A stretch of DNA of 56,502 nt, taken from the NCBI GenBank assembly GCA_025923075.1, contig JAICGN010000017.1:1-56502 (forward strand), given 5' to 3'. The position numbers were made by a program, and so were the translations under genes. Shown here piece after piece: positions 1-56,502 of the stretch (position 1 is the first letter of the stretch; every line of letters starts with the position of its first letter). The notes beneath the pieces are model-generated. The model worked only from the letters and a program-made list of their open reading frames with translations, was not told the origin of the DNA and searched no databases. Source of the DNA: Chitinophagaceae bacterium. GTDB lineage: Bacteria; Bacteroidota; Bacteroidia; Chitinophagales; Chitinophagaceae.

Positions 1-1413
1 CCCTATAGTTTGCAGCAATTAGTGAGTTTTGGCCTTAAGCCCTATGATCTGGTTTGGGTAGAAGGGAAAAGCGCTGCGTGGCGGTATCCCAGTGAAGTGG
101 ATTTGTTAAAAGACTATGCCCCGGCAACAGAGGAGCAACCTTACGACAGGTTTTACAAAAAACCGGAAGAAAAGCAAGTTGTAAAGCCAATAGCGAGGCA
201 GGAAGAAATCTACGCTGCCCCCAAACAAGAGGAAATCTACGCCGCGCCCAGGCAGGAAGAACTATACGTTATGCCAAAGCAAGAGAATCACGTCGTACCG
301 GTAGAAAATAAAACCGTAACGACAACCAAAAAGGTCTTTGTTTCCATGCCACAAAGTCACGTTGCTAAAAAACCGACACAACCAATACAGGCACCCACGC
401 CGAAAGTAATCGAGGAGCGGCCGGTAATTATTGAAGAAAGAAAAGTCGAAAGCAAACCAATTCTTGTAAAGGAAGAACCGGTCGTACCTGAGAAAGCAGC
501 CTGGCCGAAAGCGGAACCGGTCAAAAATGAAAAGAGCATATCCTTTAAAGAAAAACCCATCTTAAATGAAAACCCCGCTGCCCTCAAAGAAGAACCAACC
601 TTAAATGAAAAATACTCGGAGTCATTAGATGATATTAAAAGAAGATATACTGAAACATATCTGAGCCGTAAGAAGAAAACAAGATGGACCTCAACACATA
701 CTTCACTTGTGCAGGTGTTTGGTGGCGCGATATTCTTTTGCATGCTCGTTGTCTTCGCATACAAAAACTTTTCCGGCGAGGAGCAATCACAGTCAAGAAC
801 TACCTTAATTCAACCTGATAAAAGAAGTGTCAATACCGCAACGACAACTCCTACTCCAACCGCAATTACACCGGTTGGTACGGAAGCAAATAAGCAGCAG
901 GAGGAGAAAAGAAGACAAACGATCAGGGAAAAATTAAACCCACCTGATGAAACGCTCGCGATAAACACAAAGCAGCACAGAGATGAAGAGATTATCACGG
1001 GGAATGAGGTTGTTGCTTCGGAATACGAACCTGAAAAAAAGGCTGTCATGACGAAAGCGACTGAGGAAATAAAACCTGAACCTGTAAAACCCAAAACCCG
1101 TCCCGTTAACTTCAATCGACTTGTTAACGTAAAAGCCAACAATTATAAACAGCGGGCTTTTGGTGGCGTTATGAATCTTGAATTGACAGTTAACAATGAT
1201 TCAAAATATGATTTGGATAAAGTGATCGTTGAACTTCAATACCTGAAGCCAAGTGAACAGCCTATAAAAACGGAAAGAATAGTTTTTAACTCTGTTGAAG
1301 CAAATGGCTCACAAACACTGAAAATCCCTGACTACCTGCGCGGGGTTAAAGTAGCCTATAGAGTTACAGGGGTCGAATCTTCACAATACGAAAGGCAAAC
1401 TGCCGGTTTATAG
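1..1413 (+). CDS. GYF_2-like domain single-pass membrane protein, 5' truncated
   Basis: The reading frame is open from base 1, so the start lies outside the window; the TTG at base 10 is not a credible start because PYS just before it belongs to the same domain. The first ~40 residues (LQQLVSFGLKPYDLVWVEG, then WRYPSE) resemble a GYF_2/DUF4339 module, a small peptide-binding fold. A long charged, low-complexity linker follows, with tandem copies of a QEEIYAAP-like peptide (about 200-275 in DNA) and many KEEP/EKP words. One hydrophobic segment (about 712-770) is a likely transmembrane helix. The last ~95 residues look like a beta-rich C-terminal domain. The order suggests a cytoplasmic GYF module and linker with a periplasmic C-terminal domain. 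Function unknown. Confidence 0.75.
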   Translation, partial: PYSLQQLVSFGLKPYDLVWVEGKSAAWRYPSEVDLLKDYAPATEEQPYDRFYKKPEEKQVVKPIARQEEIYAAPKQEEIYAAPRQEELYVMPKQENHVVPVENKTVTTTKKVFVSMPQSHVAKKPTQPIQAPTPKVIEERPVIIEERKVESKPILVKEEPVVPEKAAWPKAEPVKNEKSISFKEKPILNENPAALKEEPTLNEKYSESLDDIKRRYTETYLSRKKKTRWTSTHTSLVQVFGGAIFFCMLVVFAYKNFSGEEQSQSRTTLIQPDKRSVNTATTTPTPTAITPVGTEANKQQEEKRRQTIREKLNPPDETLAINTKQHRDEEIITGNEVVASEYEPEKKAVMTKATEEIKPEPVKPKTRPVNFNRLVNVKANNYKQRAFGGVMNLELTVNNDSKYDLDKVIVELQYLKPSEQPIKTERIVFNSVEANGSQTLKIPDYLRGVKVAYRVTGVESSQYERQTAGL

Positions 1414-1466
1414 TTTTGCTTGCGGTATAAATAATTGAATTAATTTGCCGGATAGATTTCATCCGC

Positions 1467-2987
1467 ATGAAAAATATTCTATTGTTTGGTGCCGGCAAAT
1501 CGGCTACGATACTGATCGATTATTTACTTTCCAACGCAGAAAAAGAAGATTGGCAGTTAACCGTGGTGGATGCTGATATCAACCTGGCACAATCCAAAAT
1601 AGGGATCTCTTCTTATGGCAAGGCTGTTTCATTTGATATTAATGATGAAACGGATAGAAAAAGTTTTATCGAGCGGTCAAGCATAGTTATTTCACTTCTC
1701 CCCCCTACTCTTCACACTATAGTAGCCAAAAGCTGTATTGAATCAAACAAGAACTTACTGACTGCATCTTACATCGATGACGAGATCCGAAATCTTCAAT
1801 CGCAAATCCAAAATAAAAGCCTTCTGTTCTTATGTGAGATGGGTCTCGATCCCGGTATCGATCACATGAGTGCAATGAAAATTATTGATAAGATACATGC
1901 CGACGGAGGGAAAATTGTTTCATTTAAGTCACATTGCGGCGGTCTTGTCGCTCCCGAAAGCGATGATAACCCCTGGCATTATAAAATCAGCTGGAACCCG
2001 AGAAATATTTTATTGGCCGGAAAAAGCGGGGCCCATTATCGGGAAAATGCTGAAGAAAAAAGATTGAAGTATGAAGAACTTTTTACAGCCGATCGATTGG
2101 TTGAGATACCCGAAATAGGTTACCTGAGTTGGTATCCAAATCGTGACTCGCTCACCTATGCTCCTCTATATGCTTTGGAAGATGCAAAAACAATTATAAG
2201 AACAACACTACGCCATCCTGATTTTATGTATGGCTGGAAAAATGTGATCGATCTGAAGTTGACAGATGAAACACCACAATATGAGACTAACGGAAAACCA
2301 TTGTTAGATTTTTTTAAGGAGCACATGGAAAAAAATGGATTTAGCGATTGGCTGCAGAAGAAACTTTCAGAACGATTCGATCAAACGAAAGATCTATTGG
2401 AAAAATTGATGGAACTGGTAGAAGCGGAAAAAGAAGCAGAAGCAAGCGGCGGAGATATAGATAAAGATTTCATGGTAGTAGGTAAAGAAGGCGAATTGCA
2501 AAAAATGGATCTTGATAAAATAAAAACTGATGCAGCGGAGATTGTAGCCCATAAAATGCATGAAGCAAATCTTACGCTCAAACAGCTTTTTTTCCTGGGA
2601 ATGGATGATGATGAAACAATAATCAATAAGGGATTTTGCAGCGCAGCAGATGTGATGCAATTTGTGTTAGAGAAAAAACTTGCATTACAGCAGGAGGATA
2701 GAGATATGATCGTTATGCTGCATGAAATTGAATATATAGTCAACGGTCAACAGTCATCAGTTAACAGTTCATTAGTTGTGAAAGGGCAAGATAACCTACG
2801 CACTGCAATGGCAAAAACTGTTGGGTTACCCCTGGGTATTGCTGCCAAACTTATCTTGAACGGAACCATAAAACTCACGGGTTTACATATCCCTACCAAA
2901 AAAGAAATTTATGAACCCGTGCTGAAGGAATTGGAAAGCAACGGAATTAAATTTCATGAAGAAACAAAACAGGTGTATGAAATATAA
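1467..2987 (+). CDS. Saccharopine dehydrogenase family protein
   Basis: 506 residues. The N-terminus ILLFGAGKSA is a Rossmann NAD(P)-binding glycine motif, followed by VVDAD at the end of strand 2, which suits NAD(H) binding. The middle has the saccharopine-dehydrogenase catalytic-domain signature CEMGLDPGIDHMSA and SHCGGLVAPESDDNPW; the C-terminus has SSLVVKG and AMAKTVGLPLGIAAKL. The family interconverts saccharopine with lysine or glutamate/aminoadipate semialdehyde. Bacteroidota homologues are usually annotated saccharopine dehydrogenase C-terminal, but the true substrate is often unproven. The frame overlaps the following cupin gene by 11 bases, so the two are probably co-transcribed. 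An AT-rich sequence TTAATTTGCC about 25 bases upstream resembles a Bacteroidota -7 box. Confidence 0.85.
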   Translation: MKNILLFGAGKSATILIDYLLSNAEKEDWQLTVVDADINLAQSKIGISSYGKAVSFDINDETDRKSFIERSSIVISLLPPTLHTIVAKSCIESNKNLLTASYIDDEIRNLQSQIQNKSLLFLCEMGLDPGIDHMSAMKIIDKIHADGGKIVSFKSHCGGLVAPESDDNPWHYKISWNPRNILLAGKSGAHYRENAEEKRLKYEELFTADRLVEIPEIGYLSWYPNRDSLTYAPLYALEDAKTIIRTTLRHPDFMYGWKNVIDLKLTDETPQYETNGKPLLDFFKEHMEKNGFSDWLQKKLSERFDQTKDLLEKLMELVEAEKEAEASGGDIDKDFMVVGKEGELQKMDLDKIKTDAAEIVAHKMHEANLTLKQLFFLGMDDDETIINKGFCSAADVMQFVLEKKLALQQEDRDMIVMLHEIEYIVNGQQSSVNSSLVVKGQDNLRTAMAKTVGLPLGIAAKLILNGTIKLTGLHIPTKKEIYEPVLKELESNGIKFHEETKQVYEI

Positions 2988-3303
2988 AGTAACTGCTGAT
3001 GAGGCATTAATTCAATTGTTGGAGCAAACTGAGCTTCCGTTCACTGTCATGATAAAACATGGTACCATGTCGATCGAGTATTTTGCCCCAAGAAAGCTAG
3101 ATACACAAATTCCGCATAAACAAGACGAGATCTATATAATTGTTGAGGGGCAAAGTGAATTTTATCGCGATGGGGAAAGAATATCCTGTAAGAAAAACGA
3201 TATTTTATTTGTTCCTGCAGGTATGGAACACCGGTTTGAAAACTTCTCTGAAAATTTTGCTACCTGGGTTATTTTTTATGGCCCGGAAGGTGGTGAAAAA
3301 TAA
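2977..3303 (+). CDS. Small cupin-domain protein
   Basis: 108 residues from ATG 2977, which overlaps the end of the preceding gene; an ATG at 2956 would add seven residues (KKQNRC) that do not look domain-like. The sequence is a single cupin_2 barrel: IPHKQDEIYIIVEGQ corresponds to motif 1 (one His, then Asp-Glu), and DILFVPAGMEHRFEN to motif 2 with its metal-ligand His. The tail WVIFYGPEG closes the barrel. Such proteins bind a metal and a small ligand or act as dioxygenases or isomerases; the substrate cannot be read from sequence. Coupling to the saccharopine-dehydrogenase-like gene suggests a shared amino-acid pathway, which is inference. Confidence 0.8.
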   Translation: MKYKVTADEALIQLLEQTELPFTVMIKHGTMSIEYFAPRKLDTQIPHKQDEIYIIVEGQSEFYRDGERISCKKNDILFVPAGMEHRFENFSENFATWVIFYGPEGGEK

Positions 3304-3310
3304 GTCTATG

Positions 3311-4000
3311 TTAATACTCCTGTAATAGCTTTATTAACTCTCCTACCCCTTCGGTAGCTGATTTTTCAATTGCGGTTATGTTTGTTATCGCCGATGTATA
3401 CGGAATCCGTTTGTCAATAATATATTTTGGAATATTCCACGGTGCATAGCTTACAAGTCCTGCTGCCGGGTACACAACCAATGAAGTACCTACAACAATA
3501 AAAACATCAGCGCCTCTTACAATTGGTATTGCTTCTTCAATCTTAGGAACCGGCTCTTCAAACCAAACTATATACGGACGAAGCTGTCCCCCATCCTCAG
3601 CCACATCGCCTATTTTTATATCGCCTTTTATTTCATAGACAGGTTCATAATTTTTTTCGCTTCTCATTTTAAAAATTTCTCCGTGAAGATGCAACACATT
3701 TGTTGACCCGGCTCTTTCGTGCAGGTCATCTATATTTTGTGTGATGATCGTAACCTCAAAATTGTTTTCCAATTCTGCGAGGCCATGATGTGCAGCATTT
3801 GGTTGTGCATCTAACACATTTCTTCGCCTGTAATTATAAAATTCAAGAACAAGCTTTGGGTCTTTTCTCCAGGCACGGGGTGTTGCGACATCTTCGATAT
3901 TATAACCTTCCCAAAGCCCATCACTGTCACGAAAAGTTTTTAATCCGCTTTCTGCGCTGATGCCCGCGCCGGTAAGCACAACGAGTTTTTTCTTTCCCAT
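3311..4000 (-). CDS. cobB: Sirtuin-type NAD-dependent protein deacylase
   Basis: 229 residues, short like bacterial CobB. NAD-binding GAGISAESG is at residues 11-19, FRDSDGLW at 23-30, TQNIDDLHERAG at 87-98 and catalytic His at 106 (LHLHGE). YNYR at residues 55-58 fits the Tyr-x-x-Arg pair that favours acidic acyl groups (succinyl, malonyl) in SIRT5/CobB. The two CxxC zinc pairs expected between the catalytic His and RPYIVWFEEPVP are absent, so this is a zinc-less sirtuin. It converges with the cupin gene with 7 bases between stops. It probably removes acyl groups from lysines in cytoplasmic proteins. Confidence 0.88.
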   Translation of the reverse strand: MGKKKLVVLTGAGISAESGLKTFRDSDGLWEGYNIEDVATPRAWRKDPKLVLEFYNYRRRNVLDAQPNAAHHGLAELENNFEVTIITQNIDDLHERAGSTNVLHLHGEIFKMRSEKNYEPVYEIKGDIKIGDVAEDGGQLRPYIVWFEEPVPKIEEAIPIVRGADVFIVVGTSLVVYPAAGLVSYAPWNIPKYIIDKRIPYTSAITNITAIEKSATEGVGELIKLLQEY

Positions 4001-4096
4001 GCGCCAAAAATACTAAATCGTGCCACTGCTTAGAACCGCAGGCGATTAAACTAAAAACAAAACTATGATTACTATTATATTAACTTTTAACTGAAA

Positions 4097-4125
4097 ATAA
4101 AAAAGCAGATTCATTCTGAATCTGC
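4097..4125 (-). terminator. Intrinsic terminator after the EVE-domain gene
   Basis: A perfect 9-base inverted repeat (GCAGATTCA / TGAATCTGC) with a 3-base loop at 4105-4125. Read on the minus strand it is followed by a T-run (4104 downward). It lies about 40 bases past the EVE gene stop, ending the leftward transcript that starts at or near pdhA. Confidence 0.8.
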
Positions 4126-4164
4126 ATATCCGCTACATCATTTCAAATCTTATAAACCGTAGTG

Positions 4165-4575
4165 CTACTTCTCTCCCGCCAGCCCCATTATCATTTTATA
4201 TTCAACGTCAGTAACGGGTTGAACAGAAAGACGGCCAATGCGAACCAGCGCCATATTTGCAAGACGTTTGTCCTTTTTAATTGTGTCAAGTGCCACCGGC
4301 TTTTTTAATTTCCTTAGCGGTTTCAAATCGACCGCAGACCAGCGGTCATCATCCGTAGTGGGATCCTGGTAAGCTTCTTTTGTTACTTTAGCAATGCCAA
4401 CAATATCGGTTCCTTCATTGCTATGATAAAAAAATACTTCGTCGCCTTTTTTCATATTGCGTAAATGGAGCCGGGCTGCATAATTTCTGACTCCGCTCCA
4501 GCAGGTTTGCCCTTCTTTTACAAGGTCATCCCACGAATAAGTACCGGGTTCTGATTTTACAAGCCAGTAGTTCAT
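4165..4575 (-). CDS. EVE domain-containing protein (PUA-like)
   Basis: 136 residues from ATG 4575 (NYWLVKSEPGTYSWDDL), the standard N-terminus of this family. The open frame extends upstream to 4644, but that part translates an inverted repeat and is rejected. Landmarks are WSGVRNYAARLHLRNMK, GDEVFFYHS and GIAKV, then KDKRLANMALVRIGRLSVQPV, which together form the EVE fold. EVE proteins are PUA-like domains thought to bind modified nucleic-acid bases. It is the last gene of a leftward group (pdhA to EVE). The start codon directly abuts a palindromic repeat (4576-4600), leaving no room for a normal ribosome-binding site. Confidence 0.85.
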   Translation of the reverse strand: MNYWLVKSEPGTYSWDDLVKEGQTCWSGVRNYAARLHLRNMKKGDEVFFYHSNEGTDIVGIAKVTKEAYQDPTTDDDRWSAVDLKPLRKLKKPVALDTIKKDKRLANMALVRIGRLSVQPVTDVEYKMIMGLAGEK

Positions 4576-4672
4576 ACCCCAAACCCCTAAAGGGGCTTTT
4601 AATTTTTTTTTAAATGATTCTTTCAAATATAGGAAACTTCCCAAAGTCCCCTTTAGGGGATTTAGGGGCTTC
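4576..4672. repeat. Paired inverted CCCCTAAAGGGG-type repeat
   Basis: Left arm 4576-4600 contains CCCCTAAAGGGGCTTTT; right arm 4638-4672 contains AAGTCCCCTTTAGGGGATTT. Each arm is itself palindromic and the two arms are roughly inverted. The pair fills nearly all of the space between the EVE start codon and the LutA-like stop. It could act as an RNA structure or attenuator between the two genes, or be an interspersed non-autonomous element; the sequence alone does not decide. Confidence 0.75.
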
Positions 4673-4674
4673 TC

Positions 4675-5394
4675 TTACCAACCACTCGCCAATACATCAG
4701 CGATATGCATCGTCTTTAAATTATATCCACGGTTCTTTATATATCCGTCCAAATGCATAAGGCAGGAAAGATCGGTTGAGATAAGATAACTGGCTTTTGT
4801 CAATAATGCATTTTCAACTTTCTGCTCGCCCATGGCTATCGATATCGGTTCAAACTTCACGGCAAAGGTTCCCCCAAAACCACAACAGGTTTCTACATCA
4901 TTCATTTCGTGAAGTTCAAGACCTCTTACATTTGATAAAAGTTTTCGGGGTTCGTCTTTAATACGGCATTCTCTTAATCCTGCACAACTATCATGGTAAG
5001 TTGCCTTACCATTTAACACTGCACCTACCTGTTCGACCTGTAAAATTTTTACCATGAATTCTGAAAACTCAACAATCCTTTTGCTTAATTCTTTTACTTC
5101 ATTATGCACTGAAGAGTTATCAAGTAATTTAGAATAATAATTCCTTACAAAGCCAGCACAGCTTGCACTTGGGGTGACCATATAATCAGTTCCGCTGAAG
5201 TCTTTAACAAATTTCATACACACAGCTCTGGCTTCATCCCAAAAACCAGCGTTGAATGCAGGTTGGCCGCAGCAGGTTTGTTTTGCATTGTAAGTAACCG
5301 TGCAGCCGGTTTTTTCCAGCACTCTGACCATGTTAAATCCAGTTTGTGGATATAGCTGGTCAACAAAACACGGTATGAAGAGTTGTACATTCAT
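4675..5394 (-). CDS. lutA: LutA/YkgE-type (Fe-S)-binding oxidoreductase subunit
   Basis: 239 residues with two cysteine-rich CCG domains: IPCFVDQLYP with TCCGQPAFNAG near the N-terminus, and HDSCAGLRE with ETCCGFGGTFAVK in the second half. Length and motif order match LutA/YkgE, the (Fe-S) subunit of the LutABC L-lactate oxidation system, whose CCG motifs resemble those of heterodisulfide reductase and glycolate oxidase subunits. LutB and LutC are not in this window, so the partner proteins must be elsewhere or the gene works alone. It lies downstream of ribH by 100 bases that include a small GGCGGA palindrome. Confidence 0.82.
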   Translation of the reverse strand: MNVQLFIPCFVDQLYPQTGFNMVRVLEKTGCTVTYNAKQTCCGQPAFNAGFWDEARAVCMKFVKDFSGTDYMVTPSASCAGFVRNYYSKLLDNSSVHNEVKELSKRIVEFSEFMVKILQVEQVGAVLNGKATYHDSCAGLRECRIKDEPRKLLSNVRGLELHEMNDVETCCGFGGTFAVKFEPISIAMGEQKVENALLTKASYLISTDLSCLMHLDGYIKNRGYNLKTMHIADVLASGW

Positions 5395-5405
5395 GCCCCC
5401 TGTCC

Positions 5406-5420
5406 TCCGCCTCAGGCGGA
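5406..5420. repeat. Short palindrome TCCGCC-TCA-GGCGGA
   Basis: Perfect 6-base inverted repeat with a 3-base loop between the LutA-like start and the ribH stop. It is GC-rich against an AT-rich intergenic background and has no T-run, so it is more like an interspersed palindrome than a terminator. Confidence 0.6.
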
Positions 5421-5495
5421 GAAACTTAGATTGTTACAGGTTTATTGATAAATAATTTTCAAATCAGAGAATCCTTCTTTAAATCCCTTAATCGT

Positions 5496-5981
5496 TTAGG
5501 GTTGTAGGGTTATCATCTTAATTGCAGTCACTGCTGCCTCTTCTCCCTTATGCCCATGGACACCCCCGATCCTTTCATTTGCCTGCATTTCATTGTCTAC
5601 AGTTAATACTCCAAAAACCGTAGGAACAGGCAATAAAAGATTTAATTGTACCACACCATCTGTCACCGCTTTGCATACATAGTCAAAATGCGGCGTATCA
5701 CCGCGAATAACACAACCCAGGGCAACAAATGCAGCTGGCTTCTTTTTCTTACCGGCGCTCTCCCAATAATTTTTTATAGCAAAGGGGATCTCAAAAGCTC
5801 CGGGAACTGTTATCGTTATTATCTTTTTTATTTTATTTCCTTCTAACTTTTCTCTACATCCCCGTTCGAGCTCATCCACAATGGCCGCATTCCATTCCGT
5901 CTTTACCAAAACAATACAGGCATTCTTTTTAGGAATGCCTGCATTTGTATTTAAAAGTTTACTGTTGCTAACTTCTGCCAT
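5496..5981 (-). CDS. ribH: 6,7-dimethyl-8-ribityllumazine synthase
   Basis: 161 residues, typical length. The enzyme condenses 5-amino-6-ribitylaminouracil with 3,4-dihydroxy-2-butanone 4-phosphate, the penultimate step of riboflavin synthesis, usually as a pentamer or icosahedral 60-mer in the cytoplasm. Landmarks are KTEWNAAIVDEL, VPGAFEIPFAIK at about 59-70, ALGCVIRGDTPHFDYVC with the catalytic His at 98, and GVLTVDNEMQANER near the C-terminus. It starts 6 bases after the stop of the TPR gene, so the two are an operon. Other rib genes are not in the window. Confidence 0.95.
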   Translation of the reverse strand: MAEVSNSKLLNTNAGIPKKNACIVLVKTEWNAAIVDELERGCREKLEGNKIKKIITITVPGAFEIPFAIKNYWESAGKKKKPAAFVALGCVIRGDTPHFDYVCKAVTDGVVQLNLLLPVPTVFGVLTVDNEMQANERIGGVHGHKGEEAAVTAIKMITLQP

Positions 5982-5987
5982 CAGTGA

Positions 5988-6662
5988 TTAATTGTATACA
6001 CCAAGCTTTGCCAGGTATTTATCTGATTCATTGGCTGCAATCGTTTCTGGATATTTTTCTTTAATCTCTTTATAAAGGCCAATTGCATCATTGTTTTTTC
6101 CTGATCTTTCAGCAAGCGACGCAGCAAAAAATAAATACTCTGCAGACGCATGACGGTCATCAGGAAAATGATTCGCCGCTTTTTTATAATTGCTGATCGC
6201 TTCGTCGTTTTGTCCCAGCTCCGAATAGGCATCACCCAACAATTTATAAGCTCTTGCCTGCACTTGTTTTGATGATGTAGAAAATTCTTTTAATTGTTTT
6301 ATCGCATTATTGAAGTCACCGGTTCTCAGGTAACAGTCACCTGCATAAAAACGAGCCAGGTTACCCGCATCAGTCCCGCCATAATCTTTGATCACTTTTA
6401 AGAACCCAGGATTGATCCCGTCACCATTAAGCGCTTTTTGAAGACTATCCATACGATAATAGTCTTCGGCTTTATACATTGCATCAATAGCTTTTTCAGC
6501 CTTTGGTTTTTGAACAAAGCTTTTATAGCCATACCAGCCACCTACACCCAATACAATAACTGCAAGTACAACGGTAATTTGTTTTTGGTAGCGTGTCCAA
6601 AAATCCTGCGCCTTCGCAATTATTTCTTCATTTTCATGACCCGCATTTTTCTTCACTGCCAT
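5988..6662 (-). CDS. TPR membrane protein (YfgM/ancillary translocon-like)
   Basis: 224 residues. A cytoplasmic N-terminus of about 25 residues is followed by one transmembrane helix (ITVVLAVIVLGVGGWYGY, about 29-46), then a periplasmic region with TPR-like helices (FYAGDCYLRTGDFNNAI, KLLGDAYSELGQNDEAI, LAERSGKNNDAIGLY). This layout matches YfgM, a SecYEG-associated periplasmic chaperone-like protein, or general tetratricopeptide_21 proteins. It lies between pdhA and ribH with very short spacing (40 and 6 bases), implying one leftward transcript. Confidence 0.8.
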   Translation of the reverse strand: MAVKKNAGHENEEIIAKAQDFWTRYQKQITVVLAVIVLGVGGWYGYKSFVQKPKAEKAIDAMYKAEDYYRMDSLQKALNGDGINPGFLKVIKDYGGTDAGNLARFYAGDCYLRTGDFNNAIKQLKEFSTSSKQVQARAYKLLGDAYSELGQNDEAISNYKKAANHFPDDRHASAEYLFFAASLAERSGKNNDAIGLYKEIKEKYPETIAANESDKYLAKLGVYN

Positions 6663-6702
6663 TTAATCTTGAAATTTATTTAATTAGAAATCTTAAAAAG
6701 TA

Positions 6703-7728
6703 TTAATCGACTATAAAAGGATAATTCTTATCAACGTAAACATCTTTCAGCACTTCGTTGTCATCAGGCCATGGGCTTTCTTCAGCAAACTTTACCGATT
6801 CTGCAACGATCCCATCGATTCTGTCATCGATGGCCTTTAAATCTTCCTCTTTGGCAAAACCATTTGAAAGAATTGTTGTGCGCACCTGTTGTATCGGATC
6901 TTGTCCCTTATATTCATCTACTTCTTCCTTGCTCCGATATTTTTGCGGATCACTTATTGAGTGGCCTTTGTAGCGATAGGTCTTCATTTCAAGCAAAGTC
7001 GGCCCGCCTTTTTCCCTGGCTCTTTTTACGGCGCGACTTACCGCTTCATGTACAGCTTCAGCGCTCATTCCATTCACGGTGTCACCCGGCATTTCATAAC
7101 TATCAGCCAGTTTATAAATGTCAATTACATTACTGGTACGTTCTACCGAAGTACCCATAGCATAATTGTTATTCTCACAAATAAAAATTACAGGCAACTT
7201 CCATAACATGGCGAGATTGAACGTCTCATGCAAAATTCCCTGACGGGCAGCGCCATCCCCAAAAAAGCAAAGTATCACATTATCAGTGCCACGGTATTGC
7301 TCAGCAAATGCCAACCCGGCACCTGTTCCGATTTGCGCACCCACAATTCCATGACCACCCCAAAAGCCGACTTCCTTTCCGAAAAAATGCATGCTGCCAC
7401 CTTTGCCTTTTGCGCAACCCGTTGCTTTGCCATACAATTCAGCCATACAACTATTCACATTAACGCCTTTCGCAATTGCCAATCCATGATCACGATATGC
7501 AGTGATAAATCCGTCTTCAGGACGAGTGGCCGTCATACATCCTGCTGCAATGGCTTCCTGCCCGATATAGGCATGAAAGAATCCACGGATCTTTCCTTCC
7601 ATTTTGTACTTCTCTTCTGCCATTAGTTCAAACTGGCGAATAAGCTGCATCAGCTCATACCAATAGAGATATGTTTCTTTAGAGAATTTTGTAGCCACAG
7701 GCTTCAGAGTTGGTGATGTTTCTGCCAT
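6703..7728 (-). CDS. pdhA: Pyruvate dehydrogenase E1 component, alpha subunit
   Basis: 341 residues from ATG 7728; a TTG 18 bases upstream is rejected because a -7 box overlaps it. The thiamine-diphosphate motif runs from FFGDGAARQG to ENNNYAMGTS. HAYIGQEAIAAG and TAYRDHGLAIAKG are hallmarks of E1-alpha, and YRYKGHSISDPQKYR carries the phospholoop region. With E1-beta and the E2/E3 subunits it decarboxylates pyruvate to acetyl-CoA. No E1-beta gene adjoins it here, so the complex is encoded at more than one locus. It heads the leftward group pdhA, TPR, ribH, with a 40-base gap to the next gene. Confidence 0.93.
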   Translation of the reverse strand: MAETSPTLKPVATKFSKETYLYWYELMQLIRQFELMAEEKYKMEGKIRGFFHAYIGQEAIAAGCMTATRPEDGFITAYRDHGLAIAKGVNVNSCMAELYGKATGCAKGKGGSMHFFGKEVGFWGGHGIVGAQIGTGAGLAFAEQYRGTDNVILCFFGDGAARQGILHETFNLAMLWKLPVIFICENNNYAMGTSVERTSNVIDIYKLADSYEMPGDTVNGMSAEAVHEAVSRAVKRAREKGGPTLLEMKTYRYKGHSISDPQKYRSKEEVDEYKGQDPIQQVRTTILSNGFAKEEDLKAIDDRIDGIVAESVKFAEESPWPDDNEVLKDVYVDKNYPFIVD

Positions 7729-7743
7729 AAATTTAAACGGGGG

Positions 7744-7751
7744 CAAAAATA
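7744..7751 (-). promoter_or_regulatory. -7 box of the pdhA promoter
   Basis: On the minus strand the bases read TATTTTTG, an exact match to the Bacteroidota TAnnTTTG box, ending 15 bases before the pdhA ATG. The -33 element is not clear, so transcription from here is a prediction. Confidence 0.6.
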
Positions 7752-7832
7752 AGGCAAACTTGCCAGATTTCAGATTGCATATTTGAGATTTGGGAATGGT
7801 ATTTTTTATATGGTTTCCAACTTTATAGCCTT

Positions 7833-7860
7833 GGCTGCGCTTCCGTTACGACGCACAGCC
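7833..7860. repeat. GC-rich hairpin GGCTGCGC / GCACAGCC
   Basis: Eight-base arms with one G-T type mismatch around a 12-base loop in the 170-base gap between pdhA and the hypothetical gene at 7917. It stands out from the AT-rich surroundings. No T-run follows on either strand within a few bases, so it is listed as a probable interspersed repeat. Confidence 0.45.
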
Positions 7861-7916
7861 TGCAGTGAGCAACGCGCAGTGTTCGGGGTCCTGTTATTGT
7901 TTCCATAACACCTGTT

Positions 7917-8678
7917 TTATTTAGGCGTTAGCCATTCTTCCGTTTTTGTTTCCAGATTGATCCTATAAACCCCTCCCCGCATGCCAACAAACAGGTCATG
8001 ATTTAGAATCACGGCCGATTGCGGATAAAGTACATCCCAAAAACCATCCTTTTTAATAAAATCAAAGTTGTTTGTACCGTCAAAAAATAAAATTGTTTTG
8101 GTTGTAACGATTAGCATCCGGTTCTTGTAAGGCATTATAACCTGCGACTTTGACGGCAACTCAACCCACTCTTCAACTTTCCATGTCCCGTCCTCAAATC
8201 TCATTTCATTAATTCTTCCAAGATCAGTGTCCATATGAAAAACTCCATTTACCATATAGACTTTTTTCTTATACTCAAAAATATAGTCAACATTCGATCG
8301 TGAAATTTGGTAGGATGTATCTCCCTTTTCTGAAAACCAATAAAGAGCTCCGCCAAATTCGCCTTTATTAAATCCCACCAGGTAGCCGTTAGCAACTTTT
8401 TTCACCGTTCGAAATCCTTTCCAACTATAGGATCGCATCGTATCAAAGTAAAGTCTGAAGGGCAGTGTATCTGCAGATGGATATTTGGCAATCTTGTTTT
8501 GAGCAATTACCTGGCCGGAAGAATCTAAGGACACCAGCCAACTTGTCGGCGAGTTGTTGTATTGAAGAATCGCGGCGTCCGATGGCAGGTCATGCTTCTT
8601 CCATTTTTGTACAGGTTTCTGTCCAAAGCCATTTATTATAAAAAATAAAAGCACTACTGGCAAAAAACGCCTTTTCAT
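7917..8678 (-). CDS. Secreted hypothetical protein, possible beta-propeller
   Basis: 253 residues. The N-terminus is a cleavable-type signal peptide (RRFLPVVLLFFIINGFGQ). The rest is rich in short beta-strand repeats with aromatic residues and Gly/Asp turns (GYLVGFNKGEFGGALYWF, KKVYMVNGVF, NRMLIVTTKTILFFDG, HDLFVGMRGGVYRINLE), a pattern seen in beta-propeller or WG-like repeat proteins. I do not recognise a named family. It is divergent from recF, with 75 bases between the starts. Location is probably periplasmic or cell surface. Confidence 0.65.
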   Translation of the reverse strand: MKRRFLPVVLLFFIINGFGQKPVQKWKKHDLPSDAAILQYNNSPTSWLVSLDSSGQVIAQNKIAKYPSADTLPFRLYFDTMRSYSWKGFRTVKKVANGYLVGFNKGEFGGALYWFSEKGDTSYQISRSNVDYIFEYKKKVYMVNGVFHMDTDLGRINEMRFEDGTWKVEEWVELPSKSQVIMPYKNRMLIVTTKTILFFDGTNNFDFIKKDGFWDVLYPQSAVILNHDLFVGMRGGVYRINLETKTEEWLTPK

Positions 8679-8713
8679 TCTTACACTAAATTTACTTCAA
8701 AACACAGAACTCA

Positions 8714-8733
8714 ATCCCGATAATCATCGGATT
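8714..8733. repeat. CCCGATA/TATCGGG palindrome family, copy 1
   Basis: Reads AATCCCGATAATCATCGGAT, an imperfect copy of a palindrome found four times in the window (also 9893-9912, 13219-13236, 37637-37656). It lies in the recF/hypothetical divergent intergenic region. Confidence 0.7.
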
Positions 8734-8753
8734 AAATTTAATATTGCAACAAG

Positions 8754-9836
8754 GTGCTGCAACTCCATTCCATATCATTAACCCAATTCAAGAACTACAG
8801 CAACCGTTCATTCCGATTCAATGAACGAATCGTTGGCATTTGCGGCAACAATGGCGTTGGCAAAACTAACTTGTTGGATGCCATTCACTATTTATGTTTT
8901 ACCAAAAGTTATTTTACAAGAGACACTTTAACTGTTCAGAATGGCCAGCAGGGGTTTAGAGTCGATGGCAGCCTGGAACTAAATGACAAAAAAGAAAAAG
9001 CAATTTGCATTGTTCGTGAAACAGGTAAAAAAGAGTTCCTGGTAAATGACGCAGCCTATGAAAAGTTTTCAGAGCACATTGGTCGATATCCTTGTGTGAT
9101 CATTGCGCCGGATGATATCCAGATCATTACCGATGGCAGCGAGGAAAGGCGAAGATTTCTCGATGCACTTCTTTCACAAATCGATAAAGATTATTTGCAG
9201 CATCTGATTAATTACAACAAGATACTGCTTCAACGGAATTCATTATTGAAAAGTTTTTATGAAACAGGAAATAGAAACCTTTCATTGCTTGATGTATTGG
9301 ATGAACAATTGCTAAAACCCGGGAACTACATCTTTGAAAAGCGCAAAGAGTTTCTAATTTCTTTTTTACCTGCTGTAAAAAAACTTTATTCAGAAATAGC
9401 AAAACAGGAAGAAGAAACAGAATTGCATTACCAAAGTGAATTAAATCAATGCTCGTTTACAGAACTATTGCACCTGAACAGGCAGCGGGATATGGTAGCG
9501 CAAAGGACCACAGGGGGCATTCACCGGGATGATCTTGTTTTTAATTTAACCGGGCAATTATTTAAAAATATCGCTTCTCAGGGCCAGCGAAAAAGTTTGT
9601 TGTTTGCTCTTAAGCTGGCGGAAATGGATGTGCTAAAGGAAAATAAAGGGTTTGCTCCACTCCTTTTGCTTGATGATGTATTTGAGAAATTAGATGAGGA
9701 TCGTATCGCCAACCTGCTTTATCGCGTTTGTATTGAAAATAAGGGGCAAGTATTTATTACAGACACAAACGAAGAACGACTTTCACAGCATTTAGACATT
9801 TTATCAATAAACTATCAATTAATCCAATTGAGTTGA
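8754..9836 (+). CDS. recF: DNA replication and repair protein RecF
   Basis: 360 residues, normal RecF length. The start is GTG 8754, supported by a TAATATTG -7-like box at 8738-8746 and by the family N-terminus (LQLHSISLTQFKNY). Walker A is GNNGVGKTNLLDAIHYL (about 33-49); ERRRFLDALLSQ is the RecF signature; ASQGQRKSLLFALKLAE is the ABC signature and PLLLLDDVFEKLD is Walker B. RecF loads RecA at single-strand gaps with RecO and RecR. The downstream dciA gene on the same strand is a conserved neighbour in this phylum. Confidence 0.95.
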   Translation: MLQLHSISLTQFKNYSNRSFRFNERIVGICGNNGVGKTNLLDAIHYLCFTKSYFTRDTLTVQNGQQGFRVDGSLELNDKKEKAICIVRETGKKEFLVNDAAYEKFSEHIGRYPCVIIAPDDIQIITDGSEERRRFLDALLSQIDKDYLQHLINYNKILLQRNSLLKSFYETGNRNLSLLDVLDEQLLKPGNYIFEKRKEFLISFLPAVKKLYSEIAKQEEETELHYQSELNQCSFTELLHLNRQRDMVAQRTTGGIHRDDLVFNLTGQLFKNIASQGQRKSLLFALKLAEMDVLKENKGFAPLLLLDDVFEKLDEDRIANLLYRVCIENKGQVFITDTNEERLSQHLDILSINYQLIQLS

Positions 9837-9892
9837 ATAGTAAATGGTAAGCGGTCACATTTGGCCATATCACGGTTGGCTTTTTACTTTTG

Positions 9893-9912
9893 ATCCCGAT
9901 AGTTATCGGGAT
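9893..9912. repeat. CCCGATA/TATCGGG palindrome family, copy 2
   Basis: Reads ATCCCGATAGTTATCGGGAT: 9-base perfect arms with two central bases. It ends 7 bases before the TAACTTTG -7 box of dciA, so it sits where the -33 region would be. The 14 bases before it (CTTTTTACTTTTGA) also precede copy 3 at 13219, so the repeat unit is larger than the palindrome. Confidence 0.8.
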
Positions 9913-9919
9913 TAACTTC

Positions 9920-9927
9920 TAACTTTG
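9920..9927 (+). promoter_or_regulatory. -7 box of the dciA promoter
   Basis: TAACTTTG matches TAnnTTTG exactly and ends 5 bases before the ATG, so transcription may begin almost at the start codon. No -33 TTTG at the usual spacing; that position is taken by the palindrome. Confidence 0.55.
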
Positions 9928-9932
9928 TTTTC

Positions 9933-10214
9933 ATGGGTCAATATTCAATTGGTGATGCTATCCAGAAATTTTTAGAACAAAGCCGTATTAAAGGTTCGAT
10001 TCAGGCTTTACAAATCGAGGAACTATGGGGTGAGATAATGGGGAAAACAATAGCAAAATATACTGAAGAGATCAAGATCATTAACGATACACTTTTTATC
10101 ACCACTCATGTCGCACCACTAAAGCAGGAATTGGTTTTTCAAAAAGAAAAAATAAAGCTTCGTGTAAACGAAGCTCTTGGCAAGAATGTAATAAAAGAAG
10201 TTGTAATTAAGTAA
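9933..10214 (+). CDS. dciA: DUF721/DciA family protein
   Basis: 93 residues forming one DUF721 domain: SIGDAIQKFLEQSRI, then LQIEELWGEIMGKTIAKYT, then the strand-rich part with LFITTHVAPLKQELVFQK and a C-terminal helix. DciA is the replicative helicase operator or loader in bacteria lacking DnaC/DnaI, and DUF721 genes next to recF are typical of Bacteroidota. The protein probably works with DnaB at replication start. It converges with the CBS gene, whose stop overlaps it by 8 bases (10207-10214). Confidence 0.82.
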   Translation: MGQYSIGDAIQKFLEQSRIKGSIQALQIEELWGEIMGKTIAKYTEEIKIINDTLFITTHVAPLKQELVFQKEKIKLRVNEALGKNVIKEVVIK

Positions 10215-10653
10215 GTACTCCAAAACGACCCGCTTTACGGATCTCGGTATCAAAAATCTCTCCCCTGTTATTGACTGCTTCCTCTAATATGTCTTCTGAA
10301 GACACGATTCCACGGAACGAGAAATTCTCAAATACAGGCAGATAACGAACCCTGAACTGTCGCATCATTTGCATGCACTTTTCAACCGTATCCTCTACTG
10401 TTGCTGCAGGCAACCGTTTATTCATCACTGTTTCCACAGTTGTATTATTTGTTTTTTTCTTTGCAAATAATACTTTGCTTGTAATATCATGTTCTGTAAT
10501 GAGTCCGATATATTTTTCATCGTCATCCATTACGATGAGGTATTCCACGTTCTCGCAGCACATTTGACTCAGTGCTTTGTCAACTGATGCAGTTGGTGAA
10601 ACTGTGTGGAAATGAGGTTCTTTTTTTGCGAGGATTGAAGTTACTTTTTCCAT
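10207..10653 (-). CDS. CBS-domain pair protein
   Basis: 148 residues from ATG 10653; a GTG six bases upstream is an alternative. Two CBS modules fill the protein: first FHTVSPTASVDKALSQM to KYIGLITEHDITSKVL, then RLPAATVEDTVEKCMQMM to FRGIVSSEDILEEA. The pattern GLITEHDI and GIVSSEDI marks the ends of CBS domains. Stand-alone CBS pairs bind adenosine nucleotides and act as energy sensors on partners. No partner domain is fused. The gene follows the permease gene on the same strand, with a 200-base gap. Confidence 0.88.
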   Translation of the reverse strand: MEKVTSILAKKEPHFHTVSPTASVDKALSQMCCENVEYLIVMDDDEKYIGLITEHDITSKVLFAKKKTNNTTVETVMNKRLPAATVEDTVEKCMQMMRQFRVRYLPVFENFSFRGIVSSEDILEEAVNNRGEIFDTEIRKAGRFGVLT

Positions 10654-10856
10654 ACGCACAGGTTTAATAGGTTTAGTAATCGATTTGACTGCGAGCCTAC
10701 GGTCATTTTCAAGTTACGAATAAAATATAACCAAAAAGCCAGATGTTTGTCAATGTGTAAAAAAAAGTCCGCCGGTTTATTGCAAATGTCATGCTTGAAA
10801 ATAATCTCAGGAATAAACTTATGTAATGAAATTGTAAAGTTTGACTTGTGCAAGTC

Positions 10857-11906
10857 TTATAGCATCCGAACTCTTGGATCCACCATACCATACAGAATGT
10901 CAGCAAGTATATTAATAACAATAAAGAATGTGGCTGAGATAAGGACTGCGCCCATTACTACGGGGAAATCCAGTTTTTCAAGGGCATCGACAGTTACCTT
11001 ACCGATGCCCTTCCACCCAAAAATATATTCGACGAAGAATGCACCGGCCAGCAACTCTGCAAACCAGCCCGTGACCGCTGTGATCACCGGATTCAACGCA
11101 TTCCGAAGGGCATGTTTCCAGATCACTTGCGTCTTGCTTAACCCTTTTGCATAAGCGGTTCGGATATAATCCTGACTGAGCACATCAAGCATGGCACTCC
11201 GGGTAAGCTGTGTAATGATCGCCAACGGGCGAATACCAAGTGTAAATGCGGGTAAAATAAGATTACGCAAGGTTAATTTACGTTCGCCGGTTATTTCATC
11301 CACATCAAACCAGTTCCCATTGATATGTAGCCCGGTCCAGTCAGATAATAGAAATCCAAAAATGTATGCGACCACAATGCCCATAAAAAATGATGGCGCC
11401 GAAATGCCAACAATACTCGCAAAAACCGATGAGGTATCCAACCAGGTCCCTTTCTTGACCGCGGCAAGCACACCCAGTGGTATACCAATTAAAATTGCGA
11501 TGAACATTGCTGTGAATGCAAGGATCAAAGTGCCTGGTAAGGCTTCTGTCAATACGCTTCCCACTTCCTTTTTTGTTTGATAAGATTTGCGGAGATAGGG
11601 AACTTTTATTCCTGCTTTTGTTTCTCCCCCAATAAAAATTCCTTTTAATTTTTTTTCTTTTATCTCCTTTGAAGAATGAATTGCTACAGGTGAAACATCA
11701 TTGATGTAATACAAAAACTGTTTCCACTTCGGCTGATCAAGGTAAAGTTCCTTACGTATGTTAGCCTGTGTTGCCGCATCACCGGTTTGTCCCATAATAA
11801 GGCGTGAAGGATCTCCAAAACCCTGGAAAAGAAAAAAAACAAGGATAACCACACCTGCCAGTACAAGCAGGCCATAAAGAAGTTTTTTGATTACAAAAGT
11901 TAGCAA
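10857..11906 (-). CDS. ABC transporter permease, DppB/OppB type
   Basis: 349 residues. The first helix FVIKKLLYGLLVLAGVVILVFFLF and the following GDPSRLIMGQTGDA are typical of the DppB/OppB/GsiC family, which imports peptides or nickel. The core EAA motif region LRNALNPVITAVTGWFAELLAGAFFVEYIFGWKGIG and the end DILYGMVDPRVRM are well preserved. The segment between helices 1 and 2 has an extra soluble loop of about 70 residues (DVSPVAIHSSKE to RKSYQTKK), as in many Bacteroidota homologues. The partner permease, ATPases and binding protein are not in the window. It is followed downstream by the CBS gene. Confidence 0.88.
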   Translation of the reverse strand: MLTFVIKKLLYGLLVLAGVVILVFFLFQGFGDPSRLIMGQTGDAATQANIRKELYLDQPKWKQFLYYINDVSPVAIHSSKEIKEKKLKGIFIGGETKAGIKVPYLRKSYQTKKEVGSVLTEALPGTLILAFTAMFIAILIGIPLGVLAAVKKGTWLDTSSVFASIVGISAPSFFMGIVVAYIFGFLLSDWTGLHINGNWFDVDEITGERKLTLRNLILPAFTLGIRPLAIITQLTRSAMLDVLSQDYIRTAYAKGLSKTQVIWKHALRNALNPVITAVTGWFAELLAGAFFVEYIFGWKGIGKVTVDALEKLDFPVVMGAVLISATFFIVINILADILYGMVDPRVRML

Positions 11907-11943
11907 GTGAGTTGTTACTTATAAAATGTTACCCGTTTCCGGT

Positions 11944-11971
11944 TGCCGGTAATCAGTAGCTGGCAACCAGC
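11944..11971. repeat. Word-like hairpin repeat (GGTTGCCGGTAATC...)
   Basis: The stretch GGTTGCCGGT then AGCTGGCAAC forms arms of about 7 bases (GTTGCC/GGCAAC) and belongs by style to the GTTGCC/GGCAAC word repeats. It lies between the BT_3928-type stop and the permease start. Confidence 0.5.
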
Positions 11972-11988
11972 AACTAAACTCTATATTA

Positions 11989-13185
11989 TTACTTTTCAAT
12001 AACTTTACTAGCTTCATCGAAATTTGCATGGCTCCATTTGGCCTCTACTCTTCCATTATTTAACAAATACAGTGTTTGAACAGCTCTTGAGGCAGTGCGA
12101 ATTGCTGTAAAGTCACACGAAAGCACATTGATGTTCTGAAAGCCCATTTGGGAATAAACTGCCATTGCTGAATCCCGGTTCGTTGTTACAAAATAAAAAG
12201 GAATTCCTTTTTTGTGTGCTTCGGCGTAAACTGCTAGCAAATCATTTTTCCAGGCAGGGTCTTTATCAGGCAGAATGTTGTTAAATAACAATAAGGATTT
12301 GGGCTGGGATAAAATAACCAGGGTTGAATCAGTGGTTGTTTCAACTCCTGTCGAATCCGCATGTTTTGCACCGGTCAAAGCAAACCCTCTTATCGGGGGC
12401 TCATTGTTTTTTCCTTTCCTTACCAGTTTATCATAACGATTAACGAATTTGTACACGGAGTCATTAAAATCAGCGGGGAACTTATCGGCAGTAAATTCAA
12501 CTTTCTGCCCTTGTTTTTCATAAACAAAAGTCATCACGATACTATCAGGAACGGCATTTGCCGGCATCTTCATTTTCTCAGGTATACTACTTCCTTTTTT
12601 AAAAGGTAAACAATCCACCGGTGGCAGATACCGCAAAGCATACCATTGTAAACCAAAACTGAACACTGTCGCTAAAAACATTAAGCCGGTATTCACCCCC
12701 GGAGAGAAAAGTGGTTTTATATGTCGTCTTGCAAAAAGAAGAACGAGAATTAATATGGAAAGCAAAACATCTTTATAGAACGAATATTCCGGAGTGATTT
12801 TTATACAATCGCCAAAGCAACCGCAATTGGTGGGTCTGCCTGTTTTATATGTATACCCGGTAAGAATTGTAAAAAATACCATTAGTAATAATAACAACCA
12901 ACTGAATAATTTCATTCGCCATCCCAGCAACAAAGCAGCGCCGGCAATAATTTCAAATGCATTCATGGTCACAGATAAAAACAAAGTATGATCGTTAAGA
13001 AAATGAAATAAGTTGGTCAATGCATTCTTCAGAAAGAAGCTACTGGTCGCAAGATCAGCATTCCATACCTCGAAATACTCTTCCATTTTATAGGCAGTAC
13101 CCAGCGGATCATTGGCTTTTACCAAACCGGAAAAAATAAAAAGTAACCCGACAAAAATTCTGATAATATTGATAGCTATTTTCAT
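11989..13185 (-). CDS. BT_3928/DoxX-like family membrane protein
   Basis: 398 residues. The N-terminal 160 residues form a DoxX-like four-helix membrane domain: RIFVGLLFIFSGLVKANDPLG, TMNAFEIIAGAALLLGW, SWLLLLLMVFFTILTGYTY with TNCGCFGDC, and DVLLSILILVLLFAR. A thioredoxin-like periplasmic part may follow the fifth helix, but no CxxC is evident there. This architecture is what Bacteroidota genomes list as BT_3928. It begins 42 bases after the DUF1599 stop, suggesting an operon. Possible role: quinone-linked or redox membrane protein, unproven. Confidence 0.72.
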   Translation of the reverse strand: MKIAINIIRIFVGLLFIFSGLVKANDPLGTAYKMEEYFEVWNADLATSSFFLKNALTNLFHFLNDHTLFLSVTMNAFEIIAGAALLLGWRMKLFSWLLLLLMVFFTILTGYTYKTGRPTNCGCFGDCIKITPEYSFYKDVLLSILILVLLFARRHIKPLFSPGVNTGLMFLATVFSFGLQWYALRYLPPVDCLPFKKGSSIPEKMKMPANAVPDSIVMTFVYEKQGQKVEFTADKFPADFNDSVYKFVNRYDKLVRKGKNNEPPIRGFALTGAKHADSTGVETTTDSTLVILSQPKSLLLFNNILPDKDPAWKNDLLAVYAEAHKKGIPFYFVTTNRDSAMAVYSQMGFQNINVLSCDFTAIRTASRAVQTLYLLNNGRVEAKWSHANFDEASKVIEK

Positions 13186-13218
13186 TCGACAAGGATATTT
13201 TTTGACTTTTTACTTTTG

Positions 13219-13236
13219 ACCCGATAGCTATCGGGT
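13219..13236. repeat. CCCGATA/TATCGGG palindrome family, copy 3 (perfect)
   Basis: ACCCGATAG followed by CTATCGGGT is a perfect 18-base palindrome. The DUF1599 gene ends inside it: the minus strand reads ACC CGA TAG, so Thr, Arg and the stop codon come from the repeat. It is preceded by CTTTTTACTTTTGA as in copy 2. Confidence 0.85.
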
Positions 13237-13782
13237 TTTTACTTTCTCCTCGCTCATCAGGATCAACGCAAAAACCGCGTAGTTTACAATATCAAGGTAA
13301 TTGGCATCAATGCCTTCACTCATGATCGTTTTTCCATCGTTGACTACTATTTGGCGTATCCGCTGCAACTTCATCAAAATAAGATCAACAAAACTTTGCT
13401 GGCTCATGCTGCGCCATGCTTCCCCATAATCGTGATTCTTATCCTCCATCAGTCTTTTAGCAATCCCAACCTTTTCATCAAACATCGGAGATATCCTGTC
13501 AACCGGCATTTCTTCGGGATCGTTTTCTGTTAAGTCTAATTGTAAGAGCCCAATCACCGCATAATTGATGATGCCTTTGAATTCTGCTGAAATATCATCC
13601 GCTACCTTTTGTTTACCGGTTTCCTGAATGGTGCGGATACGCTGGGCTTTAATAAAGATCTGGTCAACGATTGAAATCGTCCGTAGTACTCTCCATGCCG
13701 TTCCATAATCTATTGCTTTTCTCAAAAAAATTTCTTTACAGGAACGGATCACTTCGTCGTATTGCTTGTCGGTTGTTGTCAT
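13228..13782 (-). CDS. DUF1599 domain-containing protein (tandem repeat)
   Basis: 184 residues from ATG 13782; the upstream TTG extension (13797) lies in a repeat and is rejected. Two homologous halves: CKEIFLRKAIDYGTAWRVLR and later KRLMEDKNHDYGEAWRSM, each followed by (V/I)DQ or VD, ILMKLQRIR or IFIKAQRIR and INYAV or VNYAV. The family is a Bacteroidota protein of unknown function. The final residues (VKTR) and stop are encoded by a palindromic repeat. It sits just upstream of the BT_3928-type gene. Confidence 0.85.
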   Translation of the reverse strand: MTTTDKQYDEVIRSCKEIFLRKAIDYGTAWRVLRTISIVDQIFIKAQRIRTIQETGKQKVADDISAEFKGIINYAVIGLLQLDLTENDPEEMPVDRISPMFDEKVGIAKRLMEDKNHDYGEAWRSMSQQSFVDLILMKLQRIRQIVVNDGKTIMSEGIDANYLDIVNYAVFALILMSEEKVKTR

Positions 13783-13790
13783 ACTGTTAA

Positions 13791-13889
13791 TGATCAATGG
13801 TGAATGGTGAATTTAGAATACCAAAAGCAAATGAGGCTTCAAAAATAAAGTAACCGTTTTTTTGACGATTGACCATTCACCATTGACCA
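13791..13889. repeat. Paired inverted word repeat flanking the folP leader
   Basis: Left arm 13791-13812 and right arm 13868-13889 pair over 22 bases with 20 matches; the shared core reads TCAATGGTGAATGGT. The 55-base loop is AT-rich. It lies between the divergent DUF1599 and folP genes, so a folded transcript could affect either. Confidence 0.8.
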
Positions 13890-13935
13890 CTCACCTTCAC
13901 TATCTTTATCGCCAAAAATAACGAACAAAAAGCGA

Positions 13936-14763
13936 ATGTTTACATTGAATTGTAAGGGAAGATTGCTTGTGGTGGACAAACCCCTTGTGATGGGAATTAT
14001 CAATGCAACACCCGATTCATTTTTTGGAGGCAGCCGCTTTACTGTAGTGGATGAAATAGTGGCGAAAGTTGGAAAAATGCTGAGCGATGGGGCCGACTTA
14101 ATTGATATCGGCGGGCAAAGCACAAGACCTGGCAGTGAATTGATCGCTCCGGATGACGAATTAAAGAGAGTTGTTCCTGCAATAGAAGCAATTATTCGAA
14201 AATTTCCTGACGCGTTTATTTCCATAGATACTTTTTATTCCAAAGTCGCCCTGGCTGCTCTAAACGCCGGCGCGACAATTGTAAACGACATCAGTGCGGG
14301 GAGCATGGACAAACACATGATTGAAACCGTTGCCGAATTAAAAGTTCCTTATATACTCATGCATATGAAGGGAACGCCCCAAACCATGCAGCAAAATCCA
14401 GTTTATGAAAATGTGAACCGTGAAGTGCTGGATTTCTTTATTGCAAAAATAAACGACTTAAGAAAAGCTGGTATTCTTGATATCATTATTGATCCCGGTT
14501 TTGGATTCGGAAAAACAATTGATCACAATTTTGAGTTGCTGAAAAATCTTCCTGTTTTCAAAATGCTTGACAAACCGATCTTGGTCGGCATCTCCCGCAA
14601 ATCCACTATTTACAAAACACTAGGCGTAAGTGCTGATGAAGCACTGAACGGTACATCTGTTCTCAATACTATTGCCTTAATGAATGGTGCGTCCGTTCTT
14701 AGAGTTCATGATGTAAAAGAGGCGAAAGAAGCCGTCGCACTTTTTTTAGCGACAAATAAATAA
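13936..14763 (+). CDS. folP: Dihydropteroate synthase
   Basis: 275 residues, full length. It joins p-aminobenzoate to the pterin pyrophosphate in folate synthesis and is the sulfonamide target. Motifs: MGIINATPDSF (about 19-29), DIGGQSTRPGS (57-67), SIDTFYSKVA, MHMKGTPQTMQ, IDPGFGFGKT and GISRKSTIY near the C-terminus. A TATCTTTA -7-like box (13901-13908) lies 27 bases upstream. It is divergent from DUF1599, with a paired inverted repeat between, and converges with the FKBP lipoprotein gene. No other folate gene is in the window. Confidence 0.95.
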   Translation: MFTLNCKGRLLVVDKPLVMGIINATPDSFFGGSRFTVVDEIVAKVGKMLSDGADLIDIGGQSTRPGSELIAPDDELKRVVPAIEAIIRKFPDAFISIDTFYSKVALAALNAGATIVNDISAGSMDKHMIETVAELKVPYILMHMKGTPQTMQQNPVYENVNREVLDFFIAKINDLRKAGILDIIIDPGFGFGKTIDHNFELLKNLPVFKMLDKPILVGISRKSTIYKTLGVSADEALNGTSVLNTIALMNGASVLRVHDVKEAKEAVALFLATNK

Positions 14764-14796
14764 AAAACCTCTTTCCCGTTGAAAGAAAAGAGGTTT
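14762..14796 (-). terminator. Terminator of the FKBP lipoprotein gene
   Basis: Arms AAACCTCTTTC and GAAAGAAAAGAGGTTT with a short bulge pair around a GTTG-type loop. The T-run is on the minus strand (TTTTTTATT), so it ends the leftward FKBP transcript; the same hairpin sits next to the folP stop. Confidence 0.7.
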
Positions 14797-14812
14797 ACTC
14801 AAAATTCTTACT

Positions 14813-15802
14813 TTATTGATTTACTCTCATAGGATTTTTGCCTGCAATTGAATCTGCCACTCTTTTCTCAGCATAAGCTTCAAGCTGCGTGTTGCTCACA
14901 TTTAAGACTTCAATATCGAAGACCAGCGATTCAAAAGGCTTACCACCAGGGCCAGCTCCTTTACCATAAGCAAGGTACCCGGGAACAAATAATGTTCCTT
15001 TCCCCCCTTCATTAAATAGGGTAAATCCATCGTCCCATCCTTTAATAACTTCGGCTTTACCTAACGCGAAAATATATTCACTGGATTCAAATAAACTGTC
15101 GGTTGCCAAAAATCGTCCGGCATATTTCGCTGTTATATATTTTCCATTTGCTACGGGCTCACCGTTCCCTTTTTCTTTAACAAAAACATAGGTACCACCA
15201 GGTGCTTTGACCGCATTTATATTCCGTTTTGCGAGATAGGCTTCTATTTCTTTTTCTTCTTTTTCTATTTCGCCGGATTTTTTAAATTCTTCCACTTGCT
15301 TTGCCTGCATATCCTTCATCTCCTGTTCCCGGCGTGGCTTGTCTTTTTCCACTTCGGCTTTGTAATCTGCTTCCACAGTACTATCAGATCTAAAAATCTC
15401 AAGGATCTTTATATATGTTTTTATCTGATCTCCCTTTTTACCATACGGGATTTGTGCCTGCATTCCCTTTTTTATTAACGTATCAAAAGACTCCACGATA
15501 ACCGCGCTATCACCTTTTCTCATCATAAATAAAACTTCCAGCGGGCTATAGGAAATTCCCGGATCTTCAGTATACACCTGGAAAGCTGGCATCTTACCAT
15601 AAGTAGTGTAGAGAAGTGAATCATTTATTTTACGGATAAAATTGAACTTTATTACATTCTTGTTTTTGGCCAGTGAATCGTTGCTGTCACCCGGAAAGAT
15701 CTTATACACCAGCCCGGTCTTTGTTTTTTTGTAGTCGGTGCCGCAAGAAACCATAACTATGGCAAGCGCCCCCGCGACAAACAATCTGATTTTTGTTTTC
15801 AT
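14813..15802 (-). CDS. FKBP-type peptidyl-prolyl isomerase, lipoprotein
   Basis: 329 residues. The signal peptide ends with IVMVSC, a lipobox with Cys at about residue 20, so the protein is probably anchored to the periplasmic face of a membrane. The C-terminal 110 residues contain a full FKBP domain (KYITAKYAGRFLATDSLFESS, VIKGWDDGFTLFNEGGKG, LFVPGYLAYGKGAGPG, LVFDIEVLNV). The N-terminal part (about 45-140) looks like a second, degenerate FKBP-like module, with a charged helical linker rich in Glu and Lys between. It follows the NrnA-type gene by 9 bases. Confidence 0.87.
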   Translation of the reverse strand: MKTKIRLFVAGALAIVMVSCGTDYKKTKTGLVYKIFPGDSNDSLAKNKNVIKFNFIRKINDSLLYTTYGKMPAFQVYTEDPGISYSPLEVLFMMRKGDSAVIVESFDTLIKKGMQAQIPYGKKGDQIKTYIKILEIFRSDSTVEADYKAEVEKDKPRREQEMKDMQAKQVEEFKKSGEIEKEEKEIEAYLAKRNINAVKAPGGTYVFVKEKGNGEPVANGKYITAKYAGRFLATDSLFESSEYIFALGKAEVIKGWDDGFTLFNEGGKGTLFVPGYLAYGKGAGPGGKPFESLVFDIEVLNVSNTQLEAYAEKRVADSIAGKNPMRVNQ

Positions 15803-15811
15803 TGTATTTTT

Positions 15812-16819
15812 TTATTGAAGTAAATGTATGTTCTCTTTCATAGCGATATGAAAATTCCTGACGGTCTCCTCCAGGGATAAAGAACTGCGTCCGCCTGATG
15901 CATTAAAATGTCCGCCCCCTTCGAAATAGTTCCGGGCAAAGGTATTGCAATCAAAATCTCCCTTGCTCCGAAAACTCCATTTGCGTTCCTCGTCTCTGTC
16001 AATAACTATTGCAACCAGTTTAATGCCCTTTATACTTTGCGGGTAATTCACTAGTCCTTCAGTATCGCCTGTTTTCATTTGATATTTGAGCAGATCGGAT
16101 TTGGGAATAACAAGCAACACGGTATTATACTCATAATAGACTTCCATCCTGTTCATCAGTACGTGCCCGATAAACCGCATACGGTTTTCCAGGAAATTAT
16201 CAAATAACTCATTGTGCACATGCATATGCTCGAGGCCCCGCTGTTTCAGGTCAGCCACAAGTTGATGCACCGCCGATGTAGTAGATGAAAAACGAAATGA
16301 TCCGGTGTCTGCCACTACACCAGCATATATGCAATCGATCATCTCCATTGTAAACTTATCACTATGACCGGAAGCATAAATAAGATCGTAGATCATTTCA
16401 CAGGTGCTTGATTTCGCTGTGCTACTTATGCCCCATTCAAAACTTTTCTCATCCGGTTGCTGGTGATGATCGACTAGAATTCTGGGGCACTTAACCTGTT
16501 CGAGTTTTGCCGCCAGGTTTTTTGTACGATGAATAGCATTAAAGTCAAGACAAAAGACCCATTCCGCCTCATCAAGTTTCTTTTCGGCCTTTTCCCTGTT
16601 CATGTCATAATCTATCACGAGATTACACCCCGGCATCCAATTGAGCCAGCCAGCCCAATTTGTAGGCGAAATAATAGTTACGCTGTGGCCAAACTGCTTT
16701 AAGAAATGTGAAAGAGCGAGGGAAGCACCCATGGCATCAGCATCCGGTTTTTGATGTGGAACAATCACAATTCTTTTCGCCTCATGTAAAAGCGGAAATA
16801 TATCCTCTATGGGTTTCAT
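15812..16819 (-). CDS. nrnA: DHH-family phosphoesterase (NrnA-like)
   Basis: 335 residues. DHH-superfamily motifs are visible: VPHQKPDADAMGASLALS (motif I), FCLDFNAIHR (motif II), ILVDHHQQP (motif III) and CIYAGVVADTGSF (motif IV). The DHHA1 C-terminal domain ends with GGGHFNASGG. NrnA homologues degrade nano-RNA dinucleotides and hydrolyse pAp to AMP. It is the first gene of a two-gene leftward operon with the FKBP lipoprotein. The intergenic region upstream, shared with ndk, holds word-like repeats. The exact substrate cannot be told from sequence. Confidence 0.9.
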   Translation of the reverse strand: MKPIEDIFPLLHEAKRIVIVPHQKPDADAMGASLALSHFLKQFGHSVTIISPTNWAGWLNWMPGCNLVIDYDMNREKAEKKLDEAEWVFCLDFNAIHRTKNLAAKLEQVKCPRILVDHHQQPDEKSFEWGISSTAKSSTCEMIYDLIYASGHSDKFTMEMIDCIYAGVVADTGSFRFSSTTSAVHQLVADLKQRGLEHMHVHNELFDNFLENRMRFIGHVLMNRMEVYYEYNTVLLVIPKSDLLKYQMKTGDTEGLVNYPQSIKGIKLVAIVIDRDEERKWSFRSKGDFDCNTFARNYFEGGGHFNASGGRSSLSLEETVRNFHIAMKENIHLLQ

Positions 16820-16845
16820 AAACGGCTGCGAAGGTAGGGAAATCA

Positions 16846-16935
16846 GTCAATAGTCAGTAGTCGGTAGTCAATAGTCCAGTGTGCTTTTAACAGAACATTC
16901 CTGACTTTGAACTATCGAGTCATGACTGGCAACTT
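16846..16935. repeat. Word-like AGTCAATAGTC repeats upstream of ndk
   Basis: AGTCAATAGTCAGTAGTC-type words (16847-16875) are followed by CTATCGAGTCATGACTGG on the opposite sense (16911-16929). The arms match only partly. It lies between nrnA and ndk, upstream of the ndk -7 box. Confidence 0.6.
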
Positions 16936-16940
16936 TCCCT

Positions 16941-16948
16941 TAGATTTG
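16941..16948 (+). promoter_or_regulatory. -7 box of the ndk promoter
   Basis: TAGATTTG matches TAnnTTTG exactly and ends 23 bases before the ATG at 16972. The -33 element is unclear. Confidence 0.65.
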
Positions 16949-16971
16949 CGGCGCAAAAAACAAAGAATATT

Positions 16972-17388
16972 ATGAGCAATCGAACATTGACAATGATTAA
17001 ACCCGACGCTATGAAAAGGGGCTATGCCGGCGCTATCCTCGACATGATCATCAAAGATGGTTTCCGGGTAGTGGCATTAAAACAACTTAAGCTGACTCAG
17101 GAAAAAGCAGGTGAATTTTATGCTGTACATAAGGCACGACCTTTTTTTGGTGAACTGGTAGAGTTTATGAGCAGCGGCACTATCATCGCCGCTATTTTGG
17201 AAAAGGAAAATGCTGTTGCTGATTTCAGAAAATTAATTGGCGCGACTGATCCGGCAAAAGCAGACGAAGGAACGATCCGCAAAAAATATGCATCATCCGT
17301 TGGTGAGAACGCAGTGCATGGAAGCGATAGTGATGAAAATGCAAAACTTGAGGGTGACTTTTTCTTTTCGGCACTTGAAAGATATTGA
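16972..17388 (+). CDS. ndk: Nucleoside diphosphate kinase
   Basis: 138 residues, typical. It transfers the gamma phosphate between nucleoside di- and triphosphates through a phospho-His. N-terminus [14 protein letters not shown]; catalytic His at 116 in [23 protein letters not shown] and EGTIRKKYA complete the signature. It is a single gene with its own promoter box and an intrinsic terminator. Confidence 0.97.
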
Positions 17389-17407
17389 TAAGAATTATCT
17401 TTTAAAG

Positions 17408-17440
17408 AAACCGTTCGCATTATTCGCGAGCGGTTTTTTT
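17408..17440 (+). terminator. Intrinsic terminator after ndk
   Basis: AACCGTTCGC and GCGAGCGGTT pair with a short loop (one G-T pair), followed by seven T residues on the plus strand, 20 bases beyond the ndk stop. Confidence 0.85.
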
Positions 17441-17488
17441 ATTTATAGAATGATTGATTACATTAGACTGATCACAAACTTCGAACTT

Positions 17489-19411
17489 ATGCCACTCACA
17501 AAAACTACCTTTCTCTTAATTCTCTTTTTCACTTGTATCTTTTCTTATTCACAAACGGAGTTTCCTGCATTTGGCATTTTTAGCAAGGAGGAAATTAATA
17601 TTAAGCAGTGTTCTTTTGACCCCGAAGCTGAGGCAATTGTTTTGCTTGACAAAGCAGTAGCCAATTATGATGACGATTACCGTCTGATCACGGACAGAAG
17701 AATAAGGATCAAAATACTGAGTGAAAGGGGAATTGACAGAGCTAATATTGCCATACCATTTTACTCAAAAGATGATTTTGAAAATATCAGCCGTATTGAA
17801 GCTTACACATACAATTTTGATGGTAGGGGTCAGCAATCGTCGGTTCCTGTAGAAAAGAAATCTTTTTATAATGAACGTACGAACAGCTACTATTCACTCA
17901 TGAAGTTTGCAATGCCGGCCGTAAAGGTTGGCAGCATAATAGAATATCATTACATAAGTACCATGAAAAGTTATAGTGGTTTGGATGAATGGCGTTTTCA
18001 ATCAGAAATGCCGACAATGAAAAGCTGTTATCTGCTGCAAATGCTTCCTACCGCTGAGTTTGTGTACACCGTTCAAAAACGCAGTGACTACAATATTACT
18101 ATTCAGCCGCTACCGACGGATGGAAGAGTTTATTTTGAAATGAACAATATACCAGGACTTCGCATCGAGCCCTATATGGATGCCCCCGGAGATTATTTGC
18201 AAAAAGTAATGTTTCAATTTTCGGCTTACCTCAGCACCTATGGAAGCAAACAAAAAGTTAGTACTACATGGAGAGACCTCGCCTATGATCTGATGACTGA
18301 TAAAATTTTCGGATCTCAATTAGACAAAGATTTAAAAATTGATGAAATAAAGTTATTGACGGCAAATGAATCAACAGCTACGGGTAAAACAAGAGCCATT
18401 TATGAATATATAAATAAAAATATCGATTGGAACGGGGTTGAAAGCAAGTTTGCAGTCGATGGATTGAAATCCGTTTGGGATAGAAAAAAAGGAAGTTCTG
18501 GAGAAATAAATTTACTACTTGTAAACGTGTTGAAATCCGCAGGTGTTGAAACTTACCCCGTACTTGCTGCAGAAAGGGATTTCGGAAAAGTAGATACAAC
18601 CTATCCATTTCTTGACAGGTTTAATAAAACGATAGCTTTTGTAATTGCAGATGGTAAACAGTATTTGCTTGATGCTTCCCAGGAAAATTGTCCCCCCGGA
18701 CTTACCCCCTATCCACTGCTCAATACAACAGCGTTTATTGTTGATAAGAAGAAATACAACCTCATAAAAATTTCGCCTGGAAATAAGTTTTATAAAAATA
18801 TTGTAACAATAAAGGGAGTGATGGATACAGAAGGCCAGCTAACCGGGGAAGCAAGAATCCAGAGTTATGAGTATGCAAGGCAATTACGTCTCAATGCAAT
18901 GAAAAGCGACAAAAAGAAATATATTAGCGACAGATTTGAAAAACCATATGAAGGATTAGTAGCAGACAGTTTTTTCACCGCGCCTCCAGAATCTGATTCG
19001 TTGCCTTTTGATCAATTTATAAAATTCAAGCAACAGCTAAGTGAAAGCGGTGGCATGACATTTCTTAACACGAATCTCTTTACCGGCATGGAAAAAAATC
19101 CATTTATTTCTTCCATACGGTTTACAAATGTAAACTTTGGTTTCCCCTCAAGTATTGTCGTTGAAGAAACATTTAAACTTCCTCCCGGTACTAAAGTTGA
19201 TGTGCCGGAAGACAAGACGATAAGGGCCGACGATAAAAGCATTGAAGCCTTTAAACAGGTCCGTTTTGAAAACGGAGAGTTAATTGTACTGCTTCGATTT
19301 TTACAGACTAAAACACTTGTAACGGCCGAGAACTATCCCAGCATAAAAGATATATACAAAAAAATTGTGGACACGCTCAACGAACCTGTGGTGATGAGAC
19401 TGCCCGACTAA
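17489..19411 (+). CDS. DUF3857 protein, degenerate transglutaminase (paralogue A)
   Basis: 640 residues from ATG 17489, which begins a signal peptide (KTTFLLILFFTCIFSYSQ); the open frame extends upstream through ndk and its terminator but that part is not coding. An N-terminal DUF3857 domain (about 30-250) is followed by a transglutaminase-like core (about 280-400) and a C-terminal beta-rich part. The catalytic Cys position reads GSSGEIN (335-341) and the His position reads FNK (378-380); only Asp 395 (LLDAS) is kept, so it is probably a pseudoenzyme. Secreted to the periplasm. Paralogues B and C lie downstream, split by a TraB gene on the other strand. Confidence 0.8.
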   Translation: MPLTKTTFLLILFFTCIFSYSQTEFPAFGIFSKEEINIKQCSFDPEAEAIVLLDKAVANYDDDYRLITDRRIRIKILSERGIDRANIAIPFYSKDDFENISRIEAYTYNFDGRGQQSSVPVEKKSFYNERTNSYYSLMKFAMPAVKVGSIIEYHYISTMKSYSGLDEWRFQSEMPTMKSCYLLQMLPTAEFVYTVQKRSDYNITIQPLPTDGRVYFEMNNIPGLRIEPYMDAPGDYLQKVMFQFSAYLSTYGSKQKVSTTWRDLAYDLMTDKIFGSQLDKDLKIDEIKLLTANESTATGKTRAIYEYINKNIDWNGVESKFAVDGLKSVWDRKKGSSGEINLLLVNVLKSAGVETYPVLAAERDFGKVDTTYPFLDRFNKTIAFVIADGKQYLLDASQENCPPGLTPYPLLNTTAFIVDKKKYNLIKISPGNKFYKNIVTIKGVMDTEGQLTGEARIQSYEYARQLRLNAMKSDKKKYISDRFEKPYEGLVADSFFTAPPESDSLPFDQFIKFKQQLSESGGMTFLNTNLFTGMEKNPFISSIRFTNVNFGFPSSIVVEETFKLPPGTKVDVPEDKTIRADDKSIEAFKQVRFENGELIVLLRFLQTKTLVTAENYPSIKDIYKKIVDTLNEPVVMRLPD

Positions 19412-19459
19412 AGAGGATTCAATTGGTTTTGAAAGGATTTCTATCAGCAGTGAATAGAA

Positions 19460-20392
19460 TCAAATAACCCTTTCCATTTTTATCTTATACTTTATTGGCC
19501 TCACCGTATATCCTTCTTTGCGTAATAGTTTAATCACTCCCTTCTCTCCTGCGAGATGCCCGGCCCCTACTGCGATCGTTAAACTTTTTCCAGGCATAAT
19601 TGCTTTTAATTTCTCTACCCAGTTGCGGTTGCGATGATAAATTAAAATGTCCTCATAATCCCCAAGCCCGCCATCGTCTGTAGAAACAAACTGACCAAGC
19701 TTTTCGATATCCTGAGCCTTGTATGCTTCGATCATTTCTTCAAATTGTTTGTCGGCGCCGGGTTGATTTCCCCCCTCCTTCACATATTTCAATAATTGCT
19801 CTGCCTGCAACTTGTATGGAATGCTGTCAAATATTGATGCCTGGTAGCTCATTGTCTCCAGTCCTTCTACCCTTTTTTTATTCTTCTTTGCCACTTCCAA
19901 TATTAATTGTTCCATAGCTACCGATTCTTCGCAGCCAATTCCTGATTCCATCAGTAATGATGAAGCAAGCATAGGTTTATACGTTTCTAATTTTGAAAAA
20001 GGCAATAAGGTGCTCTTGCTTTCCATGTACTCTTTTACTTTTTCATAGTCGTCTTTGCTTAGCAGGTCAGCCAGCGTAGTATCGTTCTTCATCTTGAAAT
20101 CTTTGAGGGCCGTCAGCATTTCCATCAGGTTATCCATATCAACCTCAAAATATACGCGGTCTGATCCTTGTATAGCGGTCACAAGACTATCGCCAAGCGC
20201 TGCATCATCTTTACAGATCATGTGGATAGTGCCATACAAATAGGAAGGTTTCCCTAATCCATTACCGCTTACTTCCCAAAGAAGGCTTTTTTCTAAAGGT
20301 TTCGGCTTTCCGGGCTGTGAATTTGCACCCGTAAAACCCGCTAACGAGAGCAAAAAACAAATTACATGACGCCAGACAATTGTATTTCTCAT
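19460..20392 (-). CDS. TraB/GumN family protein
   Basis: 310 residues from ATG 20392, with a signal peptide (about 1-25). GTIH at about 54-57 in SYLYGTIHMI, the two Glu residues in RVYFEVDMDN and the C-terminal GAGHLAGEKGV are the hallmarks of the TraB/PrgY/GumN fold. Members are putative metal-dependent hydrolases of unclear substrate. It lies convergent to DUF3857 paralogue A and divergent from paralogue B, in the middle of the paralogue cluster. Only 48 bases separate it from B, so divergent promoters are likely. Confidence 0.85.
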   Translation of the reverse strand: MRNTIVWRHVICFLLSLAGFTGANSQPGKPKPLEKSLLWEVSGNGLGKPSYLYGTIHMICKDDAALGDSLVTAIQGSDRVYFEVDMDNLMEMLTALKDFKMKNDTTLADLLSKDDYEKVKEYMESKSTLLPFSKLETYKPMLASSLLMESGIGCEESVAMEQLILEVAKKNKKRVEGLETMSYQASIFDSIPYKLQAEQLLKYVKEGGNQPGADKQFEEMIEAYKAQDIEKLGQFVSTDDGGLGDYEDILIYHRNRNWVEKLKAIMPGKSLTIAVGAGHLAGEKGVIKLLRKEGYTVRPIKYKIKMERVI

Positions 20393-20440
20393 CAATTTCT
20401 TTTTATTTTATAATTAATTCATCGCCCCAAAACTCTCCAC

Positions 20441-22417
20441 ATGAAAAAACCGCTCCGCCTTGTTGTAAGTCTTACCATCTATACTCTTATTTCATTATCC
20501 CTTTTGGGACAAAAAGGGAAGAACAAAGATAGCAACATTCCTGCCTTTGGTAACGTAGAAAAAACCGATCTTGAGGTGAAAGAATGTGATTTCGATAGAA
20601 ACGCCGAGGCCATGGTTTTGTTCGATAGAGGTCAACTGGATTACATTGTCGGCACGGGCATCGATCTTGTCCGGCATATTCGCATAAAAATTTTAAACGA
20701 TAAAGGCAAAGACAGGGCTGATATTCGTTTGCACTATATTAATTGGAAAAATGAGGAGGATATCAAAGATATTACCGCACAAGTATATAACCTTGATCCT
20801 TCTGGTAATATCGTAGTGACAAAAGTTGACAAGAAACAGATTTTTGAAAGACAGATCAACAAGAGGGAGGCCGAAAAAGTATTTACATTTCCGGATGTAA
20901 AGCCCGGCACCATCATAGAATATAAATATAAACATACCAACATCGGTATGATCAATTGGTATTTCCAGCGTTCTATACCGGTAAAATATAGTGAATTCAC
21001 TTTTGATTACCCGGCTAGTGTTGATATCTCGTTTTTACCTAAATGCTACCTGCCTTACGAACAAAAGGCTGATAACAGCGCCTCCCGTACAAGGCGATTT
21101 TTTTCTATGAGCAACGTACCTGCGCTGCGTGATGAACCTTATATCTTGAATGAAGACGACTATATGCAGAAAATAGAATCGAAGACTATTGCCTATCAAA
21201 ATTCAAGCGGAGTACGTCAAAATATAACTGCAAACTGGCTGCAGGTGATCCGCTTCCTGATGGAAGATGACGATTTTGGTTTGCAAATAAAAAAAGAAAT
21301 TCCGCGCACAGCAGATCTCGATGCTCAATTGAAAACGATAAGTGATCCTTATATGCGAATGAAGGTCATTTATCAATATGTGAAAAAGAATATGGAATGG
21401 AATGGCAATCCCGGCATTTGGGCATTGAATGGAGTGAAAGCTGCATGGAAAGACAAAAAAGGAACTACAGGAGAAATTAACCTGATATTGATAAATCTAT
21501 TGAAAGATGCGGGCCTGAATGCAAAACCTATATTAGTGAGTACCCATGATAATGGTCTTGTAAACAGTGCTGACGCTGGCACGTTTTGGAGCCCGGGGTT
21601 TTATCAGTTTAACAAGGTGCTGGCAAAAGTTACCGTTGGCGACAATGTTTATATATTGGATGGGACGGATAAAGAGACACCAGCTCATCTTATTCCACCA
21701 GACGTAGTAGCCACAGAAGGATTGGTGATCGAGAAGATTGAAACATTTGAATGGGGATGGGAAAGTTTATGGAAAGATAACCTGCAGTATAAAAACATGG
21801 TTATCCTGCGAGGCAACATCGATAAAGATGGAAAATTAAGCGGGGTAGCAAGCGTTAACAGCTACGATTATGCCCGCTTATCGAAAATAAAAGCGGCAAG
21901 AAAAGGCAAAAAAGAATTTACTGAAAAATATTTTTCTTCAAACAATCCCGGTATTACGATCGACAGCATCGCTCTTGAAAATCTTGATGCGGACAGTTTG
22001 CCGTTGGTTCAAACAGTCTATTTTAACCAGCAAATAAGCTCTTCGGGGGACTACCAATATTTCTCTGTGAATTTATTTACCGGCCTTGAAAAAAATTTAT
22101 TTGTGGCCGACCAAAGGATTTCGGATGTATTCTTTGGCATGTTGCAAAACCATAGTATTATTGGCAATTTTAGCCTGCCGGAAGGCTATCAGTTTGAAGA
22201 GTTACCAAAAAATATCAAGATGATAATGCCAGATACCAGCATTGTCGTTACCCGTATGTCACAGGTTAATGATAATCGCCTCACGCTGCGTGTGAACCTC
22301 GAATTCAAAAAACCATTTTACACAACCGCCGAGTACGAGGGATTCAGGGAGTTTTATAAAAAACTTTTCGATTTGTTGAATGAACAATTTGTGATCCGGA
22401 AAAAAGCCAACCCATAA
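20441..22417 (+). CDS. DUF3857 protein, degenerate transglutaminase (paralogue B)
   Basis: 658 residues. Signal peptide (KPLRLVVSLTIYTLISLSLLGQ). The layout is the same as paralogue A: DUF3857 (about 35-255), transglutaminase-like core (about 290-410) and a C-terminal beta domain. The Cys site is GTTGEIN (341-347) and the His site is FNK (390-392), as in A; Asp 407 (ILDGT) is kept. Thus A and B share the same Lys replacement for His. Residues VFTFPDVKPGTIIEYKY match the DUF3857 core. The stop is 3 bases before the start of C, so B and C form one transcript. Confidence 0.82.
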   Translation: MKKPLRLVVSLTIYTLISLSLLGQKGKNKDSNIPAFGNVEKTDLEVKECDFDRNAEAMVLFDRGQLDYIVGTGIDLVRHIRIKILNDKGKDRADIRLHYINWKNEEDIKDITAQVYNLDPSGNIVVTKVDKKQIFERQINKREAEKVFTFPDVKPGTIIEYKYKHTNIGMINWYFQRSIPVKYSEFTFDYPASVDISFLPKCYLPYEQKADNSASRTRRFFSMSNVPALRDEPYILNEDDYMQKIESKTIAYQNSSGVRQNITANWLQVIRFLMEDDDFGLQIKKEIPRTADLDAQLKTISDPYMRMKVIYQYVKKNMEWNGNPGIWALNGVKAAWKDKKGTTGEINLILINLLKDAGLNAKPILVSTHDNGLVNSADAGTFWSPGFYQFNKVLAKVTVGDNVYILDGTDKETPAHLIPPDVVATEGLVIEKIETFEWGWESLWKDNLQYKNMVILRGNIDKDGKLSGVASVNSYDYARLSKIKAARKGKKEFTEKYFSSNNPGITIDSIALENLDADSLPLVQTVYFNQQISSSGDYQYFSVNLFTGLEKNLFVADQRISDVFFGMLQNHSIIGNFSLPEGYQFEELPKNIKMIMPDTSIVVTRMSQVNDNRLTLRVNLEFKKPFYTTAEYEGFREFYKKLFDLLNEQFVIRKKANP

Positions 22418-22420
22418 TCT

Positions 22421-24313
22421 ATGAAAAGAATAGTTGCGATTGGTTTCTATATTTCATTGGCCTTATCATCGCGATGCCAGGTTATTTCTTACAATCTTGC
22501 CACTGTTCCGGATAGTATAAAAAAGACTGCCGGGGTTGTAGTTCAATTTGAAAATAAAATATTTACGTTACAGGATATTGATGAAGCTTCTCTTTACGTG
22601 CATAAAATATATACAGTGGTGAACGAGGATGGGAAAGATGCATTGGACTTTTATGTCTTTACATCAAAATTCACCAGTCTCGCCGACGCAGAATTGAAAG
22701 TATATGATGCCAATGGACGGCAGATATCCAAACATAAAAAAAAGGAAATGATAACCCAAGCCATGGGTGAAGGTTTGGTGGATGATGGATACGTTACATT
22801 TTACAATGTCAACGCTTCAAATTTTCCCGTAACAATTGAGCTTGAGTACGAATTAAAATTCAAAGGAACATTGACATATCCTTCTTTTAATATACTGACG
22901 CCGGGAACCGGGGTCTTGCAATCTTCTTTTACTGCAAAAGTTCCCATCCATCTTGACCTGCGCTATAAAACAAGAAATATTAAGCTGACACCTGCAATAA
23001 AGGATGATGGCAAAATAAGATCCTATACGTGGACGGTAAATGGCCTGGCCCCTTTTGAATTTGAAGAAAGTGCAGTCAGCGCAGAGAACCGCTACCCTTC
23101 CGTTTTACTTGCTCCCAATAAATTTAAAATGGACGATTATGAGGGTGATATGACTTCATGGAAAAGTTTTGGTCTGTGGTATGCTTCTCTAAAAAAAGGA
23201 ATTGATGTTTTACCGGAAGACAAAAAAATATTTTTTCGTGAAATGGTTGGCAGTGCAAAAAATGATAAAGAAAAGATTAAGATCATTTATGAATACCTGC
23301 AGAAGAATTTCAGATATGTCAGCATTCAATTAGGGATCGGCGGATTTAAGCCATTTCCTGCTGCATTCACAGAAAGTAAAAAATATGGTGATTGTAAAGG
23401 CCTCAGCAATTTTATGCAGGCAGCACTTGACGGAGTTGGAATAAAGAGTTACCAGGCGCTTATCAATCGTCAGCCAAATGGATTACCGGTGGATCCGGAA
23501 TTTCCACATAATGCATTTAATCATGTTATACTTTATGTGCCGTTGAAAGAAGATTCAATTTGGCTGGAATGTACAAGCAATAGCCTTGATTTTGGATCGC
23601 TGGATATTAGTACCGAAAATAAAAATGCTCTGGTGATAACGGAAAGCGGAGGAAGATTGATCCCGACACCTGCCAGTAACTCCCATTCCAACATCCTTTC
23701 TGTTTACTCCAAAATACTATTGCAAAATGACGGTTCGGGTAACGTGGAAACAATTTTTCACAGCACGGGTGAATACAGGGAAATGATAGACCATATTTTA
23801 AAAGAAAAAAGAGATGAACAAAAAGAATCACTTGTTCTCGGTCTTTCTTTTAAACAACCCGATGACTTCGAGATATTAAAAAAAGAAGCTGAATCCCTGC
23901 ATACAGCAGTGCTAAAAATGTCAGTTGAAAAGGTTCCCGAGTTTACGGCAGGCAGCAAAGTTTTCCTTGCACCCCGGTTGTACAAAATATGGAGGCGGAA
24001 ACTTCCAAAGGCAGAAAATCGCAGGCTTGATTTTTATTTTAATTTCCCTTTGGAACAATACGATACAACCGTATATGTCTTACCGGAAGGTTATAAAGTT
24101 GATGTCTTGCCCCCGGAAAAAGAATTCAAAACCGAATATTCCAGCTACACAGCGAAAAGCTGGTTTGACGAAAACAAAAGAGCTGTTTATTCCTATGTAC
24201 AGATAATTCTAAAGCAACACGTAATACCTGCGGCCAGGTATGCCGAAGTAAAGAAATTCTTTGATGACGTATTGATAAATGACGGGCAAAAGATCGTGAT
24301 AAAAAAAGAATGA
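22421..24313 (+). CDS. DUF3857 transglutaminase-like protein (paralogue C)
   Basis: 630 residues. Signal peptide MKRIVAIGFYISLALSS. The DUF3857 domain is followed by a transglutaminase core with the catalytic elements present: Cys 325 in KYGDCKGLSN, His 368 in FNHVI and an acidic residue Glu 383 in IWLECTSN. Such periplasmic transglutaminase-like proteins may act as proteases or crosslinkers; the substrate is unknown. It is the only member of the triplet with a full catalytic set. It ends exactly one base before the stop of the oppositely oriented UbiD gene (24314). Confidence 0.85.
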   Translation: MKRIVAIGFYISLALSSRCQVISYNLATVPDSIKKTAGVVVQFENKIFTLQDIDEASLYVHKIYTVVNEDGKDALDFYVFTSKFTSLADAELKVYDANGRQISKHKKKEMITQAMGEGLVDDGYVTFYNVNASNFPVTIELEYELKFKGTLTYPSFNILTPGTGVLQSSFTAKVPIHLDLRYKTRNIKLTPAIKDDGKIRSYTWTVNGLAPFEFEESAVSAENRYPSVLLAPNKFKMDDYEGDMTSWKSFGLWYASLKKGIDVLPEDKKIFFREMVGSAKNDKEKIKIIYEYLQKNFRYVSIQLGIGGFKPFPAAFTESKKYGDCKGLSNFMQAALDGVGIKSYQALINRQPNGLPVDPEFPHNAFNHVILYVPLKEDSIWLECTSNSLDFGSLDISTENKNALVITESGGRLIPTPASNSHSNILSVYSKILLQNDGSGNVETIFHSTGEYREMIDHILKEKRDEQKESLVLGLSFKQPDDFEILKKEAESLHTAVLKMSVEKVPEFTAGSKVFLAPRLYKIWRRKLPKAENRRLDFYFNFPLEQYDTTVYVLPEGYKVDVLPPEKEFKTEYSSYTAKSWFDENKRAVYSYVQIILKQHVIPAARYAEVKKFFDDVLINDGQKIVIKKE

Positions 24314-26284
24314 TCAGTTTACCACTGCTTCTTCCCCGTACAGCTGGTCTTTAAACTTCAATGAAGGAGATGGAATAAATGTTCCAATATTTAAATCATT
24401 CCATTTTGCATCGACAGCTTTTATTGTATCATTATCTGCAACAATGATATTTGGCCAATCGCGATTGAAATCATCATGCTCTTTTGTTTTTCTTGTTCCA
24501 TCAAAACCGATACAAGCTGAGTAGTAGTTCGGAGTTCGGAGTTCGGAGTTCAGCGTCGGTCGTTTATTAATGTGAGAATCCCGTTTCGGATCGAGGTTAT
24601 TGCAGAAACGCCATAAAGCAGTGGGCAGGTCGTTTGCATCAACTGTATGCTCAACATAAAGGATCATCTTCACTCCGGACATTTCTTCTAATGAGTATAC
24701 CTGATCGTGCAACTCTTTTATATGCCCTTTCCGGTTCTTTTTTACAGAAATTATTGCACACGGAATTTCTTTATTTAACAGCGATATGTTTACATGGTGT
24801 ATCTCAGAGAATTTGTCCTTTAATAGCTTTTCACTCAACCCCGAACGCTGAACTCCGAACGCTGAACTTTCATCGGTCTCTTCATCGTATTTGGAAGTTC
24901 CATCAATACACATCTTTCCTCCAAACCCTAACTTGCTGCAACTGTGGTCAAGCACGTCCATCGGTCCCTGTGAAAAATAAATATCTGTTGCAGGGTTTAA
25001 ATTTTTGAAAACATATTTAGCAAGCTGTTCGTAATCCTGAATTTTTATTTCGCCATCAACTAACACAAGAATTTTATTGAACATCATTTGCCCGGCGCCC
25101 CACATTGCATTCATTACTTTTTGTCCCTGGCCGGCATAGTCTTTTTTAATTTTTGCGATCACCAGATTATGAAACACCCCTTCGACCGGCATATCCATAT
25201 CGACTATTTCCGGGATCAATGTCATTTTTATCGGCGCTAAAAAGATCCTTTCAGTTGCTTTGCCCAGCCAGGCATCTTCCTGGGGAGGTATGCCAACGAT
25301 CGTTGCAGGATACACCGGCCTTTTTTTATGTGTGATTGCGGTGATATGAAACCGCGGATACCAATCAGGCAAGGAATAATAACCAGTATGATCTCCAAAA
25401 GGCCCTTCCCAGATCATTTCATCATCAGGGTCAACATAGCCTTCAATAATAAAATCCGCATCGGCAGGCACTTCTATTTCTGGTTGAGAAATGCATTTCA
25501 CCAACTCCACTTTTTTCTTTCTTAAAAACCCTGCAAGCATATATTCATCAACGTTCTCGGGCAAGGGTGCGGTAGCAGCGTATGCATACACGGGATCACC
25601 GCCAAGTGCTACCGCCACCGGCATCCGTTTATTCAGTTTTTTATACTCATTAAAATGTTTGGCTGAAACTTTATGCTTATGCCAATGCATCCCGGTAAGT
25701 GTTTTATCAAACACCTGCATACGATACATCCCGACATTTCTTGTATGGGTGTTGGGATCTTTTGTATGAATAACCGGCAACGTAACAAATGGACCTCCAT
25801 CTTTTGGCCAACACGTAATCACTGGAAGTTTGGTAATATCAGGAGGCCCGCCCCACACCCCTCCCGAAGGAAGGGGCTTTTCGGACATTACGATATCCTG
25901 ACATTCACCTCGTCCACTTTTTACTGCGGGCATCCACGAAGAGAATTGACCCAGCTTAGGAAGCATTTTTAATTTATCCAGTATACCCTCTTTGGGTGCA
26001 GATAATAATTTAAACAAGCCTTCGATTTCTTTTGCCACATCATCAAGCCGCTGAACACCGAGAGCCATGCACATTCTTTTTTCACTGCCATAAGCATTCA
26101 TCAGCACGGGAAAATCATAGCCGGTATTTTCAAATAACAAAGCTTTCCCACCGCCAGGTTGTTTACTCATCCGGTCGGTGATCTCTGCCATTTCCAAGTA
26201 GGGATCAACAAAAGTTTTGATTCGAAGTAATTCCCCTTCTTTTTCTAATGCATCAATAAATTGTTGCTGATTGCGATAGGCCAT
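24314..26284 (-). CDS. ubiD: UbiD-family decarboxylase with in-frame repeat segments
   Basis: 656 residues, longer than usual for UbiD. The family uses prenylated FMN to decarboxylate aromatic or polyprenyl acids; in Bacteroidota it usually serves menaquinone synthesis. Kept motifs: TRNVGMYRMQV with Arg 188, IWEGPFGDHTGYYS with Glu 293 and Asp 298, ATIVGIPPQEDAW, and CIGFDGTRKTKEHD. Three segments look inserted: 135-147 (EKPLPSGGVWGG), 472-484 (SSAFGVQRSG) and 575-588 (PTLNSELRTPN), each encoded by a repetitive DNA motif and each in a likely surface loop between conserved blocks. Its UbiX partner is not in the window. The frame stays open throughout. Confidence 0.88.
   Translation of the reverse strand: MAYRNQQQFIDALEKEGELLRIKTFVDPYLEMAEITDRMSKQPGGGKALLFENTGYDFPVLMNAYGSEKRMCMALGVQRLDDVAKEIEGLFKLLSAPKEGILDKLKMLPKLGQFSSWMPAVKSGRGECQDIVMSEKPLPSGGVWGGPPDITKLPVITCWPKDGGPFVTLPVIHTKDPNTHTRNVGMYRMQVFDKTLTGMHWHKHKVSAKHFNEYKKLNKRMPVAVALGGDPVYAYAATAPLPENVDEYMLAGFLRKKKVELVKCISQPEIEVPADADFIIEGYVDPDDEMIWEGPFGDHTGYYSLPDWYPRFHITAITHKKRPVYPATIVGIPPQEDAWLGKATERIFLAPIKMTLIPEIVDMDMPVEGVFHNLVIAKIKKDYAGQGQKVMNAMWGAGQMMFNKILVLVDGEIKIQDYEQLAKYVFKNLNPATDIYFSQGPMDVLDHSCSKLGFGGKMCIDGTSKYDEETDESSAFGVQRSGLSEKLLKDKFSEIHHVNISLLNKEIPCAIISVKKNRKGHIKELHDQVYSLEEMSGVKMILYVEHTVDANDLPTALWRFCNNLDPKRDSHINKRPTLNSELRTPNYYSACIGFDGTRKTKEHDDFNRDWPNIIVADNDTIKAVDAKWNDLNIGTFIPSPSLKFKDQLYGEEAVVN
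24526..24559. repeat. In-frame AGTTCGG tandem repeat inside ubiD (arm 1)
   Basis: Tandem AGTTCGG words (four units, then AGTTCAGCG). Bases 24542-24555 (TTCGGAGTTCAGCG) are perfectly complementary to 24846-24859, giving an inverted pair inside the gene. Confidence 0.85.
24836..24870. repeat. In-frame AGTTCAGCG repeat inside ubiD (arm 2)
   Basis: On the minus strand reads AGTTCAGCGTTCGG twice. It is the inverted partner of 24526-24559, 277 bases away. Confidence 0.85.
25845..25881. repeat. In-frame CCCCTTCC-type palindromic repeat inside ubiD
   Basis: On the minus strand reads AAGCCCCTTCCTTCGGGAGG and then GGTGTGGGGCGGGCC. It has a hairpin (CCCCTTCC / GGGAGGGG) and is the third repeat-derived stretch in this gene. 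Confidence 0.8.
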
Positions 26285-26356
26285 TGCTTATATATGAAAC
26301 TCAAAGTTAATTTGGAACAAGCAATAAGCAATTGTTAATATGCAATGAAGTATAGA

Positions 26357-27226
26357 TCATAAAGGATTGTTCGGGCATCCGAATTTTCCTTTTTTACCAA
26401 AGCCCCGGCTACGGCCCCCGCCACCACCTCCACCACCAAATGATGGGCGAAATGATATATTGAGTCCTGTGAAGTAATAAAGATCTTTTTGTTCAGCACC
26501 ACCGCGTTGTGTTTCCTTTGTTGGAAAAACCGGGTCACCACCAGGTACTTCATCACCACGATAAGAAAAATCAACCGCTGTTTGTCCTCTTGCCGCAAGC
26601 AAATCGTTAAAATCCGGATAGCTTGTACTTACATCATCAAGGTGATCTGTAAATAATTTTCGCAAGCCAATTTCTATACCTATGCGCAGGTTTTCAGTAA
26701 TGGAAAATTTTACACCAGCCCCAATAGGGATCGTTGGTTGCCACAACGAATATTCTTTTTTGTTTGGATAAATGCCCTGTCCTTCCGTACTCAACGGTTT
26801 TAGAAATACTTTTTTTCCTGTTGAATCATAAGAGTAAGGATTGAAATGAAAAACGCCAAGGCCGATAAAACCATATGGGGAAAATCGCCTTTCATAAAGA
26901 TTAAACAGATAATACTCTCCCACCACACTAAATTCAGATATTGCAGATTCAAACGAAAGATTTCTGAGTACAAGATATGGTTTCTCACTATAGATATCAC
27001 TTCCATTTACTCGCGCAAAATTGTAAGCACCACGGATCAGGATCTGATCTTGCAGTTCATAATGAACCGTAACCCCAATAAAACCATTTGTGATCTTCTT
27101 GGCATAAAGCTTCTCAAGCAAATCACCACTATAGTTGGCAAGCCCGCCTGCTACCCCAATATGCACACGCTGTGCCTGGACAAACAGAAGATTTAAAGAA
27201 AAAATGAGGCAAAGAAATGTTTTCAC
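26357..27226 (-). CDS. DUF6089-like outer-membrane barrel protein (paralogue 1)
   Basis: 289 residues from GTG 27226, which starts a signal peptide (KTFLCLIFSLNLLFVQAQ). An ATG 54 bases upstream (27280) is also open, but a TATTTTTG box lies between the two. The mature part has alternating beta strands (IGVAGGLANYSGDLLE, FSPYGFIGLGVFHFNPYSYD, GVKFSITENLRIGIEIGLRK) as in small outer-membrane beta-barrels. The block FTDHLDDVSTSY followed by GDEVPGG recurs in the next gene. The C-terminus is a Gly run then KFGCPNNPL. Function unknown. Confidence 0.72.
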   Translation of the reverse strand: MKTFLCLIFSLNLLFVQAQRVHIGVAGGLANYSGDLLEKLYAKKITNGFIGVTVHYELQDQILIRGAYNFARVNGSDIYSEKPYLVLRNLSFESAISEFSVVGEYYLFNLYERRFSPYGFIGLGVFHFNPYSYDSTGKKVFLKPLSTEGQGIYPNKKEYSLWQPTIPIGAGVKFSITENLRIGIEIGLRKLFTDHLDDVSTSYPDFNDLLAARGQTAVDFSYRGDEVPGGDPVFPTKETQRGGAEQKDLYYFTGLNISFRPSFGGGGGGGGRSRGFGKKGKFGCPNNPL

Positions 27227-27248
27227 GGTCAGGTTTTTGTTCTGAACG

Positions 27249-27256
27249 CAAAAATA
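27249..27256 (-). promoter_or_regulatory. -7 box upstream of the DUF6089-like gene
   Basis: On the minus strand the bases read TATTTTTG, 23 bases before the preferred GTG start. It lies inside the longer open frame and supports the shorter start. Confidence 0.55.
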
Positions 27257-27308
27257 AGGCCTGAATTGATTAAAAACCATTTATATAGTATCCCCAATCC
27301 ACATATTG

Positions 27309-28211
27309 CTATTGTTGCACATTCCTCGGGCAACGCGTATTATGAATTGCTGACGACGTTCCAGCATTCCAGCCATTAAACAATTGGGCAAATGCGGAAA
27401 ACTTAATTTCAAAATTTACTCCGAAGAAATAATACCAATCCATTTCAGAAGGTGTTCCTCTTTGTTCGCCATGACCGGGATAGGATTGGCCTCCTGGTAA
27501 CTCATCACCGCGATATGCCATTTCAACTGCCTTGGCCCCTCGGGCCTGCATTAAAATACTTTGATCAACATAAATACTGCTAACATCATCCAAATAGTCG
27601 GTAAATGTCTTTCGCTGGCTAAATTCAACCCCAATATTCATATTATCGCTGATCGCATACCGTGCTCCCCCTCCGAACCCAAGAGCCAATTGAGTAAGCT
27701 TATATGGTTTTTGCTTTGAATATTGGGTAAGACCCTGCCCTTCGGTGCTTAATGGTTGCAAAAAAACTTTTTGGCCGCTATTATCATAGGCCCATGGATT
27801 GAAATGGTAAAGTGAAACGCTTCCGTACACATATGGAGTGAAACGCGTTGTTGACAGATCAAGCAATGAGGTTTCTATCCCCAAGGAAGCTTCTTTTATG
27901 GTTGTAGAAAAGCTAAGGTTGCGTGGTTTTAAATAGTCCCTGTTATATCGATCAGCTGCTTCGATAGTTCCAAGACATAACCCACCTTTTAACGAAAGCC
28001 ACCTGTTTATTGACTGACGAATAGTGACTGCTGCTGTGGTTTTTGAATTAGAGAATTTGAAGCTGCTGGGGTTCAAATCACCCTGGTAATTCATTTTACC
28101 AACAAAAAGACCAAGCCAGGTTCCTTTGTTTTCAGTTTGCGAACATAGATTTAAATTGGAGAAGAGCAGGCAAAATGATATTGCCAGCAGATTTCTGAAG
28201 CTGCTTTTCAT
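27309..28211 (-). CDS. DUF6089-like outer-membrane barrel protein (paralogue 2)
   Basis: 300 residues with a signal peptide (FRNLLAISFCLLFSNLNLCSQ). It is a paralogue of the neighbouring gene: shared blocks are KVFLQPLSTEGQG (KVFLKPLSTEGQG in the other), FTDYLDDVSSIY, YRGDELPGG and the ending CP-N (TRCPRNVQQ against FGCPNNPL). The barrel strands end in the membrane; the Cys-Pro tail may be surface-exposed or disulfide-bonded. A promoter for the pair is not evident. It lies upstream (on the minus strand) of paralogue 1, whose GTG start is 82 bases further on. Confidence 0.75.
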   Translation of the reverse strand: MKSSFRNLLAISFCLLFSNLNLCSQTENKGTWLGLFVGKMNYQGDLNPSSFKFSNSKTTAAVTIRQSINRWLSLKGGLCLGTIEAADRYNRDYLKPRNLSFSTTIKEASLGIETSLLDLSTTRFTPYVYGSVSLYHFNPWAYDNSGQKVFLQPLSTEGQGLTQYSKQKPYKLTQLALGFGGGARYAISDNMNIGVEFSQRKTFTDYLDDVSSIYVDQSILMQARGAKAVEMAYRGDELPGGQSYPGHGEQRGTPSEMDWYYFFGVNFEIKFSAFAQLFNGWNAGTSSAIHNTRCPRNVQQ

Positions 28212-28298
28212 AGATAATGGATTTTAAGGGCAAACCGGGATTTGCCCGCTATATAACGTACGAGTCCCCTTAAAATTATTTAGTCAAGTGAAAATAAA

Positions 28299-29312
28299 TC
28301 ATCTAGTAAAACCAATCCCGAGACCTGGAAGGTCAGAATAAATAATCTGCCCATTGCCATAAGTGATTCCTGTTGCTACATCTTCTGCAAGCAGTAAGGG
28401 TCCATCCATATCAACATGATCAAGCAATGGCAATAACTGAGCAATCGCTGCCGTGCCAATTGTTGTTTCATTCATGCAACCGATCATCACCTGCATGGTA
28501 AGTTCTCTCGCTTTTTTTATCATTCTTCGTGCTGGGGTTATGCCGCTGCATTTTGTAAGTTTTATATTTATTCCGTGAAAATAGCCCGCACATTTTTCCA
28601 CTTCATTTTCTAACGCGCAGCTTTCGTCGGCAAATAATGGCAATGCAGATTTTTCATAAAGAATTTTCATTCCCTCCCAATTATCTTTGGCTAAAGGCTG
28701 CTCAACTAACTCCACTCCTAATTCCTTCAATAACGGGATTTTTTCCAATGCCTGTTCAGTTGTCCAACCCGCGTTAGCATCAACACGGAGAATGGCATCA
28801 GTATTTTGCCGCAATGCCTTTACCATTTCAATATCGTTCTCTGTGCCTACTTTTACTTTATAGATCGGCCAGGGTTTTTCTTTCATCTTCTGCACCATCT
28901 TTTCAATTGTATCAATGCCGATCGTATAATCGGTCATTGGATTTTTTGAAATGTCAAGACCCCAAAGTTTATAAAGCGGCTTGCCTTTCATTTTACCATA
29001 TAAATCCCATGCGGCTATATCCAACGCGCAAACAAGAAATGGATTATTGGGAAAAAGATGATGAAGGTAATGCCAGTATCGCTCCGGTTCGGTGAAAGCA
29101 AATTTTTCAACAAATGTTTTTTTGCTCTCCAGATTTTCTATCATTTTTTCAACCGTGATGTCATAATATTTAATTGCCGGGGCCTCACCGTACCCTTTTA
29201 TGCCGAAATGTTCGAGCTCAACAATTAATGTCGGTTGGTGAGTTTTTGTACCCCGGGAAATGGTGAATGGATAACGAAAAGGAAGATCGAATTTGTAGTA
29301 ATTCACTTTCAT
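28299..29312 (-). CDS. Dipeptide epimerase, enolase superfamily
   Basis: 337 residues. Lys bases: YKVKVGTEND (the KxK motif) near the middle and NIKLTKCSGI later. Metal-ligand blocks are RVDANAGWTTEQAL, VEQPLAKDNW and LFADESCALENE. This pattern is that of L-Ala-D/L-Glu epimerases of the muconate-lactonizing group (YcjG-like), which help recycle murein peptides. The N-terminus PFRYPFTISRGTKTHQPTLIVEL is the capping domain. It lies just downstream of the malQ-type gene on the same strand (32 bases), perhaps in one transcript. The exact dipeptide specificity is uncertain. Confidence 0.88.
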   Translation of the reverse strand: MKVNYYKFDLPFRYPFTISRGTKTHQPTLIVELEHFGIKGYGEAPAIKYYDITVEKMIENLESKKTFVEKFAFTEPERYWHYLHHLFPNNPFLVCALDIAAWDLYGKMKGKPLYKLWGLDISKNPMTDYTIGIDTIEKMVQKMKEKPWPIYKVKVGTENDIEMVKALRQNTDAILRVDANAGWTTEQALEKIPLLKELGVELVEQPLAKDNWEGMKILYEKSALPLFADESCALENEVEKCAGYFHGINIKLTKCSGITPARRMIKKARELTMQVMIGCMNETTIGTAAIAQLLPLLDHVDMDGPLLLAEDVATGITYGNGQIIYSDLPGLGIGFTR

Positions 29313-29344
29313 CCATCAAATATAAGCGTGGAAATGGTAAGCTG

Positions 29345-32032
29345 CTATCTTCCACTGCTTTCAATATAATCCCGGAGCTCTGAATTGAATTCATCTTCGT
29401 TAATGAGATCTTCAAGCAATATGTGCATCCTGTACTTCCATTCATTATTTGGATCGGCAGGAACATTAATTCTTTCTTCATGCGGATTTTCTCTCCGCAA
29501 TGTCTCACTCATGCCAAGAATATCCTGCAGTTGAAATATGCTCCACATTGCCGGGGAGTATAAATGCTGGATAATTATTGCACGATTAATCCATGGTTCG
29601 CAATAAAAAGGCGGATCGCCGTAATGTCCAAGCACATGCCGGTAGAATGAAGTGATTTTTGTTTTGTCTTCTTCCCACCAGCCGCGAATCGTACTCATAT
29701 CATGTGTAGAAGGTGTAATGACTGACAGGTACGGCGCTTCAGATGGAAGAAAAAATTCCGATTGACTTTTCTTTGGCATACGTTGAATTTCCAGGCTAAG
29801 AATTCCCAGTTGCTGCATTACATCCGGCACACAGTGTGGAACCATTCCAAGATCCTCGCCACAAATAAGCATATTAGTGGCACGTTTCAAATAAGGAAGC
29901 TTGTGCATTGCTTCTTTCATCCAAAAATCGTCCTGTCGCTTGAAAAAATAATCTATATACAGATCGTAGAGTTTATGCTTTTGTTCATGATCGAGATAGC
30001 GGAAAGAAATTGTCTTGTCAGCTCCGATCCTGAAATGAAACTGTTTACCTTCTGAGTCACCTTCTTCAAACAGAATAACATTTGAGATTAGATCAAACAA
30101 CCCTTGTTTTAACTTTCCATTCTCCTCATCTTCTCCCAGCGTTGCAATATGCGTTTCCACCTTTCTTTGAGTTTCATACTCAGGTTTCAGGTTATACAAT
30201 CCAAATTCTTTTCTGATAAGATAATGGGCTTTGATCTTTCCAGCATCATTCCCAAAAATTTCATCAAGGACAGCATCATTAATAAAGGGTTTGCAAAAAC
30301 GAGTATGGTCGAACCACATACCTTTTTCACCAAATTCACTTATATGCACAGGTATGGCGGGAACAAAATGACCCATGATACCCTCTACTGCGTGGATAGG
30401 TATACTCCATATTCTGAAAAAACCCAGTACATGATCAATGCGGAATGCATCAAAGTAGTTACTCATTTGCTCAAACCTTCTGCGCCACCATTCAAAGTGG
30501 TCCTCCTGCATTTTTTTCCAGTTGTAAGTTGGAAAACCCCAGTTCTGCCCTTTAACTGCAAAATCATCTGGTGGGGCTCCGGCCTGCCAATCCATATTAT
30601 ACAGATCCGGATCAACCCAAGTATCGCAACCATAACGATAGACGCCAATAGGTATGTCTCCCTTCAGCACGATGCCTTTTTTATGACAGTAATCAGCTGC
30701 TTCCTTCAATTGTGTATGCAAGTGAAACTGTACAAAATAATGAAATGAGATCTCACGGCTTGCTTCAGGATTTTTTGAAAGTTTATCTGCTGCTTTTTTA
30801 TTATAAGCAGAAAATTTTTCCCACTTGCTAAAGTCGGATGTCTGGTGTTTATCGCGCAAAAAGCAGAACCCTGCATATGGCATCAGCCAGAATTTATTAG
30901 CAGAAAAGAATTCTTTGTACTCTTCTTTTTCAAAAAACTCATTACCTGTATTATCAAAAATCTCATTTAGCACTTCAAGTTTTGTTTTTACCACTTCTAC
31001 ATAATCAACATAAGACAGCTTGTTTAGTTTTTGCTGCTTCTCCGATAATGCTTTCGCTTTTGCAGCATTTGATTTGCCGGTGACTTTTTCGAGGTTGATA
31101 TAAAGAGGATGCAATGCAAATGCAGAAATAGCGGCATACGGGTATGAATCCGACCAACTATAATTCGCAATCGTATCATTTACCGGGAGTATTTGTATAA
31201 CCCGTAAGCCTGTTGTCTTTGCCCAGTCAGCTAATAATTTCAGATCGGCAAATTCTCCAACGCCGAAACTTTTTTTACTCCGTAAACTAAAAACAGGGAT
31301 GGCTACTCCGGCACCTTTCCATGTGTTATTTGGCAAATGGACAAATCCATCATGAAATATCTTGACTTTCTTTTTCTCTGCTTCTGCAAAGACAATTCTA
31401 TTGACGCCATCTTCAAAATGTATAAACCGCTTTTCTTTTTTATTATAAATGCCATATTTATACGCTAAAGGAAAAACTTCTTCCGACAGGTCGAGTTTAC
31501 AGGTCCACCAGTTTCCCTCTTTACTCAATAAGACTGGTTTGATCATTTGCCACTCAGTCATTACTTTTCCACTGCCACCAATGCAAATACACTCACTGGT
31601 CTTTAGCAATGGAGCTTTCACCTTAAAGATATGCGTGAATTTCAGCTTCGATTTCTGCGATGATTTTGACGCGGGTCTTTTTAATAAGATATTTTTGAAT
31701 GGAGCTGAATAAAAAACATTTTCGTATTCACCTGCATGATTCCAGGTATCCACCATCTGAATCTCTTTCACGCCGTGCTCCGGTACTTCGATCAGCCTGT
31801 CTTTCCCAAACTCAGGAATGATCTCGCCGTCTTTGTTGCGAAGAATATATTTGTAATGAAATGATGAGGTTTTTTCCTTGTCGATTTTTAGATTGGCAAC
31901 CCAAAATTCATCATTAAGATAGGACATAGGAATAGCGCCTTTGATAAGGTCGGTGCCCAACTCACCGTTATCACTAATCCATAATGATTGGCCAAAGGAG
32001 GTCTTGAATCGCAAATAAAATTGTATTCTCAT
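29345..32032 (-). CDS. malQ: 4-alpha-glucanotransferase, DPE2 type with CBM20 domains
   Basis: 895 residues. The first ~230 residues contain two starch-binding (CBM20-like) modules: the first at about 1-100 with QSLWISDNGELG, the second at about 130-215 with SECICIGGSGKVMTEWQ. The GH77 core has the nucleophile Asp 533 (DAFRIDHVLGFFR), acid/base Glu 726 (LICGEDLGMVP) and Asp 778 (STHDMSTIRGWW). A long insertion lies between about 550 and 700. This order matches the plant/Bacteroidota DPE2 type, which uses maltose as donor and a polysaccharide as acceptor. It makes longer glucans from maltose. Upstream 168 bases hold no gene. Confidence 0.92.
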   Translation of the reverse strand: MRIQFYLRFKTSFGQSLWISDNGELGTDLIKGAIPMSYLNDEFWVANLKIDKEKTSSFHYKYILRNKDGEIIPEFGKDRLIEVPEHGVKEIQMVDTWNHAGEYENVFYSAPFKNILLKRPASKSSQKSKLKFTHIFKVKAPLLKTSECICIGGSGKVMTEWQMIKPVLLSKEGNWWTCKLDLSEEVFPLAYKYGIYNKKEKRFIHFEDGVNRIVFAEAEKKKVKIFHDGFVHLPNNTWKGAGVAIPVFSLRSKKSFGVGEFADLKLLADWAKTTGLRVIQILPVNDTIANYSWSDSYPYAAISAFALHPLYINLEKVTGKSNAAKAKALSEKQQKLNKLSYVDYVEVVKTKLEVLNEIFDNTGNEFFEKEEYKEFFSANKFWLMPYAGFCFLRDKHQTSDFSKWEKFSAYNKKAADKLSKNPEASREISFHYFVQFHLHTQLKEAADYCHKKGIVLKGDIPIGVYRYGCDTWVDPDLYNMDWQAGAPPDDFAVKGQNWGFPTYNWKKMQEDHFEWWRRRFEQMSNYFDAFRIDHVLGFFRIWSIPIHAVEGIMGHFVPAIPVHISEFGEKGMWFDHTRFCKPFINDAVLDEIFGNDAGKIKAHYLIRKEFGLYNLKPEYETQRKVETHIATLGEDEENGKLKQGLFDLISNVILFEEGDSEGKQFHFRIGADKTISFRYLDHEQKHKLYDLYIDYFFKRQDDFWMKEAMHKLPYLKRATNMLICGEDLGMVPHCVPDVMQQLGILSLEIQRMPKKSQSEFFLPSEAPYLSVITPSTHDMSTIRGWWEEDKTKITSFYRHVLGHYGDPPFYCEPWINRAIIIQHLYSPAMWSIFQLQDILGMSETLRRENPHEERINVPADPNNEWKYRMHILLEDLINEDEFNSELRDYIESSGR

Positions 32033-32199
32033 AAATTGGTCAAGCAGTCAGATAATCAACCCTTACGGCCTAAAATTTCAGTCGATATCACCAATACTCT
32101 CTGTGTGTATTTTTTACACATTGAACGAAAGTAATAAAAAAGTTCATGTAAACTGCGATTTTTAACCGTCAAGCCCACAACGCTTTTAAAACCATAATC

Positions 32200-32742
32200 A
32201 TGAGAAGTAATATCAACCGCTGGAACCGGCTTTTTCTATTTTCGCTCGGGCTGTTTTTGGCCGGAGCTTTCGCCATGAAATGGATAGAAAATGACCTCCT
32301 TTATAATAATGAGAAGATATCTATTTTCGGATTAGAATTGTTTTATCCGAAAGAGAAGATAGTTGAAATATTCTCCGGCATCAATGATCAAGTAAGAACC
32401 ATTCTCACTTATCATTTAAATTTTGATTTCATTTTTATGGCGGGTTGCTACCCGGGAATCGCCAGTCTCTGTATGGTGGCAGCAGAGAAAGTAAGGTCAA
32501 AGCTTATAAAGAGGGTGTTATTACTTTTTGCCTTCCTTCAGTTATTCGCATGGGCGTTCGACATCATAGAAAATTACTATTTACTGAAATGGTTAAAGCA
32601 ACCAGCGATTGGAAACGAATTTGGATTTTATCATGTCATTGTTTATTGCAAATGGGCAATCGCCTTAATCGGTGCCCTGCTCGCTTCATCAACATTAGTG
32701 GCAACATTGTTCAAAAGAAAAAATCCAAAATCAGTAATTTGA
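32200..32742 (+). CDS. Small multi-pass membrane protein of unknown function
   Basis: 180 residues. Four hydrophobic segments: RLFLFSLGLFLAGAFAM, NFDFIFMAGCYPGIASLCMV, VLLLFAFLQLFAWAFDI and VYCKWAIALIGALLASSTLVATLF. N- and C-termini are positively charged. I do not recognise a named family. Divergent from malQ. Confidence 0.7.
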   Translation: MRSNINRWNRLFLFSLGLFLAGAFAMKWIENDLLYNNEKISIFGLELFYPKEKIVEIFSGINDQVRTILTYHLNFDFIFMAGCYPGIASLCMVAAEKVRSKLIKRVLLLFAFLQLFAWAFDIIENYYLLKWLKQPAIGNEFGFYHVIVYCKWAIALIGALLASSTLVATLFKRKNPKSVI

Positions 32743-32767
32743 AATATAAAATTGAATTCCCTTCCCC

Positions 32768-32775
32768 TATCTTTG
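32768..32775 (+). promoter_or_regulatory. -7 box of the 51-residue gene
   Basis: TATCTTTG matches TAnnTTTG exactly, 22 bases before the ATG at 32798. Confidence 0.65.
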
Positions 32776-32797
32776 CCCCAGCAAAAATTATTCGACT

Positions 32798-32953
32798 ATG
32801 GAGCAACAGAAAAGTTCTACGATGATCTGGTGGGTTATATTCCTTGCATCAACGGCCGGTCTTATTTTTGCGATTTACACTCATTGGGAATGGCTCACGT
32901 TACTATTACCTTTTGTTGCTACTTCTTTTGTTAAGGCCTTAAGAATAATGTAA
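32798..32953 (+). CDS. 51-residue membrane protein, previously too short to list
   Basis: Translation: ATG at 32798, stop TAA at 32951-32953. The product has a polar N-terminus (EQQKSST) and two hydrophobic segments (IWWVIFLASTAGLIFAIY and WLTLLLPFVATSFVKAL) separated by THWE. A TATCTTTG promoter box sits 22 bases upstream. Codons look like those of neighbours. It follows the 180-residue gene by 55 bases, on the same strand. I know no family for it. Confidence 0.65.
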   Translation: MEQQKSSTMIWWVIFLASTAGLIFAIYTHWEWLTLLLPFVATSFVKALRIM

Positions 32954-33000
32954 AGATTTTGATTTTCACCTTTTGTTGAAGACGAACTAATTGCTTATAA

Positions 33001-33026
33001 AAAACCCCCGACATAGTCAGGGGTTT
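33001..33026 (-). terminator. Terminator of the 67-residue gene
   Basis: AAAACCCC and GGGGTTTT arms with GAC/GTC extension and a short loop; the T-run follows on the minus strand. It is 10 bases past the stop at 33036 and is almost symmetric, so could also end the plus-strand 51-residue transcript. Confidence 0.8.
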
Positions 33027-33035
33027 TAGTTTTCA

Positions 33036-33239
33036 TCAGTTAAGGTTCCATCTGCGCATCATGGCACTGGCCGACTTTGCTCGTCTTTGCCTGTTCCACA
33101 TGTCCTGCACAGTAAATGTTTTCTTTTTCTGATTTTCTCCAGTTGCTGTTTTCGCCACTGTTTCTTTTACTTCATTGAACAACTGATCTTTTGTTTTTTC
33201 ATCTAATTGTTCATGTACGGGCATAGTAATGCTCTTCAT
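33036..33239 (-). CDS. 67-residue charged protein of unknown function
   Basis: 67 residues, polar and without a membrane segment. It has an acidic/basic N-terminal helix (HEQLDEKTKDQLFNEVKETVAKT), a Lys-rich turn and a C-terminal part FTVQDMWNRQRRAKSASAMM. A clear ribosome-binding sequence (AGGAGAG) precedes the start, unusual for this phylum, and a near-perfect promoter lies upstream at 33374-33405, giving a leader of about 125 bases. An intrinsic terminator follows. These features show it is a real gene. I do not recognise the family; a small regulator or stress protein is possible. Confidence 0.75.
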   Translation of the reverse strand: MKSITMPVHEQLDEKTKDQLFNEVKETVAKTATGENQKKKTFTVQDMWNRQRRAKSASAMMRRWNLN

Positions 33240-33650
33240 AATACTCTCCTTTTTTTTAATCTGTCGGTTAACAATCGTCTGAGCTCTTTCGGGAAGTAAT
33301 AAAACCAGGAAATTTAAATAGGACTGGTTAGGTTACGTTCTTTGTAGTTTATTTCTTGCTCAGTTTTGAGTTGCAAATATACGTATGGAACGCTTATTAA
33401 ACAAATGAATGAAGAACTAATTTTATAAAAAATTGTCTGCTGTAAGCATGGATTTTTTATTTCAATTGTTTTAAATGATAAACAATTATTTTTTAAAATA
33501 TCATTGGGGAAATGGGTTACCTCAACTGTTTATTGATTTGCAATATATAGCACATGATGCTGCATAAAGAGTCGCAGTAAATAAACTTTAAAGTACCAAT
33601 TTTTACGAAATGAGTAATCGATTAAATGAAAGATTTAATTTTAGAACGCA
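33240..33650. other. AT-rich intergenic region between small genes
   Basis: 411 bases without a gene. It holds the promoter (33374-33405) and the leader of the 67-residue gene on the minus strand. The remaining 33406-33650 is AT-rich with no open frame, repeat or promoter that I can support. Confidence 0.55.
33374..33405 (-). promoter_or_regulatory. Full Bacteroidota-type promoter (TTTG-N20-TATATTTG)
   Basis: On the minus strand a TTTG (33405-33402), 20 bases, then TATATTTG (33381-33374). This is close to the consensus for the major Bacteroidota sigma factor and points to the 67-residue gene, with the start site near 33366. Confidence 0.75.
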
Positions 33651-33719
33651 ATGAAAATTGACCATACATATATTGTTTATATAATTGAATGCAAAGTCTG
33701 GATTATTATATTGGGATAA
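33651..33719 (+). other. Out-of-frame N-terminus of the GIY-YIG gene
   Basis: ATG 33651 opens a frame that reads MKIDHTYIVYIIECK and then hits a TAA at 33717. The VYIIECK strand is what normally precedes YYIG in GIY-YIG domains, but that part is in the next frame (33689 on). One inserted base after AAA at 33695 would restore a continuous protein of normal spacing. Confidence 0.7.
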
Positions 33720-33952
33720 CCAATGACCTTGAAAGAAGATTATGGGAACACAATACAGGTTACGATGAAAATTGTTATTCCTATTCGCGAAGACCCGTTG
33801 AACTGAAATACTTTGAAATTTTTAATGATGTCAGCCAGGCGATAGCAAGAGAAAAACAAATTAAGGGTTGGTCAAGAAAAAAGAAGCAAGCTTTGATTGC
33901 TCAGCACTTTGATAAGTTGAAAGAACTATCCAAATCAAGAAATCAAAAATAA
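33689..33952 (+). CDS. GIY-YIG nuclease domain protein, 5' frameshifted
   Basis: 87 residues from ATG 33689, but this start lies in the middle of the domain. Visible motifs: DYYIGITNDLERRLWEHN (the YIG half and the Arg) and KYFEIFNDVSQAIAREKQIKGWSRKKKQALI, the standard single-domain family close to UvrC/SLX1 endonucleases. The first strand (the GIY half) is encoded upstream in a different frame (see 33651-33719). Either the gene is broken by a one-base deletion or the assembly has an error. No promoter is clear. The gene is followed by tandem inverted repeats, a sign of an accessory stretch. Confidence 0.75.
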   Translation: MQSLDYYIGITNDLERRLWEHNTGYDENCYSYSRRPVELKYFEIFNDVSQAIAREKQIKGWSRKKKQALIAQHFDKLKELSKSRNQK

Positions 33953-33955
33953 AGA

Positions 33956-34041
33956 CTGTCACGCTGAGCTTGCCGAATTCCCTCATCATCCTTTGTACTA
34001 TGTTCGGCCACCCTTCATCGTTCGACAGGCTCAGGGTGACA
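33956..34041. repeat. CTGAGCTTG inverted repeat, copy 1
   Basis: Left arm TGTCACGCTGAGCTTGCCGA and right arm TCGACAGGCTCAGGGTGACA, inverted with a few mismatches. The sequence is like a repeat seen in many bacterial genomes. It is followed by copy 2 at 34134. Confidence 0.85.
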
Positions 34042-34133
34042 AGACTCGACAAACAATCTATGCAACCTGACTTGTAAACAATGGCGACCTTGGTGCCATT
34101 CCATGGCACGTTTAAAATGATTCTGATAAAAAA

Positions 34134-34213
34134 CTGTCAGGCTGAGCTTGCCGAAGCCCTGATGAGCATTTGTATTAAAGCCAAGCAACCCTTCGACAAG
34201 CTCAGGGTGACAT
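34134..34213. repeat. CTGAGCTTG inverted repeat, copy 2
   Basis: Left arm CTGTCAGGCTGAGCTTGCCG and right arm TTCGACAAGCTCAGGGTGAC. Same family as copy 1, in the same orientation. A separate 7-base hairpin (GTGCCAT/ATGGCAC) lies between the two copies at 34093-34109. Confidence 0.85.
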
Positions 34214-34225
34214 GAGGCAATATTC

Positions 34226-34618
34226 TTATGAAACCTGGTTTATAAATAACGGCAATCCCGATGTCCATTCATCATCAATATAAAGTTCAAATGAATAACG
34301 ACCTGCCTTCTCAAATTTTACCTGGTTAAAATTAAAAACAAGATTAACGGCAGAGTATTGTCCATTCCGTGGTTTTGCAATACTCATTTGTCCTTCTATT
34401 GGTTTTATTAACTCATCTCCGTTACTGTCAGTAAATCTTAGGCGCATGGCATGACCTCCGGTTTCTTTTTCCGAAAACCGTAGCCGGCATGCAACAGAAA
34501 AACTTTGTTGAACAAATGGGAACTGTTTTGAATGGATAGAATCAAATGTTCCTACCACAGTTAGTTTGCTGTTATTATCCTGGGCGAAATCACAGAGTGT
34601 AAAGATTTCTATTTCCAT
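34226..34618 (-). CDS. DUF6941-like protein
   Basis: 130 residues. N-terminus EIEIFTLCDFAQDNNSKLTVVGTFDSI, then FVQQSFSVACRLRFSEKE and a C-terminal YSFELYIDDEW. The core is beta-rich, and the pattern of a short cytoplasmic protein beginning with (E/D)(I/V)FTLCD and LTVVGTFD fits DUF6941, a family without known function. It begins 6 bases after the stop of the HEPN-like gene (34625), so the two form an operon. Without a search the family name is tentative. Confidence 0.6.
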   Translation of the reverse strand: MEIEIFTLCDFAQDNNSKLTVVGTFDSIHSKQFPFVQQSFSVACRLRFSEKETGGHAMRLRFTDSNGDELIKPIEGQMSIAKPRNGQYSAVNLVFNFNQVKFEKAGRYSFELYIDDEWTSGLPLFINQVS

Positions 34619-34624
34619 GAATAT

Positions 34625-35413
34625 TTATTTAATTATAGTTGAATCAAACGAAGAAATTATAAGGTATGCAAGACCAGCTATCGTTTCTAAAGCTTCTTTA
34701 TATGTATCCGATGTATCAATTATATATTTTGTGCCTTTTTTATTTGCATAAACTCCAAAATATCTTATAGCAAATTTTTCATCAACAGCCTCAGGGCTTT
34801 TAAAGGCATTTATATCGATCACATCATTTGTATGAATGATATGGTTTCTACATTTTGAATATACTCGATAGAAATTTAGAAAATTTCTCAGTCCCTTCTC
34901 TTTAACAAAAGAAGAATCTAGTTCAACACTAAGTTTACGCAAAAGACCAATGATGTTAGAATTATTTTTATATTGGTTTTGGAGATATAACAAACAGGAT
35001 TTATAGGAGCTAAAACCTAACTTCCCATTAATTGATTCTGCTGTCTTTCTGTTATTAATTATTATTCTCGCAGTGATCGATCGTATGAATTCCTCAAAAC
35101 ATTCATAGGCTAAAGCAATAAAATAATTATTTGTTTTTCGTTCCAATAAAGAAACTTTATCCTTAAAGTTTGTTTTGCTTACAGTATAAAAGTCTCCCGA
35201 AATTAGCCGGCCATCATAAGGAGAATTATATAAAAAACGGCTGCCTAATATAAATTTTCCGATTCTTTTTTTATCCCAACTTTCTACCCGCCTTAAGTAG
35301 GTTTTGATTATTGATTTATTATGATAAATTAGGCCATTCAACTGACTTATTTCTGAAATAAGTTTTTTATAATCATTCAGTACATGCCAGTTTATTTTCA
35401 CTTTTTTAGTCAT
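34625..35413 (-). CDS. HEPN-like protein (Rx4H motif)
   Basis: 262 residues, helical and AT-rich. Near residues 181-194 the sequence YRVYSKCRNHIIH has R189 and H194 in the Rx4-6H spacing that defines HEPN-type RNases and related domains. An earlier helix (NNYFIALAYECFEEFIRSI, about 95-113) resembles the first long HEPN helix. Similar proteins in databases are often stand-alone HEPN or RiboL-PSP-HEPN types linked to defence or toxin systems. It is co-transcribed with a DUF6941-like gene (6-base gap). No membrane segment. Function is inference. Confidence 0.6.
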   Translation of the reverse strand: MTKKVKINWHVLNDYKKLISEISQLNGLIYHNKSIIKTYLRRVESWDKKRIGKFILGSRFLYNSPYDGRLISGDFYTVSKTNFKDKVSLLERKTNNYFIALAYECFEEFIRSITARIIINNRKTAESINGKLGFSSYKSCLLYLQNQYKNNSNIIGLLRKLSVELDSSFVKEKGLRNFLNFYRVYSKCRNHIIHTNDVIDINAFKSPEAVDEKFAIRYFGVYANKKGTKYIIDTSDTYKEALETIAGLAYLIISSFDSTIIK

Positions 35414-35434
35414 ATGAAATTAAGTCATAAACAA

Positions 35435-35460
35435 AAGCCTCCACATTTCTGTGAAGGCTT
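35435..35460 (-). terminator. Terminator after dnaK
   Basis: AAGCCTCCACA and TGTGAAGGCTT arms with a short loop; on the minus strand the T-rich sequence TTTTGTTT follows. It lies 44 bases past the dnaK stop. Confidence 0.75.
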
Positions 35461-35503
35461 CCTTATCTCATCATAATCCTTTTAAATCACATTAATCAAG
35501 GTT

Positions 35504-37420
35504 CTACTTCACTTCCTCAAACGGCACATCCTGTACATTCTCGGCATTACCATTCCCACCAGGTTGTTGCTGTTGCCCTGCATCAGCACCTGGCTGTTGT
35601 GCACCGCCGGCTTGCTGTTGCTGTGCATTATAAATATCCTGGCTTGCCGCTGTCCATGCATTGTTCAATTCAGTAGTCGCGGCTTCGATAGCTGGGAGGT
35701 CCTGTGCTTTATGTGCTTCTTTTAGTTTAGCGACTGCTGTTTCAATTGCTGTCTTCTTATCTGCTGGTATTTTTTCACCGTATTCTTTTAATTGTTTTTC
35801 CGTTTGGAAAACAAGACTGTCAGCCAGATTCAATTTTTCTATCTTTTCTTTTTCAGCCTTATCTGCTGCTTCATTCATTTTCGCATCATTCTTCATTTTT
35901 TCTATCTCCTCTTTTGTCAAACCACTACCGGCTTCAATACGGATCTTTTGTTCTTTACCCGTGCCTTTATCTTTTGCAGTTACATGCAAAATACCATTGG
36001 CATCAATATCAAACACCACTTCGATCTGTGGTACACCACGTGGGGCAGGCGGAATATTATCTAGGTTGAAAACTCCTAGCGTCTTGTTATCCTTCGCCAG
36101 GCTTCTCTCCCCTTGCACTACGTGTATCTGGACACCGGGCTGATTATCGCTGGCAGTTGAAAACACCTCTGATTTTTTTGTAGGAATTGTTGTATTGCTA
36201 GGGATCAACGGAGTCATTACCCCGCCCAGCGTTTCAATGCCAAGTGAAAGCGGCGTCACGTCAAGCAACAACACATCTTTTACTTCACCGGTTAATACAG
36301 CGCCTTGTATTGCCGCACCAATTGCAACCACTTCATCAGGGTTCACACCTTTGTGTGGTTTCTTACCGAAGAATTTTTCAACCATTTCCTGCACTTTCGG
36401 CATCCTTGTGCTACCACCCACCAATATCACTTCATTGATCTCTGACGTTTTCATGCCTGCGTCTTTGAGTGCTTGCTCACACGGCTTCAAACAACGCTGA
36501 AATAAACTATCAGCAAGTTGCTCAAATTTTGCACGGCTCAATTTTTTTACTAAGTGCTTAGGCACGCCATCAACGGCCGTGATATAAGGAAGATTTATTT
36601 CTGTTTCAGAAGAAGAACTCAACTCCACTTTTGCTTTTTCTGCTGCTTCTTTTAAACGCTGCAATGCCATTGGATCCTTGCGCAGATCGATCGCTTCATC
36701 TTTCTTAAATTCATCTGCCAACCAATCCATTACTACTTTATCAAAGTCATCACCACCAAGATGTGTATCTCCATTGGTTGATTTTACTTCAAACACCCCA
36801 TCGCCCATTTCAAGGATAGAGATATCGAATGTACCACCACCCAGGTCAAATACTGCAACTTTATGATCATGCTTATCTTTATCTAAACCGTACGCCAGCG
36901 CAGCTGCGGTCGGCTCGTTTACGATACGGCGAACATTAAGACCTGCAATTTCACCTGCTTCTTTTGTAGCCTGGCGTTGCGCATCGTTAAAATAAGCCGG
37001 GACGGTAATTACCGCCTCACTTACTTCATGTCCCAGGTAGTCCTCAGCGGTTTTCTTCATTTTCTGAAGCACCATTGCTGATATTTCCTGGGGGGTATAA
37101 AGTCTGCCATCTATGTCAATACGAACAGTATTATTGTCACCTTTTACCACTTTGTAGCTCCAGTGCGTAATTTCTTCAGTTACTTCATCGTGGCGGCGGC
37201 CCATAAAACGCTTCACACTGGTAATCGTGTTATGAGGGTTCGTGATCGCCTGTCTTTTGGCAGGGTCACCCACTTTGCGTTCGCCATTTTTCAAAAATGC
37301 CACTACCGACGGGGTCGTACGACGGCCTTCGTCGTTAGCGATTACCACAGGCTCGTTGCCCTCCATTACGGCCACACAGCTATTGGTAGTTCCAAGGTCA
37401 ATTCCAATTATTTTTCCCAT
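35504..37420 (-). CDS. dnaK: Molecular chaperone DnaK (Hsp70)
   Basis: 638 residues, full length. ATPase landmarks: [16 protein letters not shown] at the N-terminus, [42 protein letters not shown] and [14 protein letters not shown]. The linker [19 protein letters not shown] and the substrate-binding domain with an alpha lid follow; a Gln/Gly-rich tail ends EEVK in place of EEVD. It folds and protects proteins with DnaJ and GrpE, neither of which is in this window. The upstream region (37421-37681) has a composite repeat but no clear promoter. Confidence 0.98.
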
Positions 37421-37506
37421 TGTATAAAAATTTAAGGGTTCAGCCCTTGATACTCAATGATAGTGCCATGGGCAGGCATTGTGAAAAATTGGCAGAGAAG
37501 CCTGGA

Positions 37507-37585
37507 AAGTAAAAAGTAAAAAATCAAAAGTCAAAAACGCGGTCCCGTCGGAGTTTTTTGCCTTTTTACTTTTGAATTTTGACTT
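37507..37585. repeat. AAAAGTCAAAA word-type inverted pair upstream of dnaK
   Basis: Arms 37507-37537 and 37555-37585 pair over 31 bases with about 25 matches. The right arm contains CTTTTTACTTTTGA, also found next to copies 2 and 3 of the CCCGATA palindrome, and a copy of that palindrome follows at 37637. Confidence 0.75.
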
Positions 37586-37636
37586 GCATTTGGTTACCAG
37601 AACTCCTTTTAAAGAGAATTCGAATTCCTAACTTCA

Positions 37637-37656
37637 ATCCCGATATCTAACGGGAT
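37637..37656. repeat. CCCGATA/TATCGGG palindrome family, copy 4
   Basis: Reads ATCCCGATATCTAACGGGAT, imperfect in the right arm, 26 bases before the DUF456 start. Confidence 0.7.
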
Positions 37657-37681
37657 CAAACCATAAACCTCAAATATAAAA

Positions 37682-38152
37682 ATGGAATGGGTCTGGATCG
37701 TACTTGGTATTGTTTTATGTCTTGTTGGTATTGCAGGTAGTTTGTTGCCTTTATTGCCCGGTCCACCCATTGCCTACGTGGGTATGCTGCTACAATTGTT
37801 TCGTGATCCGAACCCGTTCGAGGCTAAATCATATTGGATATTCGGCGGAGTTGTCGTGATCTCATTAGTATTAGATTATCTCATCCCGATCTGGGGCACC
37901 AAAAAATTTGGTGGTACCAAGTATGGCGTATGGGGTTGTACTATTGGTTTTATTGCTGCTTTCTGGTTAGGCCCCTTGGGAGTTATTATCGGGCCGTTCG
38001 TCGGGGCTTTTATAGGTGAGTTGATCGGAGGCCAGGATTCAAAAAAATCATTTAAGGCAGCCATCGGTTCTTTTGTCGGTTTTTTACTGGGTTCATTCAT
38101 GAAACTTGTTGTCTGTTTCCTGATACTATATTGGATCATCGCGAGCATTTAG
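37682..38152 (+). CDS. DUF456 membrane protein
   Basis: 156 residues with several hydrophobic stretches and the family core: GIVLCLVGIAGSLLPLLPGPP near the N-terminus, GTKKFGGTKYG then WGCTIGFIAAFWLGPLGVIIGPFVGAFIGEL, and FVGFLLGSFMKLVVCFLILYWI. Two glycine-rich segments with helix-breaking Pro resemble the reported DUF456 (glycine-zipper like) fold. Function unknown. The start lies 26 bases after the palindrome copy 4. Confidence 0.87.
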   Translation: MEWVWIVLGIVLCLVGIAGSLLPLLPGPPIAYVGMLLQLFRDPNPFEAKSYWIFGGVVVISLVLDYLIPIWGTKKFGGTKYGVWGCTIGFIAAFWLGPLGVIIGPFVGAFIGELIGGQDSKKSFKAAIGSFVGFLLGSFMKLVVCFLILYWIIASI

Positions 38153-38186
38153 CAACATTCAATAAGAGCTGATCCGAGTTCAGTAC

Positions 38187-38194
38187 TATTTTTG
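38187..38194 (+). promoter_or_regulatory. -7 box of the YdeI-like gene
   Basis: TATTTTTG matches TAnnTTTG, 14 bases before the ATG at 38209. Confidence 0.55.
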
Positions 38195-38208
38195 ATAAAA
38201 TCTTTTGT

Positions 38209-38871
38209 ATGGCCAATACCATAGCTCAAAAATTAAGAATAAACCCGGGTGATACACTTTTAACATTGAATGAGCCTTCTGAATTTCAAAAAGGGTTAAA
38301 GGGATTACCCAAAGGTGTCAAAGTGGTTGAAACGGGAAAGGATTATAACCAGGTGCACTGGTTTGTTTTGAACCGTGCGCAAATGGAAAACCAGATGAGC
38401 AAAGTAATGAAACTGGTAAAGCCGGGTATCATTGTTTGGGTGTATTATCCCAAAGGCACATCAAAATTACAAACCGATCTAAACCGCGATAAGGGTTGGG
38501 ATTGTTTACTTGCTGAAGGCGACAAGCTTACATGGATAAATCTGATCTCTTTCGATGACACCTGGAGTGTGTTTGGTTTTCGTGGAAAAACGGACGCCGA
38601 TAAAAAGAAAGAGGCAAAACCAAAACCCGAGCGTGAAATTTTTAAATGGGTGAACCCGCAAACTAAAGAAGTAAAAGTTCCTGATGATCTTGCTACCGCA
38701 TTGAAAAAAAATAAGAAAGCTGCTGAGTTTTTTAATACTCTTTCTTTTACGAATAAAAAGGAATACATAGAATGGATCGTGACTGCTAAGCAGGAATCAA
38801 CAAGAACGGATAGGATCAATGGAACGATTGAACGATTGGGCAAACAATGGAAAAATCCGAGAAACATTTAG
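38209..38871 (+). CDS. YdeI/OmpD-associated family protein
   Basis: 220 residues. The C-terminal half (VPDDLATALKKNKKAAEFFNTLSFTNKKEYIEWI then AKQESTRTDRINGTIERLG) is the OmdA/YdeI module named for OmpD-associated or bacteriocin-protection proteins. The N-terminal part (IAQKLRINPGDTLLTLNEP, and the strand-rich GIIVWVYYPKGTSKLQTDL) resembles the DUF3052-like domain. The mechanism of this group is not known. It is followed by a word-repeat hairpin and the AraC gene. Confidence 0.82.
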   Translation: MANTIAQKLRINPGDTLLTLNEPSEFQKGLKGLPKGVKVVETGKDYNQVHWFVLNRAQMENQMSKVMKLVKPGIIVWVYYPKGTSKLQTDLNRDKGWDCLLAEGDKLTWINLISFDDTWSVFGFRGKTDADKKKEAKPKPEREIFKWVNPQTKEVKVPDDLATALKKNKKAAEFFNTLSFTNKKEYIEWIVTAKQESTRTDRINGTIERLGKQWKNPRNI

Positions 38872-38937
38872 GTGAATGGTCAATGGTGAATTGTGAATAG
38901 GAACAAGCGAATTGACAATTGACCATTCACGATTCAC
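38872..38937. repeat. GTGAATGGTCAATGG word-type hairpin
   Basis: Left arm 38872-38898 and right arm 38911-38937 pair over 27 bases with 23 matches and a 12-base loop. All four mismatches are G against G or C against C, that is, the words GTGAAT and GTCAAT are swapped between arms. It lies between the YdeI-like and AraC genes. Confidence 0.88.
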
Positions 38938-38959
38938 GAACAAATCAGGTAACTTTATC

Positions 38960-39376
38960 ATGATGAGCCTGACCAACGATACCTATCTGCGAATAGTTAG
39001 TGCTAAACTCTACATCGACGAGAATTATCATGAGCCGATCGATCTTGAAGTGGTTTCGAAAAAAGCATTTATATCTAAATTTCATTTTCATCGATTATTC
39101 AGAAAAGTTTACAGAAAAACGCCTCACCAATACATCACCAAAAAACGAATTGATAAAGCGAAAAATCTGCTTGCCGAGAACAAAGCTGTAAGTGAAGTTT
39201 GTACGGAAGTAGGTTTTGAAAGCATCGGCTCCTTCAGTCTTTTATTTAAAAAAGAAATTGGCTTCGCTCCGACTTATTATCGCAACATGGCCTGGCTGAA
39301 AAAGCAAGAAGCCAAAAAGCAGCCAAAGAAATTTATCCCGCATTGTTTTATTGATTCGTACAAGTTGGATAAGTGA
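38960..39376 (+). CDS. AraC-family regulator, DNA-binding domain only
   Basis: 138 residues from ATG 38960 (or 38963). Upstream frame overlaps the repeat and is rejected. Two helix-turn-helix motifs fill the protein: LEVVSKKAFISKFHFHRLFRK and AVSEVCTEVGFESIGSFSLLFKKEIGFAP, with the linker helix KRIDKAKNLL. No ligand-binding domain is attached, as in small stress-response types such as SoxS or MarA. It may regulate the two VOC genes that follow on the same strand, which is inference. Confidence 0.85.
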   Translation: MMSLTNDTYLRIVSAKLYIDENYHEPIDLEVVSKKAFISKFHFHRLFRKVYRKTPHQYITKKRIDKAKNLLAENKAVSEVCTEVGFESIGSFSLLFKKEIGFAPTYYRNMAWLKKQEAKKQPKKFIPHCFIDSYKLDK

Positions 39377-39449
39377 AATACTCTCGACTGATATAGAAGT
39401 TGGTTTTTAAATTGCTTCCGCCACCTGAACTAAAATTGTTTGAGACTTT

Positions 39450-39474
39450 ACATGACGGCCTCGCAATGACGAGT
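39450..39474. repeat. Remnant of GGCCTCGCAATGACG repeat
   Basis: TGACGGCCTCGCAATGACGAG resembles a repeat common in many genomes, here a single degenerate copy in the gap between the AraC and VOC genes. The rest of 39377-39598 has no gene that I can support. Confidence 0.45.
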
Positions 39475-39598
39475 ACCCTGCAGGACTGTAGAGTATCTCG
39501 AAACTCCCGAAGTCTTCGTCAGTGTGATGGTAATGAAAAGCAAGAATCAATAAGCTTTCCCCTCCTAACTCGACCTACCTTTACAAAAATTATCAATC

Positions 39599-40021
39599 AT
39601 GAAACTAATTACCTATTTATCATTCGCAGGCAATTGCGAAGAAGCTCTTAACTTTTATAAAGAAGCGTTGGGCGCAGAAATTTTACAGGTTTCCAAAATG
39701 GGCGATAGTCCGATGGAAGTCCATGAAAACCTAAAAGACAAAATAATGCATGCCCGCTTGCAAATTGGAGAAAATGAGCTGTACATGTCTGATACGTTTG
39801 ATCCGGCATCTATTAAACAGGGAAACAATGTTAGCCTTTCTATCCAGGCTGACGATATCCCTCAGCTCGAAAAACTATTTGACAGGTTATCTGCAGGCGG
39901 CCACGTTACCATGCCATTGGCAGATGCATTCTGGGGCGCAAGATTTGGAATGTTCGTTGACAAATTTGGCATTCACTGGATGTTCAATTGCGAACTGAAG
40001 AAAGAACCCGCATTAAATTAA
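39599..40021 (+). CDS. VOC-superfamily protein, PhnB-like
   Basis: 140 residues. N-terminus KLITYLSFAGNCEEALNFYKEALGAEIL, then ELYMSDTFDP, ADDIPQLEKLFDRLSAGGHVTMPLADAFWGARFGMFVDKFGIHWMFN. This is the PhnB/DUF1653-like branch of the vicinal-oxygen-chelate fold. Such proteins often bind or modify small molecules. Its start has a TACCTTTA -7-like box. The next VOC gene begins 19 bases further on the same strand. Confidence 0.87.
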   Translation: MKLITYLSFAGNCEEALNFYKEALGAEILQVSKMGDSPMEVHENLKDKIMHARLQIGENELYMSDTFDPASIKQGNNVSLSIQADDIPQLEKLFDRLSAGGHVTMPLADAFWGARFGMFVDKFGIHWMFNCELKKEPALN

Positions 40022-40040
40022 TTAAATAAAATTTTCTGAA

Positions 40041-40460
40041 ATGGTAACAAGACTCTCTCACACTTCTTTGTTTGTGTCTGACCAGGATAAGGCATATGAC
40101 TTCTATGTGAAGAAATTAGGTTTTAATGTACATACTGATGCCTCAATGGAAAATGGGTTTCGCTGGCTCACCGTAACAGCTCCCGAAGCTCCCAATCATG
40201 AAATTGTTCTATTTCCGGCAAACACAGAAATGAATGGCTTTGATAAGGAGGTTCGTGATGCGCTGAAATTATTGTTGGACAAAGGCGTAATGGGAGCCGG
40301 TGTTTTGGAAACTAATGATTGCCGTGCTACTTATGAGGAACTAAAAGCAAAAGGTGTGCAATTCAAATCCGAACCAAAGGAACAGTTTTACGGTATTGAA
40401 TGTATCGTAACCGATGGATGTGGTAATTGGTTCAGCATGACGCAGCCAAAAGAAATGTAA
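40041..40460 (+). CDS. VOC family (glyoxalase-like) protein
   Basis: 139 residues. RLSHTSLFVSDQDKAYDFYVKKLGFNVHTDASMENGFRW is the first beta-alpha-beta-beta module with a metal-ligand His; the second has LLDKGVMGAGVLETNDCRATYEELKAKGVQFKSEPKEQFYG, then GCGNWFSMTQP. It is closest to the glyoxalase/bleomycin-resistance group. It probably acts with the neighbouring VOC protein, perhaps under the upstream AraC regulator. Substrate unknown. Confidence 0.85.
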   Translation: MVTRLSHTSLFVSDQDKAYDFYVKKLGFNVHTDASMENGFRWLTVTAPEAPNHEIVLFPANTEMNGFDKEVRDALKLLLDKGVMGAGVLETNDCRATYEELKAKGVQFKSEPKEQFYGIECIVTDGCGNWFSMTQPKEM

Positions 40461-40842
40461 ATAGAGCCGGCGGCCGGGTTGTTTTGATTTTTTAGATCAT
40501 CCACTACCTTTTTAAGAGGGGAAGTGTTTGACGAAGGTCTATCTTTTCCTCGTATCTTCCTGTAAAAAATAAACTTTCGCAGTCAATGACTCCTGGAGTT
40601 GAATGAATATAGCTAATGCTATCACAGTTATAGTTTTTGGTTTGATAAACTCAAATGAAATCTGGATTTCATCAAGGACATCGAACATCACAAAGGATCA
40701 GCGGGATAATTGGATAGGAACGATCGGAAACTGACGTGCAAAATACATAGCATCCGGGCTCATCACAATCGTATAATTACTGGTTTGTTAAAAAAGTTAA
40801 TCCGTGCTTTTGTTCATTTCCGATTAGGAGTATTTTTATAGT
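40461..40842. other. Intergenic region without a supported gene
   Basis: 382 bases. A 43-codon open frame (40603 onward) is not convincing. I see no terminator or promoter that I can support, apart from a weak AGTATTTTTATAG stretch just before the DUF4403 start. Confidence 0.5.
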
Positions 40843-42273
40843 ATGTTCAATACCTGGAAACCACTCATCGCTTTTTCTTTGATTTCATTTCTGTTCCTTT
40901 CCTGTTCAAATAAGATCATTCCTGACAAACCATTTCTTTCCAAAACAAGTTTCAAAATGGACTCGTTGCCTGAATCGGAAGTTAGTATTCCAATACAGGT
41001 AAATATGAAACCGCTTTATCAGCTTGCAGAAAAAAACGTAGAAACAGTTTTTACGTCTCCAAACTGGCCCAACGATTGGGTCTCGATTGATTGTGCCAAC
41101 CGGTATAAATATCAATTTAGGAGAGGTCCCTTGCAAATCACTGCAGCAGGCAATTCGATGAATCTAGGATTCACTGGTTTTTACAAGATCATCGGCTCAA
41201 CAAGAGTTTGCCTGGGAAATACGGTGATTTCTCCCTGGACCCCGGCATGCCGCTGTGGTTTTGATGAAGGTGAAAGAAGAGTAAATGTCGGTTTTACCAA
41301 TACTATAAAGGTGTCGTATGATTATAAAATCAATCTCAGTATCAACAGGCAGGAACCTGTGCCTGTTGATAAATGCACGGTCTGTGTTTTCGGTGTGGAC
41401 ATAACGAACCAGGTAATGAAAGGTTTAAAAGATGAGCTTGACCTGGCGAAAAAAGCAATTGAAGACTCTTTTGGAGTCGTTGATCTGAAACCTCAGGTGC
41501 AACAGTTATGGAACAAACTAAATACATCTTATGGTCTTTATGGGTTAGGCTGGTTAAAGATCAACCCTCAAAAGATCCGGCTTACAAACATGTTTGCCAG
41601 TAATGATTCTTTGAATATAGTTCTTGGTATGACTGCTAAACCGGTTATTAGTTTTGAAAAATCCGCAGACCTGATGACCCTTGTGCCCAATATTGATAAT
41701 TCCACTACAAAACCGGGTTTCAACATTTTCTTAGATGCTGTATTGAATTATGATTCATTAAGTAATATTTTAAATGCGCAATTAAAAGGCAAAGAATTCG
41801 ATCTTGCGAAAGGAAAGAAGGTTGTTGTGGAAGATTCCCGGATATACGGAACCGGGAATGAGAAACTTATTATTAAGATGAGCTTTTCCGGCAGCAATTC
41901 AGGTATTGCTTATTTTACCGGCAAGCCTTTTTATGATGAAAAGAAAAAAATGATCGAAGTTCGTGATATTGACTTTGATGTAAAAACAAAAAATCTTTTA
42001 TTGAAATCTGCTGACTGGCTTTTTAATAAGCGGATCACCGCTGAAATTGCCCGCGTATCAAAATTTGATCTTTCGAATTATGTTGATACAGCAAAAATCC
42101 TAATCAATCGTCAATTAAATACAGAGTGGATCAGAGGAGTTACAAGTTCAGGAACAGTAAACGACCTGAAAATTGCAGGCTTTTACCCGCTTACTGAATA
42201 CTTTATCATACGCAGCAATGCAAACGGCGACCTGATGATAAAGGTTGATGCCATGAGTTTTAATTTACAGTGA
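40843..42273 (+). CDS. DUF4403 lipoprotein
   Basis: 476 residues. The signal sequence ends with FLFLSC, a lipobox with Cys at about residue 21. Blocks in the rest (IPIQVNMKPLYQLAEKNVETVF, NVGFTNTIKVSYDYKI, YGLGWLKINPQKIRLTNMFASNDSLNIVLGMTAKP, FYDEKKKMIEVRDIDFDVKTKNLL) fit DUF4403, a periplasmic family with a BPI/TULIP-like fold that may bind lipids. Its 3' end overlaps the DUF3089 gene on the other strand by 9 bases. Confidence 0.82.
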   Translation: MFNTWKPLIAFSLISFLFLSCSNKIIPDKPFLSKTSFKMDSLPESEVSIPIQVNMKPLYQLAEKNVETVFTSPNWPNDWVSIDCANRYKYQFRRGPLQITAAGNSMNLGFTGFYKIIGSTRVCLGNTVISPWTPACRCGFDEGERRVNVGFTNTIKVSYDYKINLSINRQEPVPVDKCTVCVFGVDITNQVMKGLKDELDLAKKAIEDSFGVVDLKPQVQQLWNKLNTSYGLYGLGWLKINPQKIRLTNMFASNDSLNIVLGMTAKPVISFEKSADLMTLVPNIDNSTTKPGFNIFLDAVLNYDSLSNILNAQLKGKEFDLAKGKKVVVEDSRIYGTGNEKLIIKMSFSGSNSGIAYFTGKPFYDEKKKMIEVRDIDFDVKTKNLLLKSADWLFNKRITAEIARVSKFDLSNYVDTAKILINRQLNTEWIRGVTSSGTVNDLKIAGFYPLTEYFIIRSNANGDLMIKVDAMSFNLQ

Positions 42274-43335
42274 TCCGCTTTTCTTTTTGTAGGCGGCCAC
42301 TCTTGTTCTCAAATTATTCCTGATATCAACATAAAAGAGATTAATGTCCAGCACATGGAGTCTTTCAATTCTATCCGGGATTTCTATTGAGTCAGAATCG
42401 GTAGAAATTACTAACTTATTTGATTTTATTTGAGTCGATAAAAGATGGGGTCTAACGAAATTGAAATCATTGACAACAGCTCCTTTGTGCATCGCACTTA
42501 TGCCTATCGATCCCGTGGTTTTCCACGTTAGCGGATTAACGGTCTCCAATTCTGACCTGCCCAAAAAACTAAATTGTTGTCTGAAATCTTCGGTGAAGGT
42601 ATTCCATGCTACATAGCAACCAGTTTGGGCTGAATCGCTGCAGACAGGAACTCTTAATTTAAAAGTTTTTACTGGCGGCATGCCAATGATGTATGCGGCA
42701 ACAAGTCGTTTTTCTAATTGAGTTCCTTCAATTAATTCTTTTATCAATCTTACAGCATGCTGAGAGCCCTGGCTATGCGAGGCGATAAAAAATGGATGAC
42801 CCTCGTTCCAATGGGTAAGATAATACTGAAACGCTTTCTTAATATCGGCGTAAGCTGTATCAAATACATCCTGGTAACCTCCTAACAAACTCATATATGC
42901 TGAATAATTTGCCTGGCGATAACGTGGCGCAAATAATCTGAATTCATTAAAAGCGGAAGCCTGGTTCAATATGGTTCTGTTATCAGTACGGTCATTCACT
43001 GCCTCATTGTCAACATCAGCATTCATTTGATCGTTTACTTTACGCAAATAAGTAGTGGGATGAATAAAAAAAACATCAACCGTACTATCATAAGTATATC
43101 CCTTACGCAGGGGTTTGGGAATACTATCTCCCATATCATTTATCGAAGGATGTGAGGCCCAACTCCGAATATTTGAATAATCAGGAGGCGGCGGGATTTC
43201 TTTTGAGCCCGATGAATGGATTTGAACTCCTTCCCCTGATCCTTGTCCTTGGGAAAAAGATTGCCTCACAGAGAAACATAAGAGAACAAATGCCAATGTG
43301 AATCTAAAATTGAAGATCATACTAGAATTTTGCAT
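42265..43335 (-). CDS. DUF3089 alpha/beta-hydrolase-like protein
   Basis: 356 residues with a signal peptide (FRFTLAFVLLCFSVRQSFSQ); ATG 43335 is used but an internal ATG at 43320 is possible. VDVFFIHPTTYL opens the hydrolase core, and the nucleophile elbow is ASHSQGSQHAVRLI. FFIHPTTY, PRYRQANYSAY and the AYIIGMP strand fit DUF3089. It probably acts on esters or amides outside the cytoplasm. It converges with the DUF4403 gene. Confidence 0.85.
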   Translation of the reverse strand: MQNSSMIFNFRFTLAFVLLCFSVRQSFSQGQGSGEGVQIHSSGSKEIPPPPDYSNIRSWASHPSINDMGDSIPKPLRKGYTYDSTVDVFFIHPTTYLRKVNDQMNADVDNEAVNDRTDNRTILNQASAFNEFRLFAPRYRQANYSAYMSLLGGYQDVFDTAYADIKKAFQYYLTHWNEGHPFFIASHSQGSQHAVRLIKELIEGTQLEKRLVAAYIIGMPPVKTFKLRVPVCSDSAQTGCYVAWNTFTEDFRQQFSFLGRSELETVNPLTWKTTGSIGISAMHKGAVVNDFNFVRPHLLSTQIKSNKLVISTDSDSIEIPDRIERLHVLDINLFYVDIRNNLRTRVAAYKKKSGSL

Positions 43336-43359
43336 GATATAGACGCAGGCACCGTGAAA

Positions 43360-43854
43360 TTAGTTTACCCGAAATGCAAATTTCTTTTGTGAAAAGTAAC
43401 TAAATGCTACCACAAAAAAGGTAGTAGCGATCTTGGCGGGAAGCGGCCACCAGCCAAGTACTTCGACAAACAGTTTTAAAAAACCATAGTTAAGTAAAAT
43501 ACAAACAAATACTACACTTAGGTATTTACTCATCTGCACCCTTTTCCGGGTTGTCGCCGCTTCTGGAAAAACAACGTAACGCATCAGAAAATAACCAGAG
43601 ATAAAAGAAATTGGAAATGTAAAAAGAAAGGCTGCGATGTGAGGACTTATAGCTAGTGTCCCGATATGAACGACCTGTTTATACAAAATGTAATTATGCA
43701 TAATGGTAAACATGGTAATATCAAACAAGGTATTTGCTCCGCCGCAAGCTGCATAGCGAAATGTTTGTTTATCCATCACTTTATTAAAGGCCGGATAAAA
43801 AAAATCGACCGTTGCAATGATCCAATCCTTGATCTGATAAACCACATCCTTCAT
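43360..43854 (-). CDS. GtrA-family membrane protein
   Basis: 164 residues from ATG 43854 (ATG 43872 is the alternative); the longer open frame runs into the argS leader and is rejected. The core TFRYAACGGANTLFDITMFTIMHNYI, FLFTFPISFISGYFLMRYVVFPEA and YLSVVFVCILLNYGFLKLFVE with FSYFSQKKFAF is that of GtrA, which moves lipid-linked sugars across the inner membrane. A TATCTTTG box at 43862-43869 precedes the start. Divergent from argS. Confidence 0.87.
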   Translation of the reverse strand: MKDVVYQIKDWIIATVDFFYPAFNKVMDKQTFRYAACGGANTLFDITMFTIMHNYILYKQVVHIGTLAISPHIAAFLFTFPISFISGYFLMRYVVFPEAATTRKRVQMSKYLSVVFVCILLNYGFLKLFVEVLGWWPLPAKIATTFFVVAFSYFSQKKFAFRVN

Positions 43855-43861
43855 GAACAGA

Positions 43862-43892
43862 CAAAGATACATGTTGCCATTCGCAGATGCAA
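43862..43892 (-). promoter_or_regulatory. gtrA-type promoter (TTG-N20-TATCTTTG)
   Basis: On the minus strand TTG (43892-43890), 20 bases, then TATCTTTG (43869-43862). It is only 7 bases from the preferred ATG, so the transcript may be leaderless. Confidence 0.6.
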
Positions 43893-43908
43893 CCCGACGG
43901 GAAACTAC

Positions 43909-43916
43909 TATTTTTG
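43909..43916 (+). promoter_or_regulatory. -7 box of the argS promoter
   Basis: TATTTTTG matches TAnnTTTG exactly, 33 bases before ATG 43950. Confidence 0.6.
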
Positions 43917-43949
43917 CAAACTCATAACAGCAACGATAAATTATACCAG

Positions 43950-45854
43950 ATGAGTATCGCCGACCAAATAAGAATGGCTTCAAAAACTGCCCTGGAAAAA
44001 CTTTACCGTTTATCCATCGAAGACAAAGAAATTCAGATAAATGAAACAAAACCTGAATTTGAAGGTGATTACACGCTTGTTCTTTTTTCTTTTATTAAAC
44101 AATTAAAAAAATCCCCCGAACAACTCGGTAAGGAAATAGGCGATCATCTTTTAAATAACAATCCCGATCTTTTCATTGCCTACAATGTGATAAAAGGGTT
44201 TTTAAACCTTACAATTAAAGACGAATATTGGACTGAATTTCTTGAAAGGAATTATTCAGATATAAATTTTGGCCGGGAAAAAAGCACCGGTAAAAAAGTA
44301 ATGGTTGAATATTCTTCACCAAACACAAATAAACCTTTACATCTGGGTCATTTAAGGAATAACTTTTTAGGATGGAGCATTGCTGAAATTCTTAAAGCAA
44401 ATGGTGCCGACATTACAAAAACCTGTATTGTAAACGACAGAGGAATTCACATTTGCAAAAGCATGGTATCATGGCAGAAATATGCAAACGGAGCGACCCC
44501 ACAGTCAACCGGAACTAAAGGTGATCATTTTGTTGGGGAATATTATGTAAAATTTGAAAACGATTTAAAAGAACAGGCACAGCCTATCATTGACCGTATT
44601 TTGAAAAATGATTTCTCTGGTTTTGCCGGAGCCGAACTCGATGATTTAAAAAAATACACAACAGCACTTCAAAAGGAAACTAATAAAGAAAAAATTGAAA
44701 AGATAAATGATGAAATAAAAGAGCTAGCAAGAAATCATACTCGGATAATGGCGGAAGCAAAAGAAATGTTAAGAAAATGGGAAGCCGGGGATAAAGAGGT
44801 GATTGACCTTTGGAAAAAGATGAATAATTGGGTCTATGAAGGTTTTGACATTACTTACAGACGTATCGGTAGTGATTTCGATAAAATCTATTATGAAAGC
44901 AATACATACCTTCTTGGAAGAGATATTGTAACGGAGGGCCTGGAAAAAAATGTCTTTTATACAAAAAATGATGGAAGTGTCTGGATTGATCTGACTGCAG
45001 ACGGACTTGATGAAAAATTAGTCATGAGACGTGATGGTACTTCAGTTTATATTACACAGGATATTGGTTTAGCGGAACAAAAATTTAATGAATACCATCC
45101 TGATGAAAGCATTTATGTAATAGGTGACGAACAAAACTATCATGTGAAAGTTTTGAAACTGATTGCTGAGAAAATGAAGATCCCGGGAGCAGAAGGGATT
45201 TATCACTTAAGTTATGGGATGGTCGAGTTGCCAACCGGAAGAATGAAAAGTCGAGAAGGAACTGTTGTTGATGCTGATGACATGGTTGATGAAATGGTCG
45301 CTATCGCAGGTAAGCATACCGAAGAATTAGGGAAGGTGAAAGATTTTTCTGAAAATGAACTAAAAGAATTATATGATATTCTTGGCATTGGTGCATTAAA
45401 GTTTTTTCTTCTTCGCGTTGATCCCAAAAAGAGAATGATTTTTAATCCGGAAGAATCTATCGACTTCCATGGATTTACCGGGCCCTTTGTTCAGTATACG
45501 CATGCAAGGATAAAGTCGATTTTAAGAAAGGAGGCGGGAGAGACAGGGCATGCCTTGTCTGTAGAGGAGCCGGGAGTCGGGAGTTTGCTTAAATTAGAAA
45601 AAGATCTTATAGTGAAACTTGAGCAATACACGACTATTGTACAACAGGCGGCCATAGAACATAATCCCTCGGTGCTTGCCATTTATGTTTTTGAGCTCGC
45701 AAAAACATTCAATACATTTTATACAGAACACTCTGTTATGAATGCCGAATCAGATGAAAAGAAACAATTAAGGTTGAAAATTGCTGCAATGACGGCTAAT
45801 GTTATTTCGTCTGCAATGGGTTTGCTTGGTATTAAAGTGCCGGAGAGAATGTGA
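43950..45854 (+). CDS. argS: Arginyl-tRNA synthetase with in-frame repeat segment
   Basis: 634 residues from ATG 43950; the 21 codons upstream overlap the promoter. Class I synthetase: the HIGH-type motif is NKPLHLGHLRNN and the second is GRMKSREGTVV. The N-terminal tRNA-binding domain and the C-terminal anticodon-binding domain (HARIKSILRK to the end) are present. Residues about 531-546 (ETGHALSVEEPGVGS) are encoded by two adjoining repetitive motifs, a 20-base palindrome (45541-45560) and GGGAG words (45566-45585), in a variable segment before EKDLIVKLEQY. The gene still reads through. Confidence 0.93.
   Translation: MSIADQIRMASKTALEKLYRLSIEDKEIQINETKPEFEGDYTLVLFSFIKQLKKSPEQLGKEIGDHLLNNNPDLFIAYNVIKGFLNLTIKDEYWTEFLERNYSDINFGREKSTGKKVMVEYSSPNTNKPLHLGHLRNNFLGWSIAEILKANGADITKTCIVNDRGIHICKSMVSWQKYANGATPQSTGTKGDHFVGEYYVKFENDLKEQAQPIIDRILKNDFSGFAGAELDDLKKYTTALQKETNKEKIEKINDEIKELARNHTRIMAEAKEMLRKWEAGDKEVIDLWKKMNNWVYEGFDITYRRIGSDFDKIYYESNTYLLGRDIVTEGLEKNVFYTKNDGSVWIDLTADGLDEKLVMRRDGTSVYITQDIGLAEQKFNEYHPDESIYVIGDEQNYHVKVLKLIAEKMKIPGAEGIYHLSYGMVELPTGRMKSREGTVVDADDMVDEMVAIAGKHTEELGKVKDFSENELKELYDILGIGALKFFLLRVDPKKRMIFNPEESIDFHGFTGPFVQYTHARIKSILRKEAGETGHALSVEEPGVGSLLKLEKDLIVKLEQYTTIVQQAAIEHNPSVLAIYVFELAKTFNTFYTEHSVMNAESDEKKQLRLKIAAMTANVISSAMGLLGIKVPERM
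45541..45585. repeat. In-frame palindrome plus GGGAGTC words inside argS
   Basis: AGACAGGGCA / TGCCTTGTCT (45541-45560, one mismatch) is followed by GGAGCCGGGAGTCGGGAGTT (45566-45585), a word-type tandem motif. Confidence 0.85.
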
Positions 45855-46008
45855 GCCAGTCGACAATCCATAGTCAACAGATTTAATTTAATAATGCAAA
45901 TTGCTGAGGAAAGATTAGAATGTGGAAGTGTGCGACGCTACATACGTTCAATAGAAATTCTATGGCTGGCTACATAGGAATAGGTGATCGTGAATAACCA
46001 ATGAACAA

Positions 46009-46036
46009 AAAAGGCAAGCTCCTCAGCTTGCCTTTT
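46009..46036 (-). terminator. Terminator after the TPR gene
   Basis: AAAAAGGCAAGCT and AGCTTGCCTTTT arms around CCTC; the T-run is on the minus strand. It lies 25 bases past the TPR gene stop. Confidence 0.85.
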
Positions 46037-46060
46037 GCATATTGTCAATTGCTAATTTCT

Positions 46061-47086
46061 TTACAGTCCTGGCATAGATTTTTTCTGCTTATACACAGCA
46101 AGACCCGGATCCATTTCAATCGCTTTATCACACAGCGCTACGCCTTTTTCCTTCTCTCCTTTTTTCTGGTAACTCAAACCGATCATATAAAGCGACTGGG
46201 CATTTGTCTTGTCATATGTAAGCACCTGATCCCAATAGTCGATCGCTTCCTGGTATTTTCCTGAATAGTAATACCCTTCGGCGATCATATTAAGAATATT
46301 CAGATCACTTGGCTTCTTTGCAAGAATATCTTTTAAGATAGCCAGGCCTTCGGCCAGCTTGCCCACATTCATATAAGCAATTCCTAAATTTTCCATGTAG
46401 TCATTATCCTTTTTGTATCCCTTTTCTCCTGCAAGCAAGATATACTTCAAAGCATCTTTATCCGAATTCATTGCATAGTGAATCAGACCCAATTCATATA
46501 TCCAGTTGTTTTTCTCAGGAGCTAAATTGATCGCCTTTTCAAAATAAGGAACTGAAAGTTTATAATTCATCATATCAGCATAACTGCGCGCAATTAAGTA
46601 GGGCACTTCTGCATTTTTAGGATCTTCTTTTTCCGCTGCCTGCAAATATTTAATTGCTTCGCCATAATCATCTTTGTCATAGTATATCTTACCCAAGTAA
46701 TAGCCGACTTTTTCATTCGGATCGGCCTTCTTCAATTTATCTGCATACATGATCGCATCATCAACCCGCTTTGTATTAAAAGAAAGGGTAAGTAATTGTT
46801 TGTACAGTGTTGGAGAACGATCACCCAATTGTTCAAGCTTCTGGTACATTTCCCTGGCCTGTCCATATTTGTTCAGGCCCATTAAAACATCAGCAAGCTC
46901 CGTAACGATCGCTTTATCATTTGGATTATACTTGTAGGCTTTATCGAGATTCTTCCAAACCTCCAGCTTTCGACCGGCTTGTTTTTCTGCTAAAGCTTTT
47001 TGAAAGAAAATGTTGGCACTGTCTGCCTGGGCGTAAGTTGTTGCTGCAACTCCAATGGTTAAGATGGTAAGTAGAATGTACTTCAT
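46061..47086 (-). CDS. Secreted TPR-repeat protein
   Basis: 341 residues from ATG 47086 with a signal peptide (KYILLTILTIGVAATTYAQ); the frame is open further upstream but lacks signal-peptide support there. About eight TPR-like repeats follow (e.g. DLNILNMIAEGYYYSGKYQEAIDYWDQ is one, with similar units before and after). Such proteins are periplasmic scaffolds. The intrinsic terminator lies 25 bases downstream. It follows the glgB stop on the same strand by 117 bases (the start of this gene is downstream of glgB). Confidence 0.83.
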   Translation of the reverse strand: MKYILLTILTIGVAATTYAQADSANIFFQKALAEKQAGRKLEVWKNLDKAYKYNPNDKAIVTELADVLMGLNKYGQAREMYQKLEQLGDRSPTLYKQLLTLSFNTKRVDDAIMYADKLKKADPNEKVGYYLGKIYYDKDDYGEAIKYLQAAEKEDPKNAEVPYLIARSYADMMNYKLSVPYFEKAINLAPEKNNWIYELGLIHYAMNSDKDALKYILLAGEKGYKKDNDYMENLGIAYMNVGKLAEGLAILKDILAKKPSDLNILNMIAEGYYYSGKYQEAIDYWDQVLTYDKTNAQSLYMIGLSYQKKGEKEKGVALCDKAIEMDPGLAVYKQKKSMPGL

Positions 47087-47202
47087 AGGGCGCGATTTGG
47101 ATTTCAAAAAAAATGGTCTTCCTGGTAAAAGTAATTTCTTAAGTTGGTAAATCATAGCCTTTAGCCTCAATATTTTATTACATCACAAATGCTCAAAATA
47201 AC

Positions 47203-49215
47203 TCATTTCAATATGATGGCAGCTAATGGCGGAAGATTCAATCTTAACTTATAGAGTTTTTGATCTTTATCAACCAGTTCCGACCTTATATCAGGATTAA
47301 AAACGTTACCCGTACCCCAATATTTTGTTGAATCAGAGTTGAAAATTTCCTTCGTAAATGTCTTCTCCCGGACGTAAATATCCCAATCATGTCTAACCAC
47401 TGGTGTTAGATTGAGTACAATCAAAATATCTTCTGTCCTTTTCTTGCCTCTCCGTTTGTAACAAATAACTGATTCAGCTCTGTGATTTAAGTCCACCCAT
47501 TCAAAACCCTCAATGTGAAATTGATTTTGATAAAGCGCCGGCTCAGCAACCAATATTTTATTCAAATCGGCCACACAATCTCTTAGTAACCGATGACTGT
47601 CGTGTTGAAGCAAAAACCAATCCAATTCTGATTTATAATTCCACTCACTTGTTTGCCCAAACTCATCACCCATGAACAAAAGTTTTCCACCAGGGTGTGT
47701 CCACATATATGAATAAAGCAACCGGAGGTTTGCAAATTTTTGCCAGTCGTCTCCAGGCATTTTATAAAGCATTGGACTTTTTCCGTGTACTATCTCATCA
47801 TGACTGAGTGGCAACATGAAATTCTCGTCATAATAATACATCATACTAAAAGCAAACTTATCCTGATGGTGTTGCCGGTGAATTGGATCAATTTTAAAAT
47901 AATCAAGCGTATCATGCATCCAACCCATCATCCATTTCATTCCAAAACCAAGGCCGCCATTCCATGTGGGTTTTGACACGCCGGGCCAGTCTGTTGCTTC
48001 CTCAGCTATTGTTTGAACATCGGGGAAATCACGGAAGATAGTTTCATTCAGGTCTTTTATAAATGCAATCGCTTCCAGGTTTCCATCGCCTCCATATTCG
48101 TTAGGCTCCCATTGTCCATGTGTTCTTGAATAGTTTAATTTAAGCATTGAGGAAACCGCATCTACCCTTATCCCATCAATATGAAACATGTCAAACCAAA
48201 ACCTTGCGCTGCTGATCAAAAATGATTTTACTTCTCCCCTTTTGTAATTAAAAATATAACTGTTCCAATCAGGATGAAATCCCTTCCGCATATCAGCATA
48301 CTCATACGTATGCGTACCATCAAACATAAACAACCCATGGGCATCATAAGGGAAGTGCGAGGGCACCCAATCAAGAATAATTCCTATACCTTGCTTATGA
48401 AAAGCATCGATCATTCGCATTAAACCTTGCGGATCGCCAAATCTTGATGTTGCGGCAAAAAAACCAGTACACTGATAACCCCAGCTGCCATCAAACGGGT
48501 GCTCCATCACCGGCATCAGCTCCACATGAGTAAATCCCATTTCTTTTACATAAGGAACCAATCTTTCCGTGATCTGTTCGTACGTGTTGTAGGATTCCTC
48601 ATCATTTTTATCCGGCCTTTGCCAACTGGCAAGATGAACTTCATACACACTCCATGGCGCTTCGAGTGAATTATGTTTTTTCCTTTTCTTCATCCAATCA
48701 GTATCCTGCCAATCATAATACATATCCCATGAAATTGATGCGGTCAATGGTCGCTTCTCCCAAAAATTTGCAAAAGGATCACCTTTATCAAGTGCCCGGT
48801 TTTTATAACCGACAATATGATACTTGTAAACTTCCCCTAATTTGAAACCGGGGATAAATCCTTCCCAAATCCCACTCTTATCCCAGCGGGGATATAGTTC
48901 ATGGATGTGATTTGTCCAGTCATTAAAATTACCTTTTACTGAGACAGAACTGGCATTTGGCGCCCATACACAAAAATAGACGCCCCAAACATCATTAACC
49001 TGGATAGAGTGTGAGCCAAATTTTTTATATAGAGAATAATGTGTGCCGTTTTGAAAGTTTGTTACATCATCAGCCGTAAGTATCGAATAGTTCCAAACTG
49101 TTTTAGAGGTGTCAACAAAGTGCTCTTCTTCATATTTCTTTTTTCTTGCCAACTGACTGACTTTTTTATCATTCTCCCCTTCCCCGTTGGTGGATTTTTT
49201 GTTGTTTTGCGTCAT
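47203..49215 (-). CDS. glgB: 1,4-alpha-glucan branching enzyme
   Basis: 670 residues. The N-terminal CBM48 domain (YCVWAPNA-like WGVYFCVWAPNASSVSVKGNF, about 78-98) is followed by the GH13_8/9 catalytic barrel: nucleophile Asp 352 in DGIRVDAVSSML, the AEEAT motif at about 404-408, and LSHDEIVHGKSPM for the third acid. HVELMPVMEHPFDGSWGYQ is typical of GlgB. It makes the alpha-1,6 branches of glycogen. It is shorter at the N-terminus than E. coli GlgB (one CBM48 module). Part of an alpha-glucan group in the 47-56 kb region. Confidence 0.94.
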   Translation of the reverse strand: MTQNNKKSTNGEGENDKKVSQLARKKKYEEEHFVDTSKTVWNYSILTADDVTNFQNGTHYSLYKKFGSHSIQVNDVWGVYFCVWAPNASSVSVKGNFNDWTNHIHELYPRWDKSGIWEGFIPGFKLGEVYKYHIVGYKNRALDKGDPFANFWEKRPLTASISWDMYYDWQDTDWMKKRKKHNSLEAPWSVYEVHLASWQRPDKNDEESYNTYEQITERLVPYVKEMGFTHVELMPVMEHPFDGSWGYQCTGFFAATSRFGDPQGLMRMIDAFHKQGIGIILDWVPSHFPYDAHGLFMFDGTHTYEYADMRKGFHPDWNSYIFNYKRGEVKSFLISSARFWFDMFHIDGIRVDAVSSMLKLNYSRTHGQWEPNEYGGDGNLEAIAFIKDLNETIFRDFPDVQTIAEEATDWPGVSKPTWNGGLGFGMKWMMGWMHDTLDYFKIDPIHRQHHQDKFAFSMMYYYDENFMLPLSHDEIVHGKSPMLYKMPGDDWQKFANLRLLYSYMWTHPGGKLLFMGDEFGQTSEWNYKSELDWFLLQHDSHRLLRDCVADLNKILVAEPALYQNQFHIEGFEWVDLNHRAESVICYKRRGKKRTEDILIVLNLTPVVRHDWDIYVREKTFTKEIFNSDSTKYWGTGNVFNPDIRSELVDKDQKLYKLRLNLPPLAAIILK

Positions 49216-49376
49216 AAGATTTTTTGTTTCAGACTTCCGCCTATGGAATATACGACCCTTTAACGTAAAATTAGAAGCTATTTCTATTAGAATTCAACCA
49301 GATGCATGAATTTAGCGGCCTGATCTACTCGTCCCTTGAGAATTCCGGATCAATTAACCTAAACACCTGTACGGCC

Positions 49377-52142
49377 ATGAGAAAAATAATTCTGGGATTT
49401 CTTTTCTTATTGATTGCATCGTCTGCTTTTACTCAAACACAAACCTTAAAAGGAACGTTAAGAGACACCTCGGAAAGCAGGAATCTTGTCAACACTGTTA
49501 TTTCTGTTTTAAATAAAAAAGATTCCGTGTTAGTTAAATTTGCCCGTGCCGATAAAAATGGAAATTTCACAATTGCGGGAATAAGGGAAGGCAGCTATAT
49601 CCTTTTGATCACCCATCCCTACATGGGTGATTATTTTGACAATATTGAAGTAAAAGCAGATACTCCACTGGATCTCGGTAACGTACATCTTACTCCAAAA
49701 AGCAAATTACTTGCTGAAGTGATCGTAAAAAGTGGCTCTCCTATAAAAATTAAAGGGGATACTCTTGTTTATACTGCCGATAGTTTTAAAGTCAGACCGG
49801 GTGCCAATGTTGAAGAATTATTGCGACGGCTTCCCGGTATTACAGTTGATAAAAACGGACAGATAACGGCAATGGGTGAAAGAGTCACCAAGGTACTCGT
49901 GGATGGAGAAGAATTTTTTGGCACTGATCCCGGCATTGCGACAAAAAATATCCGTGCCGATGCCGTATCGGAAGTTCAGGTCTTTGATAAAAAAAGTGAC
50001 CAGGCAGAATTCACCGGTATCGACGATGGGGTCAAGGACAAGACGATAAATCTCAAGATGAAAAAGATGGCCGGTTATTTTGGAAAAGTCGAGCTGGGTG
50101 GAGGCTTGCCGGATAAGTATGATAACGCTGCGATGCTCAATCTATTCAAGAATAAGCAAAAGCTGGCAGGTTATGGAATAATGAGCAATACAGGGCAAAC
50201 CAATCTTGACTGGCAGGATGCACAAAATTACGGTGGTGGTCCCGATAATATGACGACCGGTATGACAGATGATGGTGGGATGTATATCAGTTATTCAGGC
50301 GGTGATGACAACTACCAGGGTGGAAGAAACGGGATCCCGCAAAACTGGAATGCCGGTGTGCACTTCAGTGATAAATTCAATAATGCAAGGAACAGTTTTA
50401 ACAGCGGTTACAAGTTTTCCAAGGTCATTGCGCCGGGGACAACAAAGACTTTCTCTGAGACATTTTTACCGAACACTGCCCCGTGGAGCAGTAACAGCAC
50501 ATCTGACAACAGAACTTCAACAAATAAGCATGCCATTAACGCGACACTTGAATTTAATCTTGACTCAAACAATTCGTTGAAATGGACCTCAAGATTTAAT
50601 AATAATTCGGCTCTTGCCGAAGTTAATTATTATGCGGAAACATTGGATGAACAAGATCAATTTATCAACAACAGCACAAGAAAAAGCAAAACCAACACAG
50701 ATAAGAACAACGTAACCTCCTCTCTTCTCTGGAGACACAAATTCAAGAAATTATCAAGAACACTTTCTATCAGTACGGATTTTAACTGGAATCGCTCCAA
50801 ATCCGATGGGTTACTGTATTCGCTGAATAATTATTATGATGATGGAATATTTGATCATCGGGATACAACCGATCAGCAAAACATCAATGACAATGTCAAT
50901 AACATTACCAACACAAAAATATCATACACAGACCCCATCAAAAAAGATTTTTATGTCGAGCTTAGATATGCATTTATTTACAGCAACAGTAAAAGCGACC
51001 GCCTTACCAATGTAAAAAATATCAACGGCAAATATGAGGAGATGGTTGATTCGCTAAGCAACTTCTATGTATTTAACCGTACTCAAAACACCCCTGGCAT
51101 TCATTTTAGAATTAATAAGAAAAAGCACAACATAACTTTTGGAACTGCGGTTGATTTCAATCAGTTTGAGCAGAAAGATCTGACAAGGAACATTACCACT
51201 AATTATAATTTTGTCAATTTTATTCCAAGGGCATCTTATACTTATAAGTTCAAGCCCAGTGAAAGTATTCGTATCAATTACAACGGCTCCACCACAGCGC
51301 CTTCTCCGGAGCAGCTGCAGCCAACCCGTGTAAATACCGATCCGCTGAATGTATACGTAGGTAACCCTACGCTGAAACAATCTTTCAGGAGTAACGTTGG
51401 CGCAGGGTATAACTTTTACAATGTACTGAAAGAAAAAAACCTGTGGACCAATCTTAATTTTGGTTTTACTGACAATGCTTTTGTACAATCAAGCTTTGTT
51501 GACAGTGCCGGCAAAAGAACTTACCGCACGGTAAATGCTGACGGCAATTATAATATAAATTTTTATTCAAACTATGGCTTTAAGATTAAAGGATTCAGTT
51601 GGCGAAATGGCATAGGTCCGACCTTTAATTTGAACCGCAGCGTGGAATTTATTAATGGAGTAAAGAGCATCAATAATACAAAGCGGTATGGCCTTGAACT
51701 TTCTACAAATACTTACAAAGCCGAAAAACAAATGGTATGGCTATCAACCACCATTAGTTGGAATGATTCGAAATCATCAGTTAACTCAGCAGCCAGCGCT
51801 GACTACTGGGCAATAAGTTTAAACGGAAGCGGGAGTAAAACAATTAAGAAATTTGAAATTGGCTCAGACATTTCATTACAGTTACGGCAAAATGATCCGA
51901 GGTTTCCTGATGCCAATAGTTTTACAACATGGAACGGATTTATCACTAAGAGATTTTTTAAAGAAAACCAATTTGAGCTGAAGCTCCAGGTATATGACAT
52001 TCTGAATGAGAACAGGGGTTACAACAGGAATTTTAGCACCTACAGCTTCACAGAAACTTATTATGAAACGCTCAAACGATTCTGGTTGCTGACAGCCACC
52101 TGGAATATTTCAAAGAATGGTAAGCCAGCCAAAATGTTTTAA
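49377..52142 (+). CDS. TonB-receptor-like outer-membrane protein (OMP_b-brl_3)
   Basis: 921 residues from ATG 49377, the start of a signal peptide (RKIILGFLFLLIASSAFTQ). A carboxypeptidase-regulatory-like domain (about 22-110, TLKGTLRDTSE) is followed by a plug-like domain (VEELLRRLPGITVDKNGQITAMGERV) and a long barrel domain of the OMP_b-brl_3 type. There is no clear TonB box. It is co-transcribed with a GLPGLI-family gene 17 bases downstream, a known pairing in Bacteroidota. Role: uptake or signalling of an unknown ligand. Confidence 0.85.
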   Translation: MRKIILGFLFLLIASSAFTQTQTLKGTLRDTSESRNLVNTVISVLNKKDSVLVKFARADKNGNFTIAGIREGSYILLITHPYMGDYFDNIEVKADTPLDLGNVHLTPKSKLLAEVIVKSGSPIKIKGDTLVYTADSFKVRPGANVEELLRRLPGITVDKNGQITAMGERVTKVLVDGEEFFGTDPGIATKNIRADAVSEVQVFDKKSDQAEFTGIDDGVKDKTINLKMKKMAGYFGKVELGGGLPDKYDNAAMLNLFKNKQKLAGYGIMSNTGQTNLDWQDAQNYGGGPDNMTTGMTDDGGMYISYSGGDDNYQGGRNGIPQNWNAGVHFSDKFNNARNSFNSGYKFSKVIAPGTTKTFSETFLPNTAPWSSNSTSDNRTSTNKHAINATLEFNLDSNNSLKWTSRFNNNSALAEVNYYAETLDEQDQFINNSTRKSKTNTDKNNVTSSLLWRHKFKKLSRTLSISTDFNWNRSKSDGLLYSLNNYYDDGIFDHRDTTDQQNINDNVNNITNTKISYTDPIKKDFYVELRYAFIYSNSKSDRLTNVKNINGKYEEMVDSLSNFYVFNRTQNTPGIHFRINKKKHNITFGTAVDFNQFEQKDLTRNITTNYNFVNFIPRASYTYKFKPSESIRINYNGSTTAPSPEQLQPTRVNTDPLNVYVGNPTLKQSFRSNVGAGYNFYNVLKEKNLWTNLNFGFTDNAFVQSSFVDSAGKRTYRTVNADGNYNINFYSNYGFKIKGFSWRNGIGPTFNLNRSVEFINGVKSINNTKRYGLELSTNTYKAEKQMVWLSTTISWNDSKSSVNSAASADYWAISLNGSGSKTIKKFEIGSDISLQLRQNDPRFPDANSFTTWNGFITKRFFKENQFELKLQVYDILNENRGYNRNFSTYSFTETYYETLKRFWLLTATWNISKNGKPAKMF

Positions 52143-52159
52143 TTATTAAATTTGTTCTG

Positions 52160-52888
52160 ATGAAAAAGATATTTTTTTCAATAGTGCTACTCTCAACTTT
52201 TTCGGCAACTGCACAGCAGTTTATCAACAGCGGTATGATCGAATATGAAGTGAGGATAAATAATCACCGGATGTTTGGGGATGGTTTTTGGGCAGAGATG
52301 TTTAAGGACAAAATGCCACAGTTCTCCACTACATATTACCGCCTGACATTTAATGATAATAAAACTGTTTACAAATTTGACCGCCTGAACGAAAAAGATA
52401 AATTACCATGGGGATCTAACAATGCAGAAGAAAATATATGGTACAATGATTTCAATACTTCTACACGGGTAAACCAAAAGTTTGTTTTTGACCAGACCTA
52501 TATTCTTACAGATTCATTAATGAAATTGGATTGGAAACTTGTGCCGAATGAAACCCGGGAGATTGCCGGCTTTGTTTGCAGAAAAGCACAGGCCATCATA
52601 TTTGACAGTGTTTATGTGTTTGCCTTTTATACTGATGAAATAACGGTAAGTGGTGGCCCAATGGGTATTCATGGTTTACCCGGAATGATACTGGGCATCA
52701 CCATTCCAAGAATGTTTACAAGCTGGATCGCTACAAAATTGCAGGTGAATGGAGTAAATACAAATATTATTGCAGCACCAACAAAAGGAAAAAAGAAACC
52801 GGCGGCAGAACTAAAGCAATCAGTTGAAAAAGCGACAAAGGATTGGGGAACCTGGGGTCGTCAATCGGTCTGGAATATCTTTATCTGA
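52160..52888 (+). CDS. GLPGLI-family protein
   Basis: 242 residues with a signal peptide (KKIFFSIVLLSTFSATAQ). The family motif GPMGIHGLPGMI is at residues 166-177. The beta-rich body (IEYEVRINNHRMF, TYYRLTFNDNKTVYKF) also fits. GLPGLI proteins are periplasmic or surface proteins of unknown function, usually next to OMP_b-brl_3 genes as here. Confidence 0.88.
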   Translation: MKKIFFSIVLLSTFSATAQQFINSGMIEYEVRINNHRMFGDGFWAEMFKDKMPQFSTTYYRLTFNDNKTVYKFDRLNEKDKLPWGSNNAEENIWYNDFNTSTRVNQKFVFDQTYILTDSLMKLDWKLVPNETREIAGFVCRKAQAIIFDSVYVFAFYTDEITVSGGPMGIHGLPGMILGITIPRMFTSWIATKLQVNGVNTNIIAAPTKGKKKPAAELKQSVEKATKDWGTWGRQSVWNIFI

Positions 52889-52889
52889 C

Positions 52890-54743
52890 CTATTTCTTCA
52901 ATTCCATTACTAATAAATATTTTTCCCCGATCGTCAGCTTTGGTTCAAGGTTAAACGTAACTCCTGTTGCCACGTCGTATGCTTTGGTATATCCATGCAT
53001 GCGTTCAGCAAATCTTGAAAGATCAATTGTTGCTGCTTGATTCCCGGTATTCATTACGCACATAATAGTCTGCTTCGCATCATAACGAAAATAGACATAT
53101 ACTCCGTTAACAGGAAGGTATTGCATTAGTTTGCCGGTAGTAATGGCTGAAGAGTTTTTTCTGAAGTTGGCAAATCTCCTGAGGTATTGAAAAATATTGT
53201 CTTCTTTTACAGTTCTCCCCTCTTTGGTAAATTTATTTTTCCTGTCTTCTGTCCAGCCGCCCTTAAAATCCAGTCTGACATTTCCGTCGGGGTTTGTAAA
53301 CCCGGTCATTAAGATTTCATCACCATAATATAGTTGAGGGATTCCGCGAAAAGTCATCAACCATGCTAATGCCATTTTATATTTTGCAGTATCCTCGTCT
53401 ATTACTGAATAAAAACGTGCAATATCATGATTGCCTAGAAAAATTACTTCACGCATCGGGTCTTTGTAAACAAAATCCTGCGCTGTTGTCGTGTAAAGTT
53501 TATTGACACCCTCAGTCCATCCGAATGATTCCTTTAATGCCGGTTGAATTCCGTAAAATAATAATTGGAAGTCTGTGGTACCCTGCAAATTGCTTTTGAA
53601 CGGTATATTGAAATTATTCTGGCACAAATAGCTTTGATTCAAAACACCATGTACCCAGGTTTCGCCAAACATCGTCAGCTTTGGATATTCATCCGTCAAT
53701 GCTTTGTTACAACGGTTCATAAAATTGAGATCGTTATAAACATAAGTATCTATTCTCCATCCATCCACTCCAAATTCCTCAACAGACCAGATCGCATGCT
53801 GTATCAGGTAATTTGCTACATAAGGATTGTTATGATTCATATCCGGCATCTGCCGGACGAACCAACCATCCTGCAATTGTTTTGTTTCAGAGGGTGCCGC
53901 ATAAGGATCAAAAACTGTCTGGTCCTTATAAGTGGTTTGAGTAAATGACGGCCATTGATGAAGCCAGTCTTTCATTGGGGGATCCTGTACGGTAAAATGA
54001 TATAGGCCTACATGATTGTACACAGCATCCTGTATCAGCTTCATTCCACGTTTATGTAATTCATCACTTAATTTTTTATAGGCTTCTGCCCCACCAAATC
54101 TTGGCTCAATTTTATAATGATTAGTAAATGCATAACCATGTTCGGTTCTATTTGGCATATCATTTTCGATCACTGGAGTCATCCAAACGGATGTTACACC
54201 CAGGTCTTTCAGGTAATCAAGGTGATTGATCACGCCCTGCAGATCGCCGCCGTGACGATGATAGATAGAATCACGATTCAGTGTCTGATCCCTCATGCCC
54301 GCAATGCGATCATTGGTTGAATCGCCATTACTGAAACGGTCTGGCATCAGGAGGTAAACAAGATCTTTTGATGTAACGCCTTGAGCAAATGCCGTTCCGT
54401 TTCCTCTGCGACGATTCCTCAATTCCAATAAGGCATGCTGTTCACCATTATCATTTTTCAGATGGATTTTTAGGTTGCCGGGTTTTGCAGTGGAAGAAAT
54501 CACCAAATCAAGAAAAAGATAATTCCTGTTTTCAGGTTTATGAACCTTAGTCAGCTTAACCCCGGCATAATTAATCGAAATGATATTCTCCTGGATGTTT
54601 GTTCCATACAACATGACCTGCAGTTTCGGATTCTTCATGCCTATCCACCAGTTGGCAGGGTAAATTCCATGGACTTTATATTCCTGCGAAAATGATTGCT
54701 CAATAATAAATGAGCAGACAAAAAAGAAAATTATTTTTTTCAT
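52890..54743 (-). CDS. Periplasmic GH13 amylase (cyclomaltodextrinase/SusA-like)
   Basis: 617 residues from ATG 54743, which starts a signal peptide (KKIIFFFVCSFIIEQSFSQ). An N-terminal beta-sandwich (Cyc-maltodext_N-like, about 20-120: VHGIYPANWWIGMKNPKLQVML) is followed by the GH13 barrel: DAVYNHVG, FGVDGWRIDTYVY (nucleophile Asp), MFGETWVHG (acid/base Glu) and FLGNHDIARFY. This is the neopullulanase/cyclomaltodextrinase type, which cuts alpha-glucans in the periplasm, like SusA. It starts 4 bases after the MFS stop, so the two are an operon. Confidence 0.9.
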   Translation of the reverse strand: MKKIIFFFVCSFIIEQSFSQEYKVHGIYPANWWIGMKNPKLQVMLYGTNIQENIISINYAGVKLTKVHKPENRNYLFLDLVISSTAKPGNLKIHLKNDNGEQHALLELRNRRRGNGTAFAQGVTSKDLVYLLMPDRFSNGDSTNDRIAGMRDQTLNRDSIYHRHGGDLQGVINHLDYLKDLGVTSVWMTPVIENDMPNRTEHGYAFTNHYKIEPRFGGAEAYKKLSDELHKRGMKLIQDAVYNHVGLYHFTVQDPPMKDWLHQWPSFTQTTYKDQTVFDPYAAPSETKQLQDGWFVRQMPDMNHNNPYVANYLIQHAIWSVEEFGVDGWRIDTYVYNDLNFMNRCNKALTDEYPKLTMFGETWVHGVLNQSYLCQNNFNIPFKSNLQGTTDFQLLFYGIQPALKESFGWTEGVNKLYTTTAQDFVYKDPMREVIFLGNHDIARFYSVIDEDTAKYKMALAWLMTFRGIPQLYYGDEILMTGFTNPDGNVRLDFKGGWTEDRKNKFTKEGRTVKEDNIFQYLRRFANFRKNSSAITTGKLMQYLPVNGVYVYFRYDAKQTIMCVMNTGNQAATIDLSRFAERMHGYTKAYDVATGVTFNLEPKLTIGEKYLLVMELKK

Positions 54744-54747
54744 ATTG

Positions 54748-56130
54748 CTAGACTGATCGTTGTTCAAGAATTTCCATTTCAGCAGTAACTGCGTCATCTG
54801 TCTTACCTAATTTCTTTTCTTTAATAAATAAGAAACAGATAATAGCGGCAAGAATCATGAGGAACCCCCCGACTTGTACCGCTAGCAACCGGTCATTATT
54901 CAAAAGATTATTCATTACCCATTTAAAACCTAAGGAAGCAATGATCTCAGGAAGTACAATAAAGAAATTAAAAATTCCCATGTAAATTCCTATTTTCTCG
55001 GCTGGCAATACGCCACTTAACATTGCATATGGCATTGACAGAATACTTGCCCATGCAATGCCAACGCCAGTCATACATACATATAACATGTTTTTATCGG
55101 TAACAAATGCTACACTGATAAGACCAGCTGCGCCAGCCAGCAGACAAAGACTATGTGTTACTTTTCGTCCGAGTTTATCAGCAATGAATGGTAATATAAA
55201 AGCAAAACCAAAGGTGACTACATTGTAATAAGCCAGGGTCAGTCCTGCAAAATCTCTTCCGTCACCAAAGGCTGGATCAGTATCAGACTTTGCACCAAAC
55301 ACATTATATGCCACGGCTACCGAATAATAAAACCACATCAGGAATAAACCCGGCCATGTAAAAAATTGGACAAGCGCGATGATACGCATTCGCGGTGGCA
55401 TATTTCCGACAGCAGAAAAAATTTCTCTAAAGCCGCTTCCAAAACCCCTGTTTGATTCTTTTATTTTATTCTTATAACCGAGGTCCGATGGCGGATATTC
55501 CTTTGTAGTAAACACGGTATATAAAACTGCGCTTAAAAAGAAAAACGCCCCGATATAAAATGAAAACTTAACATTATCTGCAATCACGCCTGCTGCTGCC
55601 GTGTTTTCAAGATCAAACCAATTCCGCATTAGCCATGGCAGTGCAGAAGCAATGCTGCCCCCTAATCCGATCATGAGGCTTTGCATTATAAAGCCCCTGT
55701 TAAGTTGGCTATCCGGCAACTTATCCGCAACAAATGCGCGGAAGGGTTCCATTGCCACATTGCCGAAAGTATCAAGCACCCATAATAAACCTGCTGCCAT
55801 CCACAATTGCGGGCTATGGGGCATAAAAACGAGAGCAATAGAACTCAGCACAGCACCAATAAAAAAATAGGGACGTCTTCTACCCCATTTAGGGTGCCAT
55901 GTTCTGTCACTCAGATAACCAATAATAGGTTGCACAATTAGGCCAGTGAGCGGGGCCGCTAAAAAAAGTAGAGGAATCTCATCAGCATTCGCACCCAAGA
56001 CATCATAAATGGGGCCCATATTAGCTCTTTGCAAATCCCATCCAAACTGGATCCCGAAAAAACCGACACTCATATTAACGATCTGGCTGATGCTTAACCG
56101 TGGCTTTTCACCTATGAAAGCTGTTGACAT
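54748..56130 (-). CDS. MFS transporter of the SLC45/maltoside type
   Basis: 460 residues with 12 predicted helices. GWDLQRANMGPIYDVLGA near the start, the loop LSDRTWHPKWGRRRPYF between helices 2 and 3, and AMEPFRAFVADKLP are typical of the sugar:cation symporters (SLC45/GPH-like) found in Bacteroidota next to alpha-glucan genes. It probably imports maltose or oligosaccharides made by the periplasmic amylase. It leads a two-gene transcript with that enzyme (4-base gap). Upstream are a terminator and the end of glgC. Confidence 0.88.
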   Translation of the reverse strand: MSTAFIGEKPRLSISQIVNMSVGFFGIQFGWDLQRANMGPIYDVLGANADEIPLLFLAAPLTGLIVQPIIGYLSDRTWHPKWGRRRPYFFIGAVLSSIALVFMPHSPQLWMAAGLLWVLDTFGNVAMEPFRAFVADKLPDSQLNRGFIMQSLMIGLGGSIASALPWLMRNWFDLENTAAAGVIADNVKFSFYIGAFFFLSAVLYTVFTTKEYPPSDLGYKNKIKESNRGFGSGFREIFSAVGNMPPRMRIIALVQFFTWPGLFLMWFYYSVAVAYNVFGAKSDTDPAFGDGRDFAGLTLAYYNVVTFGFAFILPFIADKLGRKVTHSLCLLAGAAGLISVAFVTDKNMLYVCMTGVGIAWASILSMPYAMLSGVLPAEKIGIYMGIFNFFIVLPEIIASLGFKWVMNNLLNNDRLLAVQVGGFLMILAAIICFLFIKEKKLGKTDDAVTAEMEILEQRSV

Positions 56131-56203
56131 ATACAGGCATTAAGTGAAGAATGTAAGCGGAAGATAGGAAGTTTATGTATTCAACACACATTTTGATCAT
56201 AAA

Positions 56204-56223
56204 AAAGGGAACCGAAGTCCCTT
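56204..56223 (-). terminator. Terminator after glgC
   Basis: AAGGGA and TCCCTT arms with a short central loop, followed on the minus strand by a T-run. It lies 23 bases past the glgC stop. Confidence 0.7.
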
Positions 56224-56245
56224 ACTTAAATTTTTTTATTTTACT

Positions 56246-56502
56246 TTAACTGATCACGAATCCATTTGGAATGATCGCTCCTTTTTTTACAACAACTATC
56301 CCATCCTTTACTGTATAAAGGGCATGGTCTTTATTTTCAAGATGAGTGCCGCCATTAATTCTTACGTCATCGCCGATCCGGACATTTTTATCTATTATCG
56401 CATTCTTAATATAGCAACGATTGCCAATACCAAGCAAAGGAATATTTCTCTCCTTAGCATGATTTATTTCCTGTATTGTTTCATAATAATCACTACCCAT
56501 CA
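56246..56502 (-). CDS. glgC: Glucose-1-phosphate adenylyltransferase, C-terminal part
   Basis: Only the last 84 codons or so are present; the frame is open at the window edge. GSDYYE is followed by the left-handed beta-helix repeats (IGNRCYIKNAIIDKNVRIGDDVRINGG) and the tail VKKGAIIPNGFVI. This is the C-terminal regulatory domain of GlgC, which makes ADP-glucose from glucose-1-phosphate and ATP. It is in the same orientation as the MFS and amylase genes but is followed by its own terminator. Confidence 0.92.
   Translation of the reverse strand, partial: MGSDYYETIQEINHAKERNIPLLGIGNRCYIKNAIIDKNVRIGDDVRINGGTHLENKDHALYTVKDGIVVVKKGAIIPNGFVIS

Follow-up and report, generated by a model that had tools for sequence, protein, structure and literature searches.

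The two repetitive stretches that lie in frame in a ubiD-family gene of a Chitinophagaceae bacterium belong to a class of short tandem arrays that is common in the Chitinophagaceae and whose unit is 7 bp, or 8 bp in some relatives. The features observed in this class are the arrays and their periods, varied words at fixed sites, a length that hardly varies at several coding sites, inverted partners, placement at stop codons and a strand polarity. As an explanation we tentatively favour, giving it nearly an even chance, a replication-error process that would extend, homogenise and fold-back-copy words of 7 or 8 bp largely without changing the length of the sequence.

Two arrays in a ubiD-family gene and their counterparts in relatives

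The ubiD-family gene occupies positions 24314-26284 on the minus strand of the window, the whole stretch of 56,502 nucleotides analysed. Its 656-aa product was assigned as a menaquinone biosynthesis decarboxylase from the ORF call, the Pfam domains UbiD_N, UbiD and UbiD_C, and the NCBIfam model TIGR03701, which scored 618.5 bits against a cut-off of 495.9. The first array, in loop 1 (24836-24870, minus strand; residues 473-482, SSAFGVQRSG), consists of AACGCTGAACTCCG repeats and is G-rich on the coding strand; the second, in loop 2 (24526-24559, minus strand; residues 576-586, PTLNSELRTPN), consists of AGTTCGG repeats and is C-rich on the coding strand. The sequence confirmed the initial annotation in that both arrays are in frame and mutually inverted, and its view that they leave the frame unbroken is supported. 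The inverted match itself also stood, but its length of 14 bases (24542-24555 with 24846-24859) did not, because the arm at 24541-24556 on the plus strand, read off the sequence, is perfectly complementary to that at 24845-24860, giving 16 contiguous bases; over the longer 24-nt arms at 24533-24556 and 24845-24868 complementarity is 92%. The 15-mer GTTCGGAGTTCAGCG has exact matches at 24541-24555 (+) and 24846-24860 (-). Because 7 and 3 are coprime, all three frames of a strand read a heptamer array as an identical heptapeptide cycle, so that an array free of stop codons on that strand can be read through in every frame.

The solved structure with the best match, 2idb, which we take to be E. 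coli UbiD, aligns to residues 1-472, a second match at 607-633 not being significant, so both arrays belong to a C-terminal region for which 2idb offers no close equivalent. Viewed locally, an AlphaFold model predicts loop 1 as coil before a helix and places loop 2 between two strands, but its mean pLDDT of 47.9 makes it unfit for firm use.

The initial annotation regarded the encoded peptides as extra and raised the absence of these loops from sister species as a check; relatives turned out to possess both loops, filled with different words. These include GAGCTGC and CTCACAA (loci L005 and L094), GATTCAG (L008) and, in L009 and L105, GAGTTCA or GAGTTAT in loop 1 together with the 8-bp word AACCAATC in loop 2. 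Among 83 sequences, period-7 arrays were scored in loop 1 of 21 and in loop 2 of 16. Measured between anchors, loop 1 is 31 aa long in 16 of the 21 array-bearing, 20 of the 36 array-free and 14 of the 26 intermediate sequences, and the peptides are not simply extra. Loop 2 differs in that it tends to be longer in sequences with arrays (10 of 16 have 27 aa) than in those without (31 of 55 have 23 aa); its lengths of 20 and 34 aa are 21-nt steps from 27. In the pair L101 and L106, identity is 88.4% in the core and 91.7% in loop 2 but 49.4% in loop 1; to judge by such sequence comparisons, one loop can differ almost wholly between near relatives while the other loop and the core do not. Loops 1 and 2 are two sites tolerant of change, and since the words of relatives differ at the same places, a process that generates repeats and overwrites tolerant portions of genes is indicated rather than one inserted element. 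In L149, loop 2 holds a GC-rich palindrome where relatives hold heptamers.

The initial annotation also proposed that the two arrays could pair as a long-range stem in the mRNA. The 16 contiguous complementary bases, the 92% match over 24 nt and a weaker match in L094 speak for a functional stem, which is nevertheless scarcely credible when species are compared. Among the 11 species with arrays in both loops, complementarity between own loops averaged 8.5 and that between swapped loops 7.7 (permutation p 0.19), and the only scores to stand out were the window's 20 and the 12 of L094. With this swapped-pair control and arms that do not co-vary, a conserved stem inside ubiD was rejected. The presence of one word in inverted orientation in both loops of this species is a species-level event without demonstrated function.

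Abundance of the arrays and in-frame sites in other genes

In 456 kb of the host genome (G000), made up of the window and 20 stretches of 20 kb, we found 25 period-7 arrays compared with 1 in an order-2 Markov shuffle run once; other periods from 4 to 13 gave 0-4 arrays each, and period 14 gave 13. The 80 ubiD loci, mostly from Chitinophagaceae and totalling 1.19 Mb, contained 98 period-7 arrays against 0 in a single order-3 shuffle, together with 37 arrays of period 8, 60 of period 14, 28 of period 16 and 21 of period 21 (0-5 for the rest), and 31 of these loci carried an array outside ubiD. Density per Mb was 82 in the ubiD loci, 55 in the host genome, 50 in G032 and 43 in G003, so that four of the five Chitinophagaceae samples had 43-82 period-7 arrays per Mb, and the fifth, G027, had 0. 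Twenty stretches from the order's other families gave 12 per Mb (4 arrays in 330 kb), and 50 kb of E. coli gave 0. These genomes are mostly draft or metagenome assemblies, and ORFs were called with a simple longest-ORF script. The excess of heptamers over chance brings the arrays into line with the tandem 7-bp unit of bacterial repeats of the LSSR/STRR type. The cyanobacterial STRR sequences are tandem heptamers with several words, and their likeness to the arrays described here is drawn from these general features.

The words are diverse: 91 canonical consensus words occur among 142 arrays pooled from many species, a count that leaves out L088, which overlaps L094 on one contig (92 words in 144 arrays with it included), and the 25 arrays of the host genome alone show many words. 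Arrays with 8-bp units (e.g. ATTATCAC, AATGTGCT and TTCAGTTA) occur commonly in Pinibacter and the Niastella group, inverted pairs among them, and were seen at L116, L118, L121, L123, L129, L130, L143, L166, L168 and in loop 2 of L105, as well as in L185, from another family. The window also contains a 27-bp tandem repeat at 196-268, with 2.7 copies and 73% matches.

Several other genes of the host genome carry arrays in frame. These include a saccharopine dehydrogenase-family gene (1467-2987, plus strand), in which a GTCAACN array at 2739-2769 (plus strand) leaves the local length as in four array-free orthologues; mutL, in the linker of its product; an IcmF-like methylmalonyl-CoA mutase fusion, with two arrays; and genes for an HMG-CoA-lyase-like enzyme, a DNA polymerase III delta'-type protein, MoeA and adenine deaminase. 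In addition, GTTCGGAGTTCAGCG occurs in frame in a hemW-type gene as an exact 15-mer of ubiD.

At several of these sites the local length is constant or nearly so. The HMG-CoA-lyase-like site measures 39 aa in all 14 aligned orthologues (14 of the 16 loci fetched) and the MoeA site 40 aa in all 7 aligned (of 13 loci). All four array-bearers, which hold two unrelated words, have a second IcmF site of 39 aa, as do 6 of the 9 others (13 of 16 loci). For saccharopine dehydrogenase, where 8 of 30 loci were aligned and shorter, split matches omitted, three array-bearers and four array-free sequences have 51 aa and a fourth array-bearer, with a palindrome, has 56 aa. The hemW site (11 of 30 loci) is 47, 47 and 51 aa long in three array-bearers and 47 aa (three) or 51 aa (four) in the seven lower-scoring sequences, compared with 56 aa in the focal gene, where a palindrome is present. 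Lengths are not constant in the MutL linker (16 of 24 loci), the HolB linker (11 of 16) and the first IcmF site. In three congeners, the HMG-CoA-lyase-like enzymes hold different words in one register, indicating that the repeats changed together.

The constant local lengths and the in-register shift of words in the HMG-CoA-lyase-like enzyme form the main argument for length-neutral rewriting. Insertion or change in copy number also happens, as indicated by the longer ubiD loop 2 and focal hemW and by the varying MutL, HolB and first IcmF sites, and polymerase slippage has been proposed as the cause of heptamers (PMC4679880 and PMC4692102, each telling of an earlier survey). By this explanation, ordinary slippage would insert units of 7 bp, and coding sequences would retain such changes only if they comprise three units (21 nt) or are compensated. 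The 21-nt spacing of the 20-, 27- and 34-aa lengths of loop 2 and the different lengths of the MutL and HolB linkers are what slippage predicts, and in most genomes of the earlier survey (Mrazek 2007), as recounted in PMC4679880, heptamers outnumbered every other kind of long simple repeat. Slippage is nonetheless an unlikely explanation, because one length is found with and without arrays at the HMG-CoA-lyase-like, MoeA and second IcmF sites and at most saccharopine dehydrogenase sites, and because congeners differ wholesale in their words within one register.

Different heptamer words were also seen in the MutL linker of all four fully aligned congeners (L255-L258, the mutL genes of G000, G001, G003 and G002). 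A one-unit slip in the mutL array would shift the frame of a mismatch-repair gene, making it a possible mutator switch. Palindromes of the type CCCGATAGCTATCGGG lie in frame beside or within arrays in L228 (saccharopine dehydrogenase), L195 (hemW) and the L255 linker; those in L228 and L195 are in loci 5-9 aa longer than their orthologues.

Inverted partners and hairpins at the 3′ ends of genes

The initial annotation described intergenic inverted pairs of similar style at two places in the window, and the repeat and partner scan recovered both, at 13786-13895 (arms 13786-13812 and 13861-13895) and at 38870-38937 (arms 38870-38900 and 38911-38937), the latter beginning at the stop codon of ORF 38209-38871. 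A third intergenic pair, AAAAGTC with GACTTTT, lies at 37505-37585 (arms 37505-37537 and 37555-37585), and the intergenic AGTCRRT array at 16842-16878 had no partner detected in the scan. The suggestion that the two ubiD arrays reflect two events of one mechanism is supported, in the sense of one kind of process that also yields intergenic inverted pairs.

Inverted partners are frequent in general. With a score of at least 14 and a distance within 700 bp, 75 of the 181 period-7/8 arrays had one, compared with 5.0 expected from the flanks of other arrays (75 of 183 against 5.2 before the duplicate stretch L088 was dropped), and direct partners numbered 20 against 2.8 expected; by chance, about 1 of 183 arrays would have an inverted match scoring at least 20 at that distance. 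Merging gave 53 inverted pairs, spread over 27 loci and with arms 7-429 nt apart, many of them from Niastella-type loci, and because the species are related these counts are not independent.

The pairs are concentrated at stop codons. An edge lay within 5 nt of a stop codon in 25 of the 50 placed pairs (11.0 expected from random placement in the same gap) and within 5 nt of a start codon in 3 (3.8 expected); for unpaired arrays the corresponding numbers were 12 at stops (3.9 expected) and 8 at starts (4.8 expected). Which arm is G-rich also follows a pattern, the left arm being G-rich in 47 of the 53 pairs, C-rich in 4 and equal in 2, a property of an inverted pair that reads alike on both strands. 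Across the 80 loci the ratio of G-rich to C-rich left arms was 26 to 1 (5 equal) for array-containing inverted repeats and 44 to 23 (13 equal) for the others, so that part of the G-first bias may be general; in the host genome sample the ratios were 3 to 0 and 5 to 5, respectively. On the sense strand of the gene, arrays adjacent to stops were G-rich in 39 of 47 cases, C-rich in 3 and equal in 5, and those adjacent to starts (n=25) were G-rich in 8 and C-rich in 14.

Directly 3′ of ubiD, arms of the same species pair better than arms exchanged between species, with mean scores of 9.84 and 7.20, respectively, over all 77 loci with enough sequence (0 of 20000 permutations). This test is preferred since 15 hairpins had been picked for their pairing, which makes an own-versus-swapped comparison of them partly circular; these are the 15 of 77 loci with arms scoring at least 13, where 0.6 were expected. 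Their words include GTTTGTG or GTTTATG in four lineages, GTTACCG in L130 and an 8-bp word in L143; the hairpin of L138 is not heptameric, and some near relatives have words in common. The hairpins behind ubiD thus stay paired while their words differ between species. The joint change of both arms that marks template-switch hairpins is thus found 3′ of ubiD, and selection for pairing predicts the same. A search of the window and four loci with Rfam at the gathering threshold placed no known RNA family over the arrays and returned only small SRP RNAs. Genes for these RNAs (RF04183) were seen near heptamer arrays at L116:12958-13065, L118:12917-13024 and L130:13120-13227.

Spread of words and origin of the arrays

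The search for further copies of the ubiD word proved productive. With at most one mismatch, GTTCGGAGTTCGGAG has 51 partly overlapping matches in the host genome, 9 in G032, 7 in G001, 0 in G002-G005 and 0-1 in each remaining genome of 59, with 0-2 for a reversed control; close variants occur in ubiD and mutL, and in hemW as GTTCGGAGTTCAGCG. In the 20 stretches the matches form 23 clusters, of which 11 lie inside called ORFs (predicted, at least 70 aa); of the 12 outside them, 9 are no more than 16 nt from a stop codon. GTTCGGA is dispersed in the host genome and not in most congeners, a pattern suggesting that words are copied from one distant locus to another.

This dispersal, together with the strong genome-wide enrichment of inverted pairing, is what recommends the view of the initial annotation that a mobile inverted-pair element had entered ubiD. 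We consider that view very improbable. The same loops of relatives hold different words, the two loops carry unrelated words in most relatives with arrays in both, loop 1 was replaced mostly without a gain in length, and comparison by eye revealed no long common flanks around the 23 clusters, two of which adjoin a TTTTGAC array. An element of the MITE or REP type, which would have a conserved sequence and add length at its target, is likewise not supported by the different words at one site and the mostly unchanged length of loop 1, with flanks compared by eye only. The interpretation given in the initial annotation is thus partly supported.

Ectopic gene conversion or templated repair between distant arrays would also spread words, giving each genome a favourite of its own, and local length would be kept because in genes only in-register replacements would survive. 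The distribution of GTTCGGAGTTCGGAG and its variants in ubiD, mutL and hemW fits this explanation, as does that of AACTCACAACTCACAAC, which at up to one mismatch has 97 matches in G046, a genome from another family of the order with many-copy arrays, 20 in G014 and 0 in the host genome. (A reversed control of AACTCACAACTCACAAC matched 16 times in G037, which may therefore have a word of its own.) On the other side, GAGCTGC, the loop 1 word of G003, has only two overlapping matches in that genome, both within its own ubiD, and across G000, G003 and G032 words from one genome resemble each other no more than they resemble those of the other two (permutation p 0.56). A genome-specific vocabulary was accordingly rejected as a general rule over these three genomes, the label permutation not being significant, and a single word is clearly species-enriched. 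Ectopic copying as the general cause is possible but rather doubtful; local origin and dispersal of words may both occur.

Under the replication-error process that we favour, the seed would be two near-identical words. DNA synthesis transiently misaligned by one unit would copy a word over its neighbour, extending and homogenising the seed while keeping its length, and fold-back template switching would place an inverted copy of the word nearby. Arrays would persist where sequence changes freely, as after stop codons and in protein linkers and loops, and at the 3′ ends of genes G-rich-first inverted pairs would form hairpins, probably kept by selection as mRNA 3′-end structures. The misalignment, the template switching and the function of the hairpins are inferred. 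Constant local length with in-register change of words points to copying over existing sequence, inverted partners point to fold-back copying or to selection on hairpins, and the step of 7 or 8 bp points to a fixed slip size. The idea that a fixed slip size reflects polymerase contact is cited in PMC4692102. Fifteen pairs of near relatives, compared over 149,808 gapless aligned bases, showed 12 copying events at lag 7 and 15-35 at each other lag from 4 to 20. This lack of an excess at lag 7 counts against a general mutation bias outside arrays, and pervasive 7-nt dislocation mutagenesis in ordinary sequence was rejected.

Template-switch mutations are described as creating and maintaining RNA hairpins (PMC8794818); they would account for inverted copies and the joint change of arms but not for the 7-bp tandem period. 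Among the closest known repeats are the G-rich heptamers of Xanthomonas (GGGAATC) and Nostoc (GGGGA(C/T)T), for which PMC4692102 reports about 185 arrays per genome with 70 and 75 close inverted (convergent) pairs, a location closer to the ORF on the 5′ side (28 nt on average) than to the one downstream, 16% of arrays between convergent and 7-8% between divergent ORFs, and variation in length and sequence between two sister species. The arrays described here are similar in their 7-bp unit and in their close inverted pairs near the 3′ ends of genes. In contrast, the Xanthomonas and Nostoc repeats, as PMC4692102 presents them, have one word family per genome and are 89-93% intergenic, whereas here there are 91 words in 142 arrays, many in frame in core enzymes, and congeners differ in their words at one site. 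TAACTGA repeats, from Beggiatoaceae, Cyanobacteria and some Bacteroidetes, resemble ours as direct heptamer repeats, some within ORFs and with other heptamers mixed in (PMC4679880). In the main genome of that study, which concerns one word, they lie mostly just upstream of start codons with one indirect repeat only, unlike the stop codons and inverted pairs found here; our inverted pairs show no enrichment at start codons, and unpaired arrays number 8 there against 4.8 expected. Neither GGGAATC nor TAACTGA occurs among the consensus words of the 144 pooled arrays. Published LSSR/STRR cases, a Calothrix STRR heptamer being mentioned in PMC4692102, have one or a few words per genome, though by no strict definition, and this is not what we found. 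The literature searched, with most subscription journals outside its reach, held no account of such arrays in Chitinophagaceae.

A family whose words vary between congeners, lie in frame in core enzymes and often keep local length offers a natural setting in which to tell slippage, template switching and ectopic copying apart. It is conceivable, though we hold it with reserve, that length-neutral copying of 7- or 8-nt words, intrinsic to the replication or repair enzymes of the Chitinophagaceae, continually turns unconstrained DNA, the loops and linkers of core enzymes (such as MutL, HolB, UbiD and the HMG-CoA-lyase-like enzyme) among it, into lineage-specific heptamers and also produces G-first hairpins behind genes. 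If this is true, repeat rewriting and not independent point mutation would be the source of some of the sequence variety that these bacteria show in their protein loops and 3′ hairpins.
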